Source: Robiginitomaculum sp. | Lineage (GTDB): Bacteria > Pseudomonadota > Alphaproteobacteria > Caulobacterales > Maricaulaceae | Direction: 5' to 3' | Length of the DNA: 64,000 nucleotides | NCBI GenBank assembly: GCA_021776525.1 | Contig: JAJFFT010000004.1 | Coordinates: forward strand, 62,001-126,000 | Shown: one piece after another, positions 1 to 64,000 of the stretch | Numbering within the stretch: position 1 is the first letter of the stretch | Layout of the letters: every line of letters starts with the position of its first letter | Program-made: the position numbers and the translations under genes | The notes under the pieces: model-generated | Told to the model about the DNA's origin: nothing | The model's database searches: none | The model's input: the letters and a program-made list of their open reading frames with translations, nothing else

Positions 1-1781
1 CTACGTGAATAGGTTTGTACCGCTGGGTTGCTGGTGAGGATATTTTCCACCTGACGCAGCAGGCGATCAGTTTCGCTAAGAGATGTACCAGCATCCGCCC
101 GATAGTCTAAAATGAAGCCACCTTCATCCATTTTTGGCATAAAGCCCGAGCCCACCCGCGTGTAGGCAAATCCACCGATCAAAACAAGCGGCACCAAAGC
201 GACAAGGACTAGCCAAGGTGCCCGTAAAACCCTGTGCATCAGGGCGTCATACGCAACCAGGATGTGCTTGAATATCGGTCCATTTTCTTCCTTTTGTGCA
301 TCCTTTCGGCTCAGTAGATGCTCAGCTAGCAAGGGGACGGCCAACAAGGCAATCAGAAAGGAAATGAACAGACTGGCCGCCATGGTAATCGACAAAGCCT
401 TAAAAAAAGCGCCAGTAACTCCACTAAGAAACGCCAATGGGGCGAAAATGATGATAGTTGCCGTTGAGGATCCGGCAAGAGGTGGCGTAAATTCAATGGC
501 CGCCTGTTTAATAGTGGCACGAAGCTCGCCGTCCGGGTTTTCACGCAGCCGCCGGATAATATGTTCGATCATGACAATCGCATCATCAACAATCAGCCCG
601 ACAGCGGCTGCCATCCCACCCAATGTCATAATGTTGAAACTGAGGCCATCAAGCATCAGGATGAGAACGGCACTGGCCAGAACCGAAGGTACAACCAGAA
701 TTGCGATAAGGGTAATTTTCAAGCTACGCAGAAATATAAAAAGGATAAAGGCCGCCAGGAAAATACCAACTATAATGGCATCACGCACACTTTTGGCTGA
801 AGAGACGATAAGCTGGCTCTGGTCATACCAATTGGCGATATTTGCACCCTTTGGGATATTATCCTTATAGGCATCCAGTTTTTTTTGAATTTCTTTTACA
901 ATTTTGACCGTATTGCCACCAGGCTGCTGGTAAATCTGCATCAGCACGGCGTCATGGCCATCTGCCGTTACCCGCAACCATTGAGGTTTTGTGCTTTGAT
1001 AAACTTCGGCGACATCACTAAGCCGAACAAGGCCATTTTTACCTGTGCGCAAAACGGTATTTCGAATTTCATCCAAAGACCAAATCCGCGTGTCAGAAAG
1101 CATCATATAGAGTTTATAATTATCTTCGAGACGACCCACGGCTTGTAGTACATTACTGGCGGAAAGCGACTTGGCGACATCTTCCAGGGTTAGCCCAAAG
1201 GCGTTCAGCCTGGCCGGGTCGATTTCCACTCTGTACTCTGCGGCCTTACCGCCCATAATCGTGACTTTCGCCACGCCATTGGTGGATGATAAAAGTGGCG
1301 CAAGTTGAAATCGCGCAAAATCGCGAAGATCAACCAGTGATATACTATCCGAAGTCAGGCTGTACGCAGTCACTGGAAAAACCGTCGGGTCCATGCGCCG
1401 GACGGTAAAAGATGTTCCTTGCGGCAAGGTTGGCAAAGCCTGATTGATTGCTGATTCCACCTGCAACATTGAGGCAACCATATCGCCGCCCCATTTAAAG
1501 TTTACGGATAATTCTGCACTTCCCCTACTCGTAGTTGAGCGCAAACCCACAACGCCTGGAACAGAGCGCACGGCCTCTTCAAGCGGTCTTGTGACGCTGA
1601 TTACCATCTGGTCAGCGGGGCGGTCCCCGGCTTCCAGAGAAACGACAACGCGGGGAAAATTCACATGGGGAAAAAGCGCCACCGGCAATTGCAAACCTGC
1701 GGCTGCACCGCCAAGGGCAATGAGCGTAACCAGGAACAGGATCGACCGTTTATGTGCGGCAGCCCAATGCGCGATATTCAC
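1..1781 (-). CDS. RND efflux transporter permease subunit (partial, C-terminal part off the window)
   Basis: Translating the minus strand from GTG at 1781 gives an inner-membrane RND (AcrB/CzcA superfamily) proton antiporter. Residues 1-40 form the first membrane helix. The porter domain follows, with runs typical of the family such as FPRVVVS near the start. After about residue 330 comes a block of hydrophobic helices containing GGMAAAVGLIVDDAIVMIEH, the TM4 region with the paired acidic residues of the proton relay. The frame is open to the window edge, so about 590 N-terminal residues are present and the second half is missing. The GTG start overlaps the TGA of the adaptor gene (GTGA), which indicates translational coupling in a three-gene operon. 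The substrate (drug or metal) cannot be read from the sequence. Confidence 0.93.
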   Translation of the reverse strand, partial: MNIAHWAAAHKRSILFLVTLIALGGAAAGLQLPVALFPHVNFPRVVVSLEAGDRPADQMVISVTRPLEEAVRSVPGVVGLRSTTSRGSAELSVNFKWGGDMVASMLQVESAINQALPTLPQGTSFTVRRMDPTVFPVTAYSLTSDSISLVDLRDFARFQLAPLLSSTNGVAKVTIMGGKAAEYRVEIDPARLNAFGLTLEDVAKSLSASNVLQAVGRLEDNYKLYMMLSDTRIWSLDEIRNTVLRTGKNGLVRLSDVAEVYQSTKPQWLRVTADGHDAVLMQIYQQPGGNTVKIVKEIQKKLDAYKDNIPKGANIANWYDQSQLIVSSAKSVRDAIIVGIFLAAFILFIFLRSLKITLIAILVVPSVLASAVLILMLDGLSFNIMTLGGMAAAVGLIVDDAIVMIEHIIRRLRENPDGELRATIKQAAIEFTPPLAGSSTATIIIFAPLAFLSGVTGAFFKALSITMAASLFISFLIALLAVPLLAEHLLSRKDAQKEENGPIFKHILVAYDALMHRVLRAPWLVLVALVPLVLIGGFAYTRVGSGFMPKMDEGGFILDYRADAGTSLSETDRLLRQVENILTSNPAVQTYSR

Positions 1782-2821
1782 GGTTGGGACTCCCGCACCG
1801 GCATGCCATCTTTCAGCTCGTAATTACCAAGAATGACAACTTTTTCGCCAGGTTTTAAGCTAGATTTAATTTCAACAAAATCTGATGTGGCAAGCCCGAT
1901 TTGCACATTTTTCCGCCGGGCAATGCCGCCCGTCACTATAAACACATAATCGCCTTCACCATCCGTCAAGACAGCAGTGCCTGGAATAGTGAGAGCCGTA
2001 TATGAACTTAAGCTGATTTGCCCTTTCACAACGCCGCCTATCATTAACTGCTCTGTAGATTTTTCTGGAATTTCTACCAAAACATCGACAAGCCGCGTTG
2101 CCGGGTTAATCATGGCATGGATATTTTCAACTTGTCCGGCAACAGAACCAGACCGGGAAAAAACCTGTTCAAGGGAAACATTATCGCCAATTTTAATACG
2201 CTTGGCATCTGCCGGCTCTACGCCAAGCATGGCTTTTAAATGGTCTTCTGAGGCAATTTGTACGGTTGTCGCATCTGCCTGGATGCGCTGTCCTTGCATA
2301 ACATCAAGGCGCGTAATGACGCCATCCAGAGGTGCCATTAGCACTTCATGGCTCTTGCTCTGTCCGAGTTGCTTTAAGGCTGCCAGCCTGTCTTCGGCAT
2401 CTTTCAAAACCTTGCTGGCAGCATTGACTTGATCTGTGGTCGTCAACTGCTCAGCTTTAAGGCGCTTTTGTCTGGCCAGTGCCTGACGGGCATAGGTAAC
2501 GGCGGTTTGCGCCTGCTGATACTCCGCTCTTGCAGCGGGGGACGTATCAAGGTTGATCAGCTTGGTGCCGCGCTCTACCTTTTGCCCCAGCCGCACCCAG
2601 ACACGGGTAATAACTCCGGCATGGGAGACGGAAAGAACCGTGGTTTCATCATTGGACGGCGTAATCTTTCCATAAGCGTCCAGCGTGACAGAAACCTGCT
2701 GGGTTTTTACTGCAACCGTTTTCACATAAACACTTGGCTGGTTTTGCGCCGTGACAGGTCCCGGGCCTATTAAGATGATGAGGGCAAAACAAAAAGCTGC
2801 AGCCTGAATAATTCTGAGCAT
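1778..2821 (-). CDS. RND efflux periplasmic adaptor (HlyD/MFP family)
   Basis: This 347-aa protein has an N-terminal signal segment (residues 1-25, cleavage after GPVTA), a lipoyl/barrel-sandwich half (TTVLSVSHAGVITRVWVRLGQKVERGTKL), an alpha-helical hairpin rich in Q, A and K (about 95-155), the second lipoyl half (LMAPLDGVITRLDVMQGQ) and a beta-barrel/membrane-proximal region. That order is the RND adaptor fold bridging the permease and an outer-membrane channel. The start ATG overlaps the TGA of the upstream TolC-type gene (ATGA at 2818-2821) and the end overlaps the permease start. The gene is therefore the middle cistron of the pump operon. Confidence 0.93.
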   Translation of the reverse strand: MLRIIQAAAFCFALIILIGPGPVTAQNQPSVYVKTVAVKTQQVSVTLDAYGKITPSNDETTVLSVSHAGVITRVWVRLGQKVERGTKLINLDTSPAARAEYQQAQTAVTYARQALARQKRLKAEQLTTTDQVNAASKVLKDAEDRLAALKQLGQSKSHEVLMAPLDGVITRLDVMQGQRIQADATTVQIASEDHLKAMLGVEPADAKRIKIGDNVSLEQVFSRSGSVAGQVENIHAMINPATRLVDVLVEIPEKSTEQLMIGGVVKGQISLSSYTALTIPGTAVLTDGEGDYVFIVTGGIARRKNVQIGLATSDFVEIKSSLKPGEKVVILGNYELKDGMPVRESQP

Positions 2822-4197
2822 CAGCGTACCTCTTCAATCAAATCGGGTGAAGTTACCGGGCGTAATGCCAGCATTGTTTGTAGTGCCAAAAGTGTTCCCC
2901 AGTGTGCTTCTTGCAAATTGATCAATTCCAATTGCTTGCTGACCCAGGTTGCTTCAAGATTCAAAAAGGTTAGCGCATCCAGATCACCGGCTTGAAAAGC
3001 TCCGCGTGTTTTATCTACATCCAGTTTTAATTGCGGCAAATAAGTGCCTAGAAAAACCTGCTGGTTTTTAAGTACACCCAGATTATCCATAAGGGCGTTT
3101 GTCTGGCTTTGCGCATCGGCCAGGCGCGCATAATAGGCCTCGCGCAATTGCGCGCGGCTTGCTTTTGTAATGGCGATCTGCCCTCGGTTTCTTGAAAAAA
3201 CAGGCAAACTGAGGTTCAATCCAATACCAGTAGAGTGCAATCCTGCAGTGTCTTTTAATCGGTTAAACCCCAAATTCAGAGCAGGAAACTGGGCGCGTAT
3301 TGCTGCTCGAAACTTTGCGTCCTGGCTTTGTACGCCTGCCTTCAAAGCCAGAAGGTCCGGGCGGCGACTGGTCAAAGATTGCAAAGCAGCCTTGAACTGC
3401 CCGTTTTGAATCTTGGGTGGCGGTGGAAGTCTTTGCAAGTTTACAGATGCATCAGATCTCAGGCCCAGTGCCAACTTCAACGCATGCATGGTGCTATTAT
3501 TGGATAGCTGCGTCTGCGTCAGATTGCTGGAAACATCCAAAAGCGCTGTGAGGTTTGTGCCGGATACATCCAGTGTTATATCGCCAGCTTTAACCGCCGT
3601 ATCGGACAATTCATAGCGCTCTTCATAAAGCACTTTCATCTGTTCAAGAAGCGCCAGTCTTTGTTGGTTATATACCGCTTTTACGGCCAAAAACTGCGCT
3701 TGCTGCACGGTAAGCCACTCTTGCCACAAAATATCCAGTACTATTTGTTTTTGTGCTTCCTGGCTGGCGTCCAGTCTTGGTTTTCTAGTTAGCAGCGCCG
3801 TTATGTCGTAACCTGCTCCAACGCCCCATCCATTGACATCTAACGGCCCGGCATTTGTTGGATGATCGAAGCTAAAACTCATTTGCGGGTCAGGGAACAA
3901 ACCCGCATCCAACACTTGCGCCTGACCAATGGCCAGCTTTGCACGTTCTGCCTTAAGACCGGGGTTGTTAATGGCAACTAGAACAGCAATTTCCGAAAGC
4001 GTTAGGGCACTCTCTAAATCTAAAAGTTGAGCTTGCTCAGAATGGTTTTCCTGAATGTATGCAGGCGTTATTAAATCTGCGACGCTAGCTTTTAGAACTG
4101 TCCCGTCAGAAATTCTAAGTTGAGAGTAAGATGCGCACCCAGATGTTACGAGTGCAACTATCCCAAGAAGAGCTAGGGTTTTTCGGAAGGTGTTCAA
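2821..4197 (-). CDS. TolC-family outer-membrane efflux lipoprotein
   Basis: The 458-aa product is an outer-membrane efflux channel subunit. A lipoprotein signal is visible at the N-terminus (LVALVTSGCASYS, with the lipobox Cys near residue 21), as in CusC/OprM-type channels. The rest consists of two related alpha-helical halves, with LTLSEIAVLVAINNPGLKAERA opening the first repeat and RRPDLLALKAGVQSQDAKFRAA opening the second. It is the first gene of the operon, so transcription should start in the AT-rich region above 4200. The downstream genes are coupled by 4-bp overlaps. Confidence 0.92.
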   Translation of the reverse strand: MNTFRKTLALLGIVALVTSGCASYSQLRISDGTVLKASVADLITPAYIQENHSEQAQLLDLESALTLSEIAVLVAINNPGLKAERAKLAIGQAQVLDAGLFPDPQMSFSFDHPTNAGPLDVNGWGVGAGYDITALLTRKPRLDASQEAQKQIVLDILWQEWLTVQQAQFLAVKAVYNQQRLALLEQMKVLYEERYELSDTAVKAGDITLDVSGTNLTALLDVSSNLTQTQLSNNSTMHALKLALGLRSDASVNLQRLPPPPKIQNGQFKAALQSLTSRRPDLLALKAGVQSQDAKFRAAIRAQFPALNLGFNRLKDTAGLHSTGIGLNLSLPVFSRNRGQIAITKASRAQLREAYYARLADAQSQTNALMDNLGVLKNQQVFLGTYLPQLKLDVDKTRGAFQAGDLDALTFLNLEATWVSKQLELINLQEAHWGTLLALQTMLALRPVTSPDLIEEVR

Positions 4198-4711
4198 AAT
4201 CTGCTCCAGCCTATGCAGAGGCCACCCTGCTCAATGCGAGGAGCAATACACTCTAGTCGTTACTGGAAGTAGGAGCGTATTATACATTATTGTAATGTTA
4301 GTGGTGTGCTTTTCGACGCCTAGGCTTCAAAAATCGAGTATCTCGATCACAGCATGGCAAATAAATATTTCATATTTTTTTGTCGAAAACGAATCTCTAT
4401 CTAGGCGACACAATGCTCATAATGTGTACCATGTGGCTCTAGCTTTCCTGTGCCGCCTGATCTATCCGGGATTTACCAGTTCCTGTCGTGTCCATCATCA
4501 TAATCGCGGTGGTAAGAAAGATCGTTACAATTGCAGAGTTCCCTGTGTAATTCCCAGAGAGTGCAGGACAATTATACAGTTTGAAAGATATCGTTGCTAA
4601 CAAACCTGTACATATTTTCCCAAGGGTCATTTGTTGGGATTTTTAGAGGTTTTGAAGAGTTAGATTCACGATTCGCGAGGTCTCAAAATAATGGAATTGC
4701 ATACAGCCTTG

Positions 4712-4746
4712 TGTGCTACAAATTTGACTCATTTTGTGCTACAAAT
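4712..4746 (+). repeat. 12-bp direct repeat pair TGTGCTACAAAT
   Basis: The sequence TGTGCTACAAAT occurs at 4712-4723 and again at 4735-4746, so the two copies start 23 bp apart, about two helical turns. The pair lies about 65 bp from a tRNA-3'-end-like sequence. This arrangement resembles arm-type binding sites of a tyrosine integrase beside an attachment core. No integrase gene remains nearby, so that role is inference. Confidence 0.5.
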
Positions 4747-4798
4747 ACTAGCAAAAATATCTTCAACTCATTGATAAGTATATAATAATAACCATATA

Positions 4799-4822
4799 TC
4801 GAGTCCCCCCGCCCGCACCATT
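4799..4822 (+). other. tRNA-Leu 3'-end-like fragment (possible att site, left)
   Basis: The stretch from TCGAGTCC to GCCCGCACCA has the form of the T-arm and acceptor 3' strand of a tRNA, including CCA, and looks like a GCGGGC-type tRNA-Leu. No 5' part of a tRNA precedes it: the sequence upstream is AT-rich and unrelated. GCCCGCACCATT is repeated at 6363-6374, on the other side of the AlkB/methyltransferase pair. It is probably an attachment-site duplication left by integration at a tRNA gene. Confidence 0.5.
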
Positions 4823-4860
4823 CCCTACCCGGACACGGAAACTTAGAACACTTTCTTGCG

Positions 4861-5433
4861 TTAAATTCGAACTTTCCGGAATGTCAGCGACAGGCGGCGC
4901 GCCCGCATTAATTTAATCCCGCCTACAACATCAGATTTTCGAGCCGGGATGCAATGGGACCAATGGTAACGTGCTTCACCCTTAAAAATAACTAAGCAAC
5001 GTTCTTCCAGCCTCACTTCGGCATTCTCCCCCGTTTTTGGCTGAGCAAATTTCATCGTAGAAGCTGATAATAAACTCAAACTAACAATCGTATCGCTAAA
5101 ACAGGGAATACAATCTACGTGCTCTGAAATACCTTGTCCGGGTAGATATTCATTGATGATAACTTGATCAGGAATTTCCGGGAAAACATTAAGGCCATAG
5201 AGGTGTTCTGCAAGACTTTGCAAAATTCCAGGTAACGGTCCAAGCGCCAAATCTGCTGTTACTCTTCGCGCCTTATAATCATACCGATAGCCATAGTGCT
5301 GCACTCTTCGCTTCAGGTCATTTCGCCACGTCTGTTGGTCAGCGAACGAGACAAGATCGCCAGCCTCTTCGGCGGTTACAAAATCGGGTATGATTGAAAG
5401 GCCCGGAACATGTTGTCTGCTGACTGAAACCAT
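4861..5433 (-). CDS. AlkB-like 2-oxoglutarate/Fe(II) dioxygenase
   Basis: The 190-aa protein matches the AlkB family of dioxygenases, which remove or hydroxylate alkyl groups on nucleic-acid bases. The iron ligands are visible as H105 and D107 in EHVDCIP and a distal His in RYHWSHCIP (about 160). The 2-oxoglutarate-binding Arg pair lies in ARRLSLTFRKV (about 180-186). Length and motifs resemble the short ALKBH8-type or bacterial AlkB-like proteins rather than E. coli AlkB. It sits 8 bp downstream of a BMT5-like RNA methyltransferase gene on the same strand, so the two are probably co-transcribed and may act on the same RNA. Substrate unknown. Confidence 0.88.
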   Translation of the reverse strand: MVSVSRQHVPGLSIIPDFVTAEEAGDLVSFADQQTWRNDLKRRVQHYGYRYDYKARRVTADLALGPLPGILQSLAEHLYGLNVFPEIPDQVIINEYLPGQGISEHVDCIPCFSDTIVSLSLLSASTMKFAQPKTGENAEVRLEERCLVIFKGEARYHWSHCIPARKSDVVGGIKLMRARRLSLTFRKVRI

Positions 5434-5441
5434 AACGGTTT

Positions 5442-6206
5442 TTATGCATCATTAGTTGTTCTTTTGAAATACCCAGGAATTAAATTTGCCATGGTCTGAT
5501 ATTGCACTCTCGCAGCCTTGCGTGTTCTCATGTTTATAGCCGGGATATTGGCTTGGAAAGAAGGGATATATCGACGGTTCGTTAAAACCACTTCTTTTGG
5601 CGGCATCAAAAACTGAAATGCGCCCCGGTAATGTGGGCTATCAACCGTAGTGATTATGATTTTTCCATTTGTTTTTAGTACTGATTGCGCGCTACTTAAA
5701 AATCGGCGTGTAAGAACCGCATTTGGGTTTGTGTTGAACAAGGGCTTTCGGCTTGCAACGTTTGGAAATTGAAAAATAATAGTCTGAAATGTGTTGGGCG
5801 CGTACTTGTTCTGTAATTTTGTGCCATCCATGTCATAAATAATATCAACACCTCTATTTATTAGAGTCGAGGCATTTGTCTTGGCCTGATCAGAGGCATG
5901 AACTTGTGCCGTAGGAACACTGGCATGGATGTTTCTTGATAAGCCCGGTTGTAATTTCACAAGGCTCAAAGCGAAACTGAAATTCCCTTCACCGATTAAT
6001 AACGTCTGCCCCAAGGAAATTTGTCTGACAAAATTAAAAGGTTGTGCTTGTTTAAACGTTAGAAATTTAAGTTCTTGGGTCAGATATAAAAACCCAAGAG
6101 TATTTGAAGCTTCCTCACCTTGACTCTTCAAATGAGATGGGCGGTTACCAACAGCCATACTGATAGCTTGTAAAATACTATCACCCTCTACAATTTGTGG
6201 TGGCAT
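5442..6206 (-). CDS. BMT5-like (DUF2431) Rossmann-fold methyltransferase
   Basis: The 254-aa product carries the signature TLLIGEGNFSFALSL (about residues 68-82), the SAM-binding motif I of the BMT5/FDXACB1 (DUF2431) family. Yeast BMT5 makes m3U in 25S rRNA. Further family-like parts are DIIYDMDGTKL (an acidic motif II position), TIIFQFPNVASR at the catalytic-loop position and GKIIITTVDSPHY on the following strand. The family is mainly eukaryotic and rare in bacteria. About 60 N-terminal residues precede the fold and are not recognised. It forms a two-gene unit with the AlkB-like gene, and tRNA-end-like repeats flank the pair, which suggests horizontal arrival. RNA is the likely target, but the base is unknown. 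Confidence 0.78.
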   Translation of the reverse strand: MPPQIVEGDSILQAISMAVGNRPSHLKSQGEEASNTLGFLYLTQELKFLTFKQAQPFNFVRQISLGQTLLIGEGNFSFALSLVKLQPGLSRNIHASVPTAQVHASDQAKTNASTLINRGVDIIYDMDGTKLQNKYAPNTFQTIIFQFPNVASRKPLFNTNPNAVLTRRFLSSAQSVLKTNGKIIITTVDSPHYRGAFQFLMPPKEVVLTNRRYIPSFQANIPAINMRTRKAARVQYQTMANLIPGYFKRTTNDA

Positions 6207-6343
6207 TTAATTCTCCCTTTATGAAATGAGAGATTATACGCCGCATTGAACAGGCGGGGGCATTATTGCTTTATCCCTATTATTTTAGTGTCAGAATTTA
6301 GAGATAGATGCTCTTCCCATATCTCCAAATCCTCCCAAAACTA

Positions 6344-6374
6344 GTTCGAGGTTACCGTACCTGCCCGCACCATT
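6344..6374 (+). other. tRNA-3'-end-like fragment (possible att site, right)
   Basis: GTTCGAG (6344-6350) followed by GCCCGCACCATT (6363-6374) again resembles the T-loop and acceptor/CCA end of a tRNA. The 12 bp GCCCGCACCATT are identical to 4811-4822. The sequence between is degraded compared with a real T-stem, so this is not a functional tRNA end. Confidence 0.45.
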
Positions 6375-6380
6375 TTGTTT

Positions 6381-6416
6381 GCGCTATCGCAATGCTGGCG
6401 CTCACTATTTGAGCGC
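6381..6416. repeat. Palindromic repeat, 36-bp variant of the GCGCTA...TTTGAGCGC family
   Basis: The element starts GCGCTATCGC and ends TTTGAGCGC, and its ends pair as GCGCT/AGCGC. It is longer and more diverged in the middle than the 26-bp copies in the prophage (48247, 56501, 63891, 63929, and inverted at 60909, 62483 and 62519). It lies in the gap after the methyltransferase islet and shows that the family also occurs outside the prophage. Confidence 0.6.
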
Positions 6417-6443
6417 GGGGTTGGTTCGAGGTTGGTCCTGACC

Positions 6444-8813
6444 CTAGTCCTTCAAATAACAATACCCAATGCTCCACCAATAATAATCATCGCGATTATT
6501 ATCCTTGAAATGCACCCGTAGTTCACCATCATTACGATATTGCACGCCGATATGCTGTAAGTTGTGATCTTCGGCAAAGCCAAAGCTGATCCGTTGCAGG
6601 ACAAAACGTTTGTTGGGCAACAGCCGAACGCTATCATAAAGGGAGGTATTACCGGGCCGGCTTTCCCCCCACCAGCGTTGCGATACCGTGCCGCAACGCT
6701 CTACTTTTTCAGCCGGGACCAAGGCTACGGTACCACGAAACAGGGTATTGCGTGCCTCGCGGTCAATTTGCGATTCTGTCTGTTGCCAATTCCAACCGCC
6801 GTCCTCACTCATCAAGGCCTGAAAGCCGCCCTGATCACCGCGCATCCGTGCAAACCAGCCAGCGGATAGTCCGCCAATATTGGCATCTGTGGCCTGCCTG
6901 TCAAAATAGAAGCCGGACAAAACCGGTATAAACTTATTCGGAACGCCCCGGGCCGAACCAATGATCCATGTACAGGTTGCCGTGTCATTGCAGTTATAGG
7001 CCGGTGCGCCAAATTCATCGGTCGAGCGCAAAGGGATAACCGGCATAGTGGCCCCTATGGGCTTGATAAATTTTGCACTTGCGGTGAATGGATCGTCGCC
7101 ATTTCCATCGGCATAATTAAATTGAACAGCATTGCCAGCGGGCATAACGCCAATGGTCTTGATCTTGTGATCGCCATTTTCAAAACCAAGAAAAAATGAA
7201 GAAAGCAAGGCGCCTTTTTGTGCGTCCAAGGTTGATGGCAACAGCGCGCTGGTACGGGCATTGCGCGTATTGACGCTGATATTTTGAAAGCGCAGTGCTG
7301 CATAATTGCGGCTTGGGGTGATCGGTGTTGTCGGCGTGCGACTGGCCACCGGGGCGGGTTTGTCGCCAAGTTGTTTTAAGGCGCAAACTTGGACCCTGTA
7401 TTCAAAAGGGTCCTCGCCGCTATTGTCACGAAAGCTGATCTGGTTGCCGCCGGGTTCCTGTGGCATCACCCCGGCTTCAAGCAGATTATGATCTGTATCC
7501 AGAAACCGTAAATCAAAGCCTTGTATAGCCACCGGTCGGCCTCTGGCAAAACTTTCCATCTGGTGAGAATCGCGGGCATAAAAGAAACCGCATTCATCAA
7601 TGGCCGTCAGGGGAACAAACACCCGGTCAACCTTCACCGCCTTGCCGCCATAAAACCGGCGGCCTTCGAAAAACGACGTAAAATCGTCCATGTCGAAGCG
7701 TTCCGCATCAGTCCAGCTTTTGCGATAGACAGTGCGAAATGTGTTTCTGGATTGAACCCCGGCCTTACACCCGTCCGGCCCGGCATTTCGCCAGCCAAAG
7801 GCCGTCAGGCATTGTTTGACCGGTTCCATGGCGCATATCGCCGCCAACCTTCTGACCTTGACGTCTTTCGCGGATTGGGAAAAATCAAATCCGGCCAATA
7901 GCGGCACCATACCGTCGCCATTCATACAGGCGCCATTCAACTTGGCCTTTTCGCTGGCGCTCAGGGGCGCCGAACTGGAGCGTAATTGCCATTCGCCCTT
8001 CCATTGCGCGCCTGCTTTTACGGCTCTTTTGTTGATGTTGGCATAGCGAAATTGTACTGCGTAGGGGTCATCGCCATTGCCATCACGAAACGCCGCCTGG
8101 ATACGACTGTATTCATAGCCATTGCCGCTAAAGCCCAAGGCCATACGCTGCAATTCGTGATCGCCGTTTTCAAATCGGAACCGAAACCCCGACAACACAA
8201 AAGGCCCAGCCGCCCCGGTTGTCCAGCGCAGCGTGCCTGTGGTGCCGGCCCTGTTGCGTTCAAAAAATGTAATCGGTTGCCACTGGCGGGCCAGCAGAAC
8301 GGAAGGCCGCAAGGCCAGCGTCGGTCCGGGCTTGCGTACGGCGGGCCGAATATTGCCGACAGAACCGACGGTCCCGACACGGTTTGCCGGCTTGGCTGCG
8401 TTCGATGGTGTTGCGCGCCCTGCGGTCGGCGGTATGCGCCACTGACAGGCGGTTCTGGCGCGGGCAAAGGAAACACCTTGGCTAATTTTTTGTCTGAAAC
8501 AGGCCAATGTCGCCTTGGAATCCAGTGTACCACGACAAAGCTCGATCGCTTCTTTCCATCGCCATTGGTATCCTTCTCCGTGACTTACACGCTTATTCAT
8601 AACGGTTTCAAAGCACGTCGCCGGTTCAGAACTGCCCTTTGCGCCGGCGCACAGATTGCGCACATTGGCCGGGTTCCAAGAGGAATTCCCGGCGGCATTC
8701 CAGGCAATACGGTTTTGCACAGCATTAAAACAGGCGCTCTGGGCCTGCGCAGCATCGGCGGCAAGCCATATAAAAAATGCACTAGCCACCATAAGCGTCA
8801 TACGGATCATCAT
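6444..8813 (-). CDS. Secreted protein with four GDH...DGNGDDP repeat modules
   Basis: The product is 789 aa and not recognised. A Sec signal peptide covers residues 1-25 (cleavage after AQA). Three short Cys-bounded segments follow (ACFNAVQ...RNLC, TCFETVM...IELC, ACFRQKI...TAC, about 28-123). A Pro/Ala-rich linker leads to a beta-rich body in which a module occurs four times (about 205-260, 435-480, 540-590 and 745-789). Each module has a hydrophobic strand, then [E/D]xGDH or [T/E]DH, a strand with IGV or similar, and a loop of the form D-G/N-N-G/R-D-D-P/Y. The acidic loops suggest metal (Ca) binding, which is inference. There is no membrane anchor, so it should be periplasmic or extracellular. 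It stands alone, with gaps on both sides. Confidence 0.8.
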   Translation of the reverse strand: MMIRMTLMVASAFFIWLAADAAQAQSACFNAVQNRIAWNAAGNSSWNPANVRNLCAGAKGSSEPATCFETVMNKRVSHGEGYQWRWKEAIELCRGTLDSKATLACFRQKISQGVSFARARTACQWRIPPTAGRATPSNAAKPANRVGTVGSVGNIRPAVRKPGPTLALRPSVLLARQWQPITFFERNRAGTTGTLRWTTGAAGPFVLSGFRFRFENGDHELQRMALGFSGNGYEYSRIQAAFRDGNGDDPYAVQFRYANINKRAVKAGAQWKGEWQLRSSSAPLSASEKAKLNGACMNGDGMVPLLAGFDFSQSAKDVKVRRLAAICAMEPVKQCLTAFGWRNAGPDGCKAGVQSRNTFRTVYRKSWTDAERFDMDDFTSFFEGRRFYGGKAVKVDRVFVPLTAIDECGFFYARDSHQMESFARGRPVAIQGFDLRFLDTDHNLLEAGVMPQEPGGNQISFRDNSGEDPFEYRVQVCALKQLGDKPAPVASRTPTTPITPSRNYAALRFQNISVNTRNARTSALLPSTLDAQKGALLSSFFLGFENGDHKIKTIGVMPAGNAVQFNYADGNGDDPFTASAKFIKPIGATMPVIPLRSTDEFGAPAYNCNDTATCTWIIGSARGVPNKFIPVLSGFYFDRQATDANIGGLSAGWFARMRGDQGGFQALMSEDGGWNWQQTESQIDREARNTLFRGTVALVPAEKVERCGTVSQRWWGESRPGNTSLYDSVRLLPNKRFVLQRISFGFAEDHNLQHIGVQYRNDGELRVHFKDNNRDDYYWWSIGYCYLKD

Positions 8814-9100
8814 GTGTCCCAGCCTCGTGTCGTATTATCCCCGGTTAACCTTATCACAGACCGCCGAAAATTGACATGTGGTAATCGTGTATGATGAACA
8901 GGTTGTCGTCGGTATGTAACAGATTCACACTTCCGGCCTGGTCCGGGACAGGCTTGAAGCGCCTGTTTCTCAGAGCGCCTTCCAGATGCATTCAATTTTC
9001 TGTGCAAGATCTGCGGGTTGCGGCGAGCCGCCATGAAATCGCTCTCTGTCTGCTTTGCGACATATCTGATGACCCGGCGCGGCCAGAAAATAAACGAGGG
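8814..9100. other. Intergenic region, no gene seen
   Basis: The 287 bp between the repeat-module gene and flgL hold no supported gene. A GGTTAACC palindrome (8843-8850) lies just upstream of the repeat-module gene start and may belong to its promoter. I see no clear terminator for flgL. Confidence 0.4.
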
Positions 9101-10027
9101 CTAGCGCAGGAAATTCAGAAGTGACAGGCTGCTGAGTATAGAGAAGGTTTGCGCCGATGCCTGGACGGCGGTTTGGGCTTGCGAAAGTCGCGTGGCCGCC
9201 TCGGCCAGATCCACATCTTCAATTTCACCAACCACCTGTTTTAACAAAAACTGTTGGTCTTCGGCGCGGGTAATGGCGCTTTCGACGCGGCCTTGTAAAA
9301 GGCCGTTTTTACCCACAGTTGTGTTTACGCCATCTGCGGCACTGATAATGTTGGCGATCGTGCCTTGCAAGAAGGTCTTCTGGGCTGCTGTTAATGTTGC
9401 GCCAAACGGCCCGTTGACCCCGTCATTATAATCCTTGATGGATTTGATGACGGTGATGATATCGGTACCCACATCATCAGCCAGAAAACCAATTTCAACG
9501 GGGTTTCCTTCATCGACACGGACGGTGGCCTTGACTTTGGTGTTGTCAAAAACATCGGACACTGCGGCTGCGGCGCCCAGCTCGTTCAGGGTTTTAATAT
9601 TCACGGGCGGTGTATCAACGCGGCTGCCGCCAAATAATGACCGGCCGGCATAGGTTTGGTTAAGGCCGTTTAAGGCCCGCCCAAACACCGATTCCAGTTG
9701 CTGGATCAGTGTAATGCCAGAATCCAGCGCAATGGCATCCACCACGGCCTGGCGTAAATCATCGGCGGCCCCAGATACTTCATTAAGGGCCAGATCCTGT
9801 GTTGCCAGTCGGCCGGTGACTTCCTTGCTGGCTTGCAGATAGCTTTCGGTACGTGAAGTCAGGGTGTGGGCGGCGCTCAACGAGCCTAATTGCTGGGCCA
9901 GGCCCTTAAGGTCACTGGCCTTTTTACCGCTGGATACCTGTCTTTGTGCCGTAACCAGATCGCTTTGATTGCGTAACAATTCAGTCAGGGCAACCTGGTT
10001 GGAAACATTGGTGGCGATACGGGACAT
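9101..10027 (-). CDS. flgL: Flagellar hook-filament junction protein FlgL
   Basis: The 308-aa protein has flagellin-type N- and C-terminal coiled-coil ends (MSRIATNVSNQVALTELLRN at the start, AATRLSQAQTAVQASAQTFS at the end) around a short variable domain. This is the layout of FlgL/HAP3, which joins the hook to the filament. It lies 31 bp downstream of flgK on the same strand, in the usual flgK-flgL order, so it is transcribed from the sigma-54 promoter upstream of flgK. Flagellins have the same end domains, but the position after flgK decides for FlgL. Confidence 0.93.
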   Translation of the reverse strand: MSRIATNVSNQVALTELLRNQSDLVTAQRQVSSGKKASDLKGLAQQLGSLSAAHTLTSRTESYLQASKEVTGRLATQDLALNEVSGAADDLRQAVVDAIALDSGITLIQQLESVFGRALNGLNQTYAGRSLFGGSRVDTPPVNIKTLNELGAAAAVSDVFDNTKVKATVRVDEGNPVEIGFLADDVGTDIITVIKSIKDYNDGVNGPFGATLTAAQKTFLQGTIANIISAADGVNTTVGKNGLLQGRVESAITRAEDQQFLLKQVVGEIEDVDLAEAATRLSQAQTAVQASAQTFSILSSLSLLNFLR

Positions 10028-10058
10028 TGAATTTTCCTCGATAAATGCGGCCCAGAGT

Positions 10059-12185
10059 CTAGATGACGGACAACAGGGTGTCGTTCAGCTCTTTGGCGGC
10101 CTGAATAAGACGCGCCGAAGCGTTATAGGATTGCTGGAACTGGGTCATCAAAGCCAGTTCTTCGTCGATATTGACCCCCTGGGCGTTGGACAGTCGTTCA
10201 TCGGCCTCATTACGCAATGCGCTGGCCGCCGCAGACTGGCGTTCGGCTCTGGCGGCGCGGCTGCCGACGTCGGTTGCAAAGCGTCCGGCAAAATCACTCA
10301 GGCTGCTGGCGACACCGGACAGTGATCCGGCGCTTTGAAAGCTGCGTGTGGTTTCAAGGGCGCGCGAAATGGCTTCGCCGCCCCGCCCGTCGCCCGCCCC
10401 AAGAACGATATCGCCAACCACAGTTGCGCCGCCCAGTTCCAATTGTGCCAACGCCAGCAAATCCGGGTTGGAAGCAATATCACTGCGTACCGCAAAGGCC
10501 GACGCCCTGGCACCGCGCACGCCATCGCCCAGACCAAAAATCTGCGTAAAGCTGAGGCCGGTTGTGCCGCGCGCTGTGGTGTCAGAATTGGGCTCAACGG
10601 TATAGCTTTCGGCGCCAACCGCGGGTGTCTGGACCAACGCGCCGTTGGCATCCAGCGAAAACGTCGCAAAACGTCCGATTCCGGTGGCAACATTGTTCAG
10701 TGAAGCCAGATAATCATCGATGCTGACCCCGGCCACAGGAACGCTGACTTGTGTGGCGACGCGACCATCCGGCCCGGTAACGGTAAAACTGACTGCACCG
10801 GCACCAAATCCATGGGCGTCGGTGCCACTGAGGCCGGTTTCAAACTGTGAGGGCCGGGCGCTGGTGATCAATTCGTTCAACCCAAAGAACTGGGCAAAAC
10901 TGCGTCCGGCACGGTCCGACGGCGTTGTTGCGTCTTGCACCAAAGACACGCCATTGGTGCCGGTGGCATCAATACGCAGCTCGCCATTGGTAAAACTAGC
11001 CGAACCAACGCCGGCCAAGGCTGTGTTCAATGCCCCTTGCAGGCCGCCAATTGTTGCCCCAAAGCCAACTGCAGCCCCGCCATCGACGCTTAAGGTTCCG
11101 GCATCAAAATCAACATCCACCCGCCGCACCAGCGCCCCGGCTGTATCAACCAGTGCGAGGCTGGTTTTGCCGGTAAAGCTCAGGGCATCGGCGCTAAGAA
11201 GGCCGGTATTGCGGCCGCGCAGAGAAGACGGCGCAGGAACAGAGGTGGCGTTGGTATGTGCGGCGTTCAACGCATCGGCTGTGCCCGCTGAAAATTCAGC
11301 CAGTTCCAGTACCAAAGCCGGTAATTCGGTATCGCGTAAGTCCAGATAACCGCGCAATGAGCCGCTTTTGAAATGTGATTGCAATTCCACCAGGCTGCCT
11401 GATGGCGTGCGGCCCTGGATGGGCGTATAGGTTTGTCCAAGATTGCCCGAACTGACATTGGGGCCTTCAATGGTCAATGGGAACTGGCCCAGCAATAAAA
11501 CCCCGTCTGAGGTTCGCAAAACGGCTGCTCCGCCTTCGGCGCGGTCCACTTTGATGTCAATAATTTCAGATAATTCGGTGATCAGTGCCGCCTGGCGATT
11601 TTCCGCACCGGTTGAATCGCCTTGAATACGACCGCGGGCAATATCGTCATTAAGCGTATCGATCTGTTGGATCAACGTATTGGCGCGATCAATGCTAAAG
11701 CCGATCTGGCGCTGGGATTCAGATCTGGCGCTTAATAATTCGCCTTCCAGGCGGGTAAACTCATCAAACAGGAATTGTACGTCGGTCACCGCAGTCAGGC
11801 GGCGCACCCCGGATGCCGGGTCCAGCGCCGCAGAGCCTATTTCCGCAAAGGCGCTGTTCAAACGTGCAAACAATGATCCGGCATCATCCAAAGTACCAAA
11901 CTGGGCCTGTACCCGGTCCAACAATGTCGAACGGGCCTCGCCGGCGGCGGCATCGCCATTGGCACTTAACGAGGTGGCAAACAAAAAACGGTCAGTGATC
12001 CGTGTCAAACTGGCCGCATCAACACCCAGCCCGGCCCCGACAACATTACGTGATATAATATTGGCTTCGGTTCGTGCATAGGCGGCGGTGTTGACGTTAC
12101 TGATATTGGACGAGGCCGAACGCAAGCCCAGCTGTGCTGCGCTGAGGCCCGACAGGGCGTTACCAAGAATTGTGCTGATAGACAT
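10059..12185 (-). CDS. flgK: Flagellar hook-associated protein FlgK
   Basis: The 708-aa product is HAP1, the first hook-filament junction protein. It starts with the flagellar rod/hook N-motif (SGLSAAQLGLRSASSNISNVNTAAYART, broken here only by short gaps) and ends with the C-terminal rod/hook motif (VNIDEELALMTQFQQSYNASARLIQ). Its large middle part is the variable FlgK region. The gene heads flgK-flgL on the minus strand. A near-consensus sigma-54 promoter lies 179 bp upstream, so it belongs to the late flagellar class. Confidence 0.95.
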   Translation of the reverse strand: MSISTILGNALSGLSAAQLGLRSASSNISNVNTAAYARTEANIISRNVVGAGLGVDAASLTRITDRFLFATSLSANGDAAAGEARSTLLDRVQAQFGTLDDAGSLFARLNSAFAEIGSAALDPASGVRRLTAVTDVQFLFDEFTRLEGELLSARSESQRQIGFSIDRANTLIQQIDTLNDDIARGRIQGDSTGAENRQAALITELSEIIDIKVDRAEGGAAVLRTSDGVLLLGQFPLTIEGPNVSSGNLGQTYTPIQGRTPSGSLVELQSHFKSGSLRGYLDLRDTELPALVLELAEFSAGTADALNAAHTNATSVPAPSSLRGRNTGLLSADALSFTGKTSLALVDTAGALVRRVDVDFDAGTLSVDGGAAVGFGATIGGLQGALNTALAGVGSASFTNGELRIDATGTNGVSLVQDATTPSDRAGRSFAQFFGLNELITSARPSQFETGLSGTDAHGFGAGAVSFTVTGPDGRVATQVSVPVAGVSIDDYLASLNNVATGIGRFATFSLDANGALVQTPAVGAESYTVEPNSDTTARGTTGLSFTQIFGLGDGVRGARASAFAVRSDIASNPDLLALAQLELGGATVVGDIVLGAGDGRGGEAISRALETTRSFQSAGSLSGVASSLSDFAGRFATDVGSRAARAERQSAAASALRNEADERLSNAQGVNIDEELALMTQFQQSYNASARLIQAAKELNDTLLSVI

Positions 12186-12363
12186 CTATTGAACCCTTAC
12201 CGGCAGGACTTGCCGCCTTTGTGGTGTTTTTTTCCGGTGTGATAGGGACATTATAGATGCAGGGCATAACAAGGGATGCGCTGTAACGTTCTGAATTATC
12301 AGTGATAAATTCATTTTCATCTGTAATGTCCAAAATCCATGCGGATTAACCATAAGTGTACAT

Positions 12364-12379
12364 AGCAAGGGGCGGGCCA
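12364..12379 (-). promoter_or_regulatory. Sigma-54 promoter for flgK-flgL
   Basis: Read on the minus strand this is TGGCCCGCCCCTTGCT, which matches the -24/-12 consensus TGGCACG-N4-TTGCW except at one position. It is 15/16 identical to the plus-strand site at 12551. Transcription would begin near 12352 and leave a leader of about 165 nt before flgK. Confidence 0.85.
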
Positions 12380-12550
12380 CTTGCCGGAATAACGGATATT
12401 GCAGGGCGGCGGATATCTGTGGCAGGGGCGGATTGACCCCGGCAAATTTGCGCAACTGGGCAGAAACGACCCGGTATTATGGCTAAGGCGCAGGTGATAA
12501 AAACAATGTAACTATTTGTTATAAAGGAATAATAATGAATTTTAATAAAC
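12380..12550. other. Region between divergent sigma-54 promoters
   Basis: About 170 bp separate the two promoters. The part near 12395-12470 is GC-rich (GGGCGGCGG, GGGGCGG, CCCCGGCAAATTTGCGC) and the rest is AT-rich, with an IHF-like character. An enhancer for the activator FlbD, encoded about 8 kb away, is expected here and could serve both promoters. I cannot define its exact bases. Confidence 0.45.
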
Positions 12551-12566
12551 TGGCCCGCCTCTTGCT
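12551..12566 (+). promoter_or_regulatory. Sigma-54 promoter for fliK-flgD-flgE
   Basis: TGGCCCGCCTCTTGCT fits the sigma-54 consensus at all positions but one, with GG and GC correctly spaced. Transcription would start near 12578, about 46 nt before the fliK start. It is arranged back to back with the flgK promoter. Confidence 0.87.
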
Positions 12567-12623
12567 GTGTTGAATGCGAAGATTATGCAAGCGCGTATGA
12601 GACGTGCAGTACAGGCGAGTTAA

Positions 12624-14369
12624 ATGAGTTTTGACCTGAATATATTGACGCTAACAGGAAACCCCGGCGGTAAAGCCGGTGGAGCCGTTGCGGGTGAGAC
12701 AGGGTCAAAAGCTGCGACAACACCGGGCGACAATGCATCTGCCTTTGCACAATTGTTAAAAGTTGATGATCAACCCCAGACCAATACCGCAAATGGCGTT
12801 ATATATGGTTTGCCTGGCGCAACGCCCGGCCCGGTCTTGCAAGATGCCGTGCCGGCTGGCCAAACGCAATTTTTCTCGCCTGAGAACACTCTGGTAGAGG
12901 GTGAACAGCCCGGACCGGAAGGCCTCATTACAAGTCTGGTGACAAATCTGGTTCAGGATTTTGATCTCACTCAGACCCCGGTTCCGCAAAGCATTCCTGG
13001 CGCAGACGTTCCACAAACAGCGACACCGGCGCTGTTGGCGAAACTTTTGGCAAACGCTGGCGGTGCAACGACTGCTCCGGTCATTACGGATACGCCACTG
13101 GCCTTGGTCGAGCCGCCCCTTACAGATGCGGACGGTAAAAACACCGGGACACCGCCTCTGGCAACGTCGCCGGGTGTGCGCACCGGGCTGATAGAGGTTG
13201 AGCAGACGGTCAAAACCATTTCACCGCAATTGCTGTCTGTTTCTCCGGGCACACAGACAGGTCCTGTAGTGGCTGAGCTGGCATCAAAAACGCCTCAGGC
13301 CCCTGTGTTGTCGACCTTGCCTGAAACATCAAACCAGCCGGTGATTACCGGTGCTACACCAGCTTCCACGCCCGCTGTGGCTTTGCCCAACGAGAACCCG
13401 GCCGTTCTGGCCAATGGAAATCCACGCGTCGACACCGGGCCGGTTGCGGCGCAGGCTAAACCTCAACCTCAACTTCAACCCCAACCCCAGAATGCTCAGA
13501 CGACACAGGCGCAAGCCGTGTTGGCCGCCGCGCAACAAGGTGAGCCGGCACCGCGCCTGCGTGCCTTTAATACCGAGGGTGCCAGTATCGCACCCAAAAC
13601 GGTAGGCGCGATAAAAGCAACATCAACAGGTGCGGTATCTCCGACCGGCACCCAGAGCACATCGCCGCAAAATACGGGGCAGGTTGCATCCAACACAATT
13701 TTGGCCCAGGCCAGTGGCGCCAATCCCTCGGGCTTATCGCCACTAGAAACACGCGGTTCTGATCTGAAATCCGTTGAGGCCAAGCCCTCCGGCTTACCCA
13801 CAACAGAGCTGGACCTTCGGGCCAGTGCGCAAACCCCGGACACAGCTCAAACAATAAAGACGGGTGTTGCTGGTCCTGTATCTGATGCCAAACACAATAC
13901 CCAAAGCGCGCATACGACGCCGCGACTTGATCAGGCGGGCCTCGCCTCATTTGCGGCATCATTGGCCCAAAAAATACAAGGTGGCAGCACAAAGTTTGAA
14001 TTACGCCTTGACCCCGCAGAGCTGGGCAAAGTGCAGATTAAACTGGAGGTCAGCGTGGATAACCGGGTCGAAGCCGTGGTCAGCACGCACCGCCCCGAAG
14101 TTTTGGCGGACCTGCAACGCGGTGCGGATGCCTTGCGCCGGGCGCTGTCCGAAGCGGGATTTGAACTTGGCTCAGACGGTTTGAGTTTTTCACTTGAACA
14201 GGGCGCCGAAGGTTTTACCGCAGAACAAGACAATAATACCGGTGCCGGACTGTCTGATCAGGCCAGACGCAATGAAGTTCTTGAAACTGCCACATCCATT
14301 CTGGCCGAGAGTGATCGCGGCTTTGGTTTGACACGCATCTTTGATGGCCGTGTTGACGTCAAGGTATAA
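12624..14369 (+). CDS. fliK: Flagellar hook-length control protein FliK
   Basis: The 581-aa protein has a long, low-complexity N-terminal part rich in Pro, Thr, Ala and Gln (residues 1-430), as expected for a molecular ruler. A compact C-terminal domain follows, with KFELRLDPAELGKVQIKLEV (about 450-470), the hallmark of the FliK hook-length domain that switches export specificity through FlhB. It is followed by flgD and flgE in one operon behind the sigma-54 promoter at 12551. The Pro/Gln tract (about 275-290) is a simple repeat (PQPQLQPQPQ). Confidence 0.92.
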   Translation: MSFDLNILTLTGNPGGKAGGAVAGETGSKAATTPGDNASAFAQLLKVDDQPQTNTANGVIYGLPGATPGPVLQDAVPAGQTQFFSPENTLVEGEQPGPEGLITSLVTNLVQDFDLTQTPVPQSIPGADVPQTATPALLAKLLANAGGATTAPVITDTPLALVEPPLTDADGKNTGTPPLATSPGVRTGLIEVEQTVKTISPQLLSVSPGTQTGPVVAELASKTPQAPVLSTLPETSNQPVITGATPASTPAVALPNENPAVLANGNPRVDTGPVAAQAKPQPQLQPQPQNAQTTQAQAVLAAAQQGEPAPRLRAFNTEGASIAPKTVGAIKATSTGAVSPTGTQSTSPQNTGQVASNTILAQASGANPSGLSPLETRGSDLKSVEAKPSGLPTTELDLRASAQTPDTAQTIKTGVAGPVSDAKHNTQSAHTTPRLDQAGLASFAASLAQKIQGGSTKFELRLDPAELGKVQIKLEVSVDNRVEAVVSTHRPEVLADLQRGADALRRALSEAGFELGSDGLSFSLEQGAEGFTAEQDNNTGAGLSDQARRNEVLETATSILAESDRGFGLTRIFDGRVDVKV

Positions 14370-14378
14370 GGAAAAGCA

Positions 14379-15059
14379 ATGCCAGTACTCAACGGATTAG
14401 GTCTTAATGTAGCGACGGCTCAGGCGCAAAGCGGTACCGCCAGCGCCGGGCTTGCCGACAATTTTGATACGTTTTTGACTTTGTTGACCGAACAATTGAA
14501 AAATCAAGACCCGCTCAGCCCGCTCGATTCAAACGAATTCGTTGGCCAGTTGGTACAATTTTCTGGCGTTGAACAGCAAATCAACCAGAACAAAAACTTG
14601 GAATCCTTGATCAATCTGAATGCCGCCAACTCTTCGACCGCGGCGGTGGGCTTCATTGGCAAGGAAGTTGATGTGCTGAGCACCTCATCAGATCTGGTTG
14701 GTGGCAGCGCACAATGGACCTATTCCAGCGAGACACAGGCCGAGTCCGTGACCATTCTGGTCAAGGATGCCAACGGGAAAATTGTTTTCCAATCCAGCGG
14801 GGAAACACAGACCGGAGATCAAACGTTTAACTGGGACGGCCGCGACAATTCCGGCACTTTGCTGGCTGATGGCCGTTATGACCTAGAGGTCAGCGCGCTT
14901 GATGAGGTCGGCAATCTTATTCCGACCAGGGTCACCTCGACCCTTATTGTCACCGGCGCAGACTTCTCCGGCACAGAACCGGCCCTGTTGGTCGGTAATA
15001 ATCGAATTTCTTTTGCAGATGTTCTGAGCGTGCGTGAACGCACAGCATCGGCAATTTAA
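14379..15059 (+). CDS. flgD: Flagellar hook-capping protein FlgD
   Basis: The 226-aa protein contains the conserved FlgD N-terminal segment FLTLLTEQLKNQDPLSPLDSNEF (split by the family's variable residues, about 30-52), which caps the growing hook. A C-terminal FlgD Ig-like/tudor region follows, with NWDGRDNSGTLLADGRYDLEV (about 150-170). It starts 9 bp after fliK with an AAGGAAAA ribosome site and precedes flgE, the normal hook-assembly order. Confidence 0.95.
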   Translation: MPVLNGLGLNVATAQAQSGTASAGLADNFDTFLTLLTEQLKNQDPLSPLDSNEFVGQLVQFSGVEQQINQNKNLESLINLNAANSSTAAVGFIGKEVDVLSTSSDLVGGSAQWTYSSETQAESVTILVKDANGKIVFQSSGETQTGDQTFNWDGRDNSGTLLADGRYDLEVSALDEVGNLIPTRVTSTLIVTGADFSGTEPALLVGNNRISFADVLSVRERTASAI

Positions 15060-15143
15060 GTCAAAGGGGGGTCCAGAATGGTGACCCTGTTCATACAGCA
15101 GAAGCTCCTCAACAAAAATAAATGAAAGCTATAGGAGCCATTT

Positions 15144-16526
15144 ATGTCACTTTATTCAGCACTGACCATCGGGGTTGCAGGACTGCGCGCCAATTCGTCG
15201 GCTTTGAGTGGTATTTCCAATAATATCGCCAACATCAATACAGTCGGTTTCAAACGGACCCGGGCGGATTTCTCATCTCTGGTCACATCAGCCAATATTA
15301 GCGCACTGGATTCAGGCGCGGGTGTGTCGGCTGGCTCACAGCGTTTGGTCGCAGAACAAGGGCAATTGCAACCCTCCAGCGCAACCACTGATCTGGGCAT
15401 TGCCGGCTCCGGGTTCTTTGTAGTTGGGACCGCTATTCAAAATGGCGCGTCGGATGATTCGTTGCGCTTCACACGTGCAGGCAGCTTTGCACCCGACGAA
15501 CAAGGGTTCTTGCGCAATTCAGCCGGGTATTACCTGCGTGGCTGGCCAGCACAGGCCACAGGCGGTTTTGTCACCAACGCATCGGACACGTCGGCGCTTT
15601 CGACAGTTAACATCGCATCAATCTCCGGTGCGGCAAAAGCCTCAACTTCTGTACAAATCAATGGCAATCTGAAGGCCAGCCAGGCCATCTCCGCTGCAGA
15701 GGCCACGTATGCGGCCGGGGCATCAGCCACTAACATGGCCTCCGGTGCCGTAACCCCTGACTTTGTGCGGACCATTCAGGTGTTTGACAGCCAGGGCGGT
15801 GTTCACAATGTCAATATGGCCTTTTTGAAGAGCAGTTCAGCGGCCAATACCTGGAATGCCGAGGTTTATGTAACACCTGCCTCTGATGTGGTCATCGGCG
15901 CGCCACTGGTTGATGGCCAATTGGCTACCGGTAATGTCGTCTTTGACGCCAATGGTCAATTTGACGCTGCCAGTTCCATGTCTCTTAATCTGGCCTTTGG
16001 TGCATCTTCTGCGGCGGCTCCGGCGGCCAGTGCCTTTAACTGGGCTTCCAGCCTGGGTATTAATGCACAAACTGTTGCCATCAATCTGGGTGCAGCCGGC
16101 TCAACCGGCGGTCTGACACAATACGATTCGTCTTCGGTGCTGGACTCGTCCATTGTTGATGGTGCCATCTTTGGCAGCCTTACCGGCGTTGATGTTGATG
16201 ATCAGGGCTTTGTCACGGCCAGTTTCTCCAACGGTATTATTCAGAAAATTTATCAATTGCCGCTGGCCACCTTCGTTAATCCAAATGGATTGAAGGCCGA
16301 AGACGGTGACGCATTCAGCCTCGCCAAAAACTCTGGCACGCTTAACCTTAAAGCAGCTGGCAACGGGGTTGGTAAAATCGGCTCCAAAACCCTGGAAGGT
16401 TCGAACGTCGATCTGGCCGAAGAGTTTACCAATTTGATCACCGTTCAGCGGGCTTATTCAGCGTCGTCAAAGATTATCACGACGGCTGATGAGATGCTCG
16501 ACGAGCTGATCAGGATCAAACGATAG
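15144..16526 (+). CDS. flgE: Flagellar hook protein FlgE
   Basis: The 460-aa product begins with the rod/hook N-terminal motif (SALTIGVAGLRANSSALSGI then SNNIANINTVGFKR) and ends with the FlgE C-terminal motif (EGSNVDLAEEFTNLITVQRAY). The D1/D2 domains lie between. It is the hook building block exported by the flagellar secretion system and capped by FlgD encoded just upstream. An AGGAG site precedes the start (TATAGGAGCC). A strong hairpin follows the stop. Confidence 0.95.
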   Translation: MSLYSALTIGVAGLRANSSALSGISNNIANINTVGFKRTRADFSSLVTSANISALDSGAGVSAGSQRLVAEQGQLQPSSATTDLGIAGSGFFVVGTAIQNGASDDSLRFTRAGSFAPDEQGFLRNSAGYYLRGWPAQATGGFVTNASDTSALSTVNIASISGAAKASTSVQINGNLKASQAISAAEATYAAGASATNMASGAVTPDFVRTIQVFDSQGGVHNVNMAFLKSSSAANTWNAEVYVTPASDVVIGAPLVDGQLATGNVVFDANGQFDAASSMSLNLAFGASSAAAPAASAFNWASSLGINAQTVAINLGAAGSTGGLTQYDSSSVLDSSIVDGAIFGSLTGVDVDDQGFVTASFSNGIIQKIYQLPLATFVNPNGLKAEDGDAFSLAKNSGTLNLKAAGNGVGKIGSKTLEGSNVDLAEEFTNLITVQRAYSASSKIITTADEMLDELIRIKR

Positions 16527-16536
16527 AGTTTTAGGT

Positions 16537-16567
16537 CCCCTCCAGCACTGAGCTGGAGGGGATTTAA
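16537..16567 (+). terminator. Terminator after flgE
   Basis: A perfect 10-bp stem CCCCTCCAGC/GCTGGAGGGG with a 5-nt loop (ACTGA) stands 11 bp after the flgE stop and is followed by ATTTAATT, a rather weak U-tract. It ends the fliK-flgD-flgE transcript. Confidence 0.8.
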
Positions 16568-16678
16568 TTAAAATTGCACACGAATTTTTTGGGAGGAATT
16601 CACCAGCTTCATTTTCCGGATGTTTAAGTTCTGCGGTTACGGTCACGACCAGAGGCAGAAAATGTCCGGTAAAAAAGT

Positions 16679-16966
16679 ATGGGAACGGGTGATATGGGCT
16701 ACGCAAGAAAAGCACGAGAAACATTGGTCATTGGTCCGGACGGCAGTCCGTTGACACTGGCAGATCTGCCAAAACCAGAAACACGGCGCTGGGTTATTCG
16801 CCGCAAGGCCGAAGTGGTCGCCGCTGTACGCGGCGGACTTCTGACCCTGGATGATGCCTGTAATCGGTATCGATTGACGGTTGAGGAATTCCTGGGTTGG
16901 CAGCAAATGATCGACCGACACGGTCTGGCTGGCCTGCGCACCACCAAAGTCCAGCAATACCGATAA
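16679..16966 (+). CDS. sciP: SciP, small CtrA-inhibitory protein (DUF1153)
   Basis: The 95-aa protein carries the DUF1153/SciP core: VIGPDGSPLTLADLP, then RRWVIRRKAEVVAAVRGGLL, then a helix-turn-helix-like LDDACNRYRLTVEEFLGWQ and the end RHGLAGLRTT. In Caulobacter SciP binds CtrA at its promoters and blocks CtrA-dependent transcription. The gene lies directly upstream of fliF, a typical CtrA target, as in Caulobacter. Neither start has a strong ribosome site, and the second ATG at 16694 (MGYARKAR) is an equally possible start. Confidence 0.9.
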   Translation: MGTGDMGYARKARETLVIGPDGSPLTLADLPKPETRRWVIRRKAEVVAAVRGGLLTLDDACNRYRLTVEEFLGWQQMIDRHGLAGLRTTKVQQYR

Positions 16967-16997
16967 TGGGCGCAAGTCCTAACCAAATCTAAACAAA

Positions 16998-17030
16998 AGA
17001 GCCAGTTGTTGACCTTCTGGCTCTTTTTTT
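16998..17030 (+). terminator. Rho-independent terminator after sciP
   Basis: The stem AGAGCCAG/CTGGCTCT with an 11-nt loop is followed by seven Ts. It isolates sciP from the fliF operon. Confidence 0.9.
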
Positions 17031-17060
17031 ATGCTTTTTCAGGCCGCTGAGACGGTTTCA

Positions 17061-17075
17061 TTAAGTATACGTTTA
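17061..17075 (+). promoter_or_regulatory. CtrA box upstream of fliF
   Basis: TTAAGTATACGTTTA fits the CtrA consensus TTAA-N7-TTAA with one mismatch and exact N7 spacing. It lies 64 bp before the GTG start of fliF, where class II flagellar operons of Caulobacter carry such a box. Confidence 0.7.
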
Positions 17076-17138
17076 CGACGTGATGGGAAATTCCTGCCTA
17101 GTGAAGTGCACAAATGTGCGTTTGAGGGTGGAAATCAC

Positions 17139-18812
17139 GTGAACGGTATTCTTAATACGTTGAATCAGTTTGGCCCGATGCGGTTAATCATCATTATGGG
17201 CGTTACCATTGGGGTCACTCTGGCTTTGATGACCATGGTGTTTCGTATCGGCTCACCGGAAAAGACTCTGCTGTATTCGGGCCTTGAGCTTAAGGAAGCG
17301 TCCGAGATCAGCGCCCGCCTTGATCAGATGGGTGTTGCCTATTCAGTAGGGGCCGGTGGTTCGACCATTATGGTGCCGCGTAAAAAGGTCGATACTGTCC
17401 GGATGGCCCTGGCGAGTGAAAATTTGCCGAGCTCGGGCTCTATGGGATACGAAATTTTCGACAAGACCGGGGCCATGGGACAAACCAGCTTTGCCCAGAA
17501 CATGGCGCAATTGCGCGCCTTACAGGGCGAGTTGGAACGCACCATTACATCATTGGATGGGATCAGCGCCGCCCGTGTATTACTGGTTTTGCCCAAACGC
17601 AGGCTTTTTGAACGTGATGCACAACAGGCCAAAGCCTCTGTAGTGGTGCGTCTTCAGGCCAATATTATCGGTGTGACGCAAACGCAGGCAATTCGTCAAT
17701 TAGTAGCCAGTGCTGTTCCCGGCCTTAAAGCCGGTGCCGTGACTGTGGCTGATGAGGGTGGTCGCGTTCTGGCCCGCCAGGACGAAGAGGGACAGTCCAG
17801 CGATATTGGCGCCGGACAACGGGCCGTTGTGGAAACTACTCTGGCCAAGAAAATTACCCATATGCTGGAACCAATCGCTGGCCCCGATGGCGTGCAGGTT
17901 CAGGTGAGTGTTGATCTGGACCTTGATCGCATTACAGAGCGTTCAACAGTGTATGACCCGGATAATCGTGTGGTTGTCTCCAGCGATACCACTGAAGAAA
18001 GTTCAGACCAAAGCGAAGGAAAAAACTCGGCCGCAGTCAGCGTGGCGCAAAATGTACCTGATGGTGATGCATCCGATACTGATGAAGCGGGCCAGTCCGC
18101 CGCCATCAGCTCGAAGACCAGCGAAATTCTTAACTACGGCAATTCGAAAACCGAACGTACGGTGATCCGCTCTTCAGGCGCGATGAAACGGCTTTCTGTG
18201 GCTGTTGTTGTTGATGGCACATTGGCAACAGACGAGGCCGGGGTGGAAACCTATACGCCGCGAACAGCCGAGCAAATGACAGAAATTGAGGCTCTGGTTA
18301 AAACCGCCATCGGGTTTGATGCCGAGCGCGGCGATTCGGTAACGGTGTCCAATGTGCGTTTTTCACGCCCTGCGCCCATAGGTGATGTGGCGAAACCCGG
18401 CATGTTCTCATTCAGTAAAGACGATGTCATGCGCGCTATTGAGTTGCTAATTCTGGCGATTGTTTCAATCGCCATGATGATTTTCATCGTCAAACCTTTG
18501 GTGTCTGGTATTGCCGCCGGTGGTGTTGGTCTCGGTGGCGCGCCAGCTCTGGCGGCGGCGGGTGGCGGGGCGCCGGTTTTGGTGTCCCCGGATACGGTGG
18601 TGCAGCAACTTCCCGCAAGCGTGGGCGGCGGCAGTACCGAGGTCGGGGCGCTACCCTCTCCCGAGCTTACAGCACATATGGAAGATACCATTGATGTCGC
18701 CAAAATCCAGGGGCAGGTGAAAGCCTCGTCGGTCAATAAAGTTGCAGAAATCGTTGAATCACATCCTGAAGAATCCATCTCGATTCTTCGGACCTGGCTT
18801 CACGAGGCTTAA
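17139..18812 (+). CDS. fliF: Flagellar MS-ring protein FliF
   Basis: FliF forms the inner-membrane MS ring of the basal body. I chose GTG 17139 because the product then begins [16 protein letters not shown] directly before the first membrane helix (about 15-35), with GGTGGA upstream. An in-frame ATG at 17031 would place the CtrA box inside the gene. The 557-aa protein has the ring-building motifs RBM1/2 ([20 protein letters not shown] and similar), a low-complexity acidic loop (about 310-350), a second membrane helix ([20 protein letters not shown], about 430-450) and a C-terminal FliG-binding tail. It is the first gene of fliF-fliG-fliH-fliN-flbD-flhA. Confidence 0.95.
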
Positions 18813-18814
18813 GG

Positions 18815-19849
18815 ATGGCTGTTGCAATAAAAAACCGGGCCGTTGTGGATGACGTTACCCGTCTTTCGGGTGCCGATAAGGCCGCCATTATCTTGCTGGC
18901 CCTTGGCGAAGAGCATCACAAATTATGGGAATTGATGGACGATGAGGAAATCAAGGAAATTTCCCAATCCATGTCCAATTTGGGCAATGTGACCGCATCG
19001 GCCGTGGAGAAACTGATCGTTGAATTTGTTGGTCTGATGTCTTCAACCGGCTCAATAATGGGCTCTTATGATGCCACCCAACGCCTGTTGACCAGTTTTA
19101 TGGACCCCGACAAAGTCGAAAATGTCATGGAAGAAATCCGTGGCCCGGCCGGGCGGACCATGTGGGATAAGCTGGGCAATGTGAATGAAGGCGTGTTGGC
19201 CAATTATCTGAAAAACGAATATCCGCAAACTGTTGCCGTGGTGCTCTCTAAAGTCAAAGCCGATCATGCGGCCCGTGTGCTCAGTGCTTTGCCCGAAGAT
19301 TTTTCTTTGGAAGTGGTGATGCGCATGTTGCGCATGGAGCCGGTTCAAAAAGAGATTATGGACGAAATCGAAGCCACTTTGCGCCGCGAGTTTATGTCCA
19401 ACCTGGCCCGCACCAATAAACGCGACAGCCATGAAATGATGGCCGATATTTTTAATAACTTTGACCGCCAGACTGAAAACCGTTTTCTGGCCTCACTTGA
19501 AGAACGTAATCGCGATGCATCCGAGCAAATTCGATCCTTGATGTTTGTTTATGAGGATCTTCAAAAGCTCGACCCCGGCGGTGCGCAAACCCTTCTTCGG
19601 GCAGTGGAAAAAGACCAACTGGCCCTGGCCATGAAGGGTGCGTCCGAGGCCCTGCGTGATTTGTTCTTCTCGAACATGTCTGAACGGGCCGCCAAGATTT
19701 TACGCGAAGATATGGAAGCCATGGGTCCGGTGCGTCTTAAAGACGTCGAGGGTGCCCAGCAAATGATGGTCAACCTGGCCAAGGATCTTGCCGCCAAAGG
19801 CGAGATTTTGCTGTCCGAAGGTGGCTCTGATGACGAGTTGATTTATTGA
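18815..19849 (+). CDS. fliG: Flagellar motor switch protein FliG
   Basis: The 344-aa product has the three FliG domains. The N-terminal MS-ring-binding part contains [16 protein letters not shown]. The middle part holds [14 protein letters not shown], the EHPQ-like motif that contacts FliM. The C-terminal torque domain includes the charged [28 protein letters not shown] segment. It sits 2 bp after fliF and is translated with it. Confidence 0.95.
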
Positions 19850-19850
19850 T

Positions 19851-20522
19851 ATGAACGCCAGCGAGACAACTAAATTTGCGTTTGAAACAGAGTTTGCTGC
19901 TGATGGCACCATCTTGCGTGATGGCGAAGCCTGGCGGATCAGTTTTACACCAGAAGAGGTTCAGGCTGAGCGCGACAAAGCCTTCGCCGAGGGGAAGCAG
20001 GATGCGCTGGTCAAGGCCGAGGAAGAGGCCGCAATTCACTTGCTGACACTGACCCAACAGTGCCAGAGCGTTTTGTCAGGCTTGAAAACCCAAAGTGAAG
20101 AATGCCGCTCTCAGGCGCTGGAACTGGTCTTGATCGCAGCGCGTAAAATCGCCGGAGTGGCGCTTGAGTGTTATCCGGATGAGCAGGTCCAAAACACAGT
20201 TTTGGACGTTATCAAGGACTTGCGGGGCGTGCCTCGTCTCGTGCTGACCTGTTCGGCCGACGCTTCACCGCAATTCGAGGTCAATTTAAAAGAAATGGCC
20301 GCCAAAAACGACTTTGATGGCGAGCTGGTTATTCGCCGCGCCCAAGACGCTGAACCGGGTGATATCCGCCTGGAATGGGCGCAGGGCGAAGTTTGTATCA
20401 ACACCAATGACATTGCCGACCGGGTCGAAACCACTGTGCGGAACTGGTTGGCCGCAACCGAGGCACAGGACGCCCAAGGTGACCTTTTTGCCCAGCAAAA
20501 CAGTATTGAGGAGGGGCAGTAA
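19851..20522 (+). CDS. fliH: Flagellar export regulator FliH (FlbE-like)
   Basis: The 223-aa protein corresponds in position and character to FliH/FlbE: an unstructured N-terminus, a long charged helix (EEVQAERDKAFAEGKQDALVKAEEEAAIHLL, about 44-75) and a C-terminal domain ending WAQGEVCINTNDIADRV. FliH holds the export ATPase FliI at the C-ring. Sequence similarity in this family is low, so the call rests partly on its place between fliG and fliN. Confidence 0.83.
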   Translation: MNASETTKFAFETEFAADGTILRDGEAWRISFTPEEVQAERDKAFAEGKQDALVKAEEEAAIHLLTLTQQCQSVLSGLKTQSEECRSQALELVLIAARKIAGVALECYPDEQVQNTVLDVIKDLRGVPRLVLTCSADASPQFEVNLKEMAAKNDFDGELVIRRAQDAEPGDIRLEWAQGEVCINTNDIADRVETTVRNWLAATEAQDAQGDLFAQQNSIEEGQ

Positions 20523-20525
20523 TCC

Positions 20526-20942
20526 ATGTCCGACACTGATAACGACTCTGATCTAGAGCTGCAGGAATTTGATCAGCCGGGCGATACGCCCAGTGATGAA
20601 ATGTCTGCGGCCCCGGCACCTAACGCTGTGGCTGGTGAAGGCACTGATGCGCCCCCGGCCGCTATCGCGGATGAGGTCGAAGAAAAAACGGCTGCCGATT
20701 TGGCACCGGTTTATGATGTGCCTGTGCGCATCTCCGCCGTGCTGGGCAAAACCAAAATCAATGTCAATGAATTGCTGGGGCTGAGCCGTGGTTCGGTTCT
20801 TGAACTGGATCGCAAAGTTGGTGAAGCCATTGATATTTATGTCAATAACCGGATCGTTGCACGCGGCGAAGTGGTGATTGTTGATGAACAACTTGGCGTC
20901 ACCATGACAGAAATTATCAAGGATATCGGAACAGTAACCTGA
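20526..20942 (+). CDS. fliN: Flagellar motor switch protein FliN
   Basis: The 138-aa protein has an acidic, variable N-terminus and a C-terminal SpoA domain (VPVRISAVLGKTKINVNELLGL then GSVLELDRKVGEAIDIYVNN, then ARGEVVIVDEQLGVTMTEI). This is the hallmark of FliN, which builds the base of the C-ring. It lies between fliH and flbD in the operon. Confidence 0.94.
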   Translation: MSDTDNDSDLELQEFDQPGDTPSDEMSAAPAPNAVAGEGTDAPPAAIADEVEEKTAADLAPVYDVPVRISAVLGKTKINVNELLGLSRGSVLELDRKVGEAIDIYVNNRIVARGEVVIVDEQLGVTMTEIIKDIGTVT

Positions 20943-20971
20943 GCGGTGCTGTTTGGTAGGAGGAGAATGAA

Positions 20972-22351
20972 ATGCGGGTATTGATCATAGGCAGTTTGGG
21001 TGGCCAACTTGGCGAAGCAACCAAAATCGCCATGAATACGGGCGCCAAAGTGGCGCATGTGGATAATCCGGATGCGGCCATGGCGGCTTTGCGTGCCGGA
21101 CAGGGTGCTGACCTTTTGATGGTCGATATCGGCAATGATATCGGGGCCTTGGCGGTCGCACTAAAAAACGAGCGCATTCACGTTCCGATCGTGGCTTGTG
21201 GTGTGTCGGCCACGCCAACCGCTGCGGCGGCGGCTATTCGTGCCGGTGCCAAGGAATTTATTCCGCTGCCCCCTGATACTGACCTGATTGCTGCGGTTCT
21301 TGCGGCCGTTGCCAATGATGACAAACCGATGATCGCCCGCGATCCGGTGATCCGCAAAGTGGTCACACTGGCCGACCAGATCGCACCGTCAAATGCATCC
21401 ATTCTGATCACCGGCGAAAGCGGCTCTGGTAAGGAAGTTATGGCGCGCTATGTCCATGACAAATCCAAGCGCGCCGGCAAGGCATTTATCTCGGTCAATT
21501 GCGCTGCCATTCCGGACAATTTGCTTGAATCAGAGCTTTTTGGTCATGAAAAAGGGGCCTTTACCGGGGCCGTGGCCCGGCGCATCGGCAAGTTTGAAGA
21601 GGCCGATGGCGGCACGTTATTGCTCGATGAAATTTCAGAAATGGATGCTCGCCTACAGGCTAAGCTGTTGCGCGCTATTCAAGAGCGCGAGATCGACCGG
21701 GTTGGTGGCTCTAAGCCGGTCAAAGTGGATATTCGTATTCTGGCCACCTCTAACCGTGACCTGACCAAAGCCGTTGCTGATGGCAGTTTTCGCGAAGATT
21801 TGTTGTTCCGCCTTAATGTTGTCAATTTAAAGTTGCCGCCTTTGCGTGACCGCCCGGGCGACATTGCGGCGCTGGCTGATTATTTCTCGGCGCGCTATGC
21901 CGCCGCCAATGGGGTCGCGGCGCGGCCAATTTCCGAACCCGCACGCCATATTTTGCTGAACCGTCAATGGCCGGGCAATGTCCGCGAGCTGGAAAATGCC
22001 ATGCATCGTGCTGTGCTTTTGGCCGAGGGCGATGAGATCGGCCCCGAAGCCTTGCGCGCCCCTGATGGATCAATGCTGGGCGAAACCCCAAACCGCGGCG
22101 TGGTCGAAACGGCCACTGAGGCCGCACAGGTTTCTGCCCAAAGCGCGGTCGGCCTGACCGTGGCGCAGGTAGAACAGGATCTGATCTTGGATACATTGAC
22201 CCATTGTCTTGGCAATCGCACCCATGCGGCCAATATTCTGGGTATTTCCATTCGCACTTTGCGCAACAAGCTGAAACTTTATGCGGATCATGGCGTCTCG
22301 GTGCCGACACCGGGCGGCGCAGCACCCATGGGGTCGCACGCCGTTGCTTAA
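20972..22351 (+). CDS. flbD: FlbD-type sigma-54-dependent activator
   Basis: The 459-aa enhancer-binding protein has an N-terminal receiver-like domain (1-115). A central AAA+ domain follows with Walker A GESGSGKE (about 150), the GAFTGA loop that contacts sigma-54, and [12 protein letters not shown]. At the end is a Fis-type helix-turn-helix ([23 protein letters not shown]). The receiver lacks the normal acidic pocket at its N-terminus (LIIGSLGG), so activation is probably not by simple phosphorylation, as known for Caulobacter FlbD with FliX. Likely targets are the two sigma-54 promoters at 12364 and 12551. Confidence 0.9.
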
Positions 22352-22384
22352 GCGTCTGTTTAACTGTCAGCCGAGGATCGTTTA

Positions 22385-24493
22385 ATGGCCGAGACAACGG
22401 GCACACCGTCCACCGCCGTTGGGTTTGATTCGAAGAAGTTTTCGAATGCAATCATGCGTGGTGACGTGGCGCTAGCCATCGGTATCGTCGCCATTTTGAT
22501 GATGCTGATCCTGCCTATGCCGTCATGGCTGTTGGATGTGGCGCTGGCGGTCTCTATCTCATTTTCTATTCTGGTGTTGATGACGGCCCTGTTTATTCAG
22601 AAACCTCTGGAATTCAGCGCGTTTCCGGCTGTGTTGCTGATCGCGACGATGTTGCGGCTGGGTTTGAATTTGGCCTCAACACGGTTGATTTTGTCGGACG
22701 GGTCACAAGGGGCCGATGCCGCCGGGAAAATTATTCAAGGCTTTGGTGCCCTGATTACCCAGGGCAATTATGTCATCGGCATTATTGTTTTTATCATTCT
22801 GGTGATCGTCAATTTCGTGGTCATCACCAAAGGTTCTGGCCGCATAGCCGAGGTTGCAGCACGGTTTTCGCTGGATGCTATGCCCGGCAAGCAAATGGCC
22901 ATTGATGCGGACCTCAGTTCTGGTCTTCTCAAAGAAGATGAGGCTCGTCAGAAACGCAAAGACCTGGAAGCCGAGTCGAATTTTTACGGGTCCATGGATG
23001 GGGCCTCAAAGTTTGTCCGCGGTGATGCGGTGGCCGGTCTTTTAATCACCGCCATCAATATTATTGGCGGCATGATTATTGGCGTGGGGCAAGAGGGCAT
23101 GCCGTTTGCCCAGGCCGCGTCGAACTATACCATGTTAACCATTGGTGATGGTCTGGTCAGCCAGATTCCGGCTCTGGTTATCTCTGTTGCCGCGGGTCTT
23201 TTGGTCTCCAAAGCCGGGGTCGAAGGGGCCGCCGACAAGGCGCTGTTTTCACAATTCACCGGCTATCCTCAGGGATTGATTATTGTTGCCGGGATCAGCC
23301 TGATCGCGGCGGTACTGCCGGGCATGCCGTTTATGCCGTTTGCATTGATGTCTGGATTGCTTGGTGGTGGGGCATGGGTGATCCACAAGCGCAAAACCGC
23401 CGAAGAAGTGCAGGCCGAAGTGGCTGTCGCCACAGAGGCAGAAAAGAGCGAGAACGAAGAACAACCGATCTCTGAAAGCTTGCATATTGACGGGTTGAAG
23501 ATCGAACTTGGGTATAACCTTCTCAGCCTGATCAATGATATGGAAGGCCGCCGCCTGACGGATCAAATCAAGGCGTTGCGCCGTCAGATGGCGCAGGAAA
23601 TGGGCTTTGTTATGCCGCCAGTGCGTATTTTGGATAATATGCAGCTCAAAGCCGATGACTATATGATCCGGGTTAAAGAGATCGAGGCGGGAACCGGTAT
23701 TCTCAAACTTGGCCATTTGCTGGTTATGGACCCGGCTGGCGCGCAGGTGGACCTGCCGGGCGATCATGTCAAAGAGCCAACATTTGGCTTGCCGGCCACA
23801 TGGGTTACCGAGGCTTTGCGCGAAGAAGCCATGTTCCGTGGATTAACCGTGGTTGATCCGGCGACGGTTCTGGCCACGCATCTGACCGAGATCCTGCGCG
23901 ATAATATGCCAGACCTTCTGACCTTTGCGCAGACTGAAAAACTGCTCGAAGGCCTTGGACCGGAGGACAAGAAACTGCTTGAGGAAATCAGCCCCTCGCA
24001 AATCAGTCGTTCGGGCATCCAACAGGTGTTGCAAGGCTTGCTCAAAGAGCGGGTCTCCATTCGTGACCTGCCGGCCATATTGGAAGCCATTGCCGAGGCC
24101 AGCGCGACAACACAAAATCTGGGCGCGATTATCGAACATGTGCGCACCCGTCTGGCGCGCCAGCTCTGTCATGCCAATGCGGCGCCTGATGGTTCCCTGC
24201 CGATGCTGGGCTTGTCGCCGGAATGGGAACAGGCTTTTGCCGAAAACCTCATTGGCGAAGCCGAGAATCGTCAACTGGCGCTGCCGCCATCCAAACTGCA
24301 TGAGTTTATCAACAATGTGCGCGACAGCTTTGATGCGGCGGCCGAGGCCGGGGATGCACCTGTATTGCTGACCTCGCCGGCCATTCGGCCTTATGTACGT
24401 TCCATCATTGAGCGTTTTCGCGGCCAGACTATTGTCATGTCGCAGAACGAGATTTATCCAAAAGCGCGTCTGAAAGTTGTGGGGCAGGTGTGA
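22385..24493 (+). CDS. flhA: Flagellar export gate protein FlhA
   Basis: The 702-aa product has eight membrane helices in residues 20-330, including the conserved FHIPEP-like stretch between helices 4 and 5 (GRIAEVAARFSLDAMPGKQMAIDADL, in two parts). A large cytoplasmic domain from about 365 docks FliI/FliJ and export substrates. It is the last large gene of the fliF operon. Confidence 0.96.
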   Translation: MAETTGTPSTAVGFDSKKFSNAIMRGDVALAIGIVAILMMLILPMPSWLLDVALAVSISFSILVLMTALFIQKPLEFSAFPAVLLIATMLRLGLNLASTRLILSDGSQGADAAGKIIQGFGALITQGNYVIGIIVFIILVIVNFVVITKGSGRIAEVAARFSLDAMPGKQMAIDADLSSGLLKEDEARQKRKDLEAESNFYGSMDGASKFVRGDAVAGLLITAINIIGGMIIGVGQEGMPFAQAASNYTMLTIGDGLVSQIPALVISVAAGLLVSKAGVEGAADKALFSQFTGYPQGLIIVAGISLIAAVLPGMPFMPFALMSGLLGGGAWVIHKRKTAEEVQAEVAVATEAEKSENEEQPISESLHIDGLKIELGYNLLSLINDMEGRRLTDQIKALRRQMAQEMGFVMPPVRILDNMQLKADDYMIRVKEIEAGTGILKLGHLLVMDPAGAQVDLPGDHVKEPTFGLPATWVTEALREEAMFRGLTVVDPATVLATHLTEILRDNMPDLLTFAQTEKLLEGLGPEDKKLLEEISPSQISRSGIQQVLQGLLKERVSIRDLPAILEAIAEASATTQNLGAIIEHVRTRLARQLCHANAAPDGSLPMLGLSPEWEQAFAENLIGEAENRQLALPPSKLHEFINNVRDSFDAAAEAGDAPVLLTSPAIRPYVRSIIERFRGQTIVMSQNEIYPKARLKVVGQV

Positions 24494-24816
24494 TGAATGC
24501 AAATGCACTAACCATTGTCGAACAAAGTTTTACCACGGCGGACCTGGTTTTGATCAGTGCCATCGCGCTGGTTTGCGCGGGCGTAATGCGCAATTACCGC
24601 AGTATTTTTCTGGCGGTGTTTTTTGCCGTGGTGGTCGATTTTACCTTGCCCGCCACCTATGCGCTGTTGATCGGGGCATCAACAAACGAGGCTTTGCAGG
24701 CGTCAACCGCGCGTCTGGCGGGGTATTCCGGTCTGGCTTTGCTGGTGCGCAGTCTGGCTTACTTTGCGGCGATCAGTGTTTTGTTCGGGGCCAAAGCCGC
24801 CTATTGGCGACGCTGA
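24493..24816 (+). CDS. Small membrane protein downstream of flhA
   Basis: This 107-aa protein has about three hydrophobic segments (TADLVLISAIALVCAGVM, RSIFLAVFFAVVVDFTL, GYSGLALLVRSLAYFAAISVLF) and no recognised domain. Its ATG overlaps the flhA stop (TGATGA), so it is translationally coupled. Position and topology suggest a role in or near the export gate, but it is too short for FliR or FlhB. Confidence 0.7.
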   Translation: MNANALTIVEQSFTTADLVLISAIALVCAGVMRNYRSIFLAVFFAVVVDFTLPATYALLIGASTNEALQASTARLAGYSGLALLVRSLAYFAAISVLFGAKAAYWRR

Positions 24817-24834
24817 CCCCGCTCAAATTATGGT

Positions 24835-25242
24835 CTAGCTGGCGGCACGTTGGCCGGCGATTTCGTCCAGCTCATCCTGCTCGGCCTTGGCCCGCGCTTC
24901 GTTAATACGCTGGACCCGGCGTTCTTCCATCAGCTCAAATTTTTTCAGCTCTAAAAAGGCTTCTTCCAGCTGAACGCGTAATGCCGCGGTCTGGGCATCC
25001 AGTTCAATCATCGAGGCCCGCAAATTGTTTTTGCGCTCAATGACGGCCTGGGCATAGGAGCCATAAGCCATAAAACCTTCGCGACTTTCGTCGGCGGCCA
25101 CCTGTTCTTCAGGCACGCTGCGTTCCAGGTCTGCCGCCCGGCTTTCCAGATGGGCGCGTGCTTCGTCCAGCGCACCCATTTGTTTTTGCAGTTCTTCGAC
25201 TTTGAACCGCGCTAATTTAACCAAAGATGCAAAATTGCGCAT
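24835..25242 (-). CDS. fliJ: Flagellar export chaperone FliJ
   Basis: The 135-aa protein is almost entirely a charged coiled coil (LVKLARFKVEELQKQMGALD, then long E/R/A-rich helices). This is the FliJ form, a soluble factor that fits into the FliI hexamer and docks at FlhA. I chose ATG 25242 because GGAGGGGA stands 6 nt before it; GTG 25245 is the alternative. It lies 12 bp after fliI. Confidence 0.85.
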   Translation of the reverse strand: MRNFASLVKLARFKVEELQKQMGALDEARAHLESRAADLERSVPEEQVAADESREGFMAYGSYAQAVIERKNNLRASMIELDAQTAALRVQLEEAFLELKKFELMEERRVQRINEARAKAEQDELDEIAGQRAAS

Positions 25243-25254
25243 CACTCCCCTCCA

Positions 25255-26625
25255 TTACATCCCGTTTTCAGGATTGTTTGTGTCACCCAATATCTCGGCC
25301 AAACGCTGGAAACCATCATCCATGGATGTGGCTTCTTCTTTGTGTTGACCAAGAAACGCTTCCAGTGGGTCATTTAAGGCAATAGCCCGATCCACACTGG
25401 CATTTGATCCTTGGGCATAGGCACCCAAGCGGATCAATTCTTCCATATCGGCATAATCACTTAGGGCGCGACGCGCCTCGCCGATCAATTTAACTTCATT
25501 CTCTTCGCAGCATCCAGGCATGGTGCGCGAAATGCTTTTTAAGATGTTGATGGCCGGAAAGCGGCCGCGTTCAGCAATGGCCCGTTCCATGACGATATGG
25601 CCATCCAATATGCCGCGCGTTGCATCGGCAATCGGCTCGTTATGGTCATCGCCATCGACCAGTACGGTGAATATACCGGTAATGGCGCCCTCAACACGGC
25701 CATCAGTACGGCGGCCAGGGCCGGCGCGTTCCAACAGGCGCGGCAATTCATTAAACACGGATGGCGTATAGCCGCGTGTGGTTGGCGGTTCGCCTGCGGC
25801 CAGCCCGATCTCGCGCTGGGCCATGGCAAAACGGGTCACCGAATCCATCAAACACAGGACATGTTGGCCCTGATCGCGAAAATATTCCGCAACCGTCAGA
25901 GTCAATTGTGCGGCCTGGCGCCGGCTGAGCGCTGGCTCGTCCGATGTGGCGACCACGACAACGGTGCGTTTCATGCCCTCAGGGCCAAGCACGTCGTCGA
26001 TAAATTCTTTAACTTCGCGGCCCCGTTCGCCGATCAGGCCGATCACTGTTACGTCACAATCCGCATTTTGCGCCAGCATCGACATCAGCACTGATTTGCC
26101 GACACCAGAGCCGGCAAATACGCCCATGCGTTGCCCTTTGCAGATTTGCGTAAAGGTATTGATGGCCCGAACCCCGCTATCCATGCGTTTGCCAACACGG
26201 GCGCGGGCATGAGGTGCCGGCGGGCGACCACGTAAAGGATAAGGATATAACCCTGGAACCAGTGGCCCGCCATTATCAACAGGTTTGCCAAAGGCATCGA
26301 TGACCCGGCCCAACCAGGCCGAAGAGGGGCGTATAAATGGACCTTCAGGGTCAATTTCCATGCTGGCCCCGGCGCGAACACCGTCCAGCGCCCCAAATGG
26401 CATCATCAGGGCATGATCGCCCTTAAAGCCGATCACTTCACAGGAAATATCGTTATGACGGGTTTTTACAATGGCGCGTGCGCCCAGTTCCAGCGCATCG
26501 GCAGGGCCCATGGCTTCGATCATCAGGCCGTTAACAGCCGTAACGCGGCCGCGATAACGCCGAGGCTCAAGGGCCTCAATGCTGGCTCGAAGAGCTTGCA
26601 TGTACGTGTACTCCATCCCAACCAT
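25255..26625 (-). CDS. fliI: Flagellum-specific export ATPase FliI
   Basis: The 456-aa protein belongs to the F1-like ATPases. Walker A is AGSGVGKS (about 171-178), the Walker B region is [14 protein letters not shown], and the family block [20 protein letters not shown] is present. It drives flagellar type III export together with FliH and FliJ. The gene is divergent from ctrA across 210 bp that contain TTAA motifs. Starts at MEYTYMQ (26616) or MQALRAS (26601) are also possible. Confidence 0.95.
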
Positions 26626-26717
26626 GTCAGGTTCTGAGGGAAATGTACGCCAACCATCTTGAGATCACGTAAACGCGGCCAATAAAATTCGAATGAAGCG
26701 CAGTTTCTTCCAATTCG

Positions 26718-26814
26718 TTAAATTCTGTTCGATTTGTTTAACTTTGGTTAAGGGGATTCCCCTAGCGTGTGGATAGAGTTAACCATTATGCCAATGAAGC
26801 CTGCAAACTGATTC
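26718..26814. promoter_or_regulatory. ctrA/fliI divergent control region with TTAA boxes and GANTC sites
   Basis: TTAA motifs lie at 26718-26721, 26738-26741, 26748-26751 and 26779-26782. The central pair TTAA-CTTTGG-TTAA has N6 rather than the standard N7 spacing of a CtrA box. GATTC sites, possible targets of the methyltransferase CcrM, are at 26755-26759 and 26810-26814. In Caulobacter both signals control ctrA: CtrA feedback and repression by full methylation. A similar autoregulated, replication-linked promoter is likely here. Confidence 0.6.
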
Positions 26815-26835
26815 GCAGGCCAATGGGAGGGGCCT

Positions 26836-27531
26836 ATGCGAGTTCTCTTGGTTGAGGATGATAGTGCGACAGCACAATCGATAGAACTGATGCTAAAGTC
26901 TGAAGGCTTTAATATTTATACAACCGATCTTGGTGAAGAAGGTGTCGATCTAGGCAAGCTCTATGATTACGACATCATTCTGCTGGACCTTAATCTGCCA
27001 GACATGCCGGGTTTTGACGTTTTGAAGCAATTGCGGGTTTCCAAAGTGGAAACACCGGTGCTGATCCTGTCAGGAACCGCGGATACTGAGGTTAAAGTGC
27101 AGGGTCTGGGATATGGCGCAGATGATTATCTGACCAAGCCGTTCCACAAAGACGAGCTGGTGGCGCGCATTCATGCCGTTGTCCGCCGCTCCAAAGGTCA
27201 TTCACAATCCATCATCACTACGGGTATGGTCGCGGTTAATCTCGATGCCAAAACCGTTGATGTGAATAAACAGCGTGTGCATCTGACCGGTAAAGAATAC
27301 CAGATGCTGGAGCTGCTTTCCTTACGCAAGGGCACAACGCTGACCAAGGAAATGTTCCTGAACCAGCTTTATGGTGGCCTTGATGAGCCGGAATTGAAAA
27401 TTATTGACGTGTTTATCTGCAAATTGCGCAAAAAACTCGCCAATGCGACCGGCGGTGAACATTATATCGAAACGGTCTGGGGCCGCGGCTATGTATTGCG
27501 CGATCCGGCTGAAGAAGAAGAAGCAGCGTAA
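26836..27531 (+). CDS. ctrA: Cell-cycle response regulator CtrA
   Basis: The 231-aa OmpR-type regulator has the receiver pocket VEDD with phospho-acceptor D51 ([13 protein letters not shown]) and K at TKPF. Its winged-helix DNA-binding domain (about 125-225) contains [32 protein letters not shown] in pieces that closely match CtrA. D51 is at the same position as in Caulobacter CtrA. The C-terminus ends EEEEAA, like the Ala-Ala degradation tail recognised by ClpXP. An AGGGGCC-type site precedes the start. It probably controls fliF and is modulated by SciP and ChpT encoded nearby. Confidence 0.97.
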
Positions 27532-27550
27532 GCGGTTTCTCATGAGTTTT

Positions 27551-27579
27551 AAAAAGGCGGCCTACGGGCCGCCTTTTTT
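27551..27579. terminator. Bidirectional terminator between ctrA and the emrB-like gene
   Basis: The stem AAAGGCGGCC/GGCCGCCTTT (loop TACG) is flanked by As on the left and Ts on the right, so it can work in both directions. The TAG stop of the minus-strand MFS gene (27562-27564) lies inside the hairpin, an unusually tight arrangement. Confidence 0.9.
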
Positions 27580-29073
27580 GTCTGTGCCGCGCAGAAGAAA
27601 AATAAACGGTGCAGCAAACAAGGTCACCGCGACCATAAAGCGAAAATCGTTCAAATAACCGATCAGTGCGGCCTGTTGGTTGATCTGCGCATCCAACAGT
27701 GCCAGTTGCGCCAGGTCCGATGGGTTGGTCTGGTCAAGATTTTGAACCAGTGGATTATAAGGCGTGATACGGGCTGATAATTGGGCGTGATTGATCTGCA
27801 CATTACGGGCCAGCAGCGCAAACGAGATAGACACCCCGATGGATGAGCCGATATTGCGCACCAAAGAGAATAATGATGTGGCTTCGGTGCGGTATTTTTC
27901 ATCCAGCGTGGCAAAGGTAATCACGCCCATGGGCACAAAAATAGCCCCAAGACCCAGTCCTTGTGCAAACCCGGTCCAGATAATATCGCGCGCACCGACA
28001 TCCAGAGTGAAACGGCTCATGGCGTAAAGCGATATGGCGATCAGCGCCAAACCACCGGCCAGCAATATGCGTTCATCAAAACGTTCGGTCAGGCGGCCCA
28101 TAACCATCATGCCAAACATCAGGCCCAGACCACGCGGTGCCAACACCATACCGGTCAGCATGACCGGCCAGTCTTTTAAGGATTGCAGAAATGGTGGCAG
28201 GATCGCCATGGTCGACAAGAAGATGATACCGACCAGAAACATGAACCCCAACCCGGTTGACAAATTACGATCGGCAAACATGGCTGGCGGTAAAAACGGG
28301 CGCTTTGTGGTCAAGATGTGAACCACAAACAAATAGAGGCACAGGCCCGCCAGCACCGCTTCGATGATAATCTCAGGGGATGAAAACCAGTCCTGGGACT
28401 GGCCCCGGTCCAGCATCATCTGCAAAGCCCCGATAGAGAGGCTGAGAAAGGCAAAGCCCATCCAGTCAAAAGGCAGCTTGTCCTGTCTGAAGGTGCGCCG
28501 CACAAACAGGCTAAGCCCGGCAATGGCCAACAAACCAACCGGAAGATTGATATAAAACACCCAGCGCCAGGAAAGGGTTTCGGTCAACCAGCCCCCAAGG
28601 GTTGGCCCCAAAACCGGGCCGATCATCACGCCGACGCCCCAAATGGCGATGGCACGACCGTGTTGATGTTTCGGATAAATATCCAGCAATACCGACTGCG
28701 AAAGCGGCACCAGCGAAGCCCCAAAAGCCCCTTGAAGCAGGCGAAAGCCCACCAATTGGCCCAGATTAGCCGCTGCGCCGGCCAACATCGAGGCCACAAT
28801 AAACCCCGCAACCGCGATAATGAACAGCCGTTTGCGACCAAAGCGCGCCGCCAGAAAGGCCGTTGGCGGGGTCATAATGGCGGCGGCGACGATGTATGAG
28901 GTCAGCACCCACGATATCTGGTCCTGGGTGGCGGCCATGGCCCCTTGCATGTGCGGCAAAGCCACATTGGCAATGGTGGTGTCGATGGCCTGCATGGTTG
29001 TGGCCAACATCACCGATATTGTCACCATGGCCCGATTGGTGGTGACAGCGGCAGGTACAGCCTCAGCCGACAT
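27562..29073 (-). CDS. DHA2-family MFS drug exporter (EmrB-like)
   Basis: The 503-aa protein has about 14 membrane helices. Family motifs visible are LTSYIVAAAIMTPPTAFLAARFGRK (motif A region, in parts) and GVMIGPVLGPTLGGWLTE (motif C of H+ antiporters). It exports drugs or other hydrophobic compounds with the adaptor encoded upstream. ATG 29073 gives the usual short N-terminus and overlaps the end of the adaptor gene. The longer frame to 29148 adds 25 residues that lack family features. Confidence 0.92.
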   Translation of the reverse strand: MSAEAVPAAVTTNRAMVTISVMLATTMQAIDTTIANVALPHMQGAMAATQDQISWVLTSYIVAAAIMTPPTAFLAARFGRKRLFIIAVAGFIVASMLAGAAANLGQLVGFRLLQGAFGASLVPLSQSVLLDIYPKHQHGRAIAIWGVGVMIGPVLGPTLGGWLTETLSWRWVFYINLPVGLLAIAGLSLFVRRTFRQDKLPFDWMGFAFLSLSIGALQMMLDRGQSQDWFSSPEIIIEAVLAGLCLYLFVVHILTTKRPFLPPAMFADRNLSTGLGFMFLVGIIFLSTMAILPPFLQSLKDWPVMLTGMVLAPRGLGLMFGMMVMGRLTERFDERILLAGGLALIAISLYAMSRFTLDVGARDIIWTGFAQGLGLGAIFVPMGVITFATLDEKYRTEATSLFSLVRNIGSSIGVSISFALLARNVQINHAQLSARITPYNPLVQNLDQTNPSDLAQLALLDAQINQQAALIGYLNDFRFMVAVTLFAAPFIFLLRGTDKKGGP

Positions 29074-30199
29074 CGGCACCCATCCAACGCAAGGGGGCGC
29101 GCAAAATTGCAGGCACAACCCGATGATGCTTTGTATCAATGCGCACATGGACGCTCATTCCAGCGCGTAAATCCGGGATGTTTTGATCGTCATCCAGCTT
29201 CAGGCGGACCGGGATACGTTGCACAACTTTGACCCAATTGCCGCTGGCATTTTGGGCCGGCAGTATAGAGAACTCTGCCCCGGTGGCCGGGTCGATGCTG
29301 ATCACATGGGCGCGGTATTCTTCATCCGGATAGGCGTCGATCCGCACTTTTGCATCTTGGCCGACCCGCATATGGGTCAGCGCGGTTTCTTTGTAATTGG
29401 CTTCGATCCACAGATTTTTGTCGGACACAATGACCATGGATGGCACACCGGCGTGTATATAATCGCCCAATACCGGCACGGAACCGGCAATGCCGGCAAT
29501 GGGGGCGCGGATTTGTGCATGCGCCAGATCATCTTTGGCCAGTTCGACCTTGGCCTGCGCACCGCGTACCCGTGGGTGGTGATGGGCGCTGGCTGTTGGG
29601 TCGCCCAATAAGGCCCGTAAAACGGCAATTTCCTGATCCTTGGAGGCCAGTCGGGATGTTGCTACGTCACGGTCGTGGACATATTCGTCCAGCGTGGCTT
29701 TGGCGACGACTTTGCGCTGTGCCAGTGTTGTGCGTCTTTGCAGTTCGCGTTTGGCAAAGGCCAGGTTTTCCTGTGCCAGTTCGCGTTCGGTAAAGCGTTG
29801 ACGGTAATTGGCCTTGGCCGCCATGATCTGGCCCAGGGCTTCATCATGAGCCGCCAGCGCCGCCTCTAAGGTTGAGCGATAGCGCTCAGTGTTAAGACTA
29901 TAGAGCAGGTCACCGGCCTCTACGTGCTGGTTGTCATGAACAGACAAAGTGGTGATGGCCCCGGATATTTCGGCGCTGATCTGGGCTTTGTCGGCCTTGA
30001 TATAGGCGTTTTGGGTCTGCATCCAGCGCCCGCCGGTGGCGTAAACCCACAGGCCGATAAAACCAAGAATTAGAATCGGCAAAACCATCAATGCCGTCCG
30101 GCGCATCTGGGCCGGGTGTATACGTTTCATAAAAGAAGGCATCAAAACACGCGGCTGTGCATCGGTATCGTCTGCATCGTGTGAGACAGGTTTGTTCAT
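29063..30199 (-). CDS. HlyD-family multidrug efflux adaptor (EmrA-like)
   Basis: The 378-aa protein has one N-terminal membrane helix (TALMVLPILILGFIGLWVYAT, split by the usual flanking residues, about 33-53). A biotinyl-lipoyl half, a long helical hairpin (about 130-215) and the second lipoyl half (AQIRAPIAGIAGSVPVLGDYI) follow. This is the EmrA type that works with 14-TM MFS pumps. It overlaps both the MarR gene (4 bp) and the MFS gene (11 bp), so all three form one operon. Confidence 0.92.
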   Translation of the reverse strand: MNKPVSHDADDTDAQPRVLMPSFMKRIHPAQMRRTALMVLPILILGFIGLWVYATGGRWMQTQNAYIKADKAQISAEISGAITTLSVHDNQHVEAGDLLYSLNTERYRSTLEAALAAHDEALGQIMAAKANYRQRFTERELAQENLAFAKRELQRRTTLAQRKVVAKATLDEYVHDRDVATSRLASKDQEIAVLRALLGDPTASAHHHPRVRGAQAKVELAKDDLAHAQIRAPIAGIAGSVPVLGDYIHAGVPSMVIVSDKNLWIEANYKETALTHMRVGQDAKVRIDAYPDEEYRAHVISIDPATGAEFSILPAQNASGNWVKVVQRIPVRLKLDDDQNIPDLRAGMSVHVRIDTKHHRVVPAILRAPLRWMGADVG

Positions 30200-30639
30200 G
30201 AGGGATTCTCAGGGGTTAAGCTGTTTTTGAACTGGACCAGCATGGCTGCTAATTGTTTTTTGTCCTGTGCGCCAAGGCCCTTTGTGGCGCCTTGCATCAA
30301 CGTCACCCCAATGGCGGTCAACTCGTCCAGCACCGGTTCAGCCTTTTGGGTCAGGTACAGTTGAAACGAGCGGCGATCATTGGGGTTTGCCCTGCGCTCG
30401 ATCAGCTGGTTTGCGGCCAATTGGTCCAAAAGACGGGTTAAGGTGATCGGCCTGATTTCCAGAATTTTGGCCATTTCTCTTTGGGTGATGCCTTGCTGGC
30501 GGTTCAGGAAAATCAGCGTGCGGTATTGGGCCTGGGTCAGGCCAAGGTGGCGCGCCTTGTCGTTAAAGGCGATGCGCAACATGCGTGCTGCATCGCTAAT
30601 GGCAAAGGCCAGATCTCTATCGTCGCTTATCTTGGACAT
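30196..30639 (-). CDS. MarR-family transcriptional regulator
   Basis: The 147-aa protein is a MarR-type winged helix: dimerising helices at both ends, recognition part QQGITQREMAKILEIRPITLTRLLDQL (two helices) and wing RRANPNDRRSFQLYLTQKA. It is the first gene of the emrAB-like operon and most likely represses it, releasing on binding of a drug. The inverted repeat at 30663-30681, just upstream, is the probable operator. Confidence 0.92.
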   Translation of the reverse strand: MSKISDDRDLAFAISDAARMLRIAFNDKARHLGLTQAQYRTLIFLNRQQGITQREMAKILEIRPITLTRLLDQLAANQLIERRANPNDRRSFQLYLTQKAEPVLDELTAIGVTLMQGATKGLGAQDKKQLAAMLVQFKNSLTPENPS

Positions 30640-30662
30640 ACGTTTTTATACACTGTACCTCA

Positions 30663-30681
30663 TAGTAAGCAATGCGTACTA
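30663..30681. promoter_or_regulatory. Probable MarR operator (TAGTA-N9-TACTA)
   Basis: The inverted repeat TAGTAAGCAATGCGTACTA lies 24 bp upstream of the marR-type start. Size and symmetry fit a MarR dimer site overlapping the promoter. Confidence 0.6.
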
Positions 30682-30706
30682 TTAAAATTCAAACGCATGA
30701 TAAAAC

Positions 30707-30730
30707 AAAAAAACGGCCCGCTGAGGGCCG
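30707..30730 (-). terminator. Terminator of the che operon
   Basis: Read on the minus strand, the stem CGGCCC/GGGCCG (loop TCAGC) is followed by TTTTTTTG. It lies 28 bp beyond the cheR stop and ends the chemotaxis transcript before the marR promoter region. Confidence 0.8.
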
Positions 30731-30757
30731 CTTTTCCATGTTAAATTTTTGTTTTGG

Positions 30758-31591
30758 TCAGGCGACTTTGGCGATCGCCTTGTCTTTGCGGACATAAAGA
30801 CCACGTTTGCCCGGAACCGGTGTGAAGGCATCTGTCAGGCCCATCACCGTTTCAGCGGCACCCAGAAACAAATACCCGTCCGGAGCCAGGCACTGGGCCA
30901 GCCGATTCAAAATGTCGGACTTGGTTTCCTGATCAAAATAAATCAGCACGTTTCGGCAAAACACCACATCAAACTGGCCAAGGGCCCGAAAATTGTCCAG
31001 CAGGTTGTATTTTCGAAAGGTGATGTGTTGTTGCAGATTGGGGTCAATTTTCCATAGATCATCAGATTTCTGAAAATATTTGACCATCAACTGCACCGGC
31101 AAACCACGTTGCACTTCGAACTGGGAATACAGTCCGGCCTTGGCCTTTTGCAGCACCTTGTCAGAAATATCGGTGGCCAAAATGCTGCTGGTCACGCCTT
31201 TCATCTTGGCGGCGTTTTCGCGCAGGATCATGGCCAGCGAGTATGGTTCCTGGCCGGTTGATGCGGCGGCGCACCAGATTTTGATCTTTGACCCCGGACG
31301 ACGATTGTCGGCCATGTGGGGGATAACTTCGCTTTTGAACAGGTCAAACGGCGTGCTGTCGCGAAAGAAAAACGTCTCATTTGTGGTCATGGCTTCGGTC
31401 ACCATGGCGTTCAGACGTTCATCATTACGGGTCCGCATGGTTTGTACCAACGCATCAACCGAGGCATAGCCCTCTTTGCGGGCGATGGGGCCCAGACGAC
31501 TGTCCAGCAAATAGCCTTTGTCGGCCGCCAACACATGGCCGGAACGCTTTTTCAGCATCTCAACCAAAAATGTAAAGTCCTGACTATTCAT
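30758..31591 (-). CDS. cheR: Chemotaxis protein methyltransferase CheR
   Basis: The 277-aa enzyme methylates glutamates of chemoreceptors with SAM. It has the CheR N-terminal helical domain and the SAM motif IKIWCAAASTGQEPYSLAM, followed by FDVVFCRNVLIYFDQ. ATG 31591 overlaps the cheB stop as ATGA, which gives the natural start MNSQDFTFLV. An in-frame ATG farther up, within cheB, is not used. It is the last gene of cheA-cheW-cheY-cheB-cheR. Confidence 0.95.
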   Translation of the reverse strand: MNSQDFTFLVEMLKKRSGHVLAADKGYLLDSRLGPIARKEGYASVDALVQTMRTRNDERLNAMVTEAMTTNETFFFRDSTPFDLFKSEVIPHMADNRRPGSKIKIWCAAASTGQEPYSLAMILRENAAKMKGVTSSILATDISDKVLQKAKAGLYSQFEVQRGLPVQLMVKYFQKSDDLWKIDPNLQQHITFRKYNLLDNFRALGQFDVVFCRNVLIYFDQETKSDILNRLAQCLAPDGYLFLGAAETVMGLTDAFTPVPGKRGLYVRKDKAIAKVA

Positions 31592-32712
31592 TTTTGATTC
31601 CCCCCACTGACGATATTCATAATTGTTGATCCTATCTGGTTTATAGGTTTGATTTGTTCGGCGAAGCCTGCCTGTACAATGGACCCAGGCATGCCCCAAA
31701 CGACTGAGCTTGCCTCGTCCTGTGCAATAATTTGTGCCCCGGCCTCGACCATATCCTTCGCGCCATCGCGGCCATCATGGCCCATGCCAGTCAGCACCAC
31801 GCCAAGCGCGGCATTGCCATAGACTTCGGCGGCGCTGCGAAACAAGGGGTCAACCGCCGGGCGGCAGTAATTTTCCTGGGGCCGTTGGTCCAATCCGATG
31901 ACGATGCTGCTGCCATTGCGGCGCACGGTCATATGAAAATCACCCGGTGCAACATAAATGCCATCTGGTTTGACAGGCATGCCGTCACGCCCTTCGATGA
32001 CTGGCTTGCGGGCATTTTTCGTCAGATGCTCGGCCAGAACAGCGGTAAAAGCTTTGGGCATATGCTGGGTGATAAACACCGGGATCTTGATTTTGGGGCC
32101 AATGACCGTGATCACATCGCGCAGGGCTTGGGGGCCACCGGTTGATGAACCGATAAACAACGCCTTGGGTATCGGGCGCGGTCCTTTGGCCAGTTTTTTG
32201 ATGCGCGGTGCAACACGTGCCGGCGGCGCTTTGGGGCGGGCCATGGCCGGTCTTATTCTGCGCCCGGCTTCGCCCAGCGCACGTACTTTGGCGATCAGGT
32301 CTTTTTGAAAGTCTTTGGCACTGGCCAACGAGCTGGATTCAGGCTTGGGGATATAGTCGGCGGCGCCATTGGACAGGGCGCGCAAGGTAATATCGGCATT
32401 ACGGTGCGTCAGAGTCGAGGCCATCACCACTTTGGCCTTGGGGGCGGCTTTGAGAATTTGCGGCAAGGCGGCCAGGCCATCAAGGCGCGGCATTTCCACG
32501 TCCAGAATAACCACATCAGGCTGGTGTTCGGCAGCCATTTTAATGGCCATTATGCCGTCCGAGGCCTTGGCGATAATCTCAATGCCGTCTTCCTCGCCCA
32601 ACCAGCGGGTGATCAGACCACGGACCACCGCCGAATCGTCAGTGATCATCACGCGAATGACATCACTGGGCCGACCGGCCGGTCGAGATATGCCAGGGGT
32701 GTTCAAAGTCAT
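31588..32712 (-). CDS. cheB: Chemotaxis methylesterase/response regulator CheB
   Basis: The 374-aa protein has an N-terminal receiver (phospho-acceptor D71 in VVILDVEMPRLDG) and a C-terminal methylesterase domain. The catalytic triad is visible as Ser in IGSSTGGPQAL, His in ITQHMPKAFT and Asp in GMGHDGRDG. It removes methyl groups added by CheR. A lysine/arginine- and proline-rich linker (about 145-185) joins the domains. It overlaps cheY by 4 bp and cheR by 4 bp. Confidence 0.96.
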   Translation of the reverse strand: MTLNTPGISRPAGRPSDVIRVMITDDSAVVRGLITRWLGEEDGIEIIAKASDGIMAIKMAAEHQPDVVILDVEMPRLDGLAALPQILKAAPKAKVVMASTLTHRNADITLRALSNGAADYIPKPESSSLASAKDFQKDLIAKVRALGEAGRRIRPAMARPKAPPARVAPRIKKLAKGPRPIPKALFIGSSTGGPQALRDVITVIGPKIKIPVFITQHMPKAFTAVLAEHLTKNARKPVIEGRDGMPVKPDGIYVAPGDFHMTVRRNGSSIVIGLDQRPQENYCRPAVDPLFRSAAEVYGNAALGVVLTGMGHDGRDGAKDMVEAGAQIIAQDEASSVVWGMPGSIVQAGFAEQIKPINQIGSTIMNIVSGGNQK

Positions 32713-33086
32713 GCTTGCGCCGCTACCAGTCCAACTTGTTCAAACTTAGAGCTGAGAATTTCGCCATCAAACGGCTTCATAATGTATTCATTGGCGCCGG
32801 CGTTAAGGGCTTCGGTGATATGCCCCATGTCGTTTTCTGTCGTACAGAATACAACAATCGGTGCATCGCCGCCGTCTTCCTTGCGCAGCGCCCGCAGAAA
32901 ATCAATGCCGCTCATAATGGGCATGTTCCAGTCCAGCAAAATAGCGTCCGGCATGACTTTGCGGCATTGTTCCAATGCCTGTTGGCCATCCGCGGCTTCT
33001 TCGCACGCAAATTGCATATCTTCGAGAATACGGCGCGCCACTTTTCGGATAACGCGACTATCATCTACAACAAGACAATTTTTCAT
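32709..33086 (-). CDS. cheY: Chemotaxis response regulator CheY
   Basis: The 125-aa single-domain receiver has the acidic pair VVDDS, phospho-acceptor D52 (AILLDWNMPIMSG), T in VVFCTT and K in IMKPFDG. Phosphorylated by CheA, it should bind the motor switch (FliM/FliN/FliG). It is located between cheW and cheB. Confidence 0.95.
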   Translation of the reverse strand: MKNCLVVDDSRVIRKVARRILEDMQFACEEAADGQQALEQCRKVMPDAILLDWNMPIMSGIDFLRALRKEDGGDAPIVVFCTTENDMGHITEALNAGANEYIMKPFDGEILSSKFEQVGLVAAQA

Positions 33087-33118
33087 ACCATTAGTCCTCT
33101 TCTGCCCCGTGATGAAAC

Positions 33119-33604
33119 TCAGGCGGCGAGTGTTTCTGTTGCGCCAATGTTGAGCATTTTTTCAATGTCCAGAATGATCAGCAACCGACCATCCAGACGA
33201 TAAATACCGCGCGAGACGGCCTGCCATACCGGATCAATATTGCTGGGCAGGGGCTCGCGTTCCTGTTCCGCAAGGCGAAGAACCTCGCCAACGCGATCAA
33301 TGATCAATCCATAGGATTCAGTGCCGATTTCGACGCCTATGGCCATATCCTGATGATTATCGTCTTCGGGCTTGGGTAGCCCCAGGCGATCCCGCGCATC
33401 AATGGCGGTGACGATCCGGCCACGCAAATTCAAGACGCCTTTGACCTCTGGTGGTGCCATGGGCACAACGGTCAGGGAATGCGGCTGAAACACATCGTGG
33501 ATGCTGGTGACTTCTATGCCAAACAACTGATCGGCAATTTCTACGGTCACATACTCACGGGTGTTTTCATCAATATGGATGTGTTGGTCATTCGCAGTGC
33601 TCAT
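33119..33604 (-). CDS. cheW: Chemotaxis coupling protein CheW
   Basis: The 161-aa protein is a single CheW/SH3-like domain (YVTVEIADQLFGIEVTSIHDV, then PPEVKGVLNLRGRIVTAIDARDRLG, then GLIIDRVGEVLRL), each a family landmark. It couples receptors to CheA. It overlaps the end of cheA by 4 bp. Confidence 0.95.
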   Translation of the reverse strand: MSTANDQHIHIDENTREYVTVEIADQLFGIEVTSIHDVFQPHSLTVVPMAPPEVKGVLNLRGRIVTAIDARDRLGLPKPEDDNHQDMAIGVEIGTESYGLIIDRVGEVLRLAEQEREPLPSNIDPVWQAVSRGIYRLDGRLLIILDIEKMLNIGATETLAA

Positions 33605-36351
33605 GCCGCTTCTCCGTGGGTTTGCAGAACGTAATCAATGGTTGAAATCAGCGATTCCCGATCGGCTTTGCGGACAATATCCGTAAAGGCGTCTGTGGCC
33701 CCCATGCGATCAAGATCATTCTGGCCCATGGCCGACAGGGCCAGGCGTGGAATGGCTGACCAGTTCTCGTCTTTGGCCAGTTTGGTGGCAAAGGCGACGC
33801 CGGTTTCGTCGGGCATTTCAATGTCTGAAACGATGACATCAAAATCAGCGCCTTTATCATTCAACGTCCAGGCTTCGGCGGCGCTGCCAACGGCGGTCAC
33901 TTCATAACCGGCCGCGGCCAGCAATGGGGCAACCATATTGCGGAAGAAAGCATTATCATCGACCAACAAAATCCGTTGTTTTTGCGGGATCTCGGCTTCC
34001 TTGTCTTTATGGGCGTTTTCAAACCAGTCATGATAGGCGGTGGTCAGATAATGACCCACATCAATCACTTCAGTGGCTTTGCCTTTAAGGACAGCAGCAC
34101 CGATAATCCCCGGCGTGCCGGCATTTTTCTCGATGTTCAGAACTTCTTCGACAATGTCGACGATGACATCAACCACCAGACCGACAGAGCGCCCGTGATC
34201 CGTAAACACCAGAACCGGCTGGCGTTCGTTTTCTTCCAGCGGCGCATAACCACCGATCTGAACCAGCGGCATCAGACCGCCGCGATATTGCACCAATTGC
34301 TCGCCATCAACGTTTTCAATGGTGGCGGTGTCAATTTCTTCAAGGCGGGTCACCAGGCTAAGCGGTACCGCTTTGGGTTCATCCCCACCGGCATTGAACA
34401 ACAACATGGCCGTCAGGTCTTCGGTGTGTTGGGTGGACACTTCTTTATCAGAAGAGGACACGTCATTATCCTTGCTTAAGTTAACGGCCTTGGCGATGCC
34501 GTTGGGATCAATGATCATAATCACCGTGCCGTCGCCCAATATGGTGTTGCCAGAGAAGGCGGTAATACCGCTCAAGACCTTGGCCAACGGTTTGACGACA
34601 ATTTCCTCGGTGTCGAACACATTGTCGACAACCACGCCAAAGCGTTGATCGCCAACTGTCATGACAACGACAAAGGCGTTGTCAGACGTTTTTTCGGTTT
34701 GCGGAATGCCCAGAATGTCTGCCAGATCAATCAACGGCAATAATGTGTCGCGCAGGCGCAGAACACGGGTATCATGTATGACTTCGACCCGGTGTTCACC
34801 GTCCTGTGTGGTGCGAACCAGTTCCAGAACAGACAATTGCGGAATGGCAAAACGGCTTTCGGCCACTTCGACAATCAGGGCCGAGACAATGGCCAGGGTC
34901 AGCGGAATTTTGATGGTAAAGGTTGTGCCTTCGCCATCAATAGAGAGAAGATCAATGGTACCGCCGATTTGCTCAATGTTATTGCGGACCACATCCATGC
35001 CGACACCGCGACCAGAGATTGAGGTGACTTCCTTGGCGGTCGACAGTCCGGCCGCAAAAACCAGACGGTGAATCTGGTTTTCGGTCATGCTTTCGGCTTC
35101 AGCATCCGTAATGATGCCGTTTTCCATGGCCTTGCGTTTAATTTTTGAAGTCGGTAGACCAGCGCCATCATCTTGAATTTCAATGACAATATGGCCGCCT
35201 TCATGATAGGCGCGCAGATGAATTTGACCGGCTTCGGGCTTGTTGGCGGTGATCCGGACATCGGTCGGCTCCAGACCGTGATCACAGGAATTACGGACCA
35301 TATGGGTCAGCGGATCGCGGATCAGTTCCAGCACCTGGCGGTCCAGCTCGGTGTTTTCACCCTCCATATGGAGTTCAATTTTCTTGCCCACGGCCTTGGC
35401 GCTGTCCCGAACAATACGTGGCAGTTTTTTCCAGGCGCTGCCAATCGGCTGCATGCGGGTTTTCATTACCCCGTCCTGTAATTCAGCGGTGACGCTGGAC
35501 AGGCGTTGCAGGGGCACTTTAATCTCTGTGTCGCCCATGCCGCGCACCATTTGCAACAGCTGGTTACGGGTCAGGACCAGTTCCGACACCATGGTCATAA
35601 GGTCTTCAAGAACATCAACATTTACGCGGATGGATTGCGACACCAGAGAAACCTCGACACTGGGTTTCTTGGCGGCTTTTTCGGCTTCTTCTTTTTGTTT
35701 TTTCTCTTCAGCCAGTTTAGTTTTTTCGGCCTCAGCCGCTAATTGTTCCAGATCCGGGCCGTCTGCCTCCATAAAGGCGCGTTCCAGATCTGCCAGCGAA
35801 ACTTCGCCGGGGCGCAAAGGCCGGTCCAGGTCGGTATCATAGTTTTCGTCGCTGTTTTCTTCTGCCGCCGGGGCGGTTTCTGCGGGCGCCTCTTCTGCAA
35901 CAATTTCGGGTGCGGGGTCTTGGGCAACAGGGTCTTGGGCGACCGGTGCCGCAGGTGCGTCTGCGGGCTCCATTTTGCCTTCGGACGCGGCCACCAATAG
36001 AGCGATCATGGGGGCGTCGTCGCCATCAGGTTCGCTTTGGGTTGAGCCAAGATGTGCCAGAATTTCTTTGAGCTGGTCGATGGATTCGAGAATCAGCGTC
36101 ACAGTGTCAGAGTTCGGCACCAGAGCCTTGTCTCTATATTTACCTAAAAGGGTTTCGCCGGCATGGGCCAGAGCCTCCAGCCGTGGCAGGCCCAAAAACC
36201 CGCATGTCCCTTTAATGGTGTGAACCAGCCGGAATATATTGTTGAGCGTTTCCTCATCATTGGGGTTTTGCTCAAACTTGACCAACTCTGAGTCTACGGT
36301 TTCCAAACTTTCCGCAGTTTCGGTCAAAAACTCTTCTAATAGATCATCCAT
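33601..36351 (-). CDS. cheA: Hybrid chemotaxis histidine kinase CheA with two CheW-like domains and a receiver
   Basis: The 916-aa kinase starts at ATG 36351 (MDDLLEEFLTE). Domains in order: Hpt with phospho-His H44 (RLVHTIKGTCGFLG), an acidic Ala/Glu/Pro linker (130-250), dimerisation/HATPase (ELIRDPLTHMVRNSCDHGLE, DDGAGL, GRGVGMDVVRNNI), CheW-like domain 1 (about 525-660), CheW-like domain 2 (about 680-780) and a C-terminal receiver (RILLVDDNAFFR with D in VIVSDIEMP). Two CheW-like domains plus a receiver go beyond the E. coli layout. No obvious P2 domain is seen in the linker. It heads the operon. Confidence 0.95.
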   Translation of the reverse strand: MDDLLEEFLTETAESLETVDSELVKFEQNPNDEETLNNIFRLVHTIKGTCGFLGLPRLEALAHAGETLLGKYRDKALVPNSDTVTLILESIDQLKEILAHLGSTQSEPDGDDAPMIALLVAASEGKMEPADAPAAPVAQDPVAQDPAPEIVAEEAPAETAPAAEENSDENYDTDLDRPLRPGEVSLADLERAFMEADGPDLEQLAAEAEKTKLAEEKKQKEEAEKAAKKPSVEVSLVSQSIRVNVDVLEDLMTMVSELVLTRNQLLQMVRGMGDTEIKVPLQRLSSVTAELQDGVMKTRMQPIGSAWKKLPRIVRDSAKAVGKKIELHMEGENTELDRQVLELIRDPLTHMVRNSCDHGLEPTDVRITANKPEAGQIHLRAYHEGGHIVIEIQDDGAGLPTSKIKRKAMENGIITDAEAESMTENQIHRLVFAAGLSTAKEVTSISGRGVGMDVVRNNIEQIGGTIDLLSIDGEGTTFTIKIPLTLAIVSALIVEVAESRFAIPQLSVLELVRTTQDGEHRVEVIHDTRVLRLRDTLLPLIDLADILGIPQTEKTSDNAFVVVMTVGDQRFGVVVDNVFDTEEIVVKPLAKVLSGITAFSGNTILGDGTVIMIIDPNGIAKAVNLSKDNDVSSSDKEVSTQHTEDLTAMLLFNAGGDEPKAVPLSLVTRLEEIDTATIENVDGEQLVQYRGGLMPLVQIGGYAPLEENERQPVLVFTDHGRSVGLVVDVIVDIVEEVLNIEKNAGTPGIIGAAVLKGKATEVIDVGHYLTTAYHDWFENAHKDKEAEIPQKQRILLVDDNAFFRNMVAPLLAAAGYEVTAVGSAAEAWTLNDKGADFDVIVSDIEMPDETGVAFATKLAKDENWSAIPRLALSAMGQNDLDRMGATDAFTDIVRKADRESLISTIDYVLQTHGEAA

Positions 36352-36398
36352 CTTTATGCTCCCCCAGGGGCAGTGTTTTTTCCCAGGTGGTGCTATCA

Positions 36399-36415
36399 TT
36401 AACCGGAGTGGTTAA
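36399..36415. promoter_or_regulatory. Inverted repeat TTAACC-N5-GGTTAA upstream of cheA
   Basis: A perfect 6-bp inverted repeat lies 48 bp before the cheA start. It contains TTAA halves like a CtrA site, but with N9 between them instead of N7. It may be an operator between chpT and cheA. Confidence 0.45.
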
Positions 36416-36448
36416 GGGGGTGCTAAGGCTTGCTTCAATTCTTAAAAA

Positions 36449-37141
36449 TTATACAGCCTCTGCGCGAGTCCCGATCATATCGGGCGCAGCCTCGGCGGTT
36501 AACGACATAAATTCCACACCATCGTCCAAGGTACGGGCCTCGGTCCGCCCACCCAGCGAGCGCGCAATCAGACCTGTATAGAAGGGCTGGATCGAGCGGC
36601 CATCATAGCCATTTTCCATGGGCGCGCCGTCCAGTGCTGTGCTGACAGTTGGCAGAAGCTTGCTCATTCCGCCGCGTACGCTGACCCGCATTCGGGCTGC
36701 TGATGCGGCTTCAATGTGGACTTCGCCGCCGCGCAAACCCGCCTCAATACCCAATATAACCATATTCAGCAGCAGCCGGGCCGCCGTCTTTGACAAATGT
36801 GACGCCGTGACTTTCCAGATCACTTCGGATCGTGCCGACGCAAAGGCTCCCATGACCAGACGTTCCAGTTCGCGGGTTTCCACCAGGCCCGGTGCCGATG
36901 TTCCGGCACCAAAAGCCAGACGTGCAAATTCCAGTTTTGCTGAGGCTTGTCCAGCCGAGAGATGCAACAGCTTCAAGGCTTCATCGCGCATGTCTGCGGC
37001 GCTTTCGTCTTCCATAACCTCTAATGCGGTATTGATGGCGCTGACCGGTGCGACCAGATCATGGCATAAGCGGGCGCACAATAAAGCGGCTAGGTCTTCG
37101 GCAGGCATGTTAAACGGCGCGGTCATCTCGGTCATGGTCAT
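36449..37141 (-). CDS. chpT: Histidine phosphotransferase ChpT
   Basis: The 230-aa protein matches ChpT, the phosphotransferase that passes phosphate from CckA to CtrA and CpdR. The phospho-acceptor is H27 in ALLCARLCHDLVAPVSAI, followed by the helical hairpin (EVMEDESAADMRDEALKLL). A degenerate HATPase-like C-terminal domain follows (KTAARLLLNMVILGIEAGLRGG). It lies upstream of cheA in the same direction. Its partner ctrA is 9 kb away in this window; cckA is not present. Confidence 0.9.
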   Translation of the reverse strand: MTMTEMTAPFNMPAEDLAALLCARLCHDLVAPVSAINTALEVMEDESAADMRDEALKLLHLSAGQASAKLEFARLAFGAGTSAPGLVETRELERLVMGAFASARSEVIWKVTASHLSKTAARLLLNMVILGIEAGLRGGEVHIEAASAARMRVSVRGGMSKLLPTVSTALDGAPMENGYDGRSIQPFYTGLIARSLGGRTEARTLDDGVEFMSLTAEAAPDMIGTRAEAV

Positions 37142-37290
37142 ACTCGTGCTGATTCGAAATTATACCCCAAATGGGTCTTGGGGCCAGAATGCAATCAGAG
37201 CCTTACCATCTGATGAATGGTATCTTGTGATACTCTCATTACGGATGCATAGCCGGTTTGGCTGCACCCAAATGGCGAGAAGACTTGGAT

Positions 37291-37310
37291 TTGCCGCATT
37301 GATGCGGCAA
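37291..37310. repeat. Short perfect hairpin in the chpT/M23 gap
   Basis: TTGCCGCAT and ATGCGGCAA form a 9-bp stem with a 2-nt loop. There is no T-tract, so it is more likely a protein-binding or structural element than a terminator. It lies 85 bp upstream of the peptidase gene. Confidence 0.4.
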
Positions 37311-37394
37311 AATATGTGCACAACACGATAATGCTCAGACTTATTTAACCTGCCTCGCATTCACTGCGGCTAGGAAGATCAGTCTTTTACGGGG

Positions 37395-38822
37395 ATGAAT
37401 ATGGACGCGCGTATCTTGGTGCAACCCGGCATAAGTAAAACGCACCAGGCTCTTGGGCTTGCGGCGCTTGCGGTTCCCGTATTTTTGCTGGGTGCAGCAA
37501 TTTATAATTTACGCAGCCATAACGAGCCGGACTCTGTGCCCCCTGTTCAGGCCAGCAATGATATTCCACCGCAAACACTGGCAGTATTGCCCTTGCCGGA
37601 TATGGCGGTGCTGGAACAGGCCGTTTTTAACGAGCTGAGCCAGGATAGTTTAAGCCGGACTCACCAGAAAAAAATCAAAGTGCGCCCTGGGGCGACATTG
37701 TCCAAATTGTTGGAAAATGCCGGGATTGACCGGGGCGAGGCGGCACGAGCCATTACGGCCTTGGCGACAACCTTTAATCCGCGTGATTTGCGGGCCGGGC
37801 AGACGTTGAACCTGTCTTTGGAAACCATCGAGCCCGGCAGCGCCAAAGACGGGGTGCGTTATCATCTCGCCGGTCTGACGACCAAGCCGGATGTGACCCG
37901 CACGGTGTTGCTCAAACGTGCTTATAATGGTGATTTCTCTGCTCGCGAGCTGGTTATGGATCTGACCGCAGGTCAAACCCGGGCTACGGGCAGCATTGAT
38001 GCCTCGCTTTATGTTGACGGTCTGGCGGCCGGTGCCAGTGATGCGGTGATTGCCGCCTTTGCCCAATTATTTGCCTATTCGGTTGATTTTCAGCGCGGCA
38101 TTCGCCCGGGCGATCGTTTTGACATGGTCTTTGAGGATTTTCGCGACGAGCGCGGGGCTTCGATCAAAAGCGGCAATCTGATTTATGCTATGCTGGCACC
38201 ACGCGGCAAGGAAAAAGCCTTTTATCGTTTTGAAACGCCCGATGGCGAAGTGGGCTATTATAACGCAGAAGGGCAGAGCGCCAAACGCTTCTTGATGAAA
38301 ACGCCGGTTAAAGGGGCGCGTATTTCATCCGGGTTCGGGCGGCGTAAACACCCGGTTCTGGGTTATACACGAGCCCACAAAGGCACCGATTTTGCCGCTG
38401 TGCGCGGCACACCGATCATGGCCGCTGGTAATGGAGTGATCGAGCGCTCTTCGCGTTATGGCTCCTATGGTAATTATGTGCGCATTCGTCACTCTAACGG
38501 CTATAAAACCGCCTATGCGCATATGTCAAAATATGGCCGGGGCGTTAAAAAAGGCCGCCGGGTCAATCAGGGACAGATCATTGGTTATGTGGGGGCCACC
38601 GGGCGGGTGACCGGCGCGCATTTGCACTATGAAGTTTTGAAAAACGGTCGTCAGGTTAACCCGATGACCGTCAAAGTACCTACGGGGCGCAAGCTGAAAT
38701 CCAAGGAGTTAAAACTCTTTGCGATTGAGAAAGCCCGCATTGACACGCTGATCGAAAATGCCCGCCAGGCTCATCCGACCAAACGCTCCAGCGATCTTGG
38801 AGCCACGGATTCAACCGGCTAG
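37395..38822 (+). CDS. M23-family (LytM) peptidoglycan endopeptidase
   Basis: The 475-aa protein has an N-terminal membrane anchor (LGLAALAVPVFLLGAAIYNL, about 19-38). An OapA/LysM-like region with VRPGATLSKLLENAGI and LRAGQTLNL (about 95-140) follows, then a C-terminal M23 domain. Zinc ligands are visible in AHKGTDFAA (H and D) and in GAHLHYEVLKNG. It should cut peptide cross-links of the cell wall in the periplasm. ATG 37395 follows GGGG; a second in-frame ATG is at 37401. Confidence 0.92.
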   Translation: MNMDARILVQPGISKTHQALGLAALAVPVFLLGAAIYNLRSHNEPDSVPPVQASNDIPPQTLAVLPLPDMAVLEQAVFNELSQDSLSRTHQKKIKVRPGATLSKLLENAGIDRGEAARAITALATTFNPRDLRAGQTLNLSLETIEPGSAKDGVRYHLAGLTTKPDVTRTVLLKRAYNGDFSARELVMDLTAGQTRATGSIDASLYVDGLAAGASDAVIAAFAQLFAYSVDFQRGIRPGDRFDMVFEDFRDERGASIKSGNLIYAMLAPRGKEKAFYRFETPDGEVGYYNAEGQSAKRFLMKTPVKGARISSGFGRRKHPVLGYTRAHKGTDFAAVRGTPIMAAGNGVIERSSRYGSYGNYVRIRHSNGYKTAYAHMSKYGRGVKKGRRVNQGQIIGYVGATGRVTGAHLHYEVLKNGRQVNPMTVKVPTGRKLKSKELKLFAIEKARIDTLIENARQAHPTKRSSDLGATDSTG

Positions 38823-38830
38823 GCCAAAGG

Positions 38831-39622
38831 CTAGTTCTTGTCTGCGCGAATACGCTTGCCGGACAGGAAGCCGGCCAGACGCAAGGACGATGGCCGTCCC
38901 GCAAAGCCCTGATCGGTGACCAGGTGAATGATCAAGATACTGTCTTCCAGCATGACATTTTGTTTTGTCGCAGCAATCAGGTGGATGGCGTTCAATTGCG
39001 GTAATGTGCGGCCCTTGCGGTCCGGATTGCGGGCAATGCGGTTAATGGCGCTGCGGGCATTTAGTGCCGTATCCAAGTACAGCCAGGCCGATGGTTCATC
39101 AGCGCCGGTCACCGAAATTGTCACATCCTGATCAAGGATCAGCGCCAGATCATTGGCAATGTTACTAAGCGCCGGGCGCAGATCGTCCAGATGAACGGTT
39201 TGCGGCCCCAAAGGTGTGGCCGGTCCGGCCCGCCAGGCGGGCACACCGGTTGAGGTGCGTTCGGGAAACAAAATCGGCCCGCCAACCCGGCTCATACGAA
39301 CCATCACCGCACCAAGGTCGTTTTTCAACATCATATCGCCGCGTGGCCCGGGCACCCGGTTCAGGACAAAGACCTCACGCGAGCGCACATACCGAAACAG
39401 CATTTTCCCGCTGCGGCGTTGATCAAGAATAAAGGCTTCGCTTTTTTTACCGACATCATAACGATTGACCGGCTGGGTGGTCGCGCGGGCTTCATAGGCT
39501 TCGCGCAGAACTTTGCGGGCCGGTTCCCCGGCCAGTGCCGGACTGTTGGACAGCCACACGCACCCCACAAGCGCGGCTATCGCGCTGAAAAATTGCCTTT
39601 TATGCACATGGCTTACCTTCAT
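38831..39622 (-). CDS. Secreted protein of unknown function
   Basis: The 263-aa protein has a signal peptide (residues 1-31, SNSPALA before the cut). I do not recognise a named domain with certainty; it resembles conserved exported proteins of Caulobacter relatives. Visible traits are a basic N-terminal half with SEAFILDQRRSGKMLFRYVRS and an alpha/beta part with LALILDQDVTISVTG. It is convergent with the M23 gene (8-bp gap), so the two are not an operon. Confidence 0.75.
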   Translation of the reverse strand: MKVSHVHKRQFFSAIAALVGCVWLSNSPALAGEPARKVLREAYEARATTQPVNRYDVGKKSEAFILDQRRSGKMLFRYVRSREVFVLNRVPGPRGDMMLKNDLGAVMVRMSRVGGPILFPERTSTGVPAWRAGPATPLGPQTVHLDDLRPALSNIANDLALILDQDVTISVTGADEPSAWLYLDTALNARSAINRIARNPDRKGRTLPQLNAIHLIAATKQNVMLEDSILIIHLVTDQGFAGRPSSLRLAGFLSGKRIRADKN

Positions 39623-39685
39623 GATGGATCACTATATACCAAACTACGGCGCTTTTGGGGCCAAAACCTTACCAAGTTTTGACGT

Positions 39686-40408
39686 TTAGTACATATGCTG
39701 CCCGCCATTGATAGAGAGGGTCGATCCGGTGACAAACCCGGCATTGTCAGTGACCAGAAAGTGTACACCGCGGGCGATCTCGTGGGCTTTGCCCAGACGG
39801 CCAACCGGAATGCCGGCGATAATTTTGTCGAGCACATGGTCGGGCACTGCGGCGACCATATCAGTATCAATATAACCGGGCGCAATGGCGTTGACGGTGA
39901 TGCCGTGGGCCGCCCCTTCCTGGGCCAGAGCCTTGGTAAAGCCGTGAATGCCGGACTTGGCGGCGGCGTAATTGACCTGGCCATATTGTCCGGCTTGACC
40001 ATTGATCGAGCCAATATTGACAATCCGGCCAAATTTGCGTGCTAACATGCCTTTCCAGACGGCACTGGCCATATTGTAACAGCCGCCCAAATTGACATCG
40101 ATGACCTTTTTCCAGGCGTCCGGCGACATACGTTTCATGGTGCCATCGCGGGTAATGCCGGCATTGTTGACGACAATATCGACCGGCCCAAGATCAGCTT
40201 CAATTTGTGCGATACCAGCAAGACAGGCGTCATAATCAGCCACATCCCACTGGTAACAGGAAATGCCTTGCGTCTGTTCGCACGCCCGTGCGGCCTCGGC
40301 ATTGCCTGCATAAACAGCGGCAACCGTGTATCCGGCCCCGGCCAGTCGTTCGCTGATGGCCCGGCCAATACCGCGTGTGCCTCCGGTAACAACGGCTAAT
40401 CTTCCCAT
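39686..40408 (-). CDS. phbB: Acetoacetyl-CoA reductase (SDR family)
   Basis: The 240-aa short-chain dehydrogenase reduces acetoacetyl-CoA to (R)-3-hydroxybutyryl-CoA with NADPH for PHB synthesis. Visible are the cofactor motif VTGGTRGIGRAI, NNAGITRDGTMKRM (a PhbB-like stretch), catalytic Ser in NIGSINGQAGQYGQ and YAAAK. The end STLSINGGQHMY is typical. ATG 40408 has AAGGAGAGCG before it and gives the normal family length; the open frame extends further up without meaning. It is divergent from phaR, its probable regulator. FabG is the alternative, but the PhbB-specific stretches and context favour phbB. Confidence 0.92.
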   Translation of the reverse strand: MGRLAVVTGGTRGIGRAISERLAGAGYTVAAVYAGNAEAARACEQTQGISCYQWDVADYDACLAGIAQIEADLGPVDIVVNNAGITRDGTMKRMSPDAWKKVIDVNLGGCYNMASAVWKGMLARKFGRIVNIGSINGQAGQYGQVNYAAAKSGIHGFTKALAQEGAAHGITVNAIAPGYIDTDMVAAVPDHVLDKIIAGIPVGRLGKAHEIARGVHFLVTDNAGFVTGSTLSINGGQHMY

Positions 40409-40537
40409 GACGCTCTCCTTATTGGCGAAACGCAGTATGGCAAATCCCGTGATAAAAGAAAACGTCTGATAAGGCTTGCGAAGCTGTGCTGCACTTGCGA
40501 AACTGGACCCACCCGATTTTGCCCGTAGGACAGCTTT

Positions 40538-41125
40538 ATGCGCAAATCCAGCACCAGCACTTCTGATGCCGTCATCATCAAAAAATACGCCAACCGGCGG
40601 CTGTATGACACGGCGCGCAGCGCCTATATCACGCTGGATGACATCAAGACGATGGTCCATGAAGGGACCGAGTTTGTGGTGCTGGATGCCAAAAGCGGCG
40701 ATGATTTGACCCACAGCGTGCTGACCCAGATTATTTTTGAACAAGAGGCTCAGGGCCAGCATTTGCTGCCCGTAGATTTTCTGCGCCAATTGATCAACTT
40801 TTATGGTGACAGCATGCAAAGTGTTGTGCCGGGCTTTTTGGATATGAGCATGAAATCTCTGTCTCAGGGGCGGGAACGCTTTTCCCGTCAAATGGGCGGG
40901 GCCACCGGGAACCCGTTATTGGGGATGTTCGAAGAGCAAGTGCGCCAGAACATGGCTCTTTTCGAGCGAGCGCTTGGCGCGATGTCGCCCTTTGGCACTT
41001 ATAGTGCAGACCCTGCTGCGACACAGAAGGCAAAGCCAGAAGAACCGCCAGTGCGCGATCATGATCTGGACGAGTTGCGCAGCCAAATGGCCGCCATGCA
41101 GGAAAAACTCGACAAATTGAGCTAG
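40538..41125 (+). CDS. phaR: Polyhydroxyalkanoate synthesis regulator PhaR
   Basis: The 195-aa protein has the PhaR DNA-binding N-terminus VIIKKYANRRLYDTARSAYITLDD (about 12-35), then LTHSVLTQIIFEQEAQG and a C-terminal coiled coil (DHDLDELRSQMAAMQEKLDKL). PhaR senses PHB and represses phasin and its own gene. It is divergent from phbB across 129 bp. Confidence 0.94.
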   Translation: MRKSSTSTSDAVIIKKYANRRLYDTARSAYITLDDIKTMVHEGTEFVVLDAKSGDDLTHSVLTQIIFEQEAQGQHLLPVDFLRQLINFYGDSMQSVVPGFLDMSMKSLSQGRERFSRQMGGATGNPLLGMFEEQVRQNMALFERALGAMSPFGTYSADPAATQKAKPEEPPVRDHDLDELRSQMAAMQEKLDKLS

Positions 41126-41270
41126 GGCTCTTGGTTCTGTCCCAAAACGGGGCAGCGCGGCGCTGTTATGTGCAGTTTTCATCAGAAAATTATGGTTAAC
41201 AGGCCCTTAACACCCTAAAAGTGCCAAAGCGGGCCAGCAAAAGGGGCGCGCCTTTTGCAACAGAGCACCC

Positions 41271-41570
41271 ATGAGCCGCATTACCTCCATATCTCGTTCC
41301 GCCGTTCGCTTGAATACGGACAATACGAAACCCCGGTCTAAAGAACAGGCTTCGGGCAAGGCGCTTGTGTTGGTCAAAAGCCCATCGCGGCGCGCAAAAC
41401 ACGCCCGGCAAGCCCCGCAACTGGCTGCCTTTTCAGCGCATGTTATGGCCGGAAAACCCCGGCGCGGCCTTAAGGGCGACCGGGGCGAACAGGCACGGGT
41501 GTTGATCACCTATAAGCGTCTGCAAAACGGCGTAGACAGAACTGGCGCACGGCTGAAATTACTGGCCTAA
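41271..41570 (+). CDS. Small basic hypothetical protein
   Basis: This 99-aa, Arg/Lys-rich protein has no recognised domain or signal. The start lacks a clear ribosome site, but codon use looks like the neighbours and no better frame covers the region. It could bind nucleic acid, judging by charge alone. Confidence 0.5.
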   Translation: MSRITSISRSAVRLNTDNTKPRSKEQASGKALVLVKSPSRRAKHARQAPQLAAFSAHVMAGKPRRGLKGDRGEQARVLITYKRLQNGVDRTGARLKLLA

Positions 41571-41578
41571 GCCAGACC

Positions 41579-42025
41579 TTAATCCTCATATTCATCGATC
41601 TGCTCATCACGCTCGTCAACCAGCGGCGCGGTCATCAGATAACCGGCAATGACATCCATCAAAGCCATGGCTGTGATGATGAAAAACAAGGATGAGGCAA
41701 AGGCCGGGATCAACAAAAATTCGATCAGACAAAGAATAAACAGCGCCAGCGACAACGTGTGGTTCAAGGCCGCATCGCGACCATTACGGGCAACTTTAAT
41801 CAGTTCAGCAAACAGCATAACCAACGCCACAAAAATCAAGACATCACCGGCGGTGATCGTCCAGTTCTGGCCTGATGCCATGGGCAGGGTAAAGACGGTT
41901 GCGGCCAGTCCGGCCACGACGTCAGTAGACGACCTGGACAGCACGCCGCCGCCCAGAGCTATGATATTATATAGCACCACTGGCACCGCCAATAGCGGAA
42001 AGAAATTCAGCATACCCGCCCCCAT
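41579..42025 (-). CDS. Hypothetical membrane protein
   Basis: The 148-aa protein has about four hydrophobic segments (MLNFFPLLAVPVVLYNIIAL, WTITAGDVLIFVALVMLF, LSLALFILCLIEFLLIP, SSLFFIITAMALMDVIAGYL) and an acidic tail (DERDEQIDEYED). The function is not recognisable. It stands alone; the second ATG (MLNFF, 42013) may be the true start. Confidence 0.72.
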   Translation of the reverse strand: MGAGMLNFFPLLAVPVVLYNIIALGGGVLSRSSTDVVAGLAATVFTLPMASGQNWTITAGDVLIFVALVMLFAELIKVARNGRDAALNHTLSLALFILCLIEFLLIPAFASSLFFIITAMALMDVIAGYLMTAPLVDERDEQIDEYED

Positions 42026-42059
42026 ATCGAGAACAGTTTAACCGGCAATGGTGTCTTTG

Positions 42060-42788
42060 TCAGGGGGCTAGAATACCTGTCGCATGGCTGCCTAAATGTC
42101 CGGTTTTAACCAGGGCATGACACGGGACCATGGTTTGCAGGGTCTGGCTCTGTCCGGGGGCAAGACGCGTCCAGCTGTTCATGCCATGGTGGCCGTGCTC
42201 GTCCTTGAAAGAACCTTTTAAGACAAAGATTTCCACCCCATGTTCAAAACTGACCAGGGGGGTGTGCAAACCAACTGTCCATTGGACCAGCGCCACATGT
42301 TCATCTGCACTTTCATAAAGTGTGAGCGAACGGGTGCCAGCACCATTATCGCTCCATTGCAGAGTTTCGTCGGTCGTATCAACGCGCACGGTGCGCCGGT
42401 CATGATCGGGGATCTGGCCCAGCTTGACCCAGATCGTGCAGCCTTTGTCGCTGAACGGTGCATGGGCGGAACGGGGCGGATTGCGCACATAGGTGCCTGC
42501 ACCAAAATCACCCGAATGATCTGAAAAAACGCCATCCAGCACAAAAAACTCTTCACCGGTATCATGAATATGAGGCGCAAACTTTGACCCGGATGCATAA
42601 CGCACAAGCGTGGTGGCGCGGATGACTTGTTCACCGCCAATGCGTTCCAGTGGTTTGCGGTGGACACCGGGCGCTGGCGAAAATGCCCAATGCATATTGG
42701 CAGCATCCACGAAGGCGTTTTTGTTCAGGTCCGCATGGATGCAAATATCGGTCTGTGCGGCGGTATCTTGGGATGTATTGGCAAGCAT
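42060..42788 (-). CDS. Bi-cupin protein (ChrR-like cupin)
   Basis: The 242-aa protein has two cupin barrels. The first carries metal-binding-type residues in KFAPHIHDTGEEFFVLDG (H, H, E). The second (VGLHTPLVSFEHGVEIFVLKGSFKDEHG) has one His/Glu set. Such ChrR-type cupins act as metal-dependent sensors or small enzymes; the substrate is unknown. The ATG follows the SDR stop without a spacer (TAA then ATG on the minus strand), so the two are co-translated. Confidence 0.8.
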   Translation of the reverse strand: MLANTSQDTAAQTDICIHADLNKNAFVDAANMHWAFSPAPGVHRKPLERIGGEQVIRATTLVRYASGSKFAPHIHDTGEEFFVLDGVFSDHSGDFGAGTYVRNPPRSAHAPFSDKGCTIWVKLGQIPDHDRRTVRVDTTDETLQWSDNGAGTRSLTLYESADEHVALVQWTVGLHTPLVSFEHGVEIFVLKGSFKDEHGHHGMNSWTRLAPGQSQTLQTMVPCHALVKTGHLGSHATGILAP

Positions 42789-43508
42789 TTAATATGTCTC
42801 TGTGGCTGGGCGCACGTCCAGTTCCTGAGTCCAGGCACTGGGTTTTTGACGGGCGAGGTCTGTATAAATATCGGCCAGTTCATCGGGGGAAATGGCGCGG
42901 TCTTCGTCTTTGCGAAACACCGACGATGCGGCTGAGCGCCCAATCATGCCATCGACAATGACATGGGCCACGTGCACGCCGCGCGGTCCGTATTCGCGGG
43001 CCAAACTTTGGGCCAGACCGCGCAGGGCGAACTTGGCTGAGGCGAATGCAGAGAAGTGTTTTCCGCCGCGCACGGATGCGGTCGCCCCAGTAAAAATCAG
43101 CGTGCCGCCACCAACCGCCATCATCAATGGCAAAGCGGTTTTGGCAAACACCATGGCGCCATAGGCACTGGCCCGCCATACGGCCTCAAAAATATCGGGA
43201 TCAACTGCGTCAAACGGGTTCATGTGAAATTGTGCCACATTATAAATGGCCACGCGCAGAGGCGGCTGTTCACGCTCAATGAACGTAAATGCCGCCTCCA
43301 CCTGGTCTTTATCCGTCAGATCAGCGGACAAGGGGACAAATTTGTCCAGATCATTGTTCAGCGCCGCAAAAGTGGGGGGAAGTGGCTCTGAATGACGGCA
43401 AAGGCCAGTTACTGTGTATCCTTGGCGTGAAAATGCCCGGCATAGACTGGCCCCAAGGGCCGGTCCAACCCCGGCAATGACCGCCGTTTTGGCTGTTTTT
43501 GGCATCAA
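42789..43508 (-). CDS. SDR-family oxidoreductase
   Basis: The 239-aa short-chain dehydrogenase starts with AVIAGVGPALGASLCRAFS, a variant cofactor motif (GVGPALG). It has an NVAQFH stretch in place of NNAG, and FTGATASVRGGKHFSAFASAKFAL. The usual YxxxK appears as FASAK, so the catalytic Tyr is replaced by Phe. Reductase activity is therefore doubtful or altered. It lies between the MAPEG gene (3-bp gap) and the cupin gene. Confidence 0.82.
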   Translation of the reverse strand: MMPKTAKTAVIAGVGPALGASLCRAFSRQGYTVTGLCRHSEPLPPTFAALNNDLDKFVPLSADLTDKDQVEAAFTFIEREQPPLRVAIYNVAQFHMNPFDAVDPDIFEAVWRASAYGAMVFAKTALPLMMAVGGGTLIFTGATASVRGGKHFSAFASAKFALRGLAQSLAREYGPRGVHVAHVIVDGMIGRSAASSVFRKDEDRAISPDELADIYTDLARQKPSAWTQELDVRPATETY

Positions 43509-43511
43509 AAT

Positions 43512-43916
43512 TTAGCCTAGAATGTGCATGGCAATGACAATCTCGACACCGATGGATGCCAGATAAATCGCCGTACGTAATACCGGCAGGCCAAACAGAT
43601 AAACAACAAAATGCGCCGCGCGCAGGATAAAATAATACATGGCCAATTGGCCCATTATTGCACTGTCAACACCGCTAAGGTGCGCCACGACAACCAAAAT
43701 GGCGAAGGCGGCCAGATTGTCAGTGGCATTGGTGTGTGCCTTTTGGGCTCGTTTGGCCCACAGGGGTGTAACTTCCAAAGTGTGATTGCGGTCCATCAAA
43801 GCCGGGCCAAGGCCTTCCTGGAGGATCAACCAGACAATATGCGGTGCCCACATCAGCATGGTCATTACAGCAGTGGCGGTCAGCCAGAAGAGATCAGGAG
43901 ATAATTCAGTCATCAT
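43512..43916 (-). CDS. MAPEG-family membrane protein
   Basis: The 134-aa protein has four membrane helices and the MAPEG signature region (RAQKAHTNATDNLAAFAILVVVAHL, in two parts), like eicosanoid/glutathione membrane enzymes. I chose MMTELSPDLF (43916), preceded by GAGGAAA. It is the first gene of the MAPEG-SDR-cupin group and is divergent from tetR. Confidence 0.85.
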   Translation of the reverse strand: MMTELSPDLFWLTATAVMTMLMWAPHIVWLILQEGLGPALMDRNHTLEVTPLWAKRAQKAHTNATDNLAAFAILVVVAHLSGVDSAIMGQLAMYYFILRAAHFVVYLFGLPVLRTAIYLASIGVEIVIAMHILG

Positions 43917-44011
43917 TTTCCTCGCGCTTGGAACGGGCGGTGGCCTGTCCGCCAGATCATGCCCGCGGATGCCCAACACACCCTGTGTTGCGTTGATGTC
44001 GGCAGTGATAT

Positions 44012-44029
44012 CTATCTAGTAGTAGGTAG
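44012..44029. promoter_or_regulatory. Candidate TetR operator CTATCTA-N4-TAGGTAG
   Basis: A near-perfect inverted repeat (6 of 7 bp per arm) lies in the 231-bp gap between the divergent MAPEG and TetR genes. The position fits an operator shared by both promoters. Confidence 0.6.
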
Positions 44030-44147
44030 TCAAGTCTGTTATACGCTTGAGGGTCGCTTCCAATGGCAAATGGTGATGCCCAATCCAAAGGTTGATCTTC
44101 GCTGGTAACAGGGGGCGTGGTATGGAATAAGATCGGATGAAACACAG

Positions 44148-44780
44148 ATGATCAGGAGATCGACCAATATTGTCCGCCCCGAACACAACGAGATACCTGT
44201 GACAAAGCCGATGGGGAAAACCGCCCAGGCCATTGCCGACAGCTTTGCCACAATGGTTATGGAGCGCGGTTATAACGCGGTCAGTTATGCCGATCTGGCT
44301 GAAAAAATCGGCATTCGCACGGCCAGCATTCATTATCATTTTCCCAAGAAAAGCGATCTTGGGGGGATCGTGCTTCAACAATATGCAGATATGGCATTTT
44401 CGGCGGTTGTTAAAACAGACCCTGATCATCCTCAAAGCTATCGCGAAGCTTTTGCAGCGATGATGGAACCTGTGCGGATGATCACCAATACGCAAGGGGT
44501 GAGCTGTCTGATCGGCGTCTTGGGTGCCGAACATGCCAGCCTGCCGGACGCTCTTCAAAATGGCGTGCGACAGTTTTTTGAAACGCAGGAGCAGTTTTTG
44601 ACGCAATTGCTGGAGGAAGGACGAGAGGCGGGTGCTTTTGAATTTTCCGGCAGCTCGCGGGCCATGGCCAAAGTCATTGCCTCGGTCTTGCAAGGCGCGA
44701 TTATAATCAAAAAAGCCAGAGACGACATCGGCCATATGGAAAGTGTTTTGCAAAGCCTTAACGCAATGATTATGCCGTAA
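44148..44780 (+). CDS. TetR-family transcriptional regulator
   Basis: The 210-aa protein has a TetR helix-turn-helix (MVMERGYNAVSYADLAEKIGIRTASIHYHFPKKSDL, in family order, about 37-71) and an all-helical ligand domain. It probably controls itself and the divergent MAPEG-SDR-cupin genes. The start is uncertain: ATG 44148 or GTG 44199 (MTKPMGKTAQ). The latter gives a more usual N-terminus. Confidence 0.88.
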   Translation: MIRRSTNIVRPEHNEIPVTKPMGKTAQAIADSFATMVMERGYNAVSYADLAEKIGIRTASIHYHFPKKSDLGGIVLQQYADMAFSAVVKTDPDHPQSYREAFAAMMEPVRMITNTQGVSCLIGVLGAEHASLPDALQNGVRQFFETQEQFLTQLLEEGREAGAFEFSGSSRAMAKVIASVLQGAIIIKKARDDIGHMESVLQSLNAMIMP

Positions 44781-45053
44781 CAGACAAAGGCCAGCCAAGG
44801 GCGACCGCAGGCCATTTCGATGGATAGATGAATACTAATCCGTTTTGCCTTATGTTGGGTAAGTTCTGGATATGCCATACCAATAACCCGCCCCGTTTCA
44901 TTGCCGCCCAGAGCCGCAATTCATAAAGCATATGGGTTTCACGGTGGTTCCAAAGATCACGTTAGGTGTGCATAAAGGCGATTATCCTGTGGATAGGAAA
45001 ACCAAGGGTCAATTACCCCTTAGCGGTGTAAGGTGACACATAGAACTAGAAAT

Positions 45054-45093
45054 GCGGGATATACCGGGATTTAAAGGGACATAGTGGGACGGA
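45054..45093 (+). repeat. Four 10-bp-period repeats nnGGGAyaTA
   Basis: The units GCGGGATATA, CCGGGATTTA, AAGGGACATA and GTGGGACGGA follow each other without spacer. A 10-bp period puts the GGGA motifs on one face of the helix, as expected for a protein array. The third and fourth units share GGGAC with the GTGGGAC motifs at 45396-45520. Confidence 0.65.
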
Positions 45094-45241
45094 ACCCTTA
45101 TAAATAAAGGGAAGTGTGTAATTTTTTGGGGTTTTGTTGTCGTCTCTTTTCTCAAATCAATGTCTAGAAATTATAGCGCTTTTATCGCTGACATGGGCCA
45201 AAGCCTGCAAATTGGAGCTTTTCTTCACCGGCCTTCCAGTG

Positions 45242-45332
45242 GCCTTCAAAGGGCTTTCGAAGGGCGCTCAACACCCTATAGAAGAACCTTTGTAGAATAA
45301 GGCGTGTGGCGCTTAGAAAGCCCTTTGAAGGC
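45242..45332. repeat. 17-bp perfect inverted repeat with 57-bp spacer
   Basis: GCCTTCAAAGGGCTTTC at 45242-45258 is exactly inverted at 45316-45332. The spacer contains a weaker inner symmetry (GCGCTCAACAC against GTGTGGCGC). As RNA it would form a long stem; as DNA it could be a binding region near the phage end. Confidence 0.7.
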
Positions 45333-45395
45333 TCGCGGTTCTGCCCATGCAATTTACGCACACATCAACACATTTGGCCCTTGCCCACAGAATTT

Positions 45396-45520
45396 AAGTG
45401 GGCCTTTTTGGTCCCACTTGCCGATCAGAGTCCCACTTAGCGAATACATTTGTTAATACAATGTGTTAGATGATTTTATGCTTTGAAAAACAGCCAAAAA
45501 AGTTGAATGTAAGTGGGACC
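45396..45520. repeat. AAGTGGGAC motifs in both orientations
   Basis: AAGTGGGCC (45396), GTCCCACTT (about 45413 and 45431) and AAGTGGGAC (about 45510) lie within 125 bp just after the last leftward phage gene. They may be transposase end-binding sites or operators. Confidence 0.55.
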
Positions 45521-45524
45521 TGTT

Positions 45525-45959
45525 TTATCCATCCCGCTTGCTTGACCCATACCAGCCTAGCAGCCACTTGCGGGCATCAGCGTATTTGCTTTCTGGTAGG
45601 TGTTGATACTTCGGGATTTCGTATCGATCTTTGAATTTTTTCCAGATAAACCGGTGTTCGGTTTTTCCATTAGTGTTTTTTACAATACCATCTACCAGAT
45701 TTTGCAACTGGCGGCGGTGTGCATCTGTCACTGATCCGACAGGTGGTTGCTCAACAGTTCGGGGTTGGCGTTTGGGTGACTGAAGTGCATTGAAATGTAC
45801 ATCACCGACAACCTTGCCAATGGCAACGTTGTTCTGGCCCTTGGCGACCACCTTTTTCTTATTGGTTATTTTTGGGCCGCCGTCCTTTACCTTTGGTTTG
45901 GCCTTGTCTCCAAAGAGCTGCACCACCTTGGATTTTTTATCGTCATCAGACTCTTTCAT
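45525..45959 (-). CDS. Phage protein with ORF6C-like C-terminus
   Basis: The 144-aa product (start MKESDDDKKSK at 45959) has a Lys-rich N-terminus. Its C-terminal domain (HRRQLQNLVDGIVKNT... HRFIWKKFKDRYEIPKYQHLPESKYADARKWLLGWY) resembles the ORF6C domain of phage antirepressors. It is transcribed leftward behind the repressor-like gene and may modulate it. The similarity is by eye only. Confidence 0.65.
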   Translation of the reverse strand: MKESDDDKKSKVVQLFGDKAKPKVKDGGPKITNKKKVVAKGQNNVAIGKVVGDVHFNALQSPKRQPRTVEQPPVGSVTDAHRRQLQNLVDGIVKNTNGKTEHRFIWKKFKDRYEIPKYQHLPESKYADARKWLLGWYGSSKRDG

Positions 45960-45969
45960 AAGCAGGCCC

Positions 45970-46356
45970 TCATGCGGCTGTAAAATACTTTTTTCGGATG
46001 GTTTCCACCGGCACATCATCATCAAGCAGGTCATAGACCGCGACGATCATTTCGGCCTTGTCCTCCGGGGTCATTTCCCGGTCGGTCATCTCAAGACCTT
46101 CTTCCACCGCCTCAATCGACAGACGCAGAAGGGAAAAATTTACTTTTTCTTTTTTCCCAATCTCAAAAGGTATGTTGAGGTTATCGCAAAGAGCCTTCAA
46201 GCGAGCTGCCGATGGCATTCGCCCATTAAATATTGTGCGTAAAGCATCAGAGTTTCCTGTAGCTGCGCGAGAAACAATCGCCGCAGGCCGTCCGTCTCTT
46301 TGCAAAGCTTCATGCAGGAGCTGCTGAATTTCCACTATGAAACTATCGTTAATCAT
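45970..46356 (-). CDS. Phage repressor-like HTH protein
   Basis: The 128-aa protein has an N-terminal helix-turn-helix of the XRE/CI kind (RPAAIVSRAATGNSDALRTIFNGRMPSAARLKALCDNLNI, read in three helices). Its C-terminal helical half shows no peptidase motif. It is divergent from the early operon and faces two palindromic operators, so it is the likely lysogeny repressor (the role of Mu c). Confidence 0.78.
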   Translation of the reverse strand: MINDSFIVEIQQLLHEALQRDGRPAAIVSRAATGNSDALRTIFNGRMPSAARLKALCDNLNIPFEIGKKEKVNFSLLRLSIEAVEEGLEMTDREMTPEDKAEMIVAVYDLLDDDVPVETIRKKYFTAA

Positions 46357-46393
46357 TCGTTAAGCATTACGAACATTTTACTAAAAAGAGAAG

Positions 46394-46436
46394 CGTAAAA
46401 TTTTCCGTTGACACAAAGAACGTAAAATTTTACGTT
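46394..46436. promoter_or_regulatory. Early promoter with two repressor operators
   Basis: AACGTAAAATTTTACGTT (46419-46436) is a perfect 18-bp palindrome. CGTAAAATTTTCCG (46394-46407) is a second copy with one mismatch, 27 bp away centre to centre. TTGACA (46408-46413) lies between them, and the -10 must fall within the first palindrome, so a bound repressor would block the rightward early promoter. Transcription would start at about 46443, the A of the first ATG, so the first message may be leaderless. Confidence 0.8.
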
Positions 46437-46442
46437 GTAGTC

Positions 46443-46682
46443 ATGATTCGACATTTGACACTTTTAGCAGACAGGTACGCAAAGCATCGGAAGGTCTCGA
46501 CCGCGACGGTTGCCACCTACGCGGCCGGAACAGGCCGCTTCTTTGCGCGATTACGTGAGGGGAAGACTTGTACCCTATCGATGTATGATCGCGTTCTGAT
46601 TTGGTTTTCTGACAACTGGCCAGAAGACCTTGCCTGGCCGGATGACATTCCGCGCCCCTCCGCAAAGGAGGATGCGGCATGA
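46443..46682 (+). CDS. Small early phage protein in the Ner position
   Basis: The 79-aa basic protein (LADRYAKHRKVSTATVATYAAGTGRFF) has a helix-turn-helix-like pattern in residues 6-40. It is first in the early operon, where Mu has ner, a second repressor. Homology to Ner itself is not visible, so a regulatory role is inference. Confidence 0.7.
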   Translation: MIRHLTLLADRYAKHRKVSTATVATYAAGTGRFFARLREGKTCTLSMYDRVLIWFSDNWPEDLAWPDDIPRPSAKEDAA

Positions 46683-47089
46683 GCACATCAAGCAAACCCG
46701 CACCCCGCGCAGAGCGCGCCGCACCACCCTTTGTGATGGTCGATAGCCTTGGCCCTCTGGCGCTTAGTGATTTTGTCGCCGAAGGGTTTGAATTGCTGGT
46801 TTGGCGCACAAGCGGGGCGACCAGCTACGCGCTAGCGCGCTGCGGAGATTTGGTCGCCGACGTGCCGCTAGACGAACGCCTGGTCACAACGCCGATATCT
46901 GAACTTGGTGCCCATGTGACAGCCTTTGAAATTTTGGCTGGTGAATTGCCAAGAGAACGGCTGGAAAAATTTGCAAAAACCCTCGCCGCCTTTGTTTTCG
47001 CGCAAGCCCAAGACACGGGCGGCATAGCCCGTCAACAACGGCATTTAAAGCGGCTGGCGCGTGAGCACGGCTTTGGAGGTGATGTGTGA
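46679..47089 (+). CDS. Hypothetical early phage protein
   Basis: The 136-aa protein has no domain that I recognise. It has a mixed alpha/beta middle (FVAEGFELLVWRTSGATSYALARCGDLVADVPLDER) and a basic helical end. It overlaps its neighbours on both sides (ATGA-type overlaps), which supports it as part of the early operon. Confidence 0.65.
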   Translation: MSTSSKPAPRAERAAPPFVMVDSLGPLALSDFVAEGFELLVWRTSGATSYALARCGDLVADVPLDERLVTTPISELGAHVTAFEILAGELPRERLEKFAKTLAAFVFAQAQDTGGIARQQRHLKRLAREHGFGGDV

Positions 47090-47361
47090 TGGAAGAACAG
47101 CCAATAACTGCAGAGGTTGCCGATTTGACCAGACAAGAGATCTGGCCGGACCGCACCACCGGATACCATGCGGTTTTTTGCGAATGGTATTTGAAAACAC
47201 TCACTGACCAACTGCATTGGGATGAGATATTTCAGCGGTTTATTGCCCAGAAATTTATCACCGAAGAGGAAGCCAGTAGCTTGTTTCTTCAAATGCTCAT
47301 CAATCTTGAAAGCATGCGTAGAGCCGAGCTTCCTTCATCTCTGGGTCCTGGAGAAGAGTGA
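47089..47361 (+). CDS. Hypothetical early phage protein
   Basis: The 90-aa acidic protein (many Trp, Glu and Phe residues) is not recognised. ATG 47089 overlaps the previous TGA. The end overlaps the next gene, so the three genes are coupled. Confidence 0.6.
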   Translation: MEEQPITAEVADLTRQEIWPDRTTGYHAVFCEWYLKTLTDQLHWDEIFQRFIAQKFITEEEASSLFLQMLINLESMRRAELPSSLGPGEE

Positions 47362-47714
47362 TGGAAGCGAAAACTCTTGCAACCGCCATTAAAGAAAGAA
47401 GGAATCGGTACTCTCCTGACGATGACGGACCGGGTATCGGTCGCGCACTGCAGATTTGGCATCAGGAAGAGAAGGTCGATATTGACGACGATATTTTCCC
47501 GGAATCTGTATCTCTGACGGTTCGCAATCAGGTTGATCAGGCATTGCTGGATTTGGCCATACTGATTGAAGACGCCGAAGGTTTTGATGCAGCGACAAAG
47601 CATAATGTTCTTGTGTTGCTGCAAAGTGAGCGCGCGCGGCGGACGCAGATGTATGTCGGCGACCTGTTTCCCGGATTTGGCAATCTGACAACTATTTTAG
47701 GGTCTGAAAAATGA
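47361..47714 (+). CDS. Hypothetical early phage protein
   Basis: The 117-aa acidic protein has no known domain; it contains a helical C-terminal half (LTVRNQVDQALLDLAILIEDAEGF). It overlaps by 23 bp the 3' end of the oppositely oriented gene 47692-48111, so it ends the first early gene block. Confidence 0.6.
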   Translation: MEAKTLATAIKERRNRYSPDDDGPGIGRALQIWHQEEKVDIDDDIFPESVSLTVRNQVDQALLDLAILIEDAEGFDAATKHNVLVLLQSERARRTQMYVGDLFPGFGNLTTILGSEK

Positions 47715-48111
47715 TCGACATTACTTCACCGATAGCCTCATCCAGAGAAACCCTGCTGATCCCTTTGATGGCATCGGTGAACATGTCAATTACCGAGTTT
47801 TTTGGACGCAGTACGGACGGCATTTTTAGGGCTTCCCAACTTGCTCTGGGCAGCCCTGCTGATGAAAGGCCGTTTCGCCAATCTTTTCCCCTTACATATT
47901 CTTCCTCAAGTAACCATCGCATACAAGCATGGGCGTTCTCTCGCTCCTTCGTATATAAATCCTCGGGCATCAAATTATCCAAAATATTTTTATCTTCACC
48001 GGTCAGGTCGGTGAAAAACAAATATCGTTTATTCGGATGTACCTCTATCAGCATTTCAAACACCTTGGCTGCGTTCTTGTTGAACTCTTTTATGTTTTCA
48101 GGAACGGCCAT
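47692..48111 (-). CDS. Hypothetical phage protein on the opposite strand
   Basis: This 139-aa protein starts at MAVPENIKEFNKN (48111), preceded by GGAGGAAAACTTG. It is not recognised. Features are a helical, acidic body with FEMLIEVHPNKRYLFFTDLTGEDKNILDNL and a C-terminal DMFTDAIKGISRVSLDEAIGEVMSII. It is the only minus-strand gene inside the rightward phage genes. Its own ribosome site and convergent position suggest an accessory (moron) gene, possibly expressed in the lysogen. Confidence 0.7.
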   Translation of the reverse strand: MAVPENIKEFNKNAAKVFEMLIEVHPNKRYLFFTDLTGEDKNILDNLMPEDLYTKERENAHACMRWLLEEEYVRGKDWRNGLSSAGLPRASWEALKMPSVLRPKNSVIDMFTDAIKGISRVSLDEAIGEVMSIIFQTLK

Positions 48112-48200
48112 CAAGTTTTCCTCCAAGTGTTTTTTTGACAATTGCACCTTAGAGGAAAAAGCGGCGGAGGAAACCATGCCCCTTCGCCGCACATTTTTCA

Positions 48201-48333
48201 CGCGGGATGGCGCAGTGGTAGCGCGTCTGGCTCATACAGCTTTAGTGCGCTATCGGCCTTTGGCCTATTTGAGCGCGAAGGTCGCTCGGCCCAAAACAAA
48301 AAGTGATCCGGCTCCCGCAACCAAACAGCCTTT
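48201..48333 (+). pseudogene. Interrupted initiator tRNA (fMet)-like sequence
   Basis: CGCGGGA (48201-48207) can pair with TCCCGC before A-ACCA near 48322-48332, with a C1-A72 mismatch, the mark of initiator tRNAs. The D-arm (GCGC...GCGC) and the start of the anticodon arm (TCTGG CTCATA, anticodon CAT) are intact. The 3' half of the anticodon arm is then replaced by a palindromic repeat (48247-48276), after which AAGGTCG resumes like the variable region. The T-arm is also disrupted: only CCGGC remains before the acceptor. It cannot fold as a normal tRNA and looks like a decayed copy. Confidence 0.65.
48247..48276. repeat. Palindromic repeat inside the tRNA-like sequence
   Basis: This 30-bp copy starts GCGCTATCGG and ends TTTGAGCGC, with ends pairing GCGCT/AGCGC and an inner GGCC-TTT-GGCC palindrome. 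It interrupts the anticodon arm of the tRNA-like sequence. Confidence 0.7.
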
Positions 48334-48368
48334 GCAGGCACTCTCAACACCTCAGCCTGCAATGACCA

Positions 48369-48408
48369 GCGCAAGAGGGGGTGTGAAAAAAGGTTCCCCC
48401 TCTTGCGC
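48369..48408. repeat. Strong hairpin, 13-bp perfect stem
   Basis: GCGCAAGAGGGGG and CCCCCTCTTGCGC form a perfect stem with a 14-nt loop. There is no U-tract, so it is not a standard terminator. It may block read-through of the leftward gene or be a mobile palindrome. Confidence 0.65.
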
Positions 48409-48421
48409 ACCCTCACAATGG

Positions 48422-48465
48422 ATTCCGGCCGGAGCCTGTCCCGGACAGCGATCCGGGACCGGAAT
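48422..48465. repeat. Palindromic unit ATTCCGG...CCGGAAT
   Basis: Outer arms ATTCCGG/CCGGAAT enclose an inner stem CTGTC/GACAG and are followed by GACA. It resembles the abundant ATTCC...GGAATGACA palindromes of alphaproteobacterial genomes. It ends 12 bp before the ParB-like gene. Confidence 0.6.
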
Positions 48466-48477
48466 GACAGGTGCGGC

Positions 48478-49347
48478 ATGAGTAAGAAAAAACTCGCCAA
48501 AACAGAAAACACCTTATCCGAAGCCCTGCCGGGTGAGCGTGTGCATTTGGTGCCGCTTGGCGATATCGACACCGAAGACCGCTTGCGCGGGGTGGATGAT
48601 CATTGGGCGCGCATCGTGGCGGACAGCTTTACAGAAGTCGATCAGTTACAGCCTATAGACCTAATGAAGCGCCCGGATGGGCAGCTTGTGCTGGTTGATG
48701 GCAATCATAGATTTGTCGCTGCTAAAATACTGGGATGGGAGCATATTCGCGCACATATCCGCGATCTGGACAAGACCAATGTCCGCCTGCGCCAGATTGA
48801 TGCCAACCTAATTCGCCGTGAGTTGAACCCACTGGACCGCGCCGCCTTTTTAGCCGCCAGAAAAGATGTTTACGAGGCGCTTTATCCGGACACAAAAGCC
48901 GGTGTTGCAGGCGCAAAAGCAAAACATGGTGATGCAAACGACAAAATGTCGTTTGCAGAAGATGCTGCCGAAAAGACCGGTTTTGACAAACGAACAATAC
49001 AGCGCGCTGTCTGGCTGGACGAGCACCTTTTGCCCGCTGTCAAAGCCCTGATTGCGGACACTGAGCACGCCGAGAAACAATCTGCCTTGATGGCGCTGGC
49101 CAAGCTGGACCCGGACACACAGGAAAAGGTGGCCGGGCTGATTTGCCGTAAAGAAAAACCGGCGCGCTCGGTCAAGGAAGCGCAGGACATGGTGCTGGGT
49201 GTGCGCAAGGGCCGCACAGACCGCGAGGTCAATTATGACCGCATGGTGGCGCTCTGGACCAAGTGTGACGGACGCACCAAGGCGGATTTTCTGGCCTTCT
49301 TAGAGGCTGGTAAACTGCCCAAAGGCTGGAAGGTGAGCAAGTCATGA
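48478..49347 (+). CDS. ParB/Srx-type nuclease-domain phage protein
   Basis: The 289-aa protein has an N-terminal ParB-like fold (VPLGDIDTEDRLRGVDD..., QPIDLMKRPDGQLVLVDGNHRFVAAKILGW), including the GNHR motif. A helix-turn-helix region follows (AEKTGFDKRTIQRAVWLDEHL). Such proteins occur in the early region of alphaproteobacterial Mu-like phages just before the transposase. It could act in DNA binding or regulation rather than partition. The start MSKKKLAKT is chosen because the upstream extension runs into palindromic repeats. Confidence 0.85.
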   Translation: MSKKKLAKTENTLSEALPGERVHLVPLGDIDTEDRLRGVDDHWARIVADSFTEVDQLQPIDLMKRPDGQLVLVDGNHRFVAAKILGWEHIRAHIRDLDKTNVRLRQIDANLIRRELNPLDRAAFLAARKDVYEALYPDTKAGVAGAKAKHGDANDKMSFAEDAAEKTGFDKRTIQRAVWLDEHLLPAVKALIADTEHAEKQSALMALAKLDPDTQEKVAGLICRKEKPARSVKEAQDMVLGVRKGRTDREVNYDRMVALWTKCDGRTKADFLAFLEAGKLPKGWKVSKS

Positions 49348-49826
49348 AGTGGTTATCCTTCTTCAAACCAAAAGCGCTCGCATATCTTGATGTATCTGAG
49401 ATTGAACACCGCTTTCCAGTTCGCGCAAAAATGGCTCCATTACCCGCAGATGTGCAAAGCCGCCTCATTTCAAAGGCAATCAGCCGTGCCTTGAAAGAAT
49501 CGCCGATGACGCGCGCACAAATCGCCGCCAGCATGAGTGAGATGCTAGGCGAGGACGTCAGCGCACACATGTTGAACGCTTATGCCAGCCCCGCCCGCGA
49601 AGAACACCGCATTAGTTTGGTCCGTTTTAAAGCATTGGCGCGCGTCACCGGCTCGGTCTGGCTTTGGGAGGCCGCCGTCAATGGCGATGGCCTGACCTTG
49701 TTGCAAGGCGAGGAAGCCTTGCTGGCGCAAATAGGTGCCGTGGAACAACAAAAGAAGGCGCTGGACCAGCGTTTGAAAGAGCTTAAAAGCCGCCCCGCCG
49801 TGGACTTGCGGAGGCAAAGCGCATGA
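49344..49826 (+). CDS. Phage DNA-binding protein before the transposase
   Basis: The 160-aa protein has a helix-turn-helix-like centre (MTRAQIAASMSEMLGEDVSAHMLNAYASPAREEHRIS) and a C-terminal coiled coil (GAVEQQKKALDQRLKELKSR). It overlaps both neighbours by 4 bp (ATGA), so it is coupled to the ParB-like and transposase genes. Its exact role is unknown. Confidence 0.72.
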   Translation: MKWLSFFKPKALAYLDVSEIEHRFPVRAKMAPLPADVQSRLISKAISRALKESPMTRAQIAASMSEMLGEDVSAHMLNAYASPAREEHRISLVRFKALARVTGSVWLWEAAVNGDGLTLLQGEEALLAQIGAVEQQKKALDQRLKELKSRPAVDLRRQSA

Positions 49827-51772
49827 GCTGGCTCACCGCTGCCGAGATTGCCATGATGGCCTTGCCCTCTTTGCCCGCGACTAAGCGCAAAGTGAACGAA
49901 CGCGCCAAGCGGGATGGCTGGCACACATTAATTAATGTGCATGGTGTGCCACTTTTTCGGCGGCGCAAACAGCGTGGCGGCGGGCTTGAATATCATTATT
50001 CGGTGTTGCCACCGCCAGCGGTTGCCGCTTTGGCGCAGCGTGGGTTGATTGCCGAGACAGCGCCCACCGTAAAGGCGGGTAAAAAGGCCGTGCCATGTGC
50101 CGACTGGAACGCTTTTGATGCGCTGCCAAATTCGAAGAAAAAGATCGCCAAAAAACGCTTAGAGGCGATCAAAAAGGTTGAGACGCTGGTTCGCGCCGGG
50201 CAGTCCCGCACCGCCGCTGTGTCACAGGTGGCCAGCGAATCCGGCGTCTCGACAGCAACGCTTTACAACTGGATCAAGCTGACGCGCGGCCTGCGCGCCG
50301 ACGCGCGGCTTCCCGCTTTGGCACCGCGCCAAGCTGGGCGCATTACCCTGACAGATTGCCCGGATGAGGCGCTGCAAATTCTTAAAAGTGATTGGTTGCG
50401 GCTTTCCAAGCCTTCATTTGAGGCCTGCTTTGACCGGCTCTGTCTGATCGCCGACGAGAAGGGCTGGAGCTTACCAGCCGCACGCACCTTGTGGCGGCGC
50501 TTGCAAAACCAAGTGCCCGAAGCTGTTCAGGTTCTTTGCCGCGATGGCATGGAAAAAATGGAACGCATGTTCCCACCGATGGACCGGGACCGCTCACACT
50601 TTCACGCCATGGAATGTTTAAACGCAGATGGCCATCGCTGGGATGTGTTTGTCGTGGATGAGCCGGGCGGCAAGCCGTATCGCCCGCTCATGCTGGCTAT
50701 TCAAGACCTGTATTCCGGCAAGTTTGTTGGCTGGCGTTATGCCAAATCAGAAGGCGCGGACACGGTTCGGCTGGCTTTTGGCGATGTGTTTAAAAATTAC
50801 GGCATTCCAGATCGTGTCTGGTTGGATAATGGCCGGGGGTTTGCCTCGAAATGGATTACTGGCGGCACACCCAATCGGTTCCGCTTCAAGGTCAAGGCCG
50901 AAGATCCGGTGGGTGTGCTGACCGCATTGGGCATTCAGATCCACTGGACCCGCCCTTATCGCGGGCAGTCAAAGCCCATTGAGCGTGCGTTTAGAGATTT
51001 TTGTGACCGCATTGCCAAGCACCCGGCTTTTGAAGGCGCATACACTGGCAACTCAACCAGCACCAAGCCCGAAAACTATGGCACGCGCGCCATACCGATT
51101 GAACAATTCAAGGCCGTTGTTGACGCTGGCATTGCCCAGCACAACGCCAAAATGGGCCGTCGCACCCGCGTGTGTAACGGCGTGTCCAGCTTTGACGAAG
51201 TTTTTGCAAAATCCTACGCCGATGCGCCGGTTCGCCAAGCTGGTGAGGCACAACTTCGCCAGTTCCTGCTGGCCGCCGAAAAGCGTTTTGCCGACCGCAA
51301 AACCGGATCGGTAGAAATCTTTGGAACGCGCTATTGGTCGGACGTAATCGCGGCCCTTCGCGGCAACCACGTGGTCGTGCGCTTTGACCCGGATCATCTG
51401 GATCAACCGGTGCATGTTTACCGGCTTGACGGCTCCTATGTGGGGCAAGCGCCGGTCATGCAAGCCGGTAAATTCGACAGTGTTGAAGACGCCCGTGAAC
51501 ACGAGCGCAAACGTAAAGCCTGGATCAAAGCGCAAAAGGATTATGCCGCTTGCGAGAAGGCGCTACAGCCCGCGCAAATCGCCGCCATGCTGCCGGAGAT
51601 TGATGAATTGCCGGACCTGCCACGGCCCAAAGTGGCGCGCATGGTTGCGGCGGGCGGGCAAGCCATCACAGCGGCACAGTTACAACAGAATGAAGAATTT
51701 GAAGCGTCTTTGAATGCCGGATTAAAGGCATTCGAAGAGGCTTCGGAACGGCGGCTTAGGCTTGTCGAATGA
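49823..51772 (+). CDS. Mu A-type DDE transposase
   Basis: The 649-aa protein is the phage transposase. The N-terminal Mu-type DNA-binding domain (LTAAEIAMMALPSLPATKRKVNERAKRDGW) recognises ends or enhancer. The core has the catalytic triad D274 (DVFVVDE), D335 (VWLDNGRGF) and E387 (KPIERAFRDF), almost at MuA's positions (269, 336, 392). A Mu C-terminal beta-barrel region and a helical MuB-binding tail follow. It inserts the phage by replicative transposition with MuB. This gene identifies the element as a Mu-like prophage. Confidence 0.96.
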   Translation: MSWLTAAEIAMMALPSLPATKRKVNERAKRDGWHTLINVHGVPLFRRRKQRGGGLEYHYSVLPPPAVAALAQRGLIAETAPTVKAGKKAVPCADWNAFDALPNSKKKIAKKRLEAIKKVETLVRAGQSRTAAVSQVASESGVSTATLYNWIKLTRGLRADARLPALAPRQAGRITLTDCPDEALQILKSDWLRLSKPSFEACFDRLCLIADEKGWSLPAARTLWRRLQNQVPEAVQVLCRDGMEKMERMFPPMDRDRSHFHAMECLNADGHRWDVFVVDEPGGKPYRPLMLAIQDLYSGKFVGWRYAKSEGADTVRLAFGDVFKNYGIPDRVWLDNGRGFASKWITGGTPNRFRFKVKAEDPVGVLTALGIQIHWTRPYRGQSKPIERAFRDFCDRIAKHPAFEGAYTGNSTSTKPENYGTRAIPIEQFKAVVDAGIAQHNAKMGRRTRVCNGVSSFDEVFAKSYADAPVRQAGEAQLRQFLLAAEKRFADRKTGSVEIFGTRYWSDVIAALRGNHVVVRFDPDHLDQPVHVYRLDGSYVGQAPVMQAGKFDSVEDAREHERKRKAWIKAQKDYAACEKALQPAQIAAMLPEIDELPDLPRPKVARMVAAGGQAITAAQLQQNEEFEASLNAGLKAFEEASERRLRLVE

Positions 51773-51842
51773 GCGAAGGCCGCGCGGGCTACCAACCAAA
51801 GCGCGACCTTCAATGTCAATGAAGACAGAAGGGAATGATAAC

Positions 51843-52820
51843 ATGAACGTAGATTTAGGACAATCGGATTTTACCGAAGAGGAAATGACCCTCTTACGCG
51901 ATGAAGTGAAACGCATCCGCAATGAGGAAAAACTATCCTGGGCGGACATCAACCACCAAAGTGGCATTGCCAAAAGCACGCTTTCCTCATGGACGGACGA
52001 TAAATACGCTGGCGATAATGCCAGCGTCGCGCAAAAGGTTCGGCTTTGGCTGGATGCCAGAGACGAGCAGGCGGAAATGCAGGAACTTATGCCTGCCGCG
52101 CCAATATTTTTGCACACACAAACTGCAGAGTCGATCTTATCACGTCTGAGGTTCGCTCAAATCCTTGGAGATTTTGCTCTTATATCTGGCGGTCCCGGCC
52201 TTGGTAAAACCTCAGCCATCAAACAATACGCCGCCAGCCGCCCGCGTGTGACGGTGGCCACCATGGCCCCGACAACTAAGTCTATCAACTCTATGCTGTC
52301 CTGCGTGGTTGATGCCCTTGACGGGGCTTTGCTTACCTCATCGACAACGAAGCTCGGTTATCGTGTCAGACGGTCAATCGGCGATGGTAAAGGCGCATTG
52401 CTCATTATTGATGAGGCGCAGCAATTGTCTGAGCTGGCCATCGAAGAATTGCGGGCGATCCACGATCAAACTGGCATTGGATTGGCGCTTGTCGGTAACA
52501 CCGAAGTTTATACCCGCCTTGATGGCGCGGCGCGGCAAGCCAACTTCGCACAAGTGACCAGCCGGATCGGGGTAAAATTCAATCAAAACCGGCCCACCAA
52601 AAAAGACGTTGAGATCATACTCGACGGGATGGGTATCGAGAATAAAAATTCACGGCAATTTCTGCACTTGGTTGCGCAAAAGCCAGGTGCCCTGCGTGCC
52701 GTTTATAAATGCGTAAACGTCGCAAGAATTATTGCCAACGGGCAGGGCCGGGTAATGGAATATCGCGACCTGAAGTCCGGCTGGTCCAGCCTTGGCAATG
52801 ACCCGGTTTTAGGCGCGTGA
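51843..52820 (+). CDS. Mu B-type AAA+ target-capture ATPase
   Basis: The 325-aa protein begins with a helix-turn-helix part (LSWADINHQSGIAKSTLSSWTDDKY), as in MuB. The AAA+ domain has Walker A SGGPGLGKTS (about 115-124) and Walker B ALLIIDEAQQL. MuB binds target DNA, activates the transposase and gives target immunity. I chose ATG 51843, with AGAAGGGAA before it; an in-frame ATG inside the transposase gene adds 27 residues without family character. Confidence 0.94.
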   Translation: MNVDLGQSDFTEEEMTLLRDEVKRIRNEEKLSWADINHQSGIAKSTLSSWTDDKYAGDNASVAQKVRLWLDARDEQAEMQELMPAAPIFLHTQTAESILSRLRFAQILGDFALISGGPGLGKTSAIKQYAASRPRVTVATMAPTTKSINSMLSCVVDALDGALLTSSTTKLGYRVRRSIGDGKGALLIIDEAQQLSELAIEELRAIHDQTGIGLALVGNTEVYTRLDGAARQANFAQVTSRIGVKFNQNRPTKKDVEIILDGMGIENKNSRQFLHLVAQKPGALRAVYKCVNVARIIANGQGRVMEYRDLKSGWSSLGNDPVLGA

Positions 52821-52831
52821 GGGAGATCATC

Positions 52832-53281
52832 ATGAAAGAAGAACACATATTTCATAACCCGGCGCTGGCCGAACTGGCACGCACCGCACTGAAAATCCGT
52901 AAAACGCCTCCAAAGAACGCCGCAGAAATGGCACATGCGATTAATGTGTTTGGATCGGCGTTGGAACAATTAGCCAACTGGGCGGAAAACGCTTCGCCTA
53001 GTTTGAAGGCTCGCCCGTTTCCGGTGGCGCTGGATAATCTGAACACCATTTGTGACAGGCTGGCCAATCTATTTGAAGCAGAAGCCATAACGGTAAGTTT
53101 TTTCATGACCAGCATGGCGGACATCGTCACATGCGCTCAAGACTTAGACGATTGGGCCAAAGAAATACGCGTCGATTCCTGCGAGCGCGCCGAAAACGTC
53201 ATTCAGTTTCCGGTCAATCGCGCATGGCCCGCCTGCGCCCGTCCATCTTTTGGGCCTTCAAACGGGGGTGATGCAGCATGA
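52832..53281 (+). CDS. Hypothetical phage protein after MuB
   Basis: The 149-aa, mainly helical protein is not recognised. ATG 52832 has GGGAG before it; GTG 52817 is an alternative. It is part of the early operon and overlaps the next gene by 4 bp. Confidence 0.65.
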   Translation: MKEEHIFHNPALAELARTALKIRKTPPKNAAEMAHAINVFGSALEQLANWAENASPSLKARPFPVALDNLNTICDRLANLFEAEAITVSFFMTSMADIVTCAQDLDDWAKEIRVDSCERAENVIQFPVNRAWPACARPSFGPSNGGDAA

Positions 53282-53610
53282 TCGACCGCGCAACATCTGG
53301 CGAGATCAAGGACGTCACCGAATGGGCAACAAAGCAGGCCGGTATTGCACCCGGTAATCGGCCACTACGTGCCTGCCTGACCGCCGCACTTTCCGAACTA
53401 AAGCCCCAGCAGGTCACCGTTGACCGTGTGCTCATCACGGTTTTGGGCAAGCTTGAAGAGCTGGGCACAGATTTAACTACCGCCAACGCCATGGCGGCCA
53501 TTGATGTGCGGCCAGCATTTTATGCCGGACCCAAACTGCCTTTCTGGCGGCAATGGTTTCGCTGGCTGCGCACCAGTTTTTTCACACCAACAAAAATGAA
53601 AGGAGCCTGA
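53278..53610 (+). CDS. Hypothetical phage protein before Gam
   Basis: The 110-aa protein has no recognised domain, a helical N-terminus (EIKDVTEWATKQAGI) and a Trp-rich, basic C-terminus (FWRQWFRWLRTSFF). It is coupled by an ATGA overlap to the gene before it. Confidence 0.6.
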   Translation: MIDRATSGEIKDVTEWATKQAGIAPGNRPLRACLTAALSELKPQQVTVDRVLITVLGKLEELGTDLTTANAMAAIDVRPAFYAGPKLPFWRQWFRWLRTSFFTPTKMKGA

Positions 53611-53612
53611 CC

Positions 53613-54143
53613 ATGGCCCGTAAACCAAAAACAATCGCCTATGAAGCGGCACAATCAGATGAAGATGCCGCACACCGCGTTGGGCTGATTGGCTCATACC
53701 GGCGCGGCCTTCAGTCCATTGAAGGTGATTTGTCGGACGCGGTTGCCGCGCTCAAAGCTAAAGCCGAGCAGGACGCCGCGCCGCTTCGTGAAAAACTGGT
53801 GAGCGAAGAAGCTGCGGTGCAGGCATGGTGCGCGGCCAACCGTGCGCGCCTGACCAATGGCGGCAAGAAGAAGTTCCATGACTTCGGTTCCGGTATCATC
53901 AAGTGGCGGTTTAACACCGCCTCAGTCTCGCTCAAAGGTGTGGCAGATGTGGTTGAGCGTTTGAAAAAGAACGGGCTGCGCACCTTTATCCGCGTGAGCG
54001 TCACAGTCGATAAAGAAGCCATTTTGAAAAGCCCTGAAAAGGTCAAAGGCATTGCCGGCATAACTATCGTGCCGCCATCGGAACACTTTGTGATTGAGCC
54101 TGTCGAAGAAAAACTCTCCGACCAGGCCAGCGAGGCTGCGTGA
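53613..54143 (+). CDS. gam: Host-nuclease inhibitor Gam (Mu Gam family)
   Basis: The 176-aa protein matches Mu Gam. A helical N-terminal coiled coil (RRGLQSIEGDLSDAVAALKAKAEQD) is followed by the beta segment with TNGGKKKFHDFGSGIIKWRFNTASVSLKG (in parts) and a regular Gam end (LRTFIRVSVTVDKEAIL). Gam binds double-stranded DNA ends, protecting phage DNA from exonucleases, and is a Ku-like fold. ATG 53613 with AGGAG at 53601 is the start; an upstream in-frame start inside the previous gene is unlikely. Confidence 0.94.
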   Translation: MARKPKTIAYEAAQSDEDAAHRVGLIGSYRRGLQSIEGDLSDAVAALKAKAEQDAAPLREKLVSEEAAVQAWCAANRARLTNGGKKKFHDFGSGIIKWRFNTASVSLKGVADVVERLKKNGLRTFIRVSVTVDKEAILKSPEKVKGIAGITIVPPSEHFVIEPVEEKLSDQASEAA

Positions 54144-54346
54144 TGCGTGCGCAGTTTTGCCCCTTGGACAGTTGCAATCAGCGTGCAGATGCAAAGCGCG
54201 GCCTATGCCCAACGCACTGGGGGCTTGTGCCGGTGGATTTGAAAATGGCTGTGGAGCGTGAAGCCGACCGCAAAGGCAACGCCTATGGCCCAGCCTTAAT
54301 GCGCGCCATCATGGCTGTGGACGCATTGGAACGGGATGCGGCATGA
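54143..54346 (+). CDS. Small Cys-rich phage protein
   Basis: The 67-aa protein has CPLDSCNQRADAKRGLCPTHW, a pattern of three Cys and one His that may bind zinc. ATG 54143 overlaps the gam stop. Function unknown. Confidence 0.6.
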   Translation: MRAQFCPLDSCNQRADAKRGLCPTHWGLVPVDLKMAVEREADRKGNAYGPALMRAIMAVDALERDAA

Positions 54347-54723
54347 AGTACGCAGAGCGCAGTGAGCATTTCAAAAAGTGGGCGGCGCAATCGCGGGCCT
54401 ATGAGGCAGAACGCGCCATCCGAATGGCGCAGCGTACACTTGCGGCCCGTCAAGAGGCGGAGCGCCGCGCGCGCCGCGCGCGCTTAAACCGCCCGGACTG
54501 GTTAAACGGGGTGCATGAAGTGCTGCAAGAGCACCATGTGACGCTGGACCAAGTTCGTTCACCGTCGCGCATTGCACACATTTGCCGCGCTCGTGACCAC
54601 GCCATGGTGTTTTTGCGGCGGCTTGGCTGGAGCAACACCCGTATCGGCCGCTTCCTCAACCGCGACCGCACCACAGTGGTTTACGCTTTGCGTAGAGCGA
54701 AACAAAACGCCGGTGGCGCGTAA
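54343..54723 (+). CDS. Phage protein with DnaA domain IV-like helix-turn-helix
   Basis: The 126-aa protein has an Arg-rich N-terminal coil (residues 1-50). Its C-terminal segment (VRSPSRIAHICRARDHAMVFLRRLG, then SNTRIGRFLNRDRTTVVYALRRAK) follows DnaA domain IV, including the RDRTTV equivalent of RDHTTV that reads the DnaA box. It lacks the AAA+ domain, so it may bind DnaA boxes without initiating replication. The operon position, between Gam and GemA, suggests a role in controlling host or phage replication. Confidence 0.8.
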   Translation: MKYAERSEHFKKWAAQSRAYEAERAIRMAQRTLAARQEAERRARRARLNRPDWLNGVHEVLQEHHVTLDQVRSPSRIAHICRARDHAMVFLRRLGWSNTRIGRFLNRDRTTVVYALRRAKQNAGGA

Positions 54724-54929
54724 TGGCGTGGTCTGAGCAAATGCCTTTTGAAAACCCGGCCTTGGCCGCAGCGCAAAAGAAGTGCGAAGCGGCGGAGGAC
54801 GAGCTTTGTCGTTTGGCCTTGCTGGCAAAAAGCCGAACAAAAAAATACAGGGACGATGCAATGAAGCGTTTACCCGAAGCAGCTAACGCCGCACTGCGCG
54901 CCAGTATTGAACTGGACCGGTTGTCATGA
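54723..54929 (+). CDS. Small helical phage protein
   Basis: The 68-aa helical protein (ALAAAQKKCEAAEDELCRLALLAKS) is not recognised. It overlaps the previous gene by one base and ends the early block before a 163-bp gap. Confidence 0.55.
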   Translation: MAWSEQMPFENPALAAAQKKCEAAEDELCRLALLAKSRTKKYRDDAMKRLPEAANAALRASIELDRLS

Positions 54930-55006
54930 ATTACTTTTTCTTTGGCTTTGGCGGCACGGGTTTTTGTCCCCGGTTTTTAGCGGTTTCCCGCCCAGCTTCA
55001 ACATGT

Positions 55007-55032
55007 TTTCGGGAATCTACACTTTCCCGAAA
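55007..55032. repeat. Inverted repeat TTTCGGGAA-N8-TTCCCGAAA
   Basis: A perfect 9-bp stem lies in the gap between the early operon and the membrane-protein gene. No T-run follows directly, so it could be an operator for that gene or a weak terminator of the early genes. Confidence 0.5.
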
Positions 55033-55092
55033 CTCACCCTTTTTATTGCTTGAAACCCTATTGGTTGTTTCGACTTTTTTAGGAGACATAAG

Positions 55093-55605
55093 ATGACCTC
55101 AACAAAAGAAAATAGCATCGCCAATACCCTTGCCAGCGCCAGCAAGGAGATTCGCGAACTGATTATTCACCAGGCGGAGCGTGCTGCGCAAGACATCTCT
55201 GATGCGAAGCAGGCGATTGACCAGCGTGGTGCGGTTATGGCTGCTGCCTTTCTGCCCACTGGGACAGCAGGTCTCGGTCTTTTTGTTAACGGTCCAGTGT
55301 CCGGGTTTTCGCTTTTTGCACTCGGCGCTGGTGTTGGGTTTGTTGTTGCTGCCGCGCTTGCTCTTTACAGCATTCGACCCACAAGAAAGTGGGACCCTGT
55401 GGCGCAATATCCGAAAGACTGGATTGAAGACATTCAGGGCAATGTATCAATCGAAAATATAGAAGGCGAAATGCTCGCGAACTTTAACGATGGCCTCAAA
55501 ACGAACAACTCTCATAACGCTGAGCGTAACAAATGGCAGTTTTGGGCTTTCGGTGCGGCGATAGCCGGGCCTGTAGCTGGTTTCATACTCAGCTTTTTCT
55601 TTTAA
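55093..55605 (+). CDS. Phage membrane protein, possible superinfection-exclusion factor
   Basis: The 170-aa protein has an N-terminal amphipathic helix, two membrane helices (AVMAAAFLPTGTAGLGLFV and SGFSLFALGAGVGFVVAAALAL, about 48-95), a soluble middle with IEDIQGNVSIENIEGEMLANFNDG, and a third membrane helix at the end (FWAFGAAIAGPVAGFILSFFF). It has its own promoter-sized gap and an AGGAG site. The topology resembles 2TM/3TM effector or exclusion proteins of prophages, but I recognise no family, so the immunity role is only a guess. Confidence 0.7.
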   Translation: MTSTKENSIANTLASASKEIRELIIHQAERAAQDISDAKQAIDQRGAVMAAAFLPTGTAGLGLFVNGPVSGFSLFALGAGVGFVVAAALALYSIRPTRKWDPVAQYPKDWIEDIQGNVSIENIEGEMLANFNDGLKTNNSHNAERNKWQFWAFGAAIAGPVAGFILSFFF

Positions 55606-55608
55606 GAC

Positions 55609-56028
55609 ATGAGCGCCGCCCCACATAACCGCAATCCTATGCTGGCGAAAATTCACATTGCCAAGAAAGAGCTTGGTCTGGATGATGACACTTATCGCGC
55701 CGTGCTCATGCGCGTCACCGGGCAAGCCTCATCGGCAGGGCTGAGCTTTGATCAGATGGATGAGGTGCTTGCCGAGTTCAAAGCGCGCGGCTGGAAGCCC
55801 AGCGGTTACCGGCGCACCGCCGTCAGTGCCAGCGCCCGCAAGGTCTATGCGCTGTGGACAGAGCTTTATCAGGCCAAGATTGTCGCTTTGCCAAAACCTG
55901 ACGGCTTTGTGCGGCGTATGACCGGCAAAGATCGCGCCGAGATGCTGACGCCGGACGAAGCCGGACCGGTGATTGAAGCATTGAAAGACTGGATCAAGCG
56001 CGCAGGGCTTGGCGGTGCGCAAAAGTGA
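55609..56028 (+). CDS. gemA: Mu gp16/GemA family regulatory protein
   Basis: The 139-aa protein matches the GemA family (DUF1018): AKIHIAKKELGLDDDTYRAVLMRVTG then SSAGLSFDQMDEVLAEFKARGW. In Mu, GemA alters host gene expression and DNA supercoiling. It starts 3 bp after the membrane-protein stop and overlaps the Mor-type gene by 4 bp (GTGA). Confidence 0.9.
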   Translation: MSAAPHNRNPMLAKIHIAKKELGLDDDTYRAVLMRVTGQASSAGLSFDQMDEVLAEFKARGWKPSGYRRTAVSASARKVYALWTELYQAKIVALPKPDGFVRRMTGKDRAEMLTPDEAGPVIEALKDWIKRAGLGGAQK

Positions 56029-56429
56029 CTGCAGTTCCGGCACATATTCTTGCCTTGCCAGAGCTTTTGCGCGAGGTGGCGCTTGCGGCCGGTTTGCAAA
56101 CTGCCCACGACCTTGCCCGCACTTATGGCGGCACCCGGCTGTACATCCCTGCGCGTGTTACCGAAAATCACCGCCTGGCAAAAACCTTGGGGCTTGGCCC
56201 GGCCCGCCTCTTGGTCAAAACGCTGGGCGGCGCGGAGCACCTTATTCCACTCGGCCCGTTCGCCTCCGGCCCCCGGTGTGCCCGCGTGATTGACGAAATG
56301 ACTAAAAAAGGCGAACCTGCCGCCACGATTGCCCGTACGATAGGGTGCACCGAGCGCTCGGTTTATCGGCACCGTCAGGCAAATGGTACGCTGCCAAGCG
56401 ACCAGCCGGACCTTTTCAAAAAAGATTGA
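56025..56429 (+). CDS. Mor/C-family middle-late transcription activator
   Basis: The 134-aa protein matches the Mor family: LLREVALAAGLQTAHDLARTYGGTRLYIP in the dimerisation part, and a helix-turn-helix GEPAATIARTIGCTERSVYRHRQANG. Mor activates the middle promoter in Mu by binding a dyad near -35. A 22-bp dyad (56441-56462) follows directly. It starts at GTG 56025. Confidence 0.9.
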   Translation: MTAVPAHILALPELLREVALAAGLQTAHDLARTYGGTRLYIPARVTENHRLAKTLGLGPARLLVKTLGGAEHLIPLGPFASGPRCARVIDEMTKKGEPAATIARTIGCTERSVYRHRQANGTLPSDQPDLFKKD

Positions 56430-56440
56430 AGCCCACCAGA

Positions 56441-56462
56441 CACGCTGACAGGTGTCAGCGTG
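56441..56462. promoter_or_regulatory. Dyad CACGCTGACA-GG-TGTCAGCGTG
   Basis: Two perfect 10-bp arms are separated by GG, 12 bp after the Mor-type stop and 92 bp before the lysozyme gene. Mor and C bind interrupted dyads upstream of phage middle/late promoters, so this is the first candidate site. It could instead work as a terminator stem, but no T-tract follows. Confidence 0.55.
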
Positions 56463-56500
56463 TTATCGCGTGTTTCTCGCCCGTATCTTGATCGTTGTTT

Positions 56501-56526
56501 GCGCTACCGCTCACGCTTTTGAGCGC
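56501..56526. repeat. Palindromic repeat, 26-bp copy
   Basis: The copy reads GCGCTACCGCT...CTTTTGAGCGC, with outer stem GCGCT/AGCGC. It stands between the dyad and the lysozyme gene. Confidence 0.75.
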
Positions 56527-56553
56527 CCGCGCATCCATGATTAAGGAGCCGCC

Positions 56554-57294
56554 ATGGCAGAACACCGACAAATCAGCCCGGCAGGGGTATCCGAAATCAA
56601 GCAACGCGAGGGTTTAGTCCTTGTTGCCGAGCCGGACCAAGCCGGTGTCTGGACCATTGGTTACGGCCATACTGGTAAGGTCTTCCCCGGCGACACAATC
56701 ACCCAGACGCAAGCAGAGCAATTCCTTCGCGAAGATGTGCGCTGGGCCGAAACCACAATCAGCGCCAATGTCAAAGTGCCGCTTTCACAAAGTCAATTTG
56801 ATGCCTTGGTCAGCTGGTCGTTCAATGTCGGCATTCACAACACCATTGAAAGTACATTAGTGCGCCGCCTGAACGCCGGTGATTATGGCGCGGTGTCGTC
56901 AGAGTTGATGCGCTGGGTTAAAATAACAGACCCTAATACGGGCACGCTGGTGTTTAACCAGGGCTTGCAAAACCGGCGCATGTCAGAGGCTGAACAATTT
57001 ACCAAAGACGACAAGCAAGCCCCGATAGCACAGGCACGCGGCGCAGCCATTGCTGCCGCGCCTGCGGGCCGTGAAGACATGGCCGGGTCGCGCACACTAA
57101 AAGGTGCTGCATTGGCCGGTGGCGGCGGCGTTGCCACCGCCATTGTCGACGCCACATCGCAAGCCAAGTGGCAGTTAGAGGGCATGGTTTACTTTATCCC
57201 GGCGCTCAAATGGGTGCTCATTGGTGTGATTGTCATTGGCGCGGCGGCGGCCATTTACGCGCGTTTTGATGACCATAAGAAGTGTCTGAAGTGA
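56554..57294 (+). CDS. Phage lysozyme (GH24) with C-terminal membrane segment
   Basis: The 246-aa endolysin has the T4-lysozyme-like catalytic block. Catalytic Glu is in SEIKQREGLVLVAEPD, and VWTIGYGHTGKVFPGD carries the Thr. The wider LSQSQFDALVSWSFNVG stretch is also typical. A long Ala/Gly-rich linker leads to a C-terminal hydrophobic helix (FIPALKWVLIGVIVIGAAAAIYA, about 215-237) before a short basic tail. Lysozymes of this family usually carry a SAR helix at the N-terminus, so the C-terminal anchor is unusual. AAGGAGCC precedes the start. No separate holin is clear. Confidence 0.9.
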   Translation: MAEHRQISPAGVSEIKQREGLVLVAEPDQAGVWTIGYGHTGKVFPGDTITQTQAEQFLREDVRWAETTISANVKVPLSQSQFDALVSWSFNVGIHNTIESTLVRRLNAGDYGAVSSELMRWVKITDPNTGTLVFNQGLQNRRMSEAEQFTKDDKQAPIAQARGAAIAAAPAGREDMAGSRTLKGAALAGGGGVATAIVDATSQAKWQLEGMVYFIPALKWVLIGVIVIGAAAAIYARFDDHKKCLK

Positions 57295-57593
57295 TGCTGG
57301 CCGGGATCGCCAGCCTATGGGCCAGCCTGCGCGCAAAAGCCTGGTTCATGTCGGCCTTAAAATGGGGCGGCATACTCGCCAGCATAGCGCTCACCATTTT
57401 GTTCCAATTCAAGCGCGCCGAAAAAGCCGCGCGCTCAGCCGGGCGCGCCGAAGTTGAAAATCAGGTGCTGCGCCAGCGCGCCCGCGAAATCGAAAGGATC
57501 GAAAATGTTCAAGCACAAATGGATCAGGCCGGGGCTGACAAGCCTCGCAGCCGCAATGATCTTGCTCAGCGCATGCGCGACGGCACATTCTGA
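57294..57593 (+). CDS. Rz-like inner-membrane spanin
   Basis: The 99-aa protein has one N-terminal membrane helix (WGGILASIALTILFQF, about 22-40) and a periplasmic coiled coil (KAARSAGRAEVENQVLRQRAREIERIENVQAQ). This is the i-spanin layout. The outer-membrane partner gene starts inside it in another frame. ATG 57294 overlaps the lysozyme stop (TGATG); GTG 57282 is possible. Confidence 0.82.
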   Translation: MLAGIASLWASLRAKAWFMSALKWGGILASIALTILFQFKRAEKAARSAGRAEVENQVLRQRAREIERIENVQAQMDQAGADKPRSRNDLAQRMRDGTF

Positions 57594-57777
57594 ACCACCA
57601 GTTCAGGCTCCGGTGCTGATCTGCCCGCGCGTTGTCGAATACTCGGACGAGTTTTTGAATCGGGCGGCGGACGCGGTGCAAGCCCTGCCAGCGGATAGCC
57701 CGATTGTAGTGCTGCTGTCAGACTTTGGCGAAGGCCGCGCCCGCGCCCGCGCCTGCCATAAGGCGACGGCACAATGA
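57505..57777 (+). CDS. Rz1-like outer-membrane spanin lipoprotein
   Basis: The 90-aa product starts at ATG 57505, within the Rz-like gene in another frame. It has a lipoprotein signal with lipobox LLSAC (Cys 24) and a Pro-containing mature part (SEPPVQAPVLICPR). This is an overlapping Rz/Rz1 pair, known from lambda, in which the two proteins link inner and outer membrane for the last step of lysis. Confidence 0.8.
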   Translation: MFKHKWIRPGLTSLAAAMILLSACATAHSEPPVQAPVLICPRVVEYSDEFLNRAADAVQALPADSPIVVLLSDFGEGRARARACHKATAQ

Positions 57778-58019
57778 TGATGCTCATTGCGCTTTTATGT
57801 TTCGCCCAGGCCGCCACGATTGTGACGCTGGTTCTGTTGGTGCGCCGCATTGCTATCAATGGCTTTATGGAAGACCGCCTCCGCCTTGAGGCGCTAGAAA
57901 ATTTGGCTGACTCTATTCAGGGTGCCGTTCTCAAAAACGGCGAGCGTATTTATGCGTTAGAGGTCAAGGTTTATGGCGCTTCATCCGGGACCATGGATGA
58001 GGTCAAGCACAATGGTTGA
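57774..58019 (+). CDS. Small phage membrane protein
   Basis: The 81-aa protein has one N-terminal membrane helix (MLIALLCFAQAATIVTLVLLV) and a helical tail. It overlaps its neighbours. It could serve as a holin-type or lysis accessory protein, but I see no proof. Confidence 0.6.
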   Translation: MMMLIALLCFAQAATIVTLVLLVRRIAINGFMEDRLRLEALENLADSIQGAVLKNGERIYALEVKVYGASSGTMDEVKHNG

Positions 58020-58224
58020 TTTTGCAGACCGGGCCTCGGCGCAAGAAGCGCGCGACCGAGAGGACGCCATAAAGCGAGCAAGGGGCACGCACCGGAAAAC
58101 CAAGCCCATGCACCTTAGCTGCGCGAGCTGTGCGGATCCCATTCCCGAAGCCCGCCGCGAGGCTGTGCCTGGCACGCCATGGTGCGCTTTTTGCGCCAAT
58201 GAAAAGGAAAAGAACAATGATTGA
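58012..58224 (+). CDS. TraR/DksA-type zinc-finger phage protein
   Basis: The 70-aa protein has a short helical N-terminus (DRASAQEARDREDAIKRAR) and the C4 finger CASCADPIPEARREAVPGTPWC...C, as in TraR/DksA. Such phage proteins can bind RNA polymerase in the secondary channel. The start ATG 58012 overlaps the previous gene by 8 bp. Confidence 0.85.
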   Translation: MVDFADRASAQEARDREDAIKRARGTHRKTKPMHLSCASCADPIPEARREAVPGTPWCAFCANEKEKNND

Positions 58225-58591
58225 GGGTGTGGATTGGACGTCTGCCGGGTTTTACTTTGCTGTTTTCAGTTTCATTTTTGGCGGCATTGCGACGGTGCTT
58301 TGGGAGCTTATCAAGCGGATGGTTAATGCCATCGACACGCGTCTGACGCAGATCGAGGAAGACATTGATGGCGGCCGCGAAAGCCGCGAGCTTCTGAATA
58401 GACAAATCGCGGGCATGAGTGAGCGTCAGGCGCGCATGGAAGAGCGCTTGAAGGGCATTCCTTCACATCAGCAAATTGCCGACCTCTCCCGTGAAGTTGG
58501 GCAGGTCAAGGCCGGGCAGGAGGCTTTGCAAAAACAGGTGGGGCTGGTTGTCGAATATCTGATCGGAAAGGATGGGGAGGGAAAAAAGTGA
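58217..58591 (+). CDS. Mu gp25-like membrane/coiled-coil protein (DUF2730-like)
   Basis: The 124-aa protein has an N-terminal membrane helix (FYFAVFSFIFGGIATVLWELI, in parts) and a long coiled coil (DTRLTQIEEDIDGGRESRELL...QALQKQVGLV). Such proteins occur at this place in Mu-like phages, before the packaging genes. It overlaps the zinc-finger gene by 8 bp. Confidence 0.72.
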   Translation: MIEGVDWTSAGFYFAVFSFIFGGIATVLWELIKRMVNAIDTRLTQIEEDIDGGRESRELLNRQIAGMSERQARMEERLKGIPSHQQIADLSREVGQVKAGQEALQKQVGLVVEYLIGKDGEGKK

Positions 58592-58890
58592 GTTTCGCCC
58601 AAGTCTTATTGGAAGATCAGCGGCTTTTTGTGCTGCGGCTTCTCGACGAATTGCCGGGGTATTCGACAAATGTCAGCGCCCTGCAATCTGCGCTCGATAT
58701 GAACGCCGGTCACCGCCTGTCGCGTGATGCCGCCTTGGCGCTGGTTGATTGGCTGGCCGAAATGGGTCTGGTCACCATTGAAAGTCTGGACACACGCATT
58801 CGCGTTGTCACCTTGACTCATCGCGGCTCCGATGTGGCCCAAGGCCGCGCCCATGTCACCGGTGTAAAGCGTCCCCGGCCGGAGGGCTGA
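58588..58890 (+). CDS. Mu gp26-like winged-helix protein
   Basis: The 100-aa protein (LRLLDELPGYSTNVSALQSALD...ALALVDWLAEMGLV) has a winged-helix look and fits the small gene found before gp27 in Mu-like phages. Its function is unknown. Confidence 0.7.
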   Translation: MSFAQVLLEDQRLFVLRLLDELPGYSTNVSALQSALDMNAGHRLSRDAALALVDWLAEMGLVTIESLDTRIRVVTLTHRGSDVAQGRAHVTGVKRPRPEG

Positions 58891-58891
58891 T

Positions 58892-59449
58892 ATGGCCCGC
58901 AAAAACAAAATCCACACTCTGCCCGAAGAAGTCGTTACCGAGATTAACATGATGCTGGGTTCTGGTCGCTACCGGCTGGATGATGTCATGGCACACTTGC
59001 GCCAGATGGGGCATGACGAAATATCCCGCTCTGGCCTGCACCGGCATTCCAAATCCGTGAAGGAAATTGCCACGGCTATGCGCAGGTCTCGCGATGTGGC
59101 CGAAGCACTGACCAAAGAGCTTGGGCCAAGCGTCGAAGAGGGCAATGCCTCACGCCGGGTTATCGAAATGCTGCAAGGGGTGATGCTGGATATGGTCACC
59201 GGCGTTATGCTTGATGCGGACAAGGAAGTGGACCCGAAGGCATTCATGCAATTGGGTACGGCGTTAAAAAACATGGCGGCCGCGCAAAAGCTGGATGTGG
59301 ACCGCACCGAGAAAATCAAGGAACAAGCTGCCAAGGACGCGGCAAAACGCGCAGCGGGTGCGGCAAAAAGCCAGGGGCTTGGTGTCGATGCAATCCGCGC
59401 CATAGAGCGCGCGGTCGCTGGCGTTGAGATTACGCCGGTGGAAACATGA
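58892..59449 (+). CDS. Mu gp27-like small terminase candidate (DUF3486)
   Basis: The 185-aa protein begins KNKIHTLPEEVVTEINMMLGSGRYRLDDV and has HLRQMGHDEISRSGLHRH, matching the DUF3486/gp27 family. It binds DNA ahead of the gp28-like terminase and is likely the small terminase subunit. The end overlaps the terminase gene by 4 bp. Confidence 0.86.
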   Translation: MARKNKIHTLPEEVVTEINMMLGSGRYRLDDVMAHLRQMGHDEISRSGLHRHSKSVKEIATAMRRSRDVAEALTKELGPSVEEGNASRRVIEMLQGVMLDMVTGVMLDADKEVDPKAFMQLGTALKNMAAAQKLDVDRTEKIKEQAAKDAAKRAAGAAKSQGLGVDAIRAIERAVAGVEITPVET

Positions 59450-60879
59450 TTGCGGCTAAACCAGAATTTGACCCGCTGGAGCTGCCAAAGGGCCGGATGT
59501 TCTTGGGTTATCAGACCAAGGCGCAGCGGCTGTTCAACACGACGTCATTATTGCTTATTCCGAAATCTCGCCAGGTTGGCATTACATGGGCATTCGCCTT
59601 TACCGCCATGAAAACCGCAGCGGCTTCAAAACAAGCGGGCGGCATGGACGTTTATTATATCTCGTATTCCAAAGAGATGACCCGTGGATTTATTGACGAT
59701 GTCGCCATGTGGGCGCGCGCCATCAATGATGTTGTTGTGCAGATTGATGAGGTCGTGTTTGATGATGATGGCAAGGATATTCAGGCGTTTCGGATACGCT
59801 TTGCCTCCGGCAAATCCGTCACCGCTTTGCCGTCTGTGCCGCGCTCGATCCGCAGTAAAAAGGGCCTACTCATTATTGATGAGGCTGCTTTTGTCAAAGA
59901 CCTGAAAGAGCTGATTAAAGCGGCCATGGCGTTTTTGGTTTGGGGCGGCAAAGTCGTCATAATATCTACCCATGACGGGGTAGATAATCCTTTTAACTTG
60001 CTAATCGAAGACATCAAGGCAGGCCGCCGAAAAGGCAAGGTGTTCAAAATCACTTTCCAAGATGCGCTGAACGACGACCTTTATGAGCGCATTATGCTTG
60101 TTACCCGAAAGAAAGCGTCACCCGCAGGAAAACTGGCGTGGGTGAAAGACATGTATGATTATTACGGGGAGGATGCTGACGAAGAGCTTGACGTCAAGCC
60201 AAGTGCCGGTTCCGGCTCCTGGATTAGCCCGGCCGACATTGCCGCCGCCTGTCATGATGAGGCGGGCGAGCCGCGCTTTTATGCGGGCGGCCTGTGCTAT
60301 GTTGGTCGCGATATTGCCCGCCGCAATGACCTTGCCACCATCTCGCCTTTTGAAGATGTCGATGGCGTGCTGTGGCAGCGCGAAGAGGTGGCCATGAAAA
60401 ATGCCCGCTTCTCTGAGCAGGCGGCCGAGTTTGATCGCATCATGCGCGATTATAATGTGGTGCGTGCAGCACTGGACCAGACCGGCATGGGCGAGGCGGT
60501 GGTCGAGGCGGCGCAGGATAAGCACGGCGAACATCTGGTTGAGGGCGTGTTGTTCACGCCGACAATGCGGCTGAACATTGCCACACTGCTTAAAAAGCGT
60601 TTTGAAGACGGCACCATTCGCATTCCCAATGATGACAAGGTTAAGGCAGACTTTCGCTCGATCAAGAAAATATCCGGTGGCAATGGCGCACCGCGCATTG
60701 CCGAAGACGGCTCGTCCGATGGCCATGCCGACCGGTTTTGGGCGGCGGCGTTGGCGGTGGGCGCGGCTGAAAACCCCTATCAGAAATATGAATATAAACC
60801 GGTGCCTTCAGGCGCAGGTCGCGGCGATGAAGGTAGCGGCGGCGGTCGCGGCGTTCGTGGCCATCAAGGAGCGTTATAA
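59446..60879 (+). CDS. Phage terminase large subunit (Mu gp28-like)
   Basis: The 477-aa packaging motor has the ATPase motif LLLIPKSRQVGITWAF (Walker A variant), Walker B KKGLLIIDEAAF and the coupling motif VVIISTHDG. A nuclease domain follows with YVGRDIARRNDLATI and ALDQTGMGEAVVEAA, where the Asp residues bind metal. It cuts and packages phage DNA at the capsid portal. Ends and starts overlap with neighbours. Confidence 0.94.
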   Translation: MIAAKPEFDPLELPKGRMFLGYQTKAQRLFNTTSLLLIPKSRQVGITWAFAFTAMKTAAASKQAGGMDVYYISYSKEMTRGFIDDVAMWARAINDVVVQIDEVVFDDDGKDIQAFRIRFASGKSVTALPSVPRSIRSKKGLLIIDEAAFVKDLKELIKAAMAFLVWGGKVVIISTHDGVDNPFNLLIEDIKAGRRKGKVFKITFQDALNDDLYERIMLVTRKKASPAGKLAWVKDMYDYYGEDADEELDVKPSAGSGSWISPADIAAACHDEAGEPRFYAGGLCYVGRDIARRNDLATISPFEDVDGVLWQREEVAMKNARFSEQAAEFDRIMRDYNVVRAALDQTGMGEAVVEAAQDKHGEHLVEGVLFTPTMRLNIATLLKKRFEDGTIRIPNDDKVKADFRSIKKISGGNGAPRIAEDGSSDGHADRFWAAALAVGAAENPYQKYEYKPVPSGAGRGDEGSGGGRGVRGHQGAL

Positions 60880-62552
60880 TGAAATTACCTTTTGGCATTG
60901 GCGCGCGTTCGCGCTCAAGCAGCGAAGCGGTCCCGCCGCCTGAAAAGCCTTCCCCTGAAGAGGCCAAGAAAGACTTGCAAAACGAGGTCGCCGCCCCGTC
61001 ATTGGCCAGCATTCGCCAGGCGTGGGGCGATTCCAGCGTTGTTGCGGGGCTGACCCCGGTCAAACTGGCGCGCATTCTCAAGGCGGCGGCACAGGGCGAT
61101 GCCCATGATTACCTTGTGCTGGCCGAAGAAATGGAGGAGCGCGATCCGCACTATGCGGCGGTGCTGGGCACGCGCAAGCGGGCCATATTGGGTATGGATG
61201 TGCAGGTCGAGGCCGCATCCGAAACGGCGCGAGACAAAGAGATTGCCGACGAGATATCAAAACTGGTTCGCAAACCAGCCTTTGAAGGATTGTGCGCCGA
61301 TTTGCTGGACGGCCTTGGCAAAGGTTATTCAGCCGTCGAGATTATGTGGGACCGTGGCAAACAATGGAAACCCGGCGCATATAAGCACCGCGACGCTAAA
61401 TGGTTCCGCTTTGACCTTGACGATGCGCGGACGCTTTTGCTGGCCACAGAACAAAACCCTTTGGGCGAGGCGCTGCCCGCCTATAAATTTGCGGTGCACA
61501 CCCCGCGCCTTAAAACCGGTATTCCCATTCGCGGTGGGCTGGCGCGCCTGGTTGCCTGGTCTTTCCTGTTCAAGAATTATTCGATCAAGGATTGGGTCGG
61601 CTTTATGGAAGCCTATGGCCTGCCCTTGCGGGTTGGCCGCTATGGCCCGAACGCCAGTAAAGAGGACAAGGACGCGCTGTTTAGAGCCGTGGCCAATATC
61701 GGCACCGATGCCGCCGCCATTTTGCCAGAAAGCATGCGCATCGAATTTCAAGAAGCAATGAAGGGCGCTTCCAGCTCTGATTTGTTTGAGCGCGCCGGAC
61801 GGTTTTTTGACCAGCAAATTTCAAAGGCGGTGCTCGGCCAGACCATGACCACCGAAGATGGTGCCTCGAACAGCCAGGCGCAGGTGCATGATGGCGTGCG
61901 TGTGGAGATAAGCGAGGACGACGCCAAGCAATTGGCGGCCACCATCAATCGCGATGTGATTGTCTCTTACGTTGACCTGAATTATGGCCCGCAAGAAGAT
62001 TACCCGCAGGTGTCCTTCCAGACGCTCAATGAGGAAGAGCTAAAGCCTCTGGTAGACGCCATTGGGACATTGGTTGATCGCGGCATGCGCGTTTCGCAGC
62101 GGCAAATGCGCGATAAGCTGGGTCTGGACGATCCGGACGATGATGATGAAATTCTCACCCCGGCCAACGCTGGAAACCCGCAATCAGCCCCGGCACCTGA
62201 TGATGCTGCCCCCGCGATAAATTCAGCTTTTGCCCTCAACCGCGATGGGCAAACAGAATTGCCACCGAGCGCTGAGCTTGACGAGCTGCAAGCCAGCGAC
62301 CTTGCCGACTGGCAACCCATGATTGACCCGCTTCTTGCGCCCATCCGTGATTTGGTCGCGCGTTCAAACACCCCTCAAGAGGTCTTTGAAGGGCTTTCAA
62401 AACTGCTTCCTGACATGGACAGCGGCGCCCTCGCCACCGCCCTTGCTGAAACCTTGTTCAAGACGCGCGGCCAGGGGCAGTCGCCCTCAAGCAGCGAAGC
62501 GGTAGGGCATGAAACAAAGCCCTCAAGTAGCGAAGCGGTAGGGCCGGGGTAA
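60879..62552 (+). CDS. Phage portal protein (DUF935, Mu gp29-like) with in-frame palindromic repeats
   Basis: The 557-aa portal forms the DNA entry ring. Typical DUF935 parts are SIRQAWGDSSVVAGLTPVKLARIL, LAEEMEERDPHYAAVLGTRK and MEAYGLPLRVGRYG. Three copies of the 26-bp palindromic repeat lie in frame: one near the N-terminus (60909-60934) and two at the very end (62483-62508, 62519-62544). Each encodes SSSEAV with a conserved nucleotide sequence. These tails lie outside the conserved domain, so insertion would be tolerated. Confidence 0.92.
   Translation: MKLPFGIGARSRSSSEAVPPPEKPSPEEAKKDLQNEVAAPSLASIRQAWGDSSVVAGLTPVKLARILKAAAQGDAHDYLVLAEEMEERDPHYAAVLGTRKRAILGMDVQVEAASETARDKEIADEISKLVRKPAFEGLCADLLDGLGKGYSAVEIMWDRGKQWKPGAYKHRDAKWFRFDLDDARTLLLATEQNPLGEALPAYKFAVHTPRLKTGIPIRGGLARLVAWSFLFKNYSIKDWVGFMEAYGLPLRVGRYGPNASKEDKDALFRAVANIGTDAAAILPESMRIEFQEAMKGASSSDLFERAGRFFDQQISKAVLGQTMTTEDGASNSQAQVHDGVRVEISEDDAKQLAATINRDVIVSYVDLNYGPQEDYPQVSFQTLNEEELKPLVDAIGTLVDRGMRVSQRQMRDKLGLDDPDDDDEILTPANAGNPQSAPAPDDAAPAINSAFALNRDGQTELPPSAELDELQASDLADWQPMIDPLLAPIRDLVARSNTPQEVFEGLSKLLPDMDSGALATALAETLFKTRGQGQSPSSSEAVGHETKPSSSEAVGPG
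60909..60934 (-). repeat. Palindromic repeat within the portal gene, N-terminal copy
   Basis: GCGCTCAAGCAGCGAAGCGG..., the inverse orientation of the intergenic copies. It encodes RSSSEAVP. Its right end is imperfect (CCCGC), so this stem is weaker than the C-terminal ones. Confidence 0.75.
62483..62544 (-). repeat. Two palindromic repeats at the end of the portal gene
   Basis: Two 26-bp copies (62483-62508 and 62519-62544) differ at one base (GCAGC/GTAGC) and start 36 bp (12 codons) apart. Their outer stems are GCCCT/AGGGC instead of GCGCT/AGCGC, a compensatory change. They encode PSSSEAVG twice and reach to within 8 bp of the stop. Confidence 0.85.
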
Positions 62553-63736
62553 TGGCGGACTTTAAGTTTTCCGATGAACCGCCAAAGGCCGTGCGCGATT
62601 ATTTCGCCGCCAAAGGTTTGCAGCCCAGCTTTGACTGGCAAGAGGTCTGGGCGCAGGAACATGCCTTCGCTTTCACCGTGGCCAAGGCAACCGAGCTGGA
62701 TGTGCTCACTTCCATTCGGGGCAGCTTGCAAAACTCCCTCGATAAAGGCGGCACCTTTGAAGACTGGAAGCGAAACCTGACGCCAGAGCTGCAACGCCAG
62801 GGCTGGTGGGGCCGTGATGAACGCACCGATCCTGCCACCGGCGAAGTTAAAGACGTGCAGCTTGGTTCACCGCGCCGCCTGAAAACCATCTGGCGCACCA
62901 ATATGCGCACCGCCCGCGCCGCCGGGCAATGGGAACGCGGCCAGCAATCCAAGTCTGCTTTGCCGTTTTATCTCTATCGCCTTGGCCCGTCCGAGGTGCA
63001 CCGGCCCCATCATGTAGAAAAGGACGGCTTGATTCTCCCCGTAGATGATCCGTTCTGGAATGAATGGTTTCCGCCCAATGGCTGGGGTTGCAAATGCTGG
63101 TTGCGCCAAATCACCGAGGCGGAGGCGCGCAGCCTTGGTTATTCCGGTGCAGCCGCGCCCGCCGTGCCCGATATACCGTTCGAGAATGAGCGCACCGGCG
63201 AGCGTGTGCGCGTGCCCCAGGGCATTGATCCCGGCTTTGCCAGCAATCCCGGCAAAGCGCGCGGCGATAATCTGGCGCGGCTTTATGCGGGCAAACTTGA
63301 TGCCATGGATGAGAACATGGCCCGCGCTGCCGTCACTGACCTTGTGCGCCAGCCGCAGTTTGCCCGCCATGTGAAAGGCGAAGGCGCGGGGTTTTTGCCT
63401 GTTGCCGCCATGCCGGACGATCTGGCCAAAGCCATCGGTAGCGATAGCCGCCTTGTGCGCTTGAGCAAGGAAACCGCTATTAAACAGGCGGCCCGCCATC
63501 CGGACGTGAAGCCCGCCGATTGGCGCAAGCTACAAGAGGAGATCCACCGCGCCGCCATCGTGCGCGAAAATACCAACACTCTGGTGTTCTTTTTCAAATC
63601 AAATGAAAAGTTCTGGCGTGCCGTGGTTAAGACCACCGGCCAAGGCGACGAGCTTTATGTGACTACGTTCCACCGCACCGAAGAGCGCCGGGTCCGAAAT
63701 CAACTTAAAGATGGCGATGTGGTCCGAGGGTTTTAA
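62552..63736 (+). CDS. Phage head morphogenesis protein (Mu gp30/gpF-like) with C-terminal nuclease-like domain
   Basis: The 394-aa protein has the Mu F/SPP1 gp7 family domain in the N-terminal half (KTIWRTNMRTARAAGQWERGQQSKSALPFYLYRL and FWNEWFPPNGWGCKCWLRQIT, in parts), which acts in capsid assembly and injection. The C-terminal 100 residues (VRENTNTLVFFFKSNEKFWRAVVKTTG..LYVTTFHRTEERRVRN) resemble PBECR domains, barnase/RelE-like RNase folds often fused to such proteins. If true it may be injected with DNA. The ATG shares one base with the portal stop. Confidence 0.86.
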   Translation: MADFKFSDEPPKAVRDYFAAKGLQPSFDWQEVWAQEHAFAFTVAKATELDVLTSIRGSLQNSLDKGGTFEDWKRNLTPELQRQGWWGRDERTDPATGEVKDVQLGSPRRLKTIWRTNMRTARAAGQWERGQQSKSALPFYLYRLGPSEVHRPHHVEKDGLILPVDDPFWNEWFPPNGWGCKCWLRQITEAEARSLGYSGAAAPAVPDIPFENERTGERVRVPQGIDPGFASNPGKARGDNLARLYAGKLDAMDENMARAAVTDLVRQPQFARHVKGEGAGFLPVAAMPDDLAKAIGSDSRLVRLSKETAIKQAARHPDVKPADWRKLQEEIHRAAIVRENTNTLVFFFKSNEKFWRAVVKTTGQGDELYVTTFHRTEERRVRNQLKDGDVVRGF

Positions 63737-63757
63737 TAAACACCTTAAATGTTGAAT

Positions 63758-63845
63758 GCGGTCTGGTGGGTCGGATATCCCCACACGGGTCGACGTTACC
63801 ACTTGAGTGAAAAAGCCTCCCGGTCGTCCGAACTGGCTCAGACCG
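63758..63845 (+). ncRNA. Possible structured RNA, tRNA-like folding
   Basis: GCGGTCTG near 63758 and CAGACCGC near 63838 form an 8-bp closing stem. Inside are a hairpin GTGGG/CCCAC and a 5-bp stem with a 7-nt loop (CCGGT-CGTCCGA-ACTGG, one wobble) just before the closing strand, as in a T-arm. The middle does not form a clear anticodon arm and no CCA follows, so it is not a normal tRNA. It could be a structured leader or small RNA. Confidence 0.3.
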
Positions 63846-63890
63846 CAAGATCAATATAAGGCTTCCACCTAAAAATTCAATTCTTAATTT

Positions 63891-63956
63891 GCGTACCGCT
63901 TACGCTTTTGAGCGCGGCTTTTCCTTTTGCGCTACCGCTTACGCTTTTGAGAGCCC
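63891..63956 (+). repeat. Two tandem palindromic repeats
   Basis: Copy 1 (63891-63915) starts GCGTACCGCT and ends TTTTGAGCGC, one base shorter in the left arm. Copy 2 (63929-63954) starts GCGCTACCGCT and ends TTTTGAGAGC. They are 38 bp apart, close to the 36-bp spacing of the portal-gene pair. Confidence 0.75.
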
Positions 63957-64000
63957 ACACGCCCGCACAGCCACATCTGACGCACATTCCCCCGAAAAAC

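Follow-up and report, generated by a model that had tools for sequence, protein, structure and literature searches.

Small palindromic repeats in a Mu-type phage portal gene and at tRNA 3' ends in Robiginitomaculum: a probable REP/RPE-type mobile family

Introduction

In published descriptions, RPE are palindromes of 105-146 or ~150 bp that lie in frame in conserved protein genes, and they are also reported from RNA genes, namely those for tmRNA and RNase P RNA (PMC2229807, PMC10969869). CGTC-tagged REPs are described as 20-40 bp palindromes, mainly alphaproteobacterial, both intergenic and intragenic and with no associated transposase; each has a CGTC-type tag, an 8-9 bp stem, a 4-5 nt loop and a CCA-like tail, head-to-head dimers occur, and the group includes RPE-4 and RPE-6 of R. 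conorii (PMC3733652). Since these REPs, RPE-4 and RPE-6 among them, are found inside genes, in-frame landing of REP-sized repeats was, on that account, already known. GTAG-tagged REPs are described as being mobilised by RAYT/TnpAREP (PMC8266576; PMC3733652).

The repeats analyzed here agree with the general description of a REP (a 20-40 nt palindrome in many copies per genome) and resemble RPE in lying, at the DNA level, in frame in conserved protein genes. The descriptions nevertheless set them apart from RPE: they measure 26-36 nt (with a unit of ~36-46) instead of 105-146 bp, occur in Robiginitomaculum and other alphaproteobacteria rather than in Rickettsia, and are frequent in phage genes. 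With GTAG-tagged REPs as described they share a bulged hairpin and a repeat that supplies the TAG stop codon of a gene (here a short copy at C4:139145), but no conserved, unpaired 5' GTAG tag was seen, the flanks showing by eye a T-rich leader and no constant tetranucleotide, and the source genome (94.7% complete) gave no Y1_Tnp match. By the text description of CGTC-tagged REPs they differ in having no constant tag (CGTC appears only where the arm is GTCC after a C), a longer inner part (in the short form, 5-bp arms enclose 16 nt) and arrays that run head to tail.

No description of this repeat was found in the open-licence literature searched, where one of six exact repeat strings matched, in an unrelated context; five repeat sub-strings were absent from PMC12306157. 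An earlier note on this DNA had pointed to in-frame palindromes from Rickettsia, which holds and extends to other REPs, and knew of no such family in a Mu-like portal gene. The family itself appears to be new, as do its load in phages and its association with tRNA 3' ends.

Results

The portal gene and the window

The window is a stretch of 64,000 nucleotides, contig C4:62001-126000 of a 2.96-Mb Robiginitomaculum genome. Its features are listed below; G129 is a same-genus genome with a colinear prophage.

6381..6416, plus strand: 36-nt long-form copy outside the prophage (E 1e-13, among the 12 model-building copies)
48247..48276, plus strand: size variant of 30 nt whose apex is a GGCC-TTT-GGCC hairpin
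56501..56526, plus strand: short-form palindrome upstream of the ORF at 56554 (pattern match, G129 alignment)
60879..62552, plus strand: DUF935/Mu-type portal gene, 557 aa (ORF and PHROG match)
60911..60936, minus strand: short-form palindrome 1, N-terminal, in frame as RSSSEAV; absent from the G129 homologue
62483..62508, minus strand: short-form palindrome 2, C-terminal, in frame as PSSSEAVG; absent from the G129 homologue
62509..62518, minus strand: spacer of 10 nt separating palindromes 2 and 3 (minus-strand sequence tttgtttcat), T-rich as the leaders of other copies are
62519..62544, minus strand: short-form palindrome 3, in frame as PSSSEAVG, 36 bp from copy 2; absent from the G129 homologue
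63891..63915, plus strand: short-form copy 3' of the head-morphogenesis gene, one base lost, in tandem with the next
63929..63954, plus strand: short-form copy with one arm mismatch; a gap in the G129 alignment, in a diverged region

The three 26-nt palindromes that the earlier note had placed in the portal gene are indeed in frame within one plus-strand ORF of 557 aa, each encoding SSSEAV. AAGGAG stands shortly upstream of the portal ATG, and the start aligns with that of the G129 portal. PHROG phrog_113 (portal) matches residues 33-541 at E 2.3e-152; the conserved core spans ~residues 30-541 and takes in neither the first copy nor the greater part of the tail. A window scan returned 4 pattern matches against 0.01 expected (100 shuffles), with a pattern designed after the copies were known. 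The repeats are real, but not all are clean palindromes: at 60911 one outer arm has decayed and a single arm is kept (GCGCT facing CCCGC), 63891 is one base short, and 63929 has its arm mismatch. The five copies reported in the opposite orientation (6381, 48247, 56501, 63891 and 63929) are all present on the plus strand. The one at 6381 had been taken for a diverged copy; it is instead a size variant of 36 nt, as 48247 is one of 30 nt, and neither is a diverged 26-mer.

Two further observations were made. Just before the 30-nt element, 48209-48243 holds 35 nt like the 5' half of a tRNA (CAT anticodon region), which aligns weakly to two of the genome's own tRNA-Met genes. Just 3' of a head-closure gene (L031 18666-18693) lies a TGTC-ACCCCGG...CCGGGGT-CCA hairpin, a CGTC-type REP by appearance, so that two kinds of repeat are present in one prophage.

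The three portal copies share one frame, and SSSEA is also the most frequent reading elsewhere, in 6/10 PHROG-matched ORFs; both facts are what would be expected if SSSEAV were a selected portal peptide, repeated for protein function. Yet among 84 homologous portals (the best 80 of 570 IMG/VR relatives, the G129 prophage and 3 other family genomes, with 307 phage records left out) none carried SSSEA[VI], so that homologues with the same peptide in other codons, which the earlier note had named as the observation that would count against it, did not appear. The peptide also occurs in unrelated proteins, 4/10 ORFs use other frames, and identical DNA is maintained outside genes; selection on the peptide is thus hardly credible. 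The motif count alone was used, as a fuzzy palindrome scan of the portals made without an arm check gave noise only.

Empty sites in a colinear prophage

The G129 prophage is 67-80% identical to that of the window in blocks of 150 bases or more. Its portal (76% identical) is without all three copies, so that the comparison with a tail-less portal proposed in the earlier note could be made: it has neither the N-terminal stretch nor the C-terminal tail. The G129 protein ends four residues past the common FKTRGQG, with the two C-terminal repeats absent; at the N-terminal copy the difference is not a clean insertion, with a net difference of ~5 codons. At the site matching 56501, G129 has a partial short copy followed immediately by an inverted long copy. 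Some intergenic alignments of the two prophages are too diverged to call.

Conversely, the G129 prophage has 9 copies accepted as real (2 of 11 rows were dropped as chance matches), of which 6 are in frame in four ORFs: ParB-like, 191-aa, 111-aa and 154-aa. The copies at 12331 and 19975 overlap ORFs (278 and 70-72 aa) that were judged non-coding by eye and were not counted. In the ParB-like gene the insertion is clean, in frame and 36 bp long, consisting of 10 nt plus the 26-nt hairpin; the protein reads GER-DFSSANASLLEH-VHLVP in G129 and GER-VHLVP in its counterpart. MITEs have terminal inverted repeats with a target-site duplication; at the empty sites seen here the flanks are ~75% identical, which is too low to resolve such a duplication.

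The family across the source genome

A consensus search of the genome, as the earlier note had suggested, did find family copies, but the first short-form pattern performed no better than its reversed control (9 matches against 9); by their inner sequence 7/9 are real, all within C4:118505-142692. With a looser pattern there were 18 matches, its reversed control having 3, and the 36-nt long form came to light genome-wide. Covariance models built from this genome (12 long copies, 8 short copies) returned, for the long form, at least 41 matches at E <= 1 and at least 36 at E <= 0.0024 among the 150 of 2341 candidates scored, and for the short form 20 matches at E <= 1, several of them weak and some shared; the model-building copies are among these matches. 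Counted from both models, 15 copies lie in C4:107000-143000, and 30/36 long-form matches lie outside it. Size variants comprise 22-, 26-, 28-, 30- and 36-nt forms, and a 36-nt copy with a short-form start (L230) bridges the long and short forms. One long copy is in frame in a 112-aa gene of the source genome, within the gene's PHROG match; at genus loci, ORF overlaps are mostly too short to judge.

Variants were also seen elsewhere: a pair with GCACT arms (L072 and L073, G000 C4:487628-487690), distant from the prophage and immediately before what looks like the start of a gene, and a 27-nt variant inside ORFs of 383 and 382 aa (L254 1502-1528 and L255 1043-1069).

Hairpin structure and co-variation

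The base motif of the hairpin is near-constant (CTAYCG ... CTAYTTGAG), the outer arms co-vary around it and the apical part varies in size; in the short form 5-bp arms enclose a 16-nt part. Coupled change of the outer stem, noticed earlier within the window, is real and extends beyond it. The outer 3 bp are complementary in 72/81 distinct IMG/VR contexts (shuffle mean 19.8, maximum 31) retrieved with a pattern that fixed the outermost G and C, in 26/31 class-sample contexts (30 loci, own included; shuffle mean 5.8, maximum 15) from a search that fixed neither arm, and in 27/33 genus-locus contexts (shuffle mean 8.8, maximum 16) found by a model that favours pairing. Among exact IMG/VR copies the outer dinucleotides are complementary in 91/99. 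For long-form pairs, 13 cells changed on both sides against 4.6 in shuffles, with no excess of pair types (7 against 7.7); for the short-form arms there were 4 double-changed cells against 1.6 and 2 pairs with such a change against 1.1, again with no excess of further pair types (2 against 1.9). Predicted folding is modestly better than that of shuffles (z -0.25 to -2.32).

Hairpin-templated copying or arm correction could make arms match without selection, so that co-variation alone is no proof of it. The claim that the palindrome rather than the peptide is maintained is nonetheless borne out, since other phage ORFs use other frames and the outer pairs co-vary around a near-constant core. As a further possibility, a phage or host protein might bind the core as duplex DNA, in the manner of an operator, packaging or transposition site, and the core would have spread through selection for binding. 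The 20-nt core has partial dyad symmetry and is near-constant in distant genomes, as such a site would be, although the searches fixed most of the core. A duplex-binding protein would have no need of co-varying flanking pairs, however, and both the variation in apical length and the differing positions in colinear prophages speak against it; this reading is very unlikely.

The 10 nt upstream of the element are T-rich (0.47-0.58, against 0.25-0.35 downstream). Head-to-tail arrays have a spacing of mostly 35-38 bp (also 39, 41 and 51) for the short form and mostly 44-49 bp (one 56) for the long form. Of the six frames through the 26-mer, four are open with G at the variable base and three with A.

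The long form and stable RNAs

Long-form copies occur on the strand of a tRNA gene, 7-18 nt beyond its 3' end. ARAGORN found a tRNA in the locus for 20/43 copies examined, upstream and on the same strand in 20/20. Outside the prophage, 22 of the 30 long copies follow a tRNA within 105 nt (measured to the array start); the other 8 comprise one after RNase P RNA, at a distance of 7 nt, two after tRNA-like 3' ends recognised by eye and five with neither. Seen from the tRNA side, 11 of the genome's 38 tRNA matches have a copy <= ~18 nt 3' of CCA and 2 more have one <= 105 nt away. In relatives, a tRNA lies 8-17 nt upstream on the same strand in 17/34 pattern-fetched loci (by record title 32 from Robiginitomaculum and 2 from one Alphaproteobacteria MAG), some of which represent the same tRNA in different species.

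This placement, together with the co-variation of the long-form pairs, is what would be expected if the hairpin worked as a signal in RNA, for 3'-end formation, processing or stability, that hosts keep 3' of tRNA and RNase P RNA genes; phages would have borrowed it, and the copies in genes would be side effects. Against it, 25/38 tRNAs are without the element, and two of these (L383, L385) show ordinary hairpin-plus-T terminators by eye; no T-run follows the element consistently; and the short form is found in both orientations, within ORFs and within 23S rRNA. A primary role as RNA signal is accordingly rather unlikely. A T-run after CCA was also considered as part of the inserted unit and rejected, many element-free tRNAs having one as well.

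At G000 C1:77605-88789 the 3' half of tRNA-Thr(cgt) is present a second time, ~11 kb from the intact gene, which suggests an integrated island; a long element adjoins the displaced half (one of the two tRNA-like ends recognised by eye), and in three relatives the element or its array follows the intact tRNA-Thr. Separately, three identical long copies 46 bp apart (L044-L046, G000 C7:28493-28622) stand in tandem after tRNA-Thr(ggt), which suggests recent tandem duplication.

Phage genes and spread among genomes

In IMG/VR, 79 viral-contig stretches hold 99 exact short-form copies; the long-form pattern gave none. Many of these copies overlap long ORFs, some of them spurious, and more than one frame is used. 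From a longer list, 20 ORFs with an in-frame copy were chosen for a PHROGs search, and 10 matched (the other 10 without match): DNA primase, TerL, methyltransferase, two tail-tip/J-like proteins, ParB-like, Mu-type transposase, portal, TerS and polymerase processivity factor. For TerL, ParB-like, transposase, portal and TerS the copy falls within the part that matched. In the remaining five it falls outside that part, in some of them near the N-terminus, so that translation might in fact begin farther in. The readings in these ten ORFs are SSSEA (6), TASLLE (2) and LKQRSG (2). Against two homologues each, the TerL ORF has ~16-25 extra residues at the element and the L339 portal has 17, differences with fuzzy edges and larger than one 12-codon unit; the Mu-type transposase ORF was compared with one homologue, which is not decisive.

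Among 137 family genomes, the long model matched 20 (17 of the 18 same-genus genomes, counting the source genome, plus 3 others, with 49 candidates scored in each) and the short model 16, 15 of them same-genus (55 candidates scored per genome). Short-form matches in copy-rich genomes number 50 in G123, at least 55 in G133 and 33 in G129. Across the class the short form is sporadic: the 20-nt core is present in 14/385 sampled alphaproteobacterial genomes and 10/277 genera, with 44 copies in one genome, and the reversed-pattern control gave none in the genomes listed from that sample. A plasmid blast gave 22 records, mostly Rhodobacterales and all at E 0.01 or worse, with one archaeal hit that is probably chance. 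With the portal repeat pair, blast against INPHARED phages gave one hit at E 6, judged chance, and against E. coli genomes none at E <= 1.

The 23S rRNA gene of genome G467 contains a short-form copy in its 5' part (L346 1498-1523 and L369 1498-1523), at a position that we take to be near the helix-9 region, known for intervening sequences; L360 resembles these loci by its tRNAs. By its location the G467 copy is like the 23S rRNA intervening sequences of alphaproteobacteria as these are described, whereas the portal copies remain, at the DNA level, in an open reading frame.

Discussion

Taken together, the repeats are best read, with a probability of about 0.78, as small palindromes of REP/RPE type that form a mobile but non-autonomous family, tolerated where they land in frame and encoding a peptide that is not selected. 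The unit would consist of a T-rich leader of ~10 nt and a hairpin with a near-constant base motif, co-varying arms and a variable apex. An enzyme that recognises the folded hairpin would spread copies in trans, and phages may ferry the element between hosts. With a short unit of ~36 bp (12 codons) and 3-4 of the 6 hairpin frames stop-free, landings near termini and in loops or linkers would often be tolerated; the SSSEAV peptide would be a by-product.

As a candidate mobiliser, a Y1 transposase was considered and rejected. It is found in 6/18 same-genus genomes, G129 included, and is absent from G123 and G133, so that of the three copy-richest same-genus genomes G129 alone has a match, and no clear link to copy number is apparent. 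One alternative, though an unlikely one, keeps the mobility and places the element in a class of its own, a mobile hairpin with a folded RNA or single-strand stage that would be drawn to stable-RNA 3' ends (tRNA, RNase P RNA) and phage genes, carried by phages from one alphaproteobacterium to another and moved by a novel enzyme.

In-frame palindromes are best known from Rickettsia chromosomes, and the REP/RPE-type family described here is a small, untagged one in phage genes, portal and terminase among them. It yields presence/absence pairs of related genes together with a precise tie to tRNA 3' ends in the host genus, and so makes testable how REPs that have neither a tag nor a known transposase move, and the frequency with which such insertions lengthen functional proteins.
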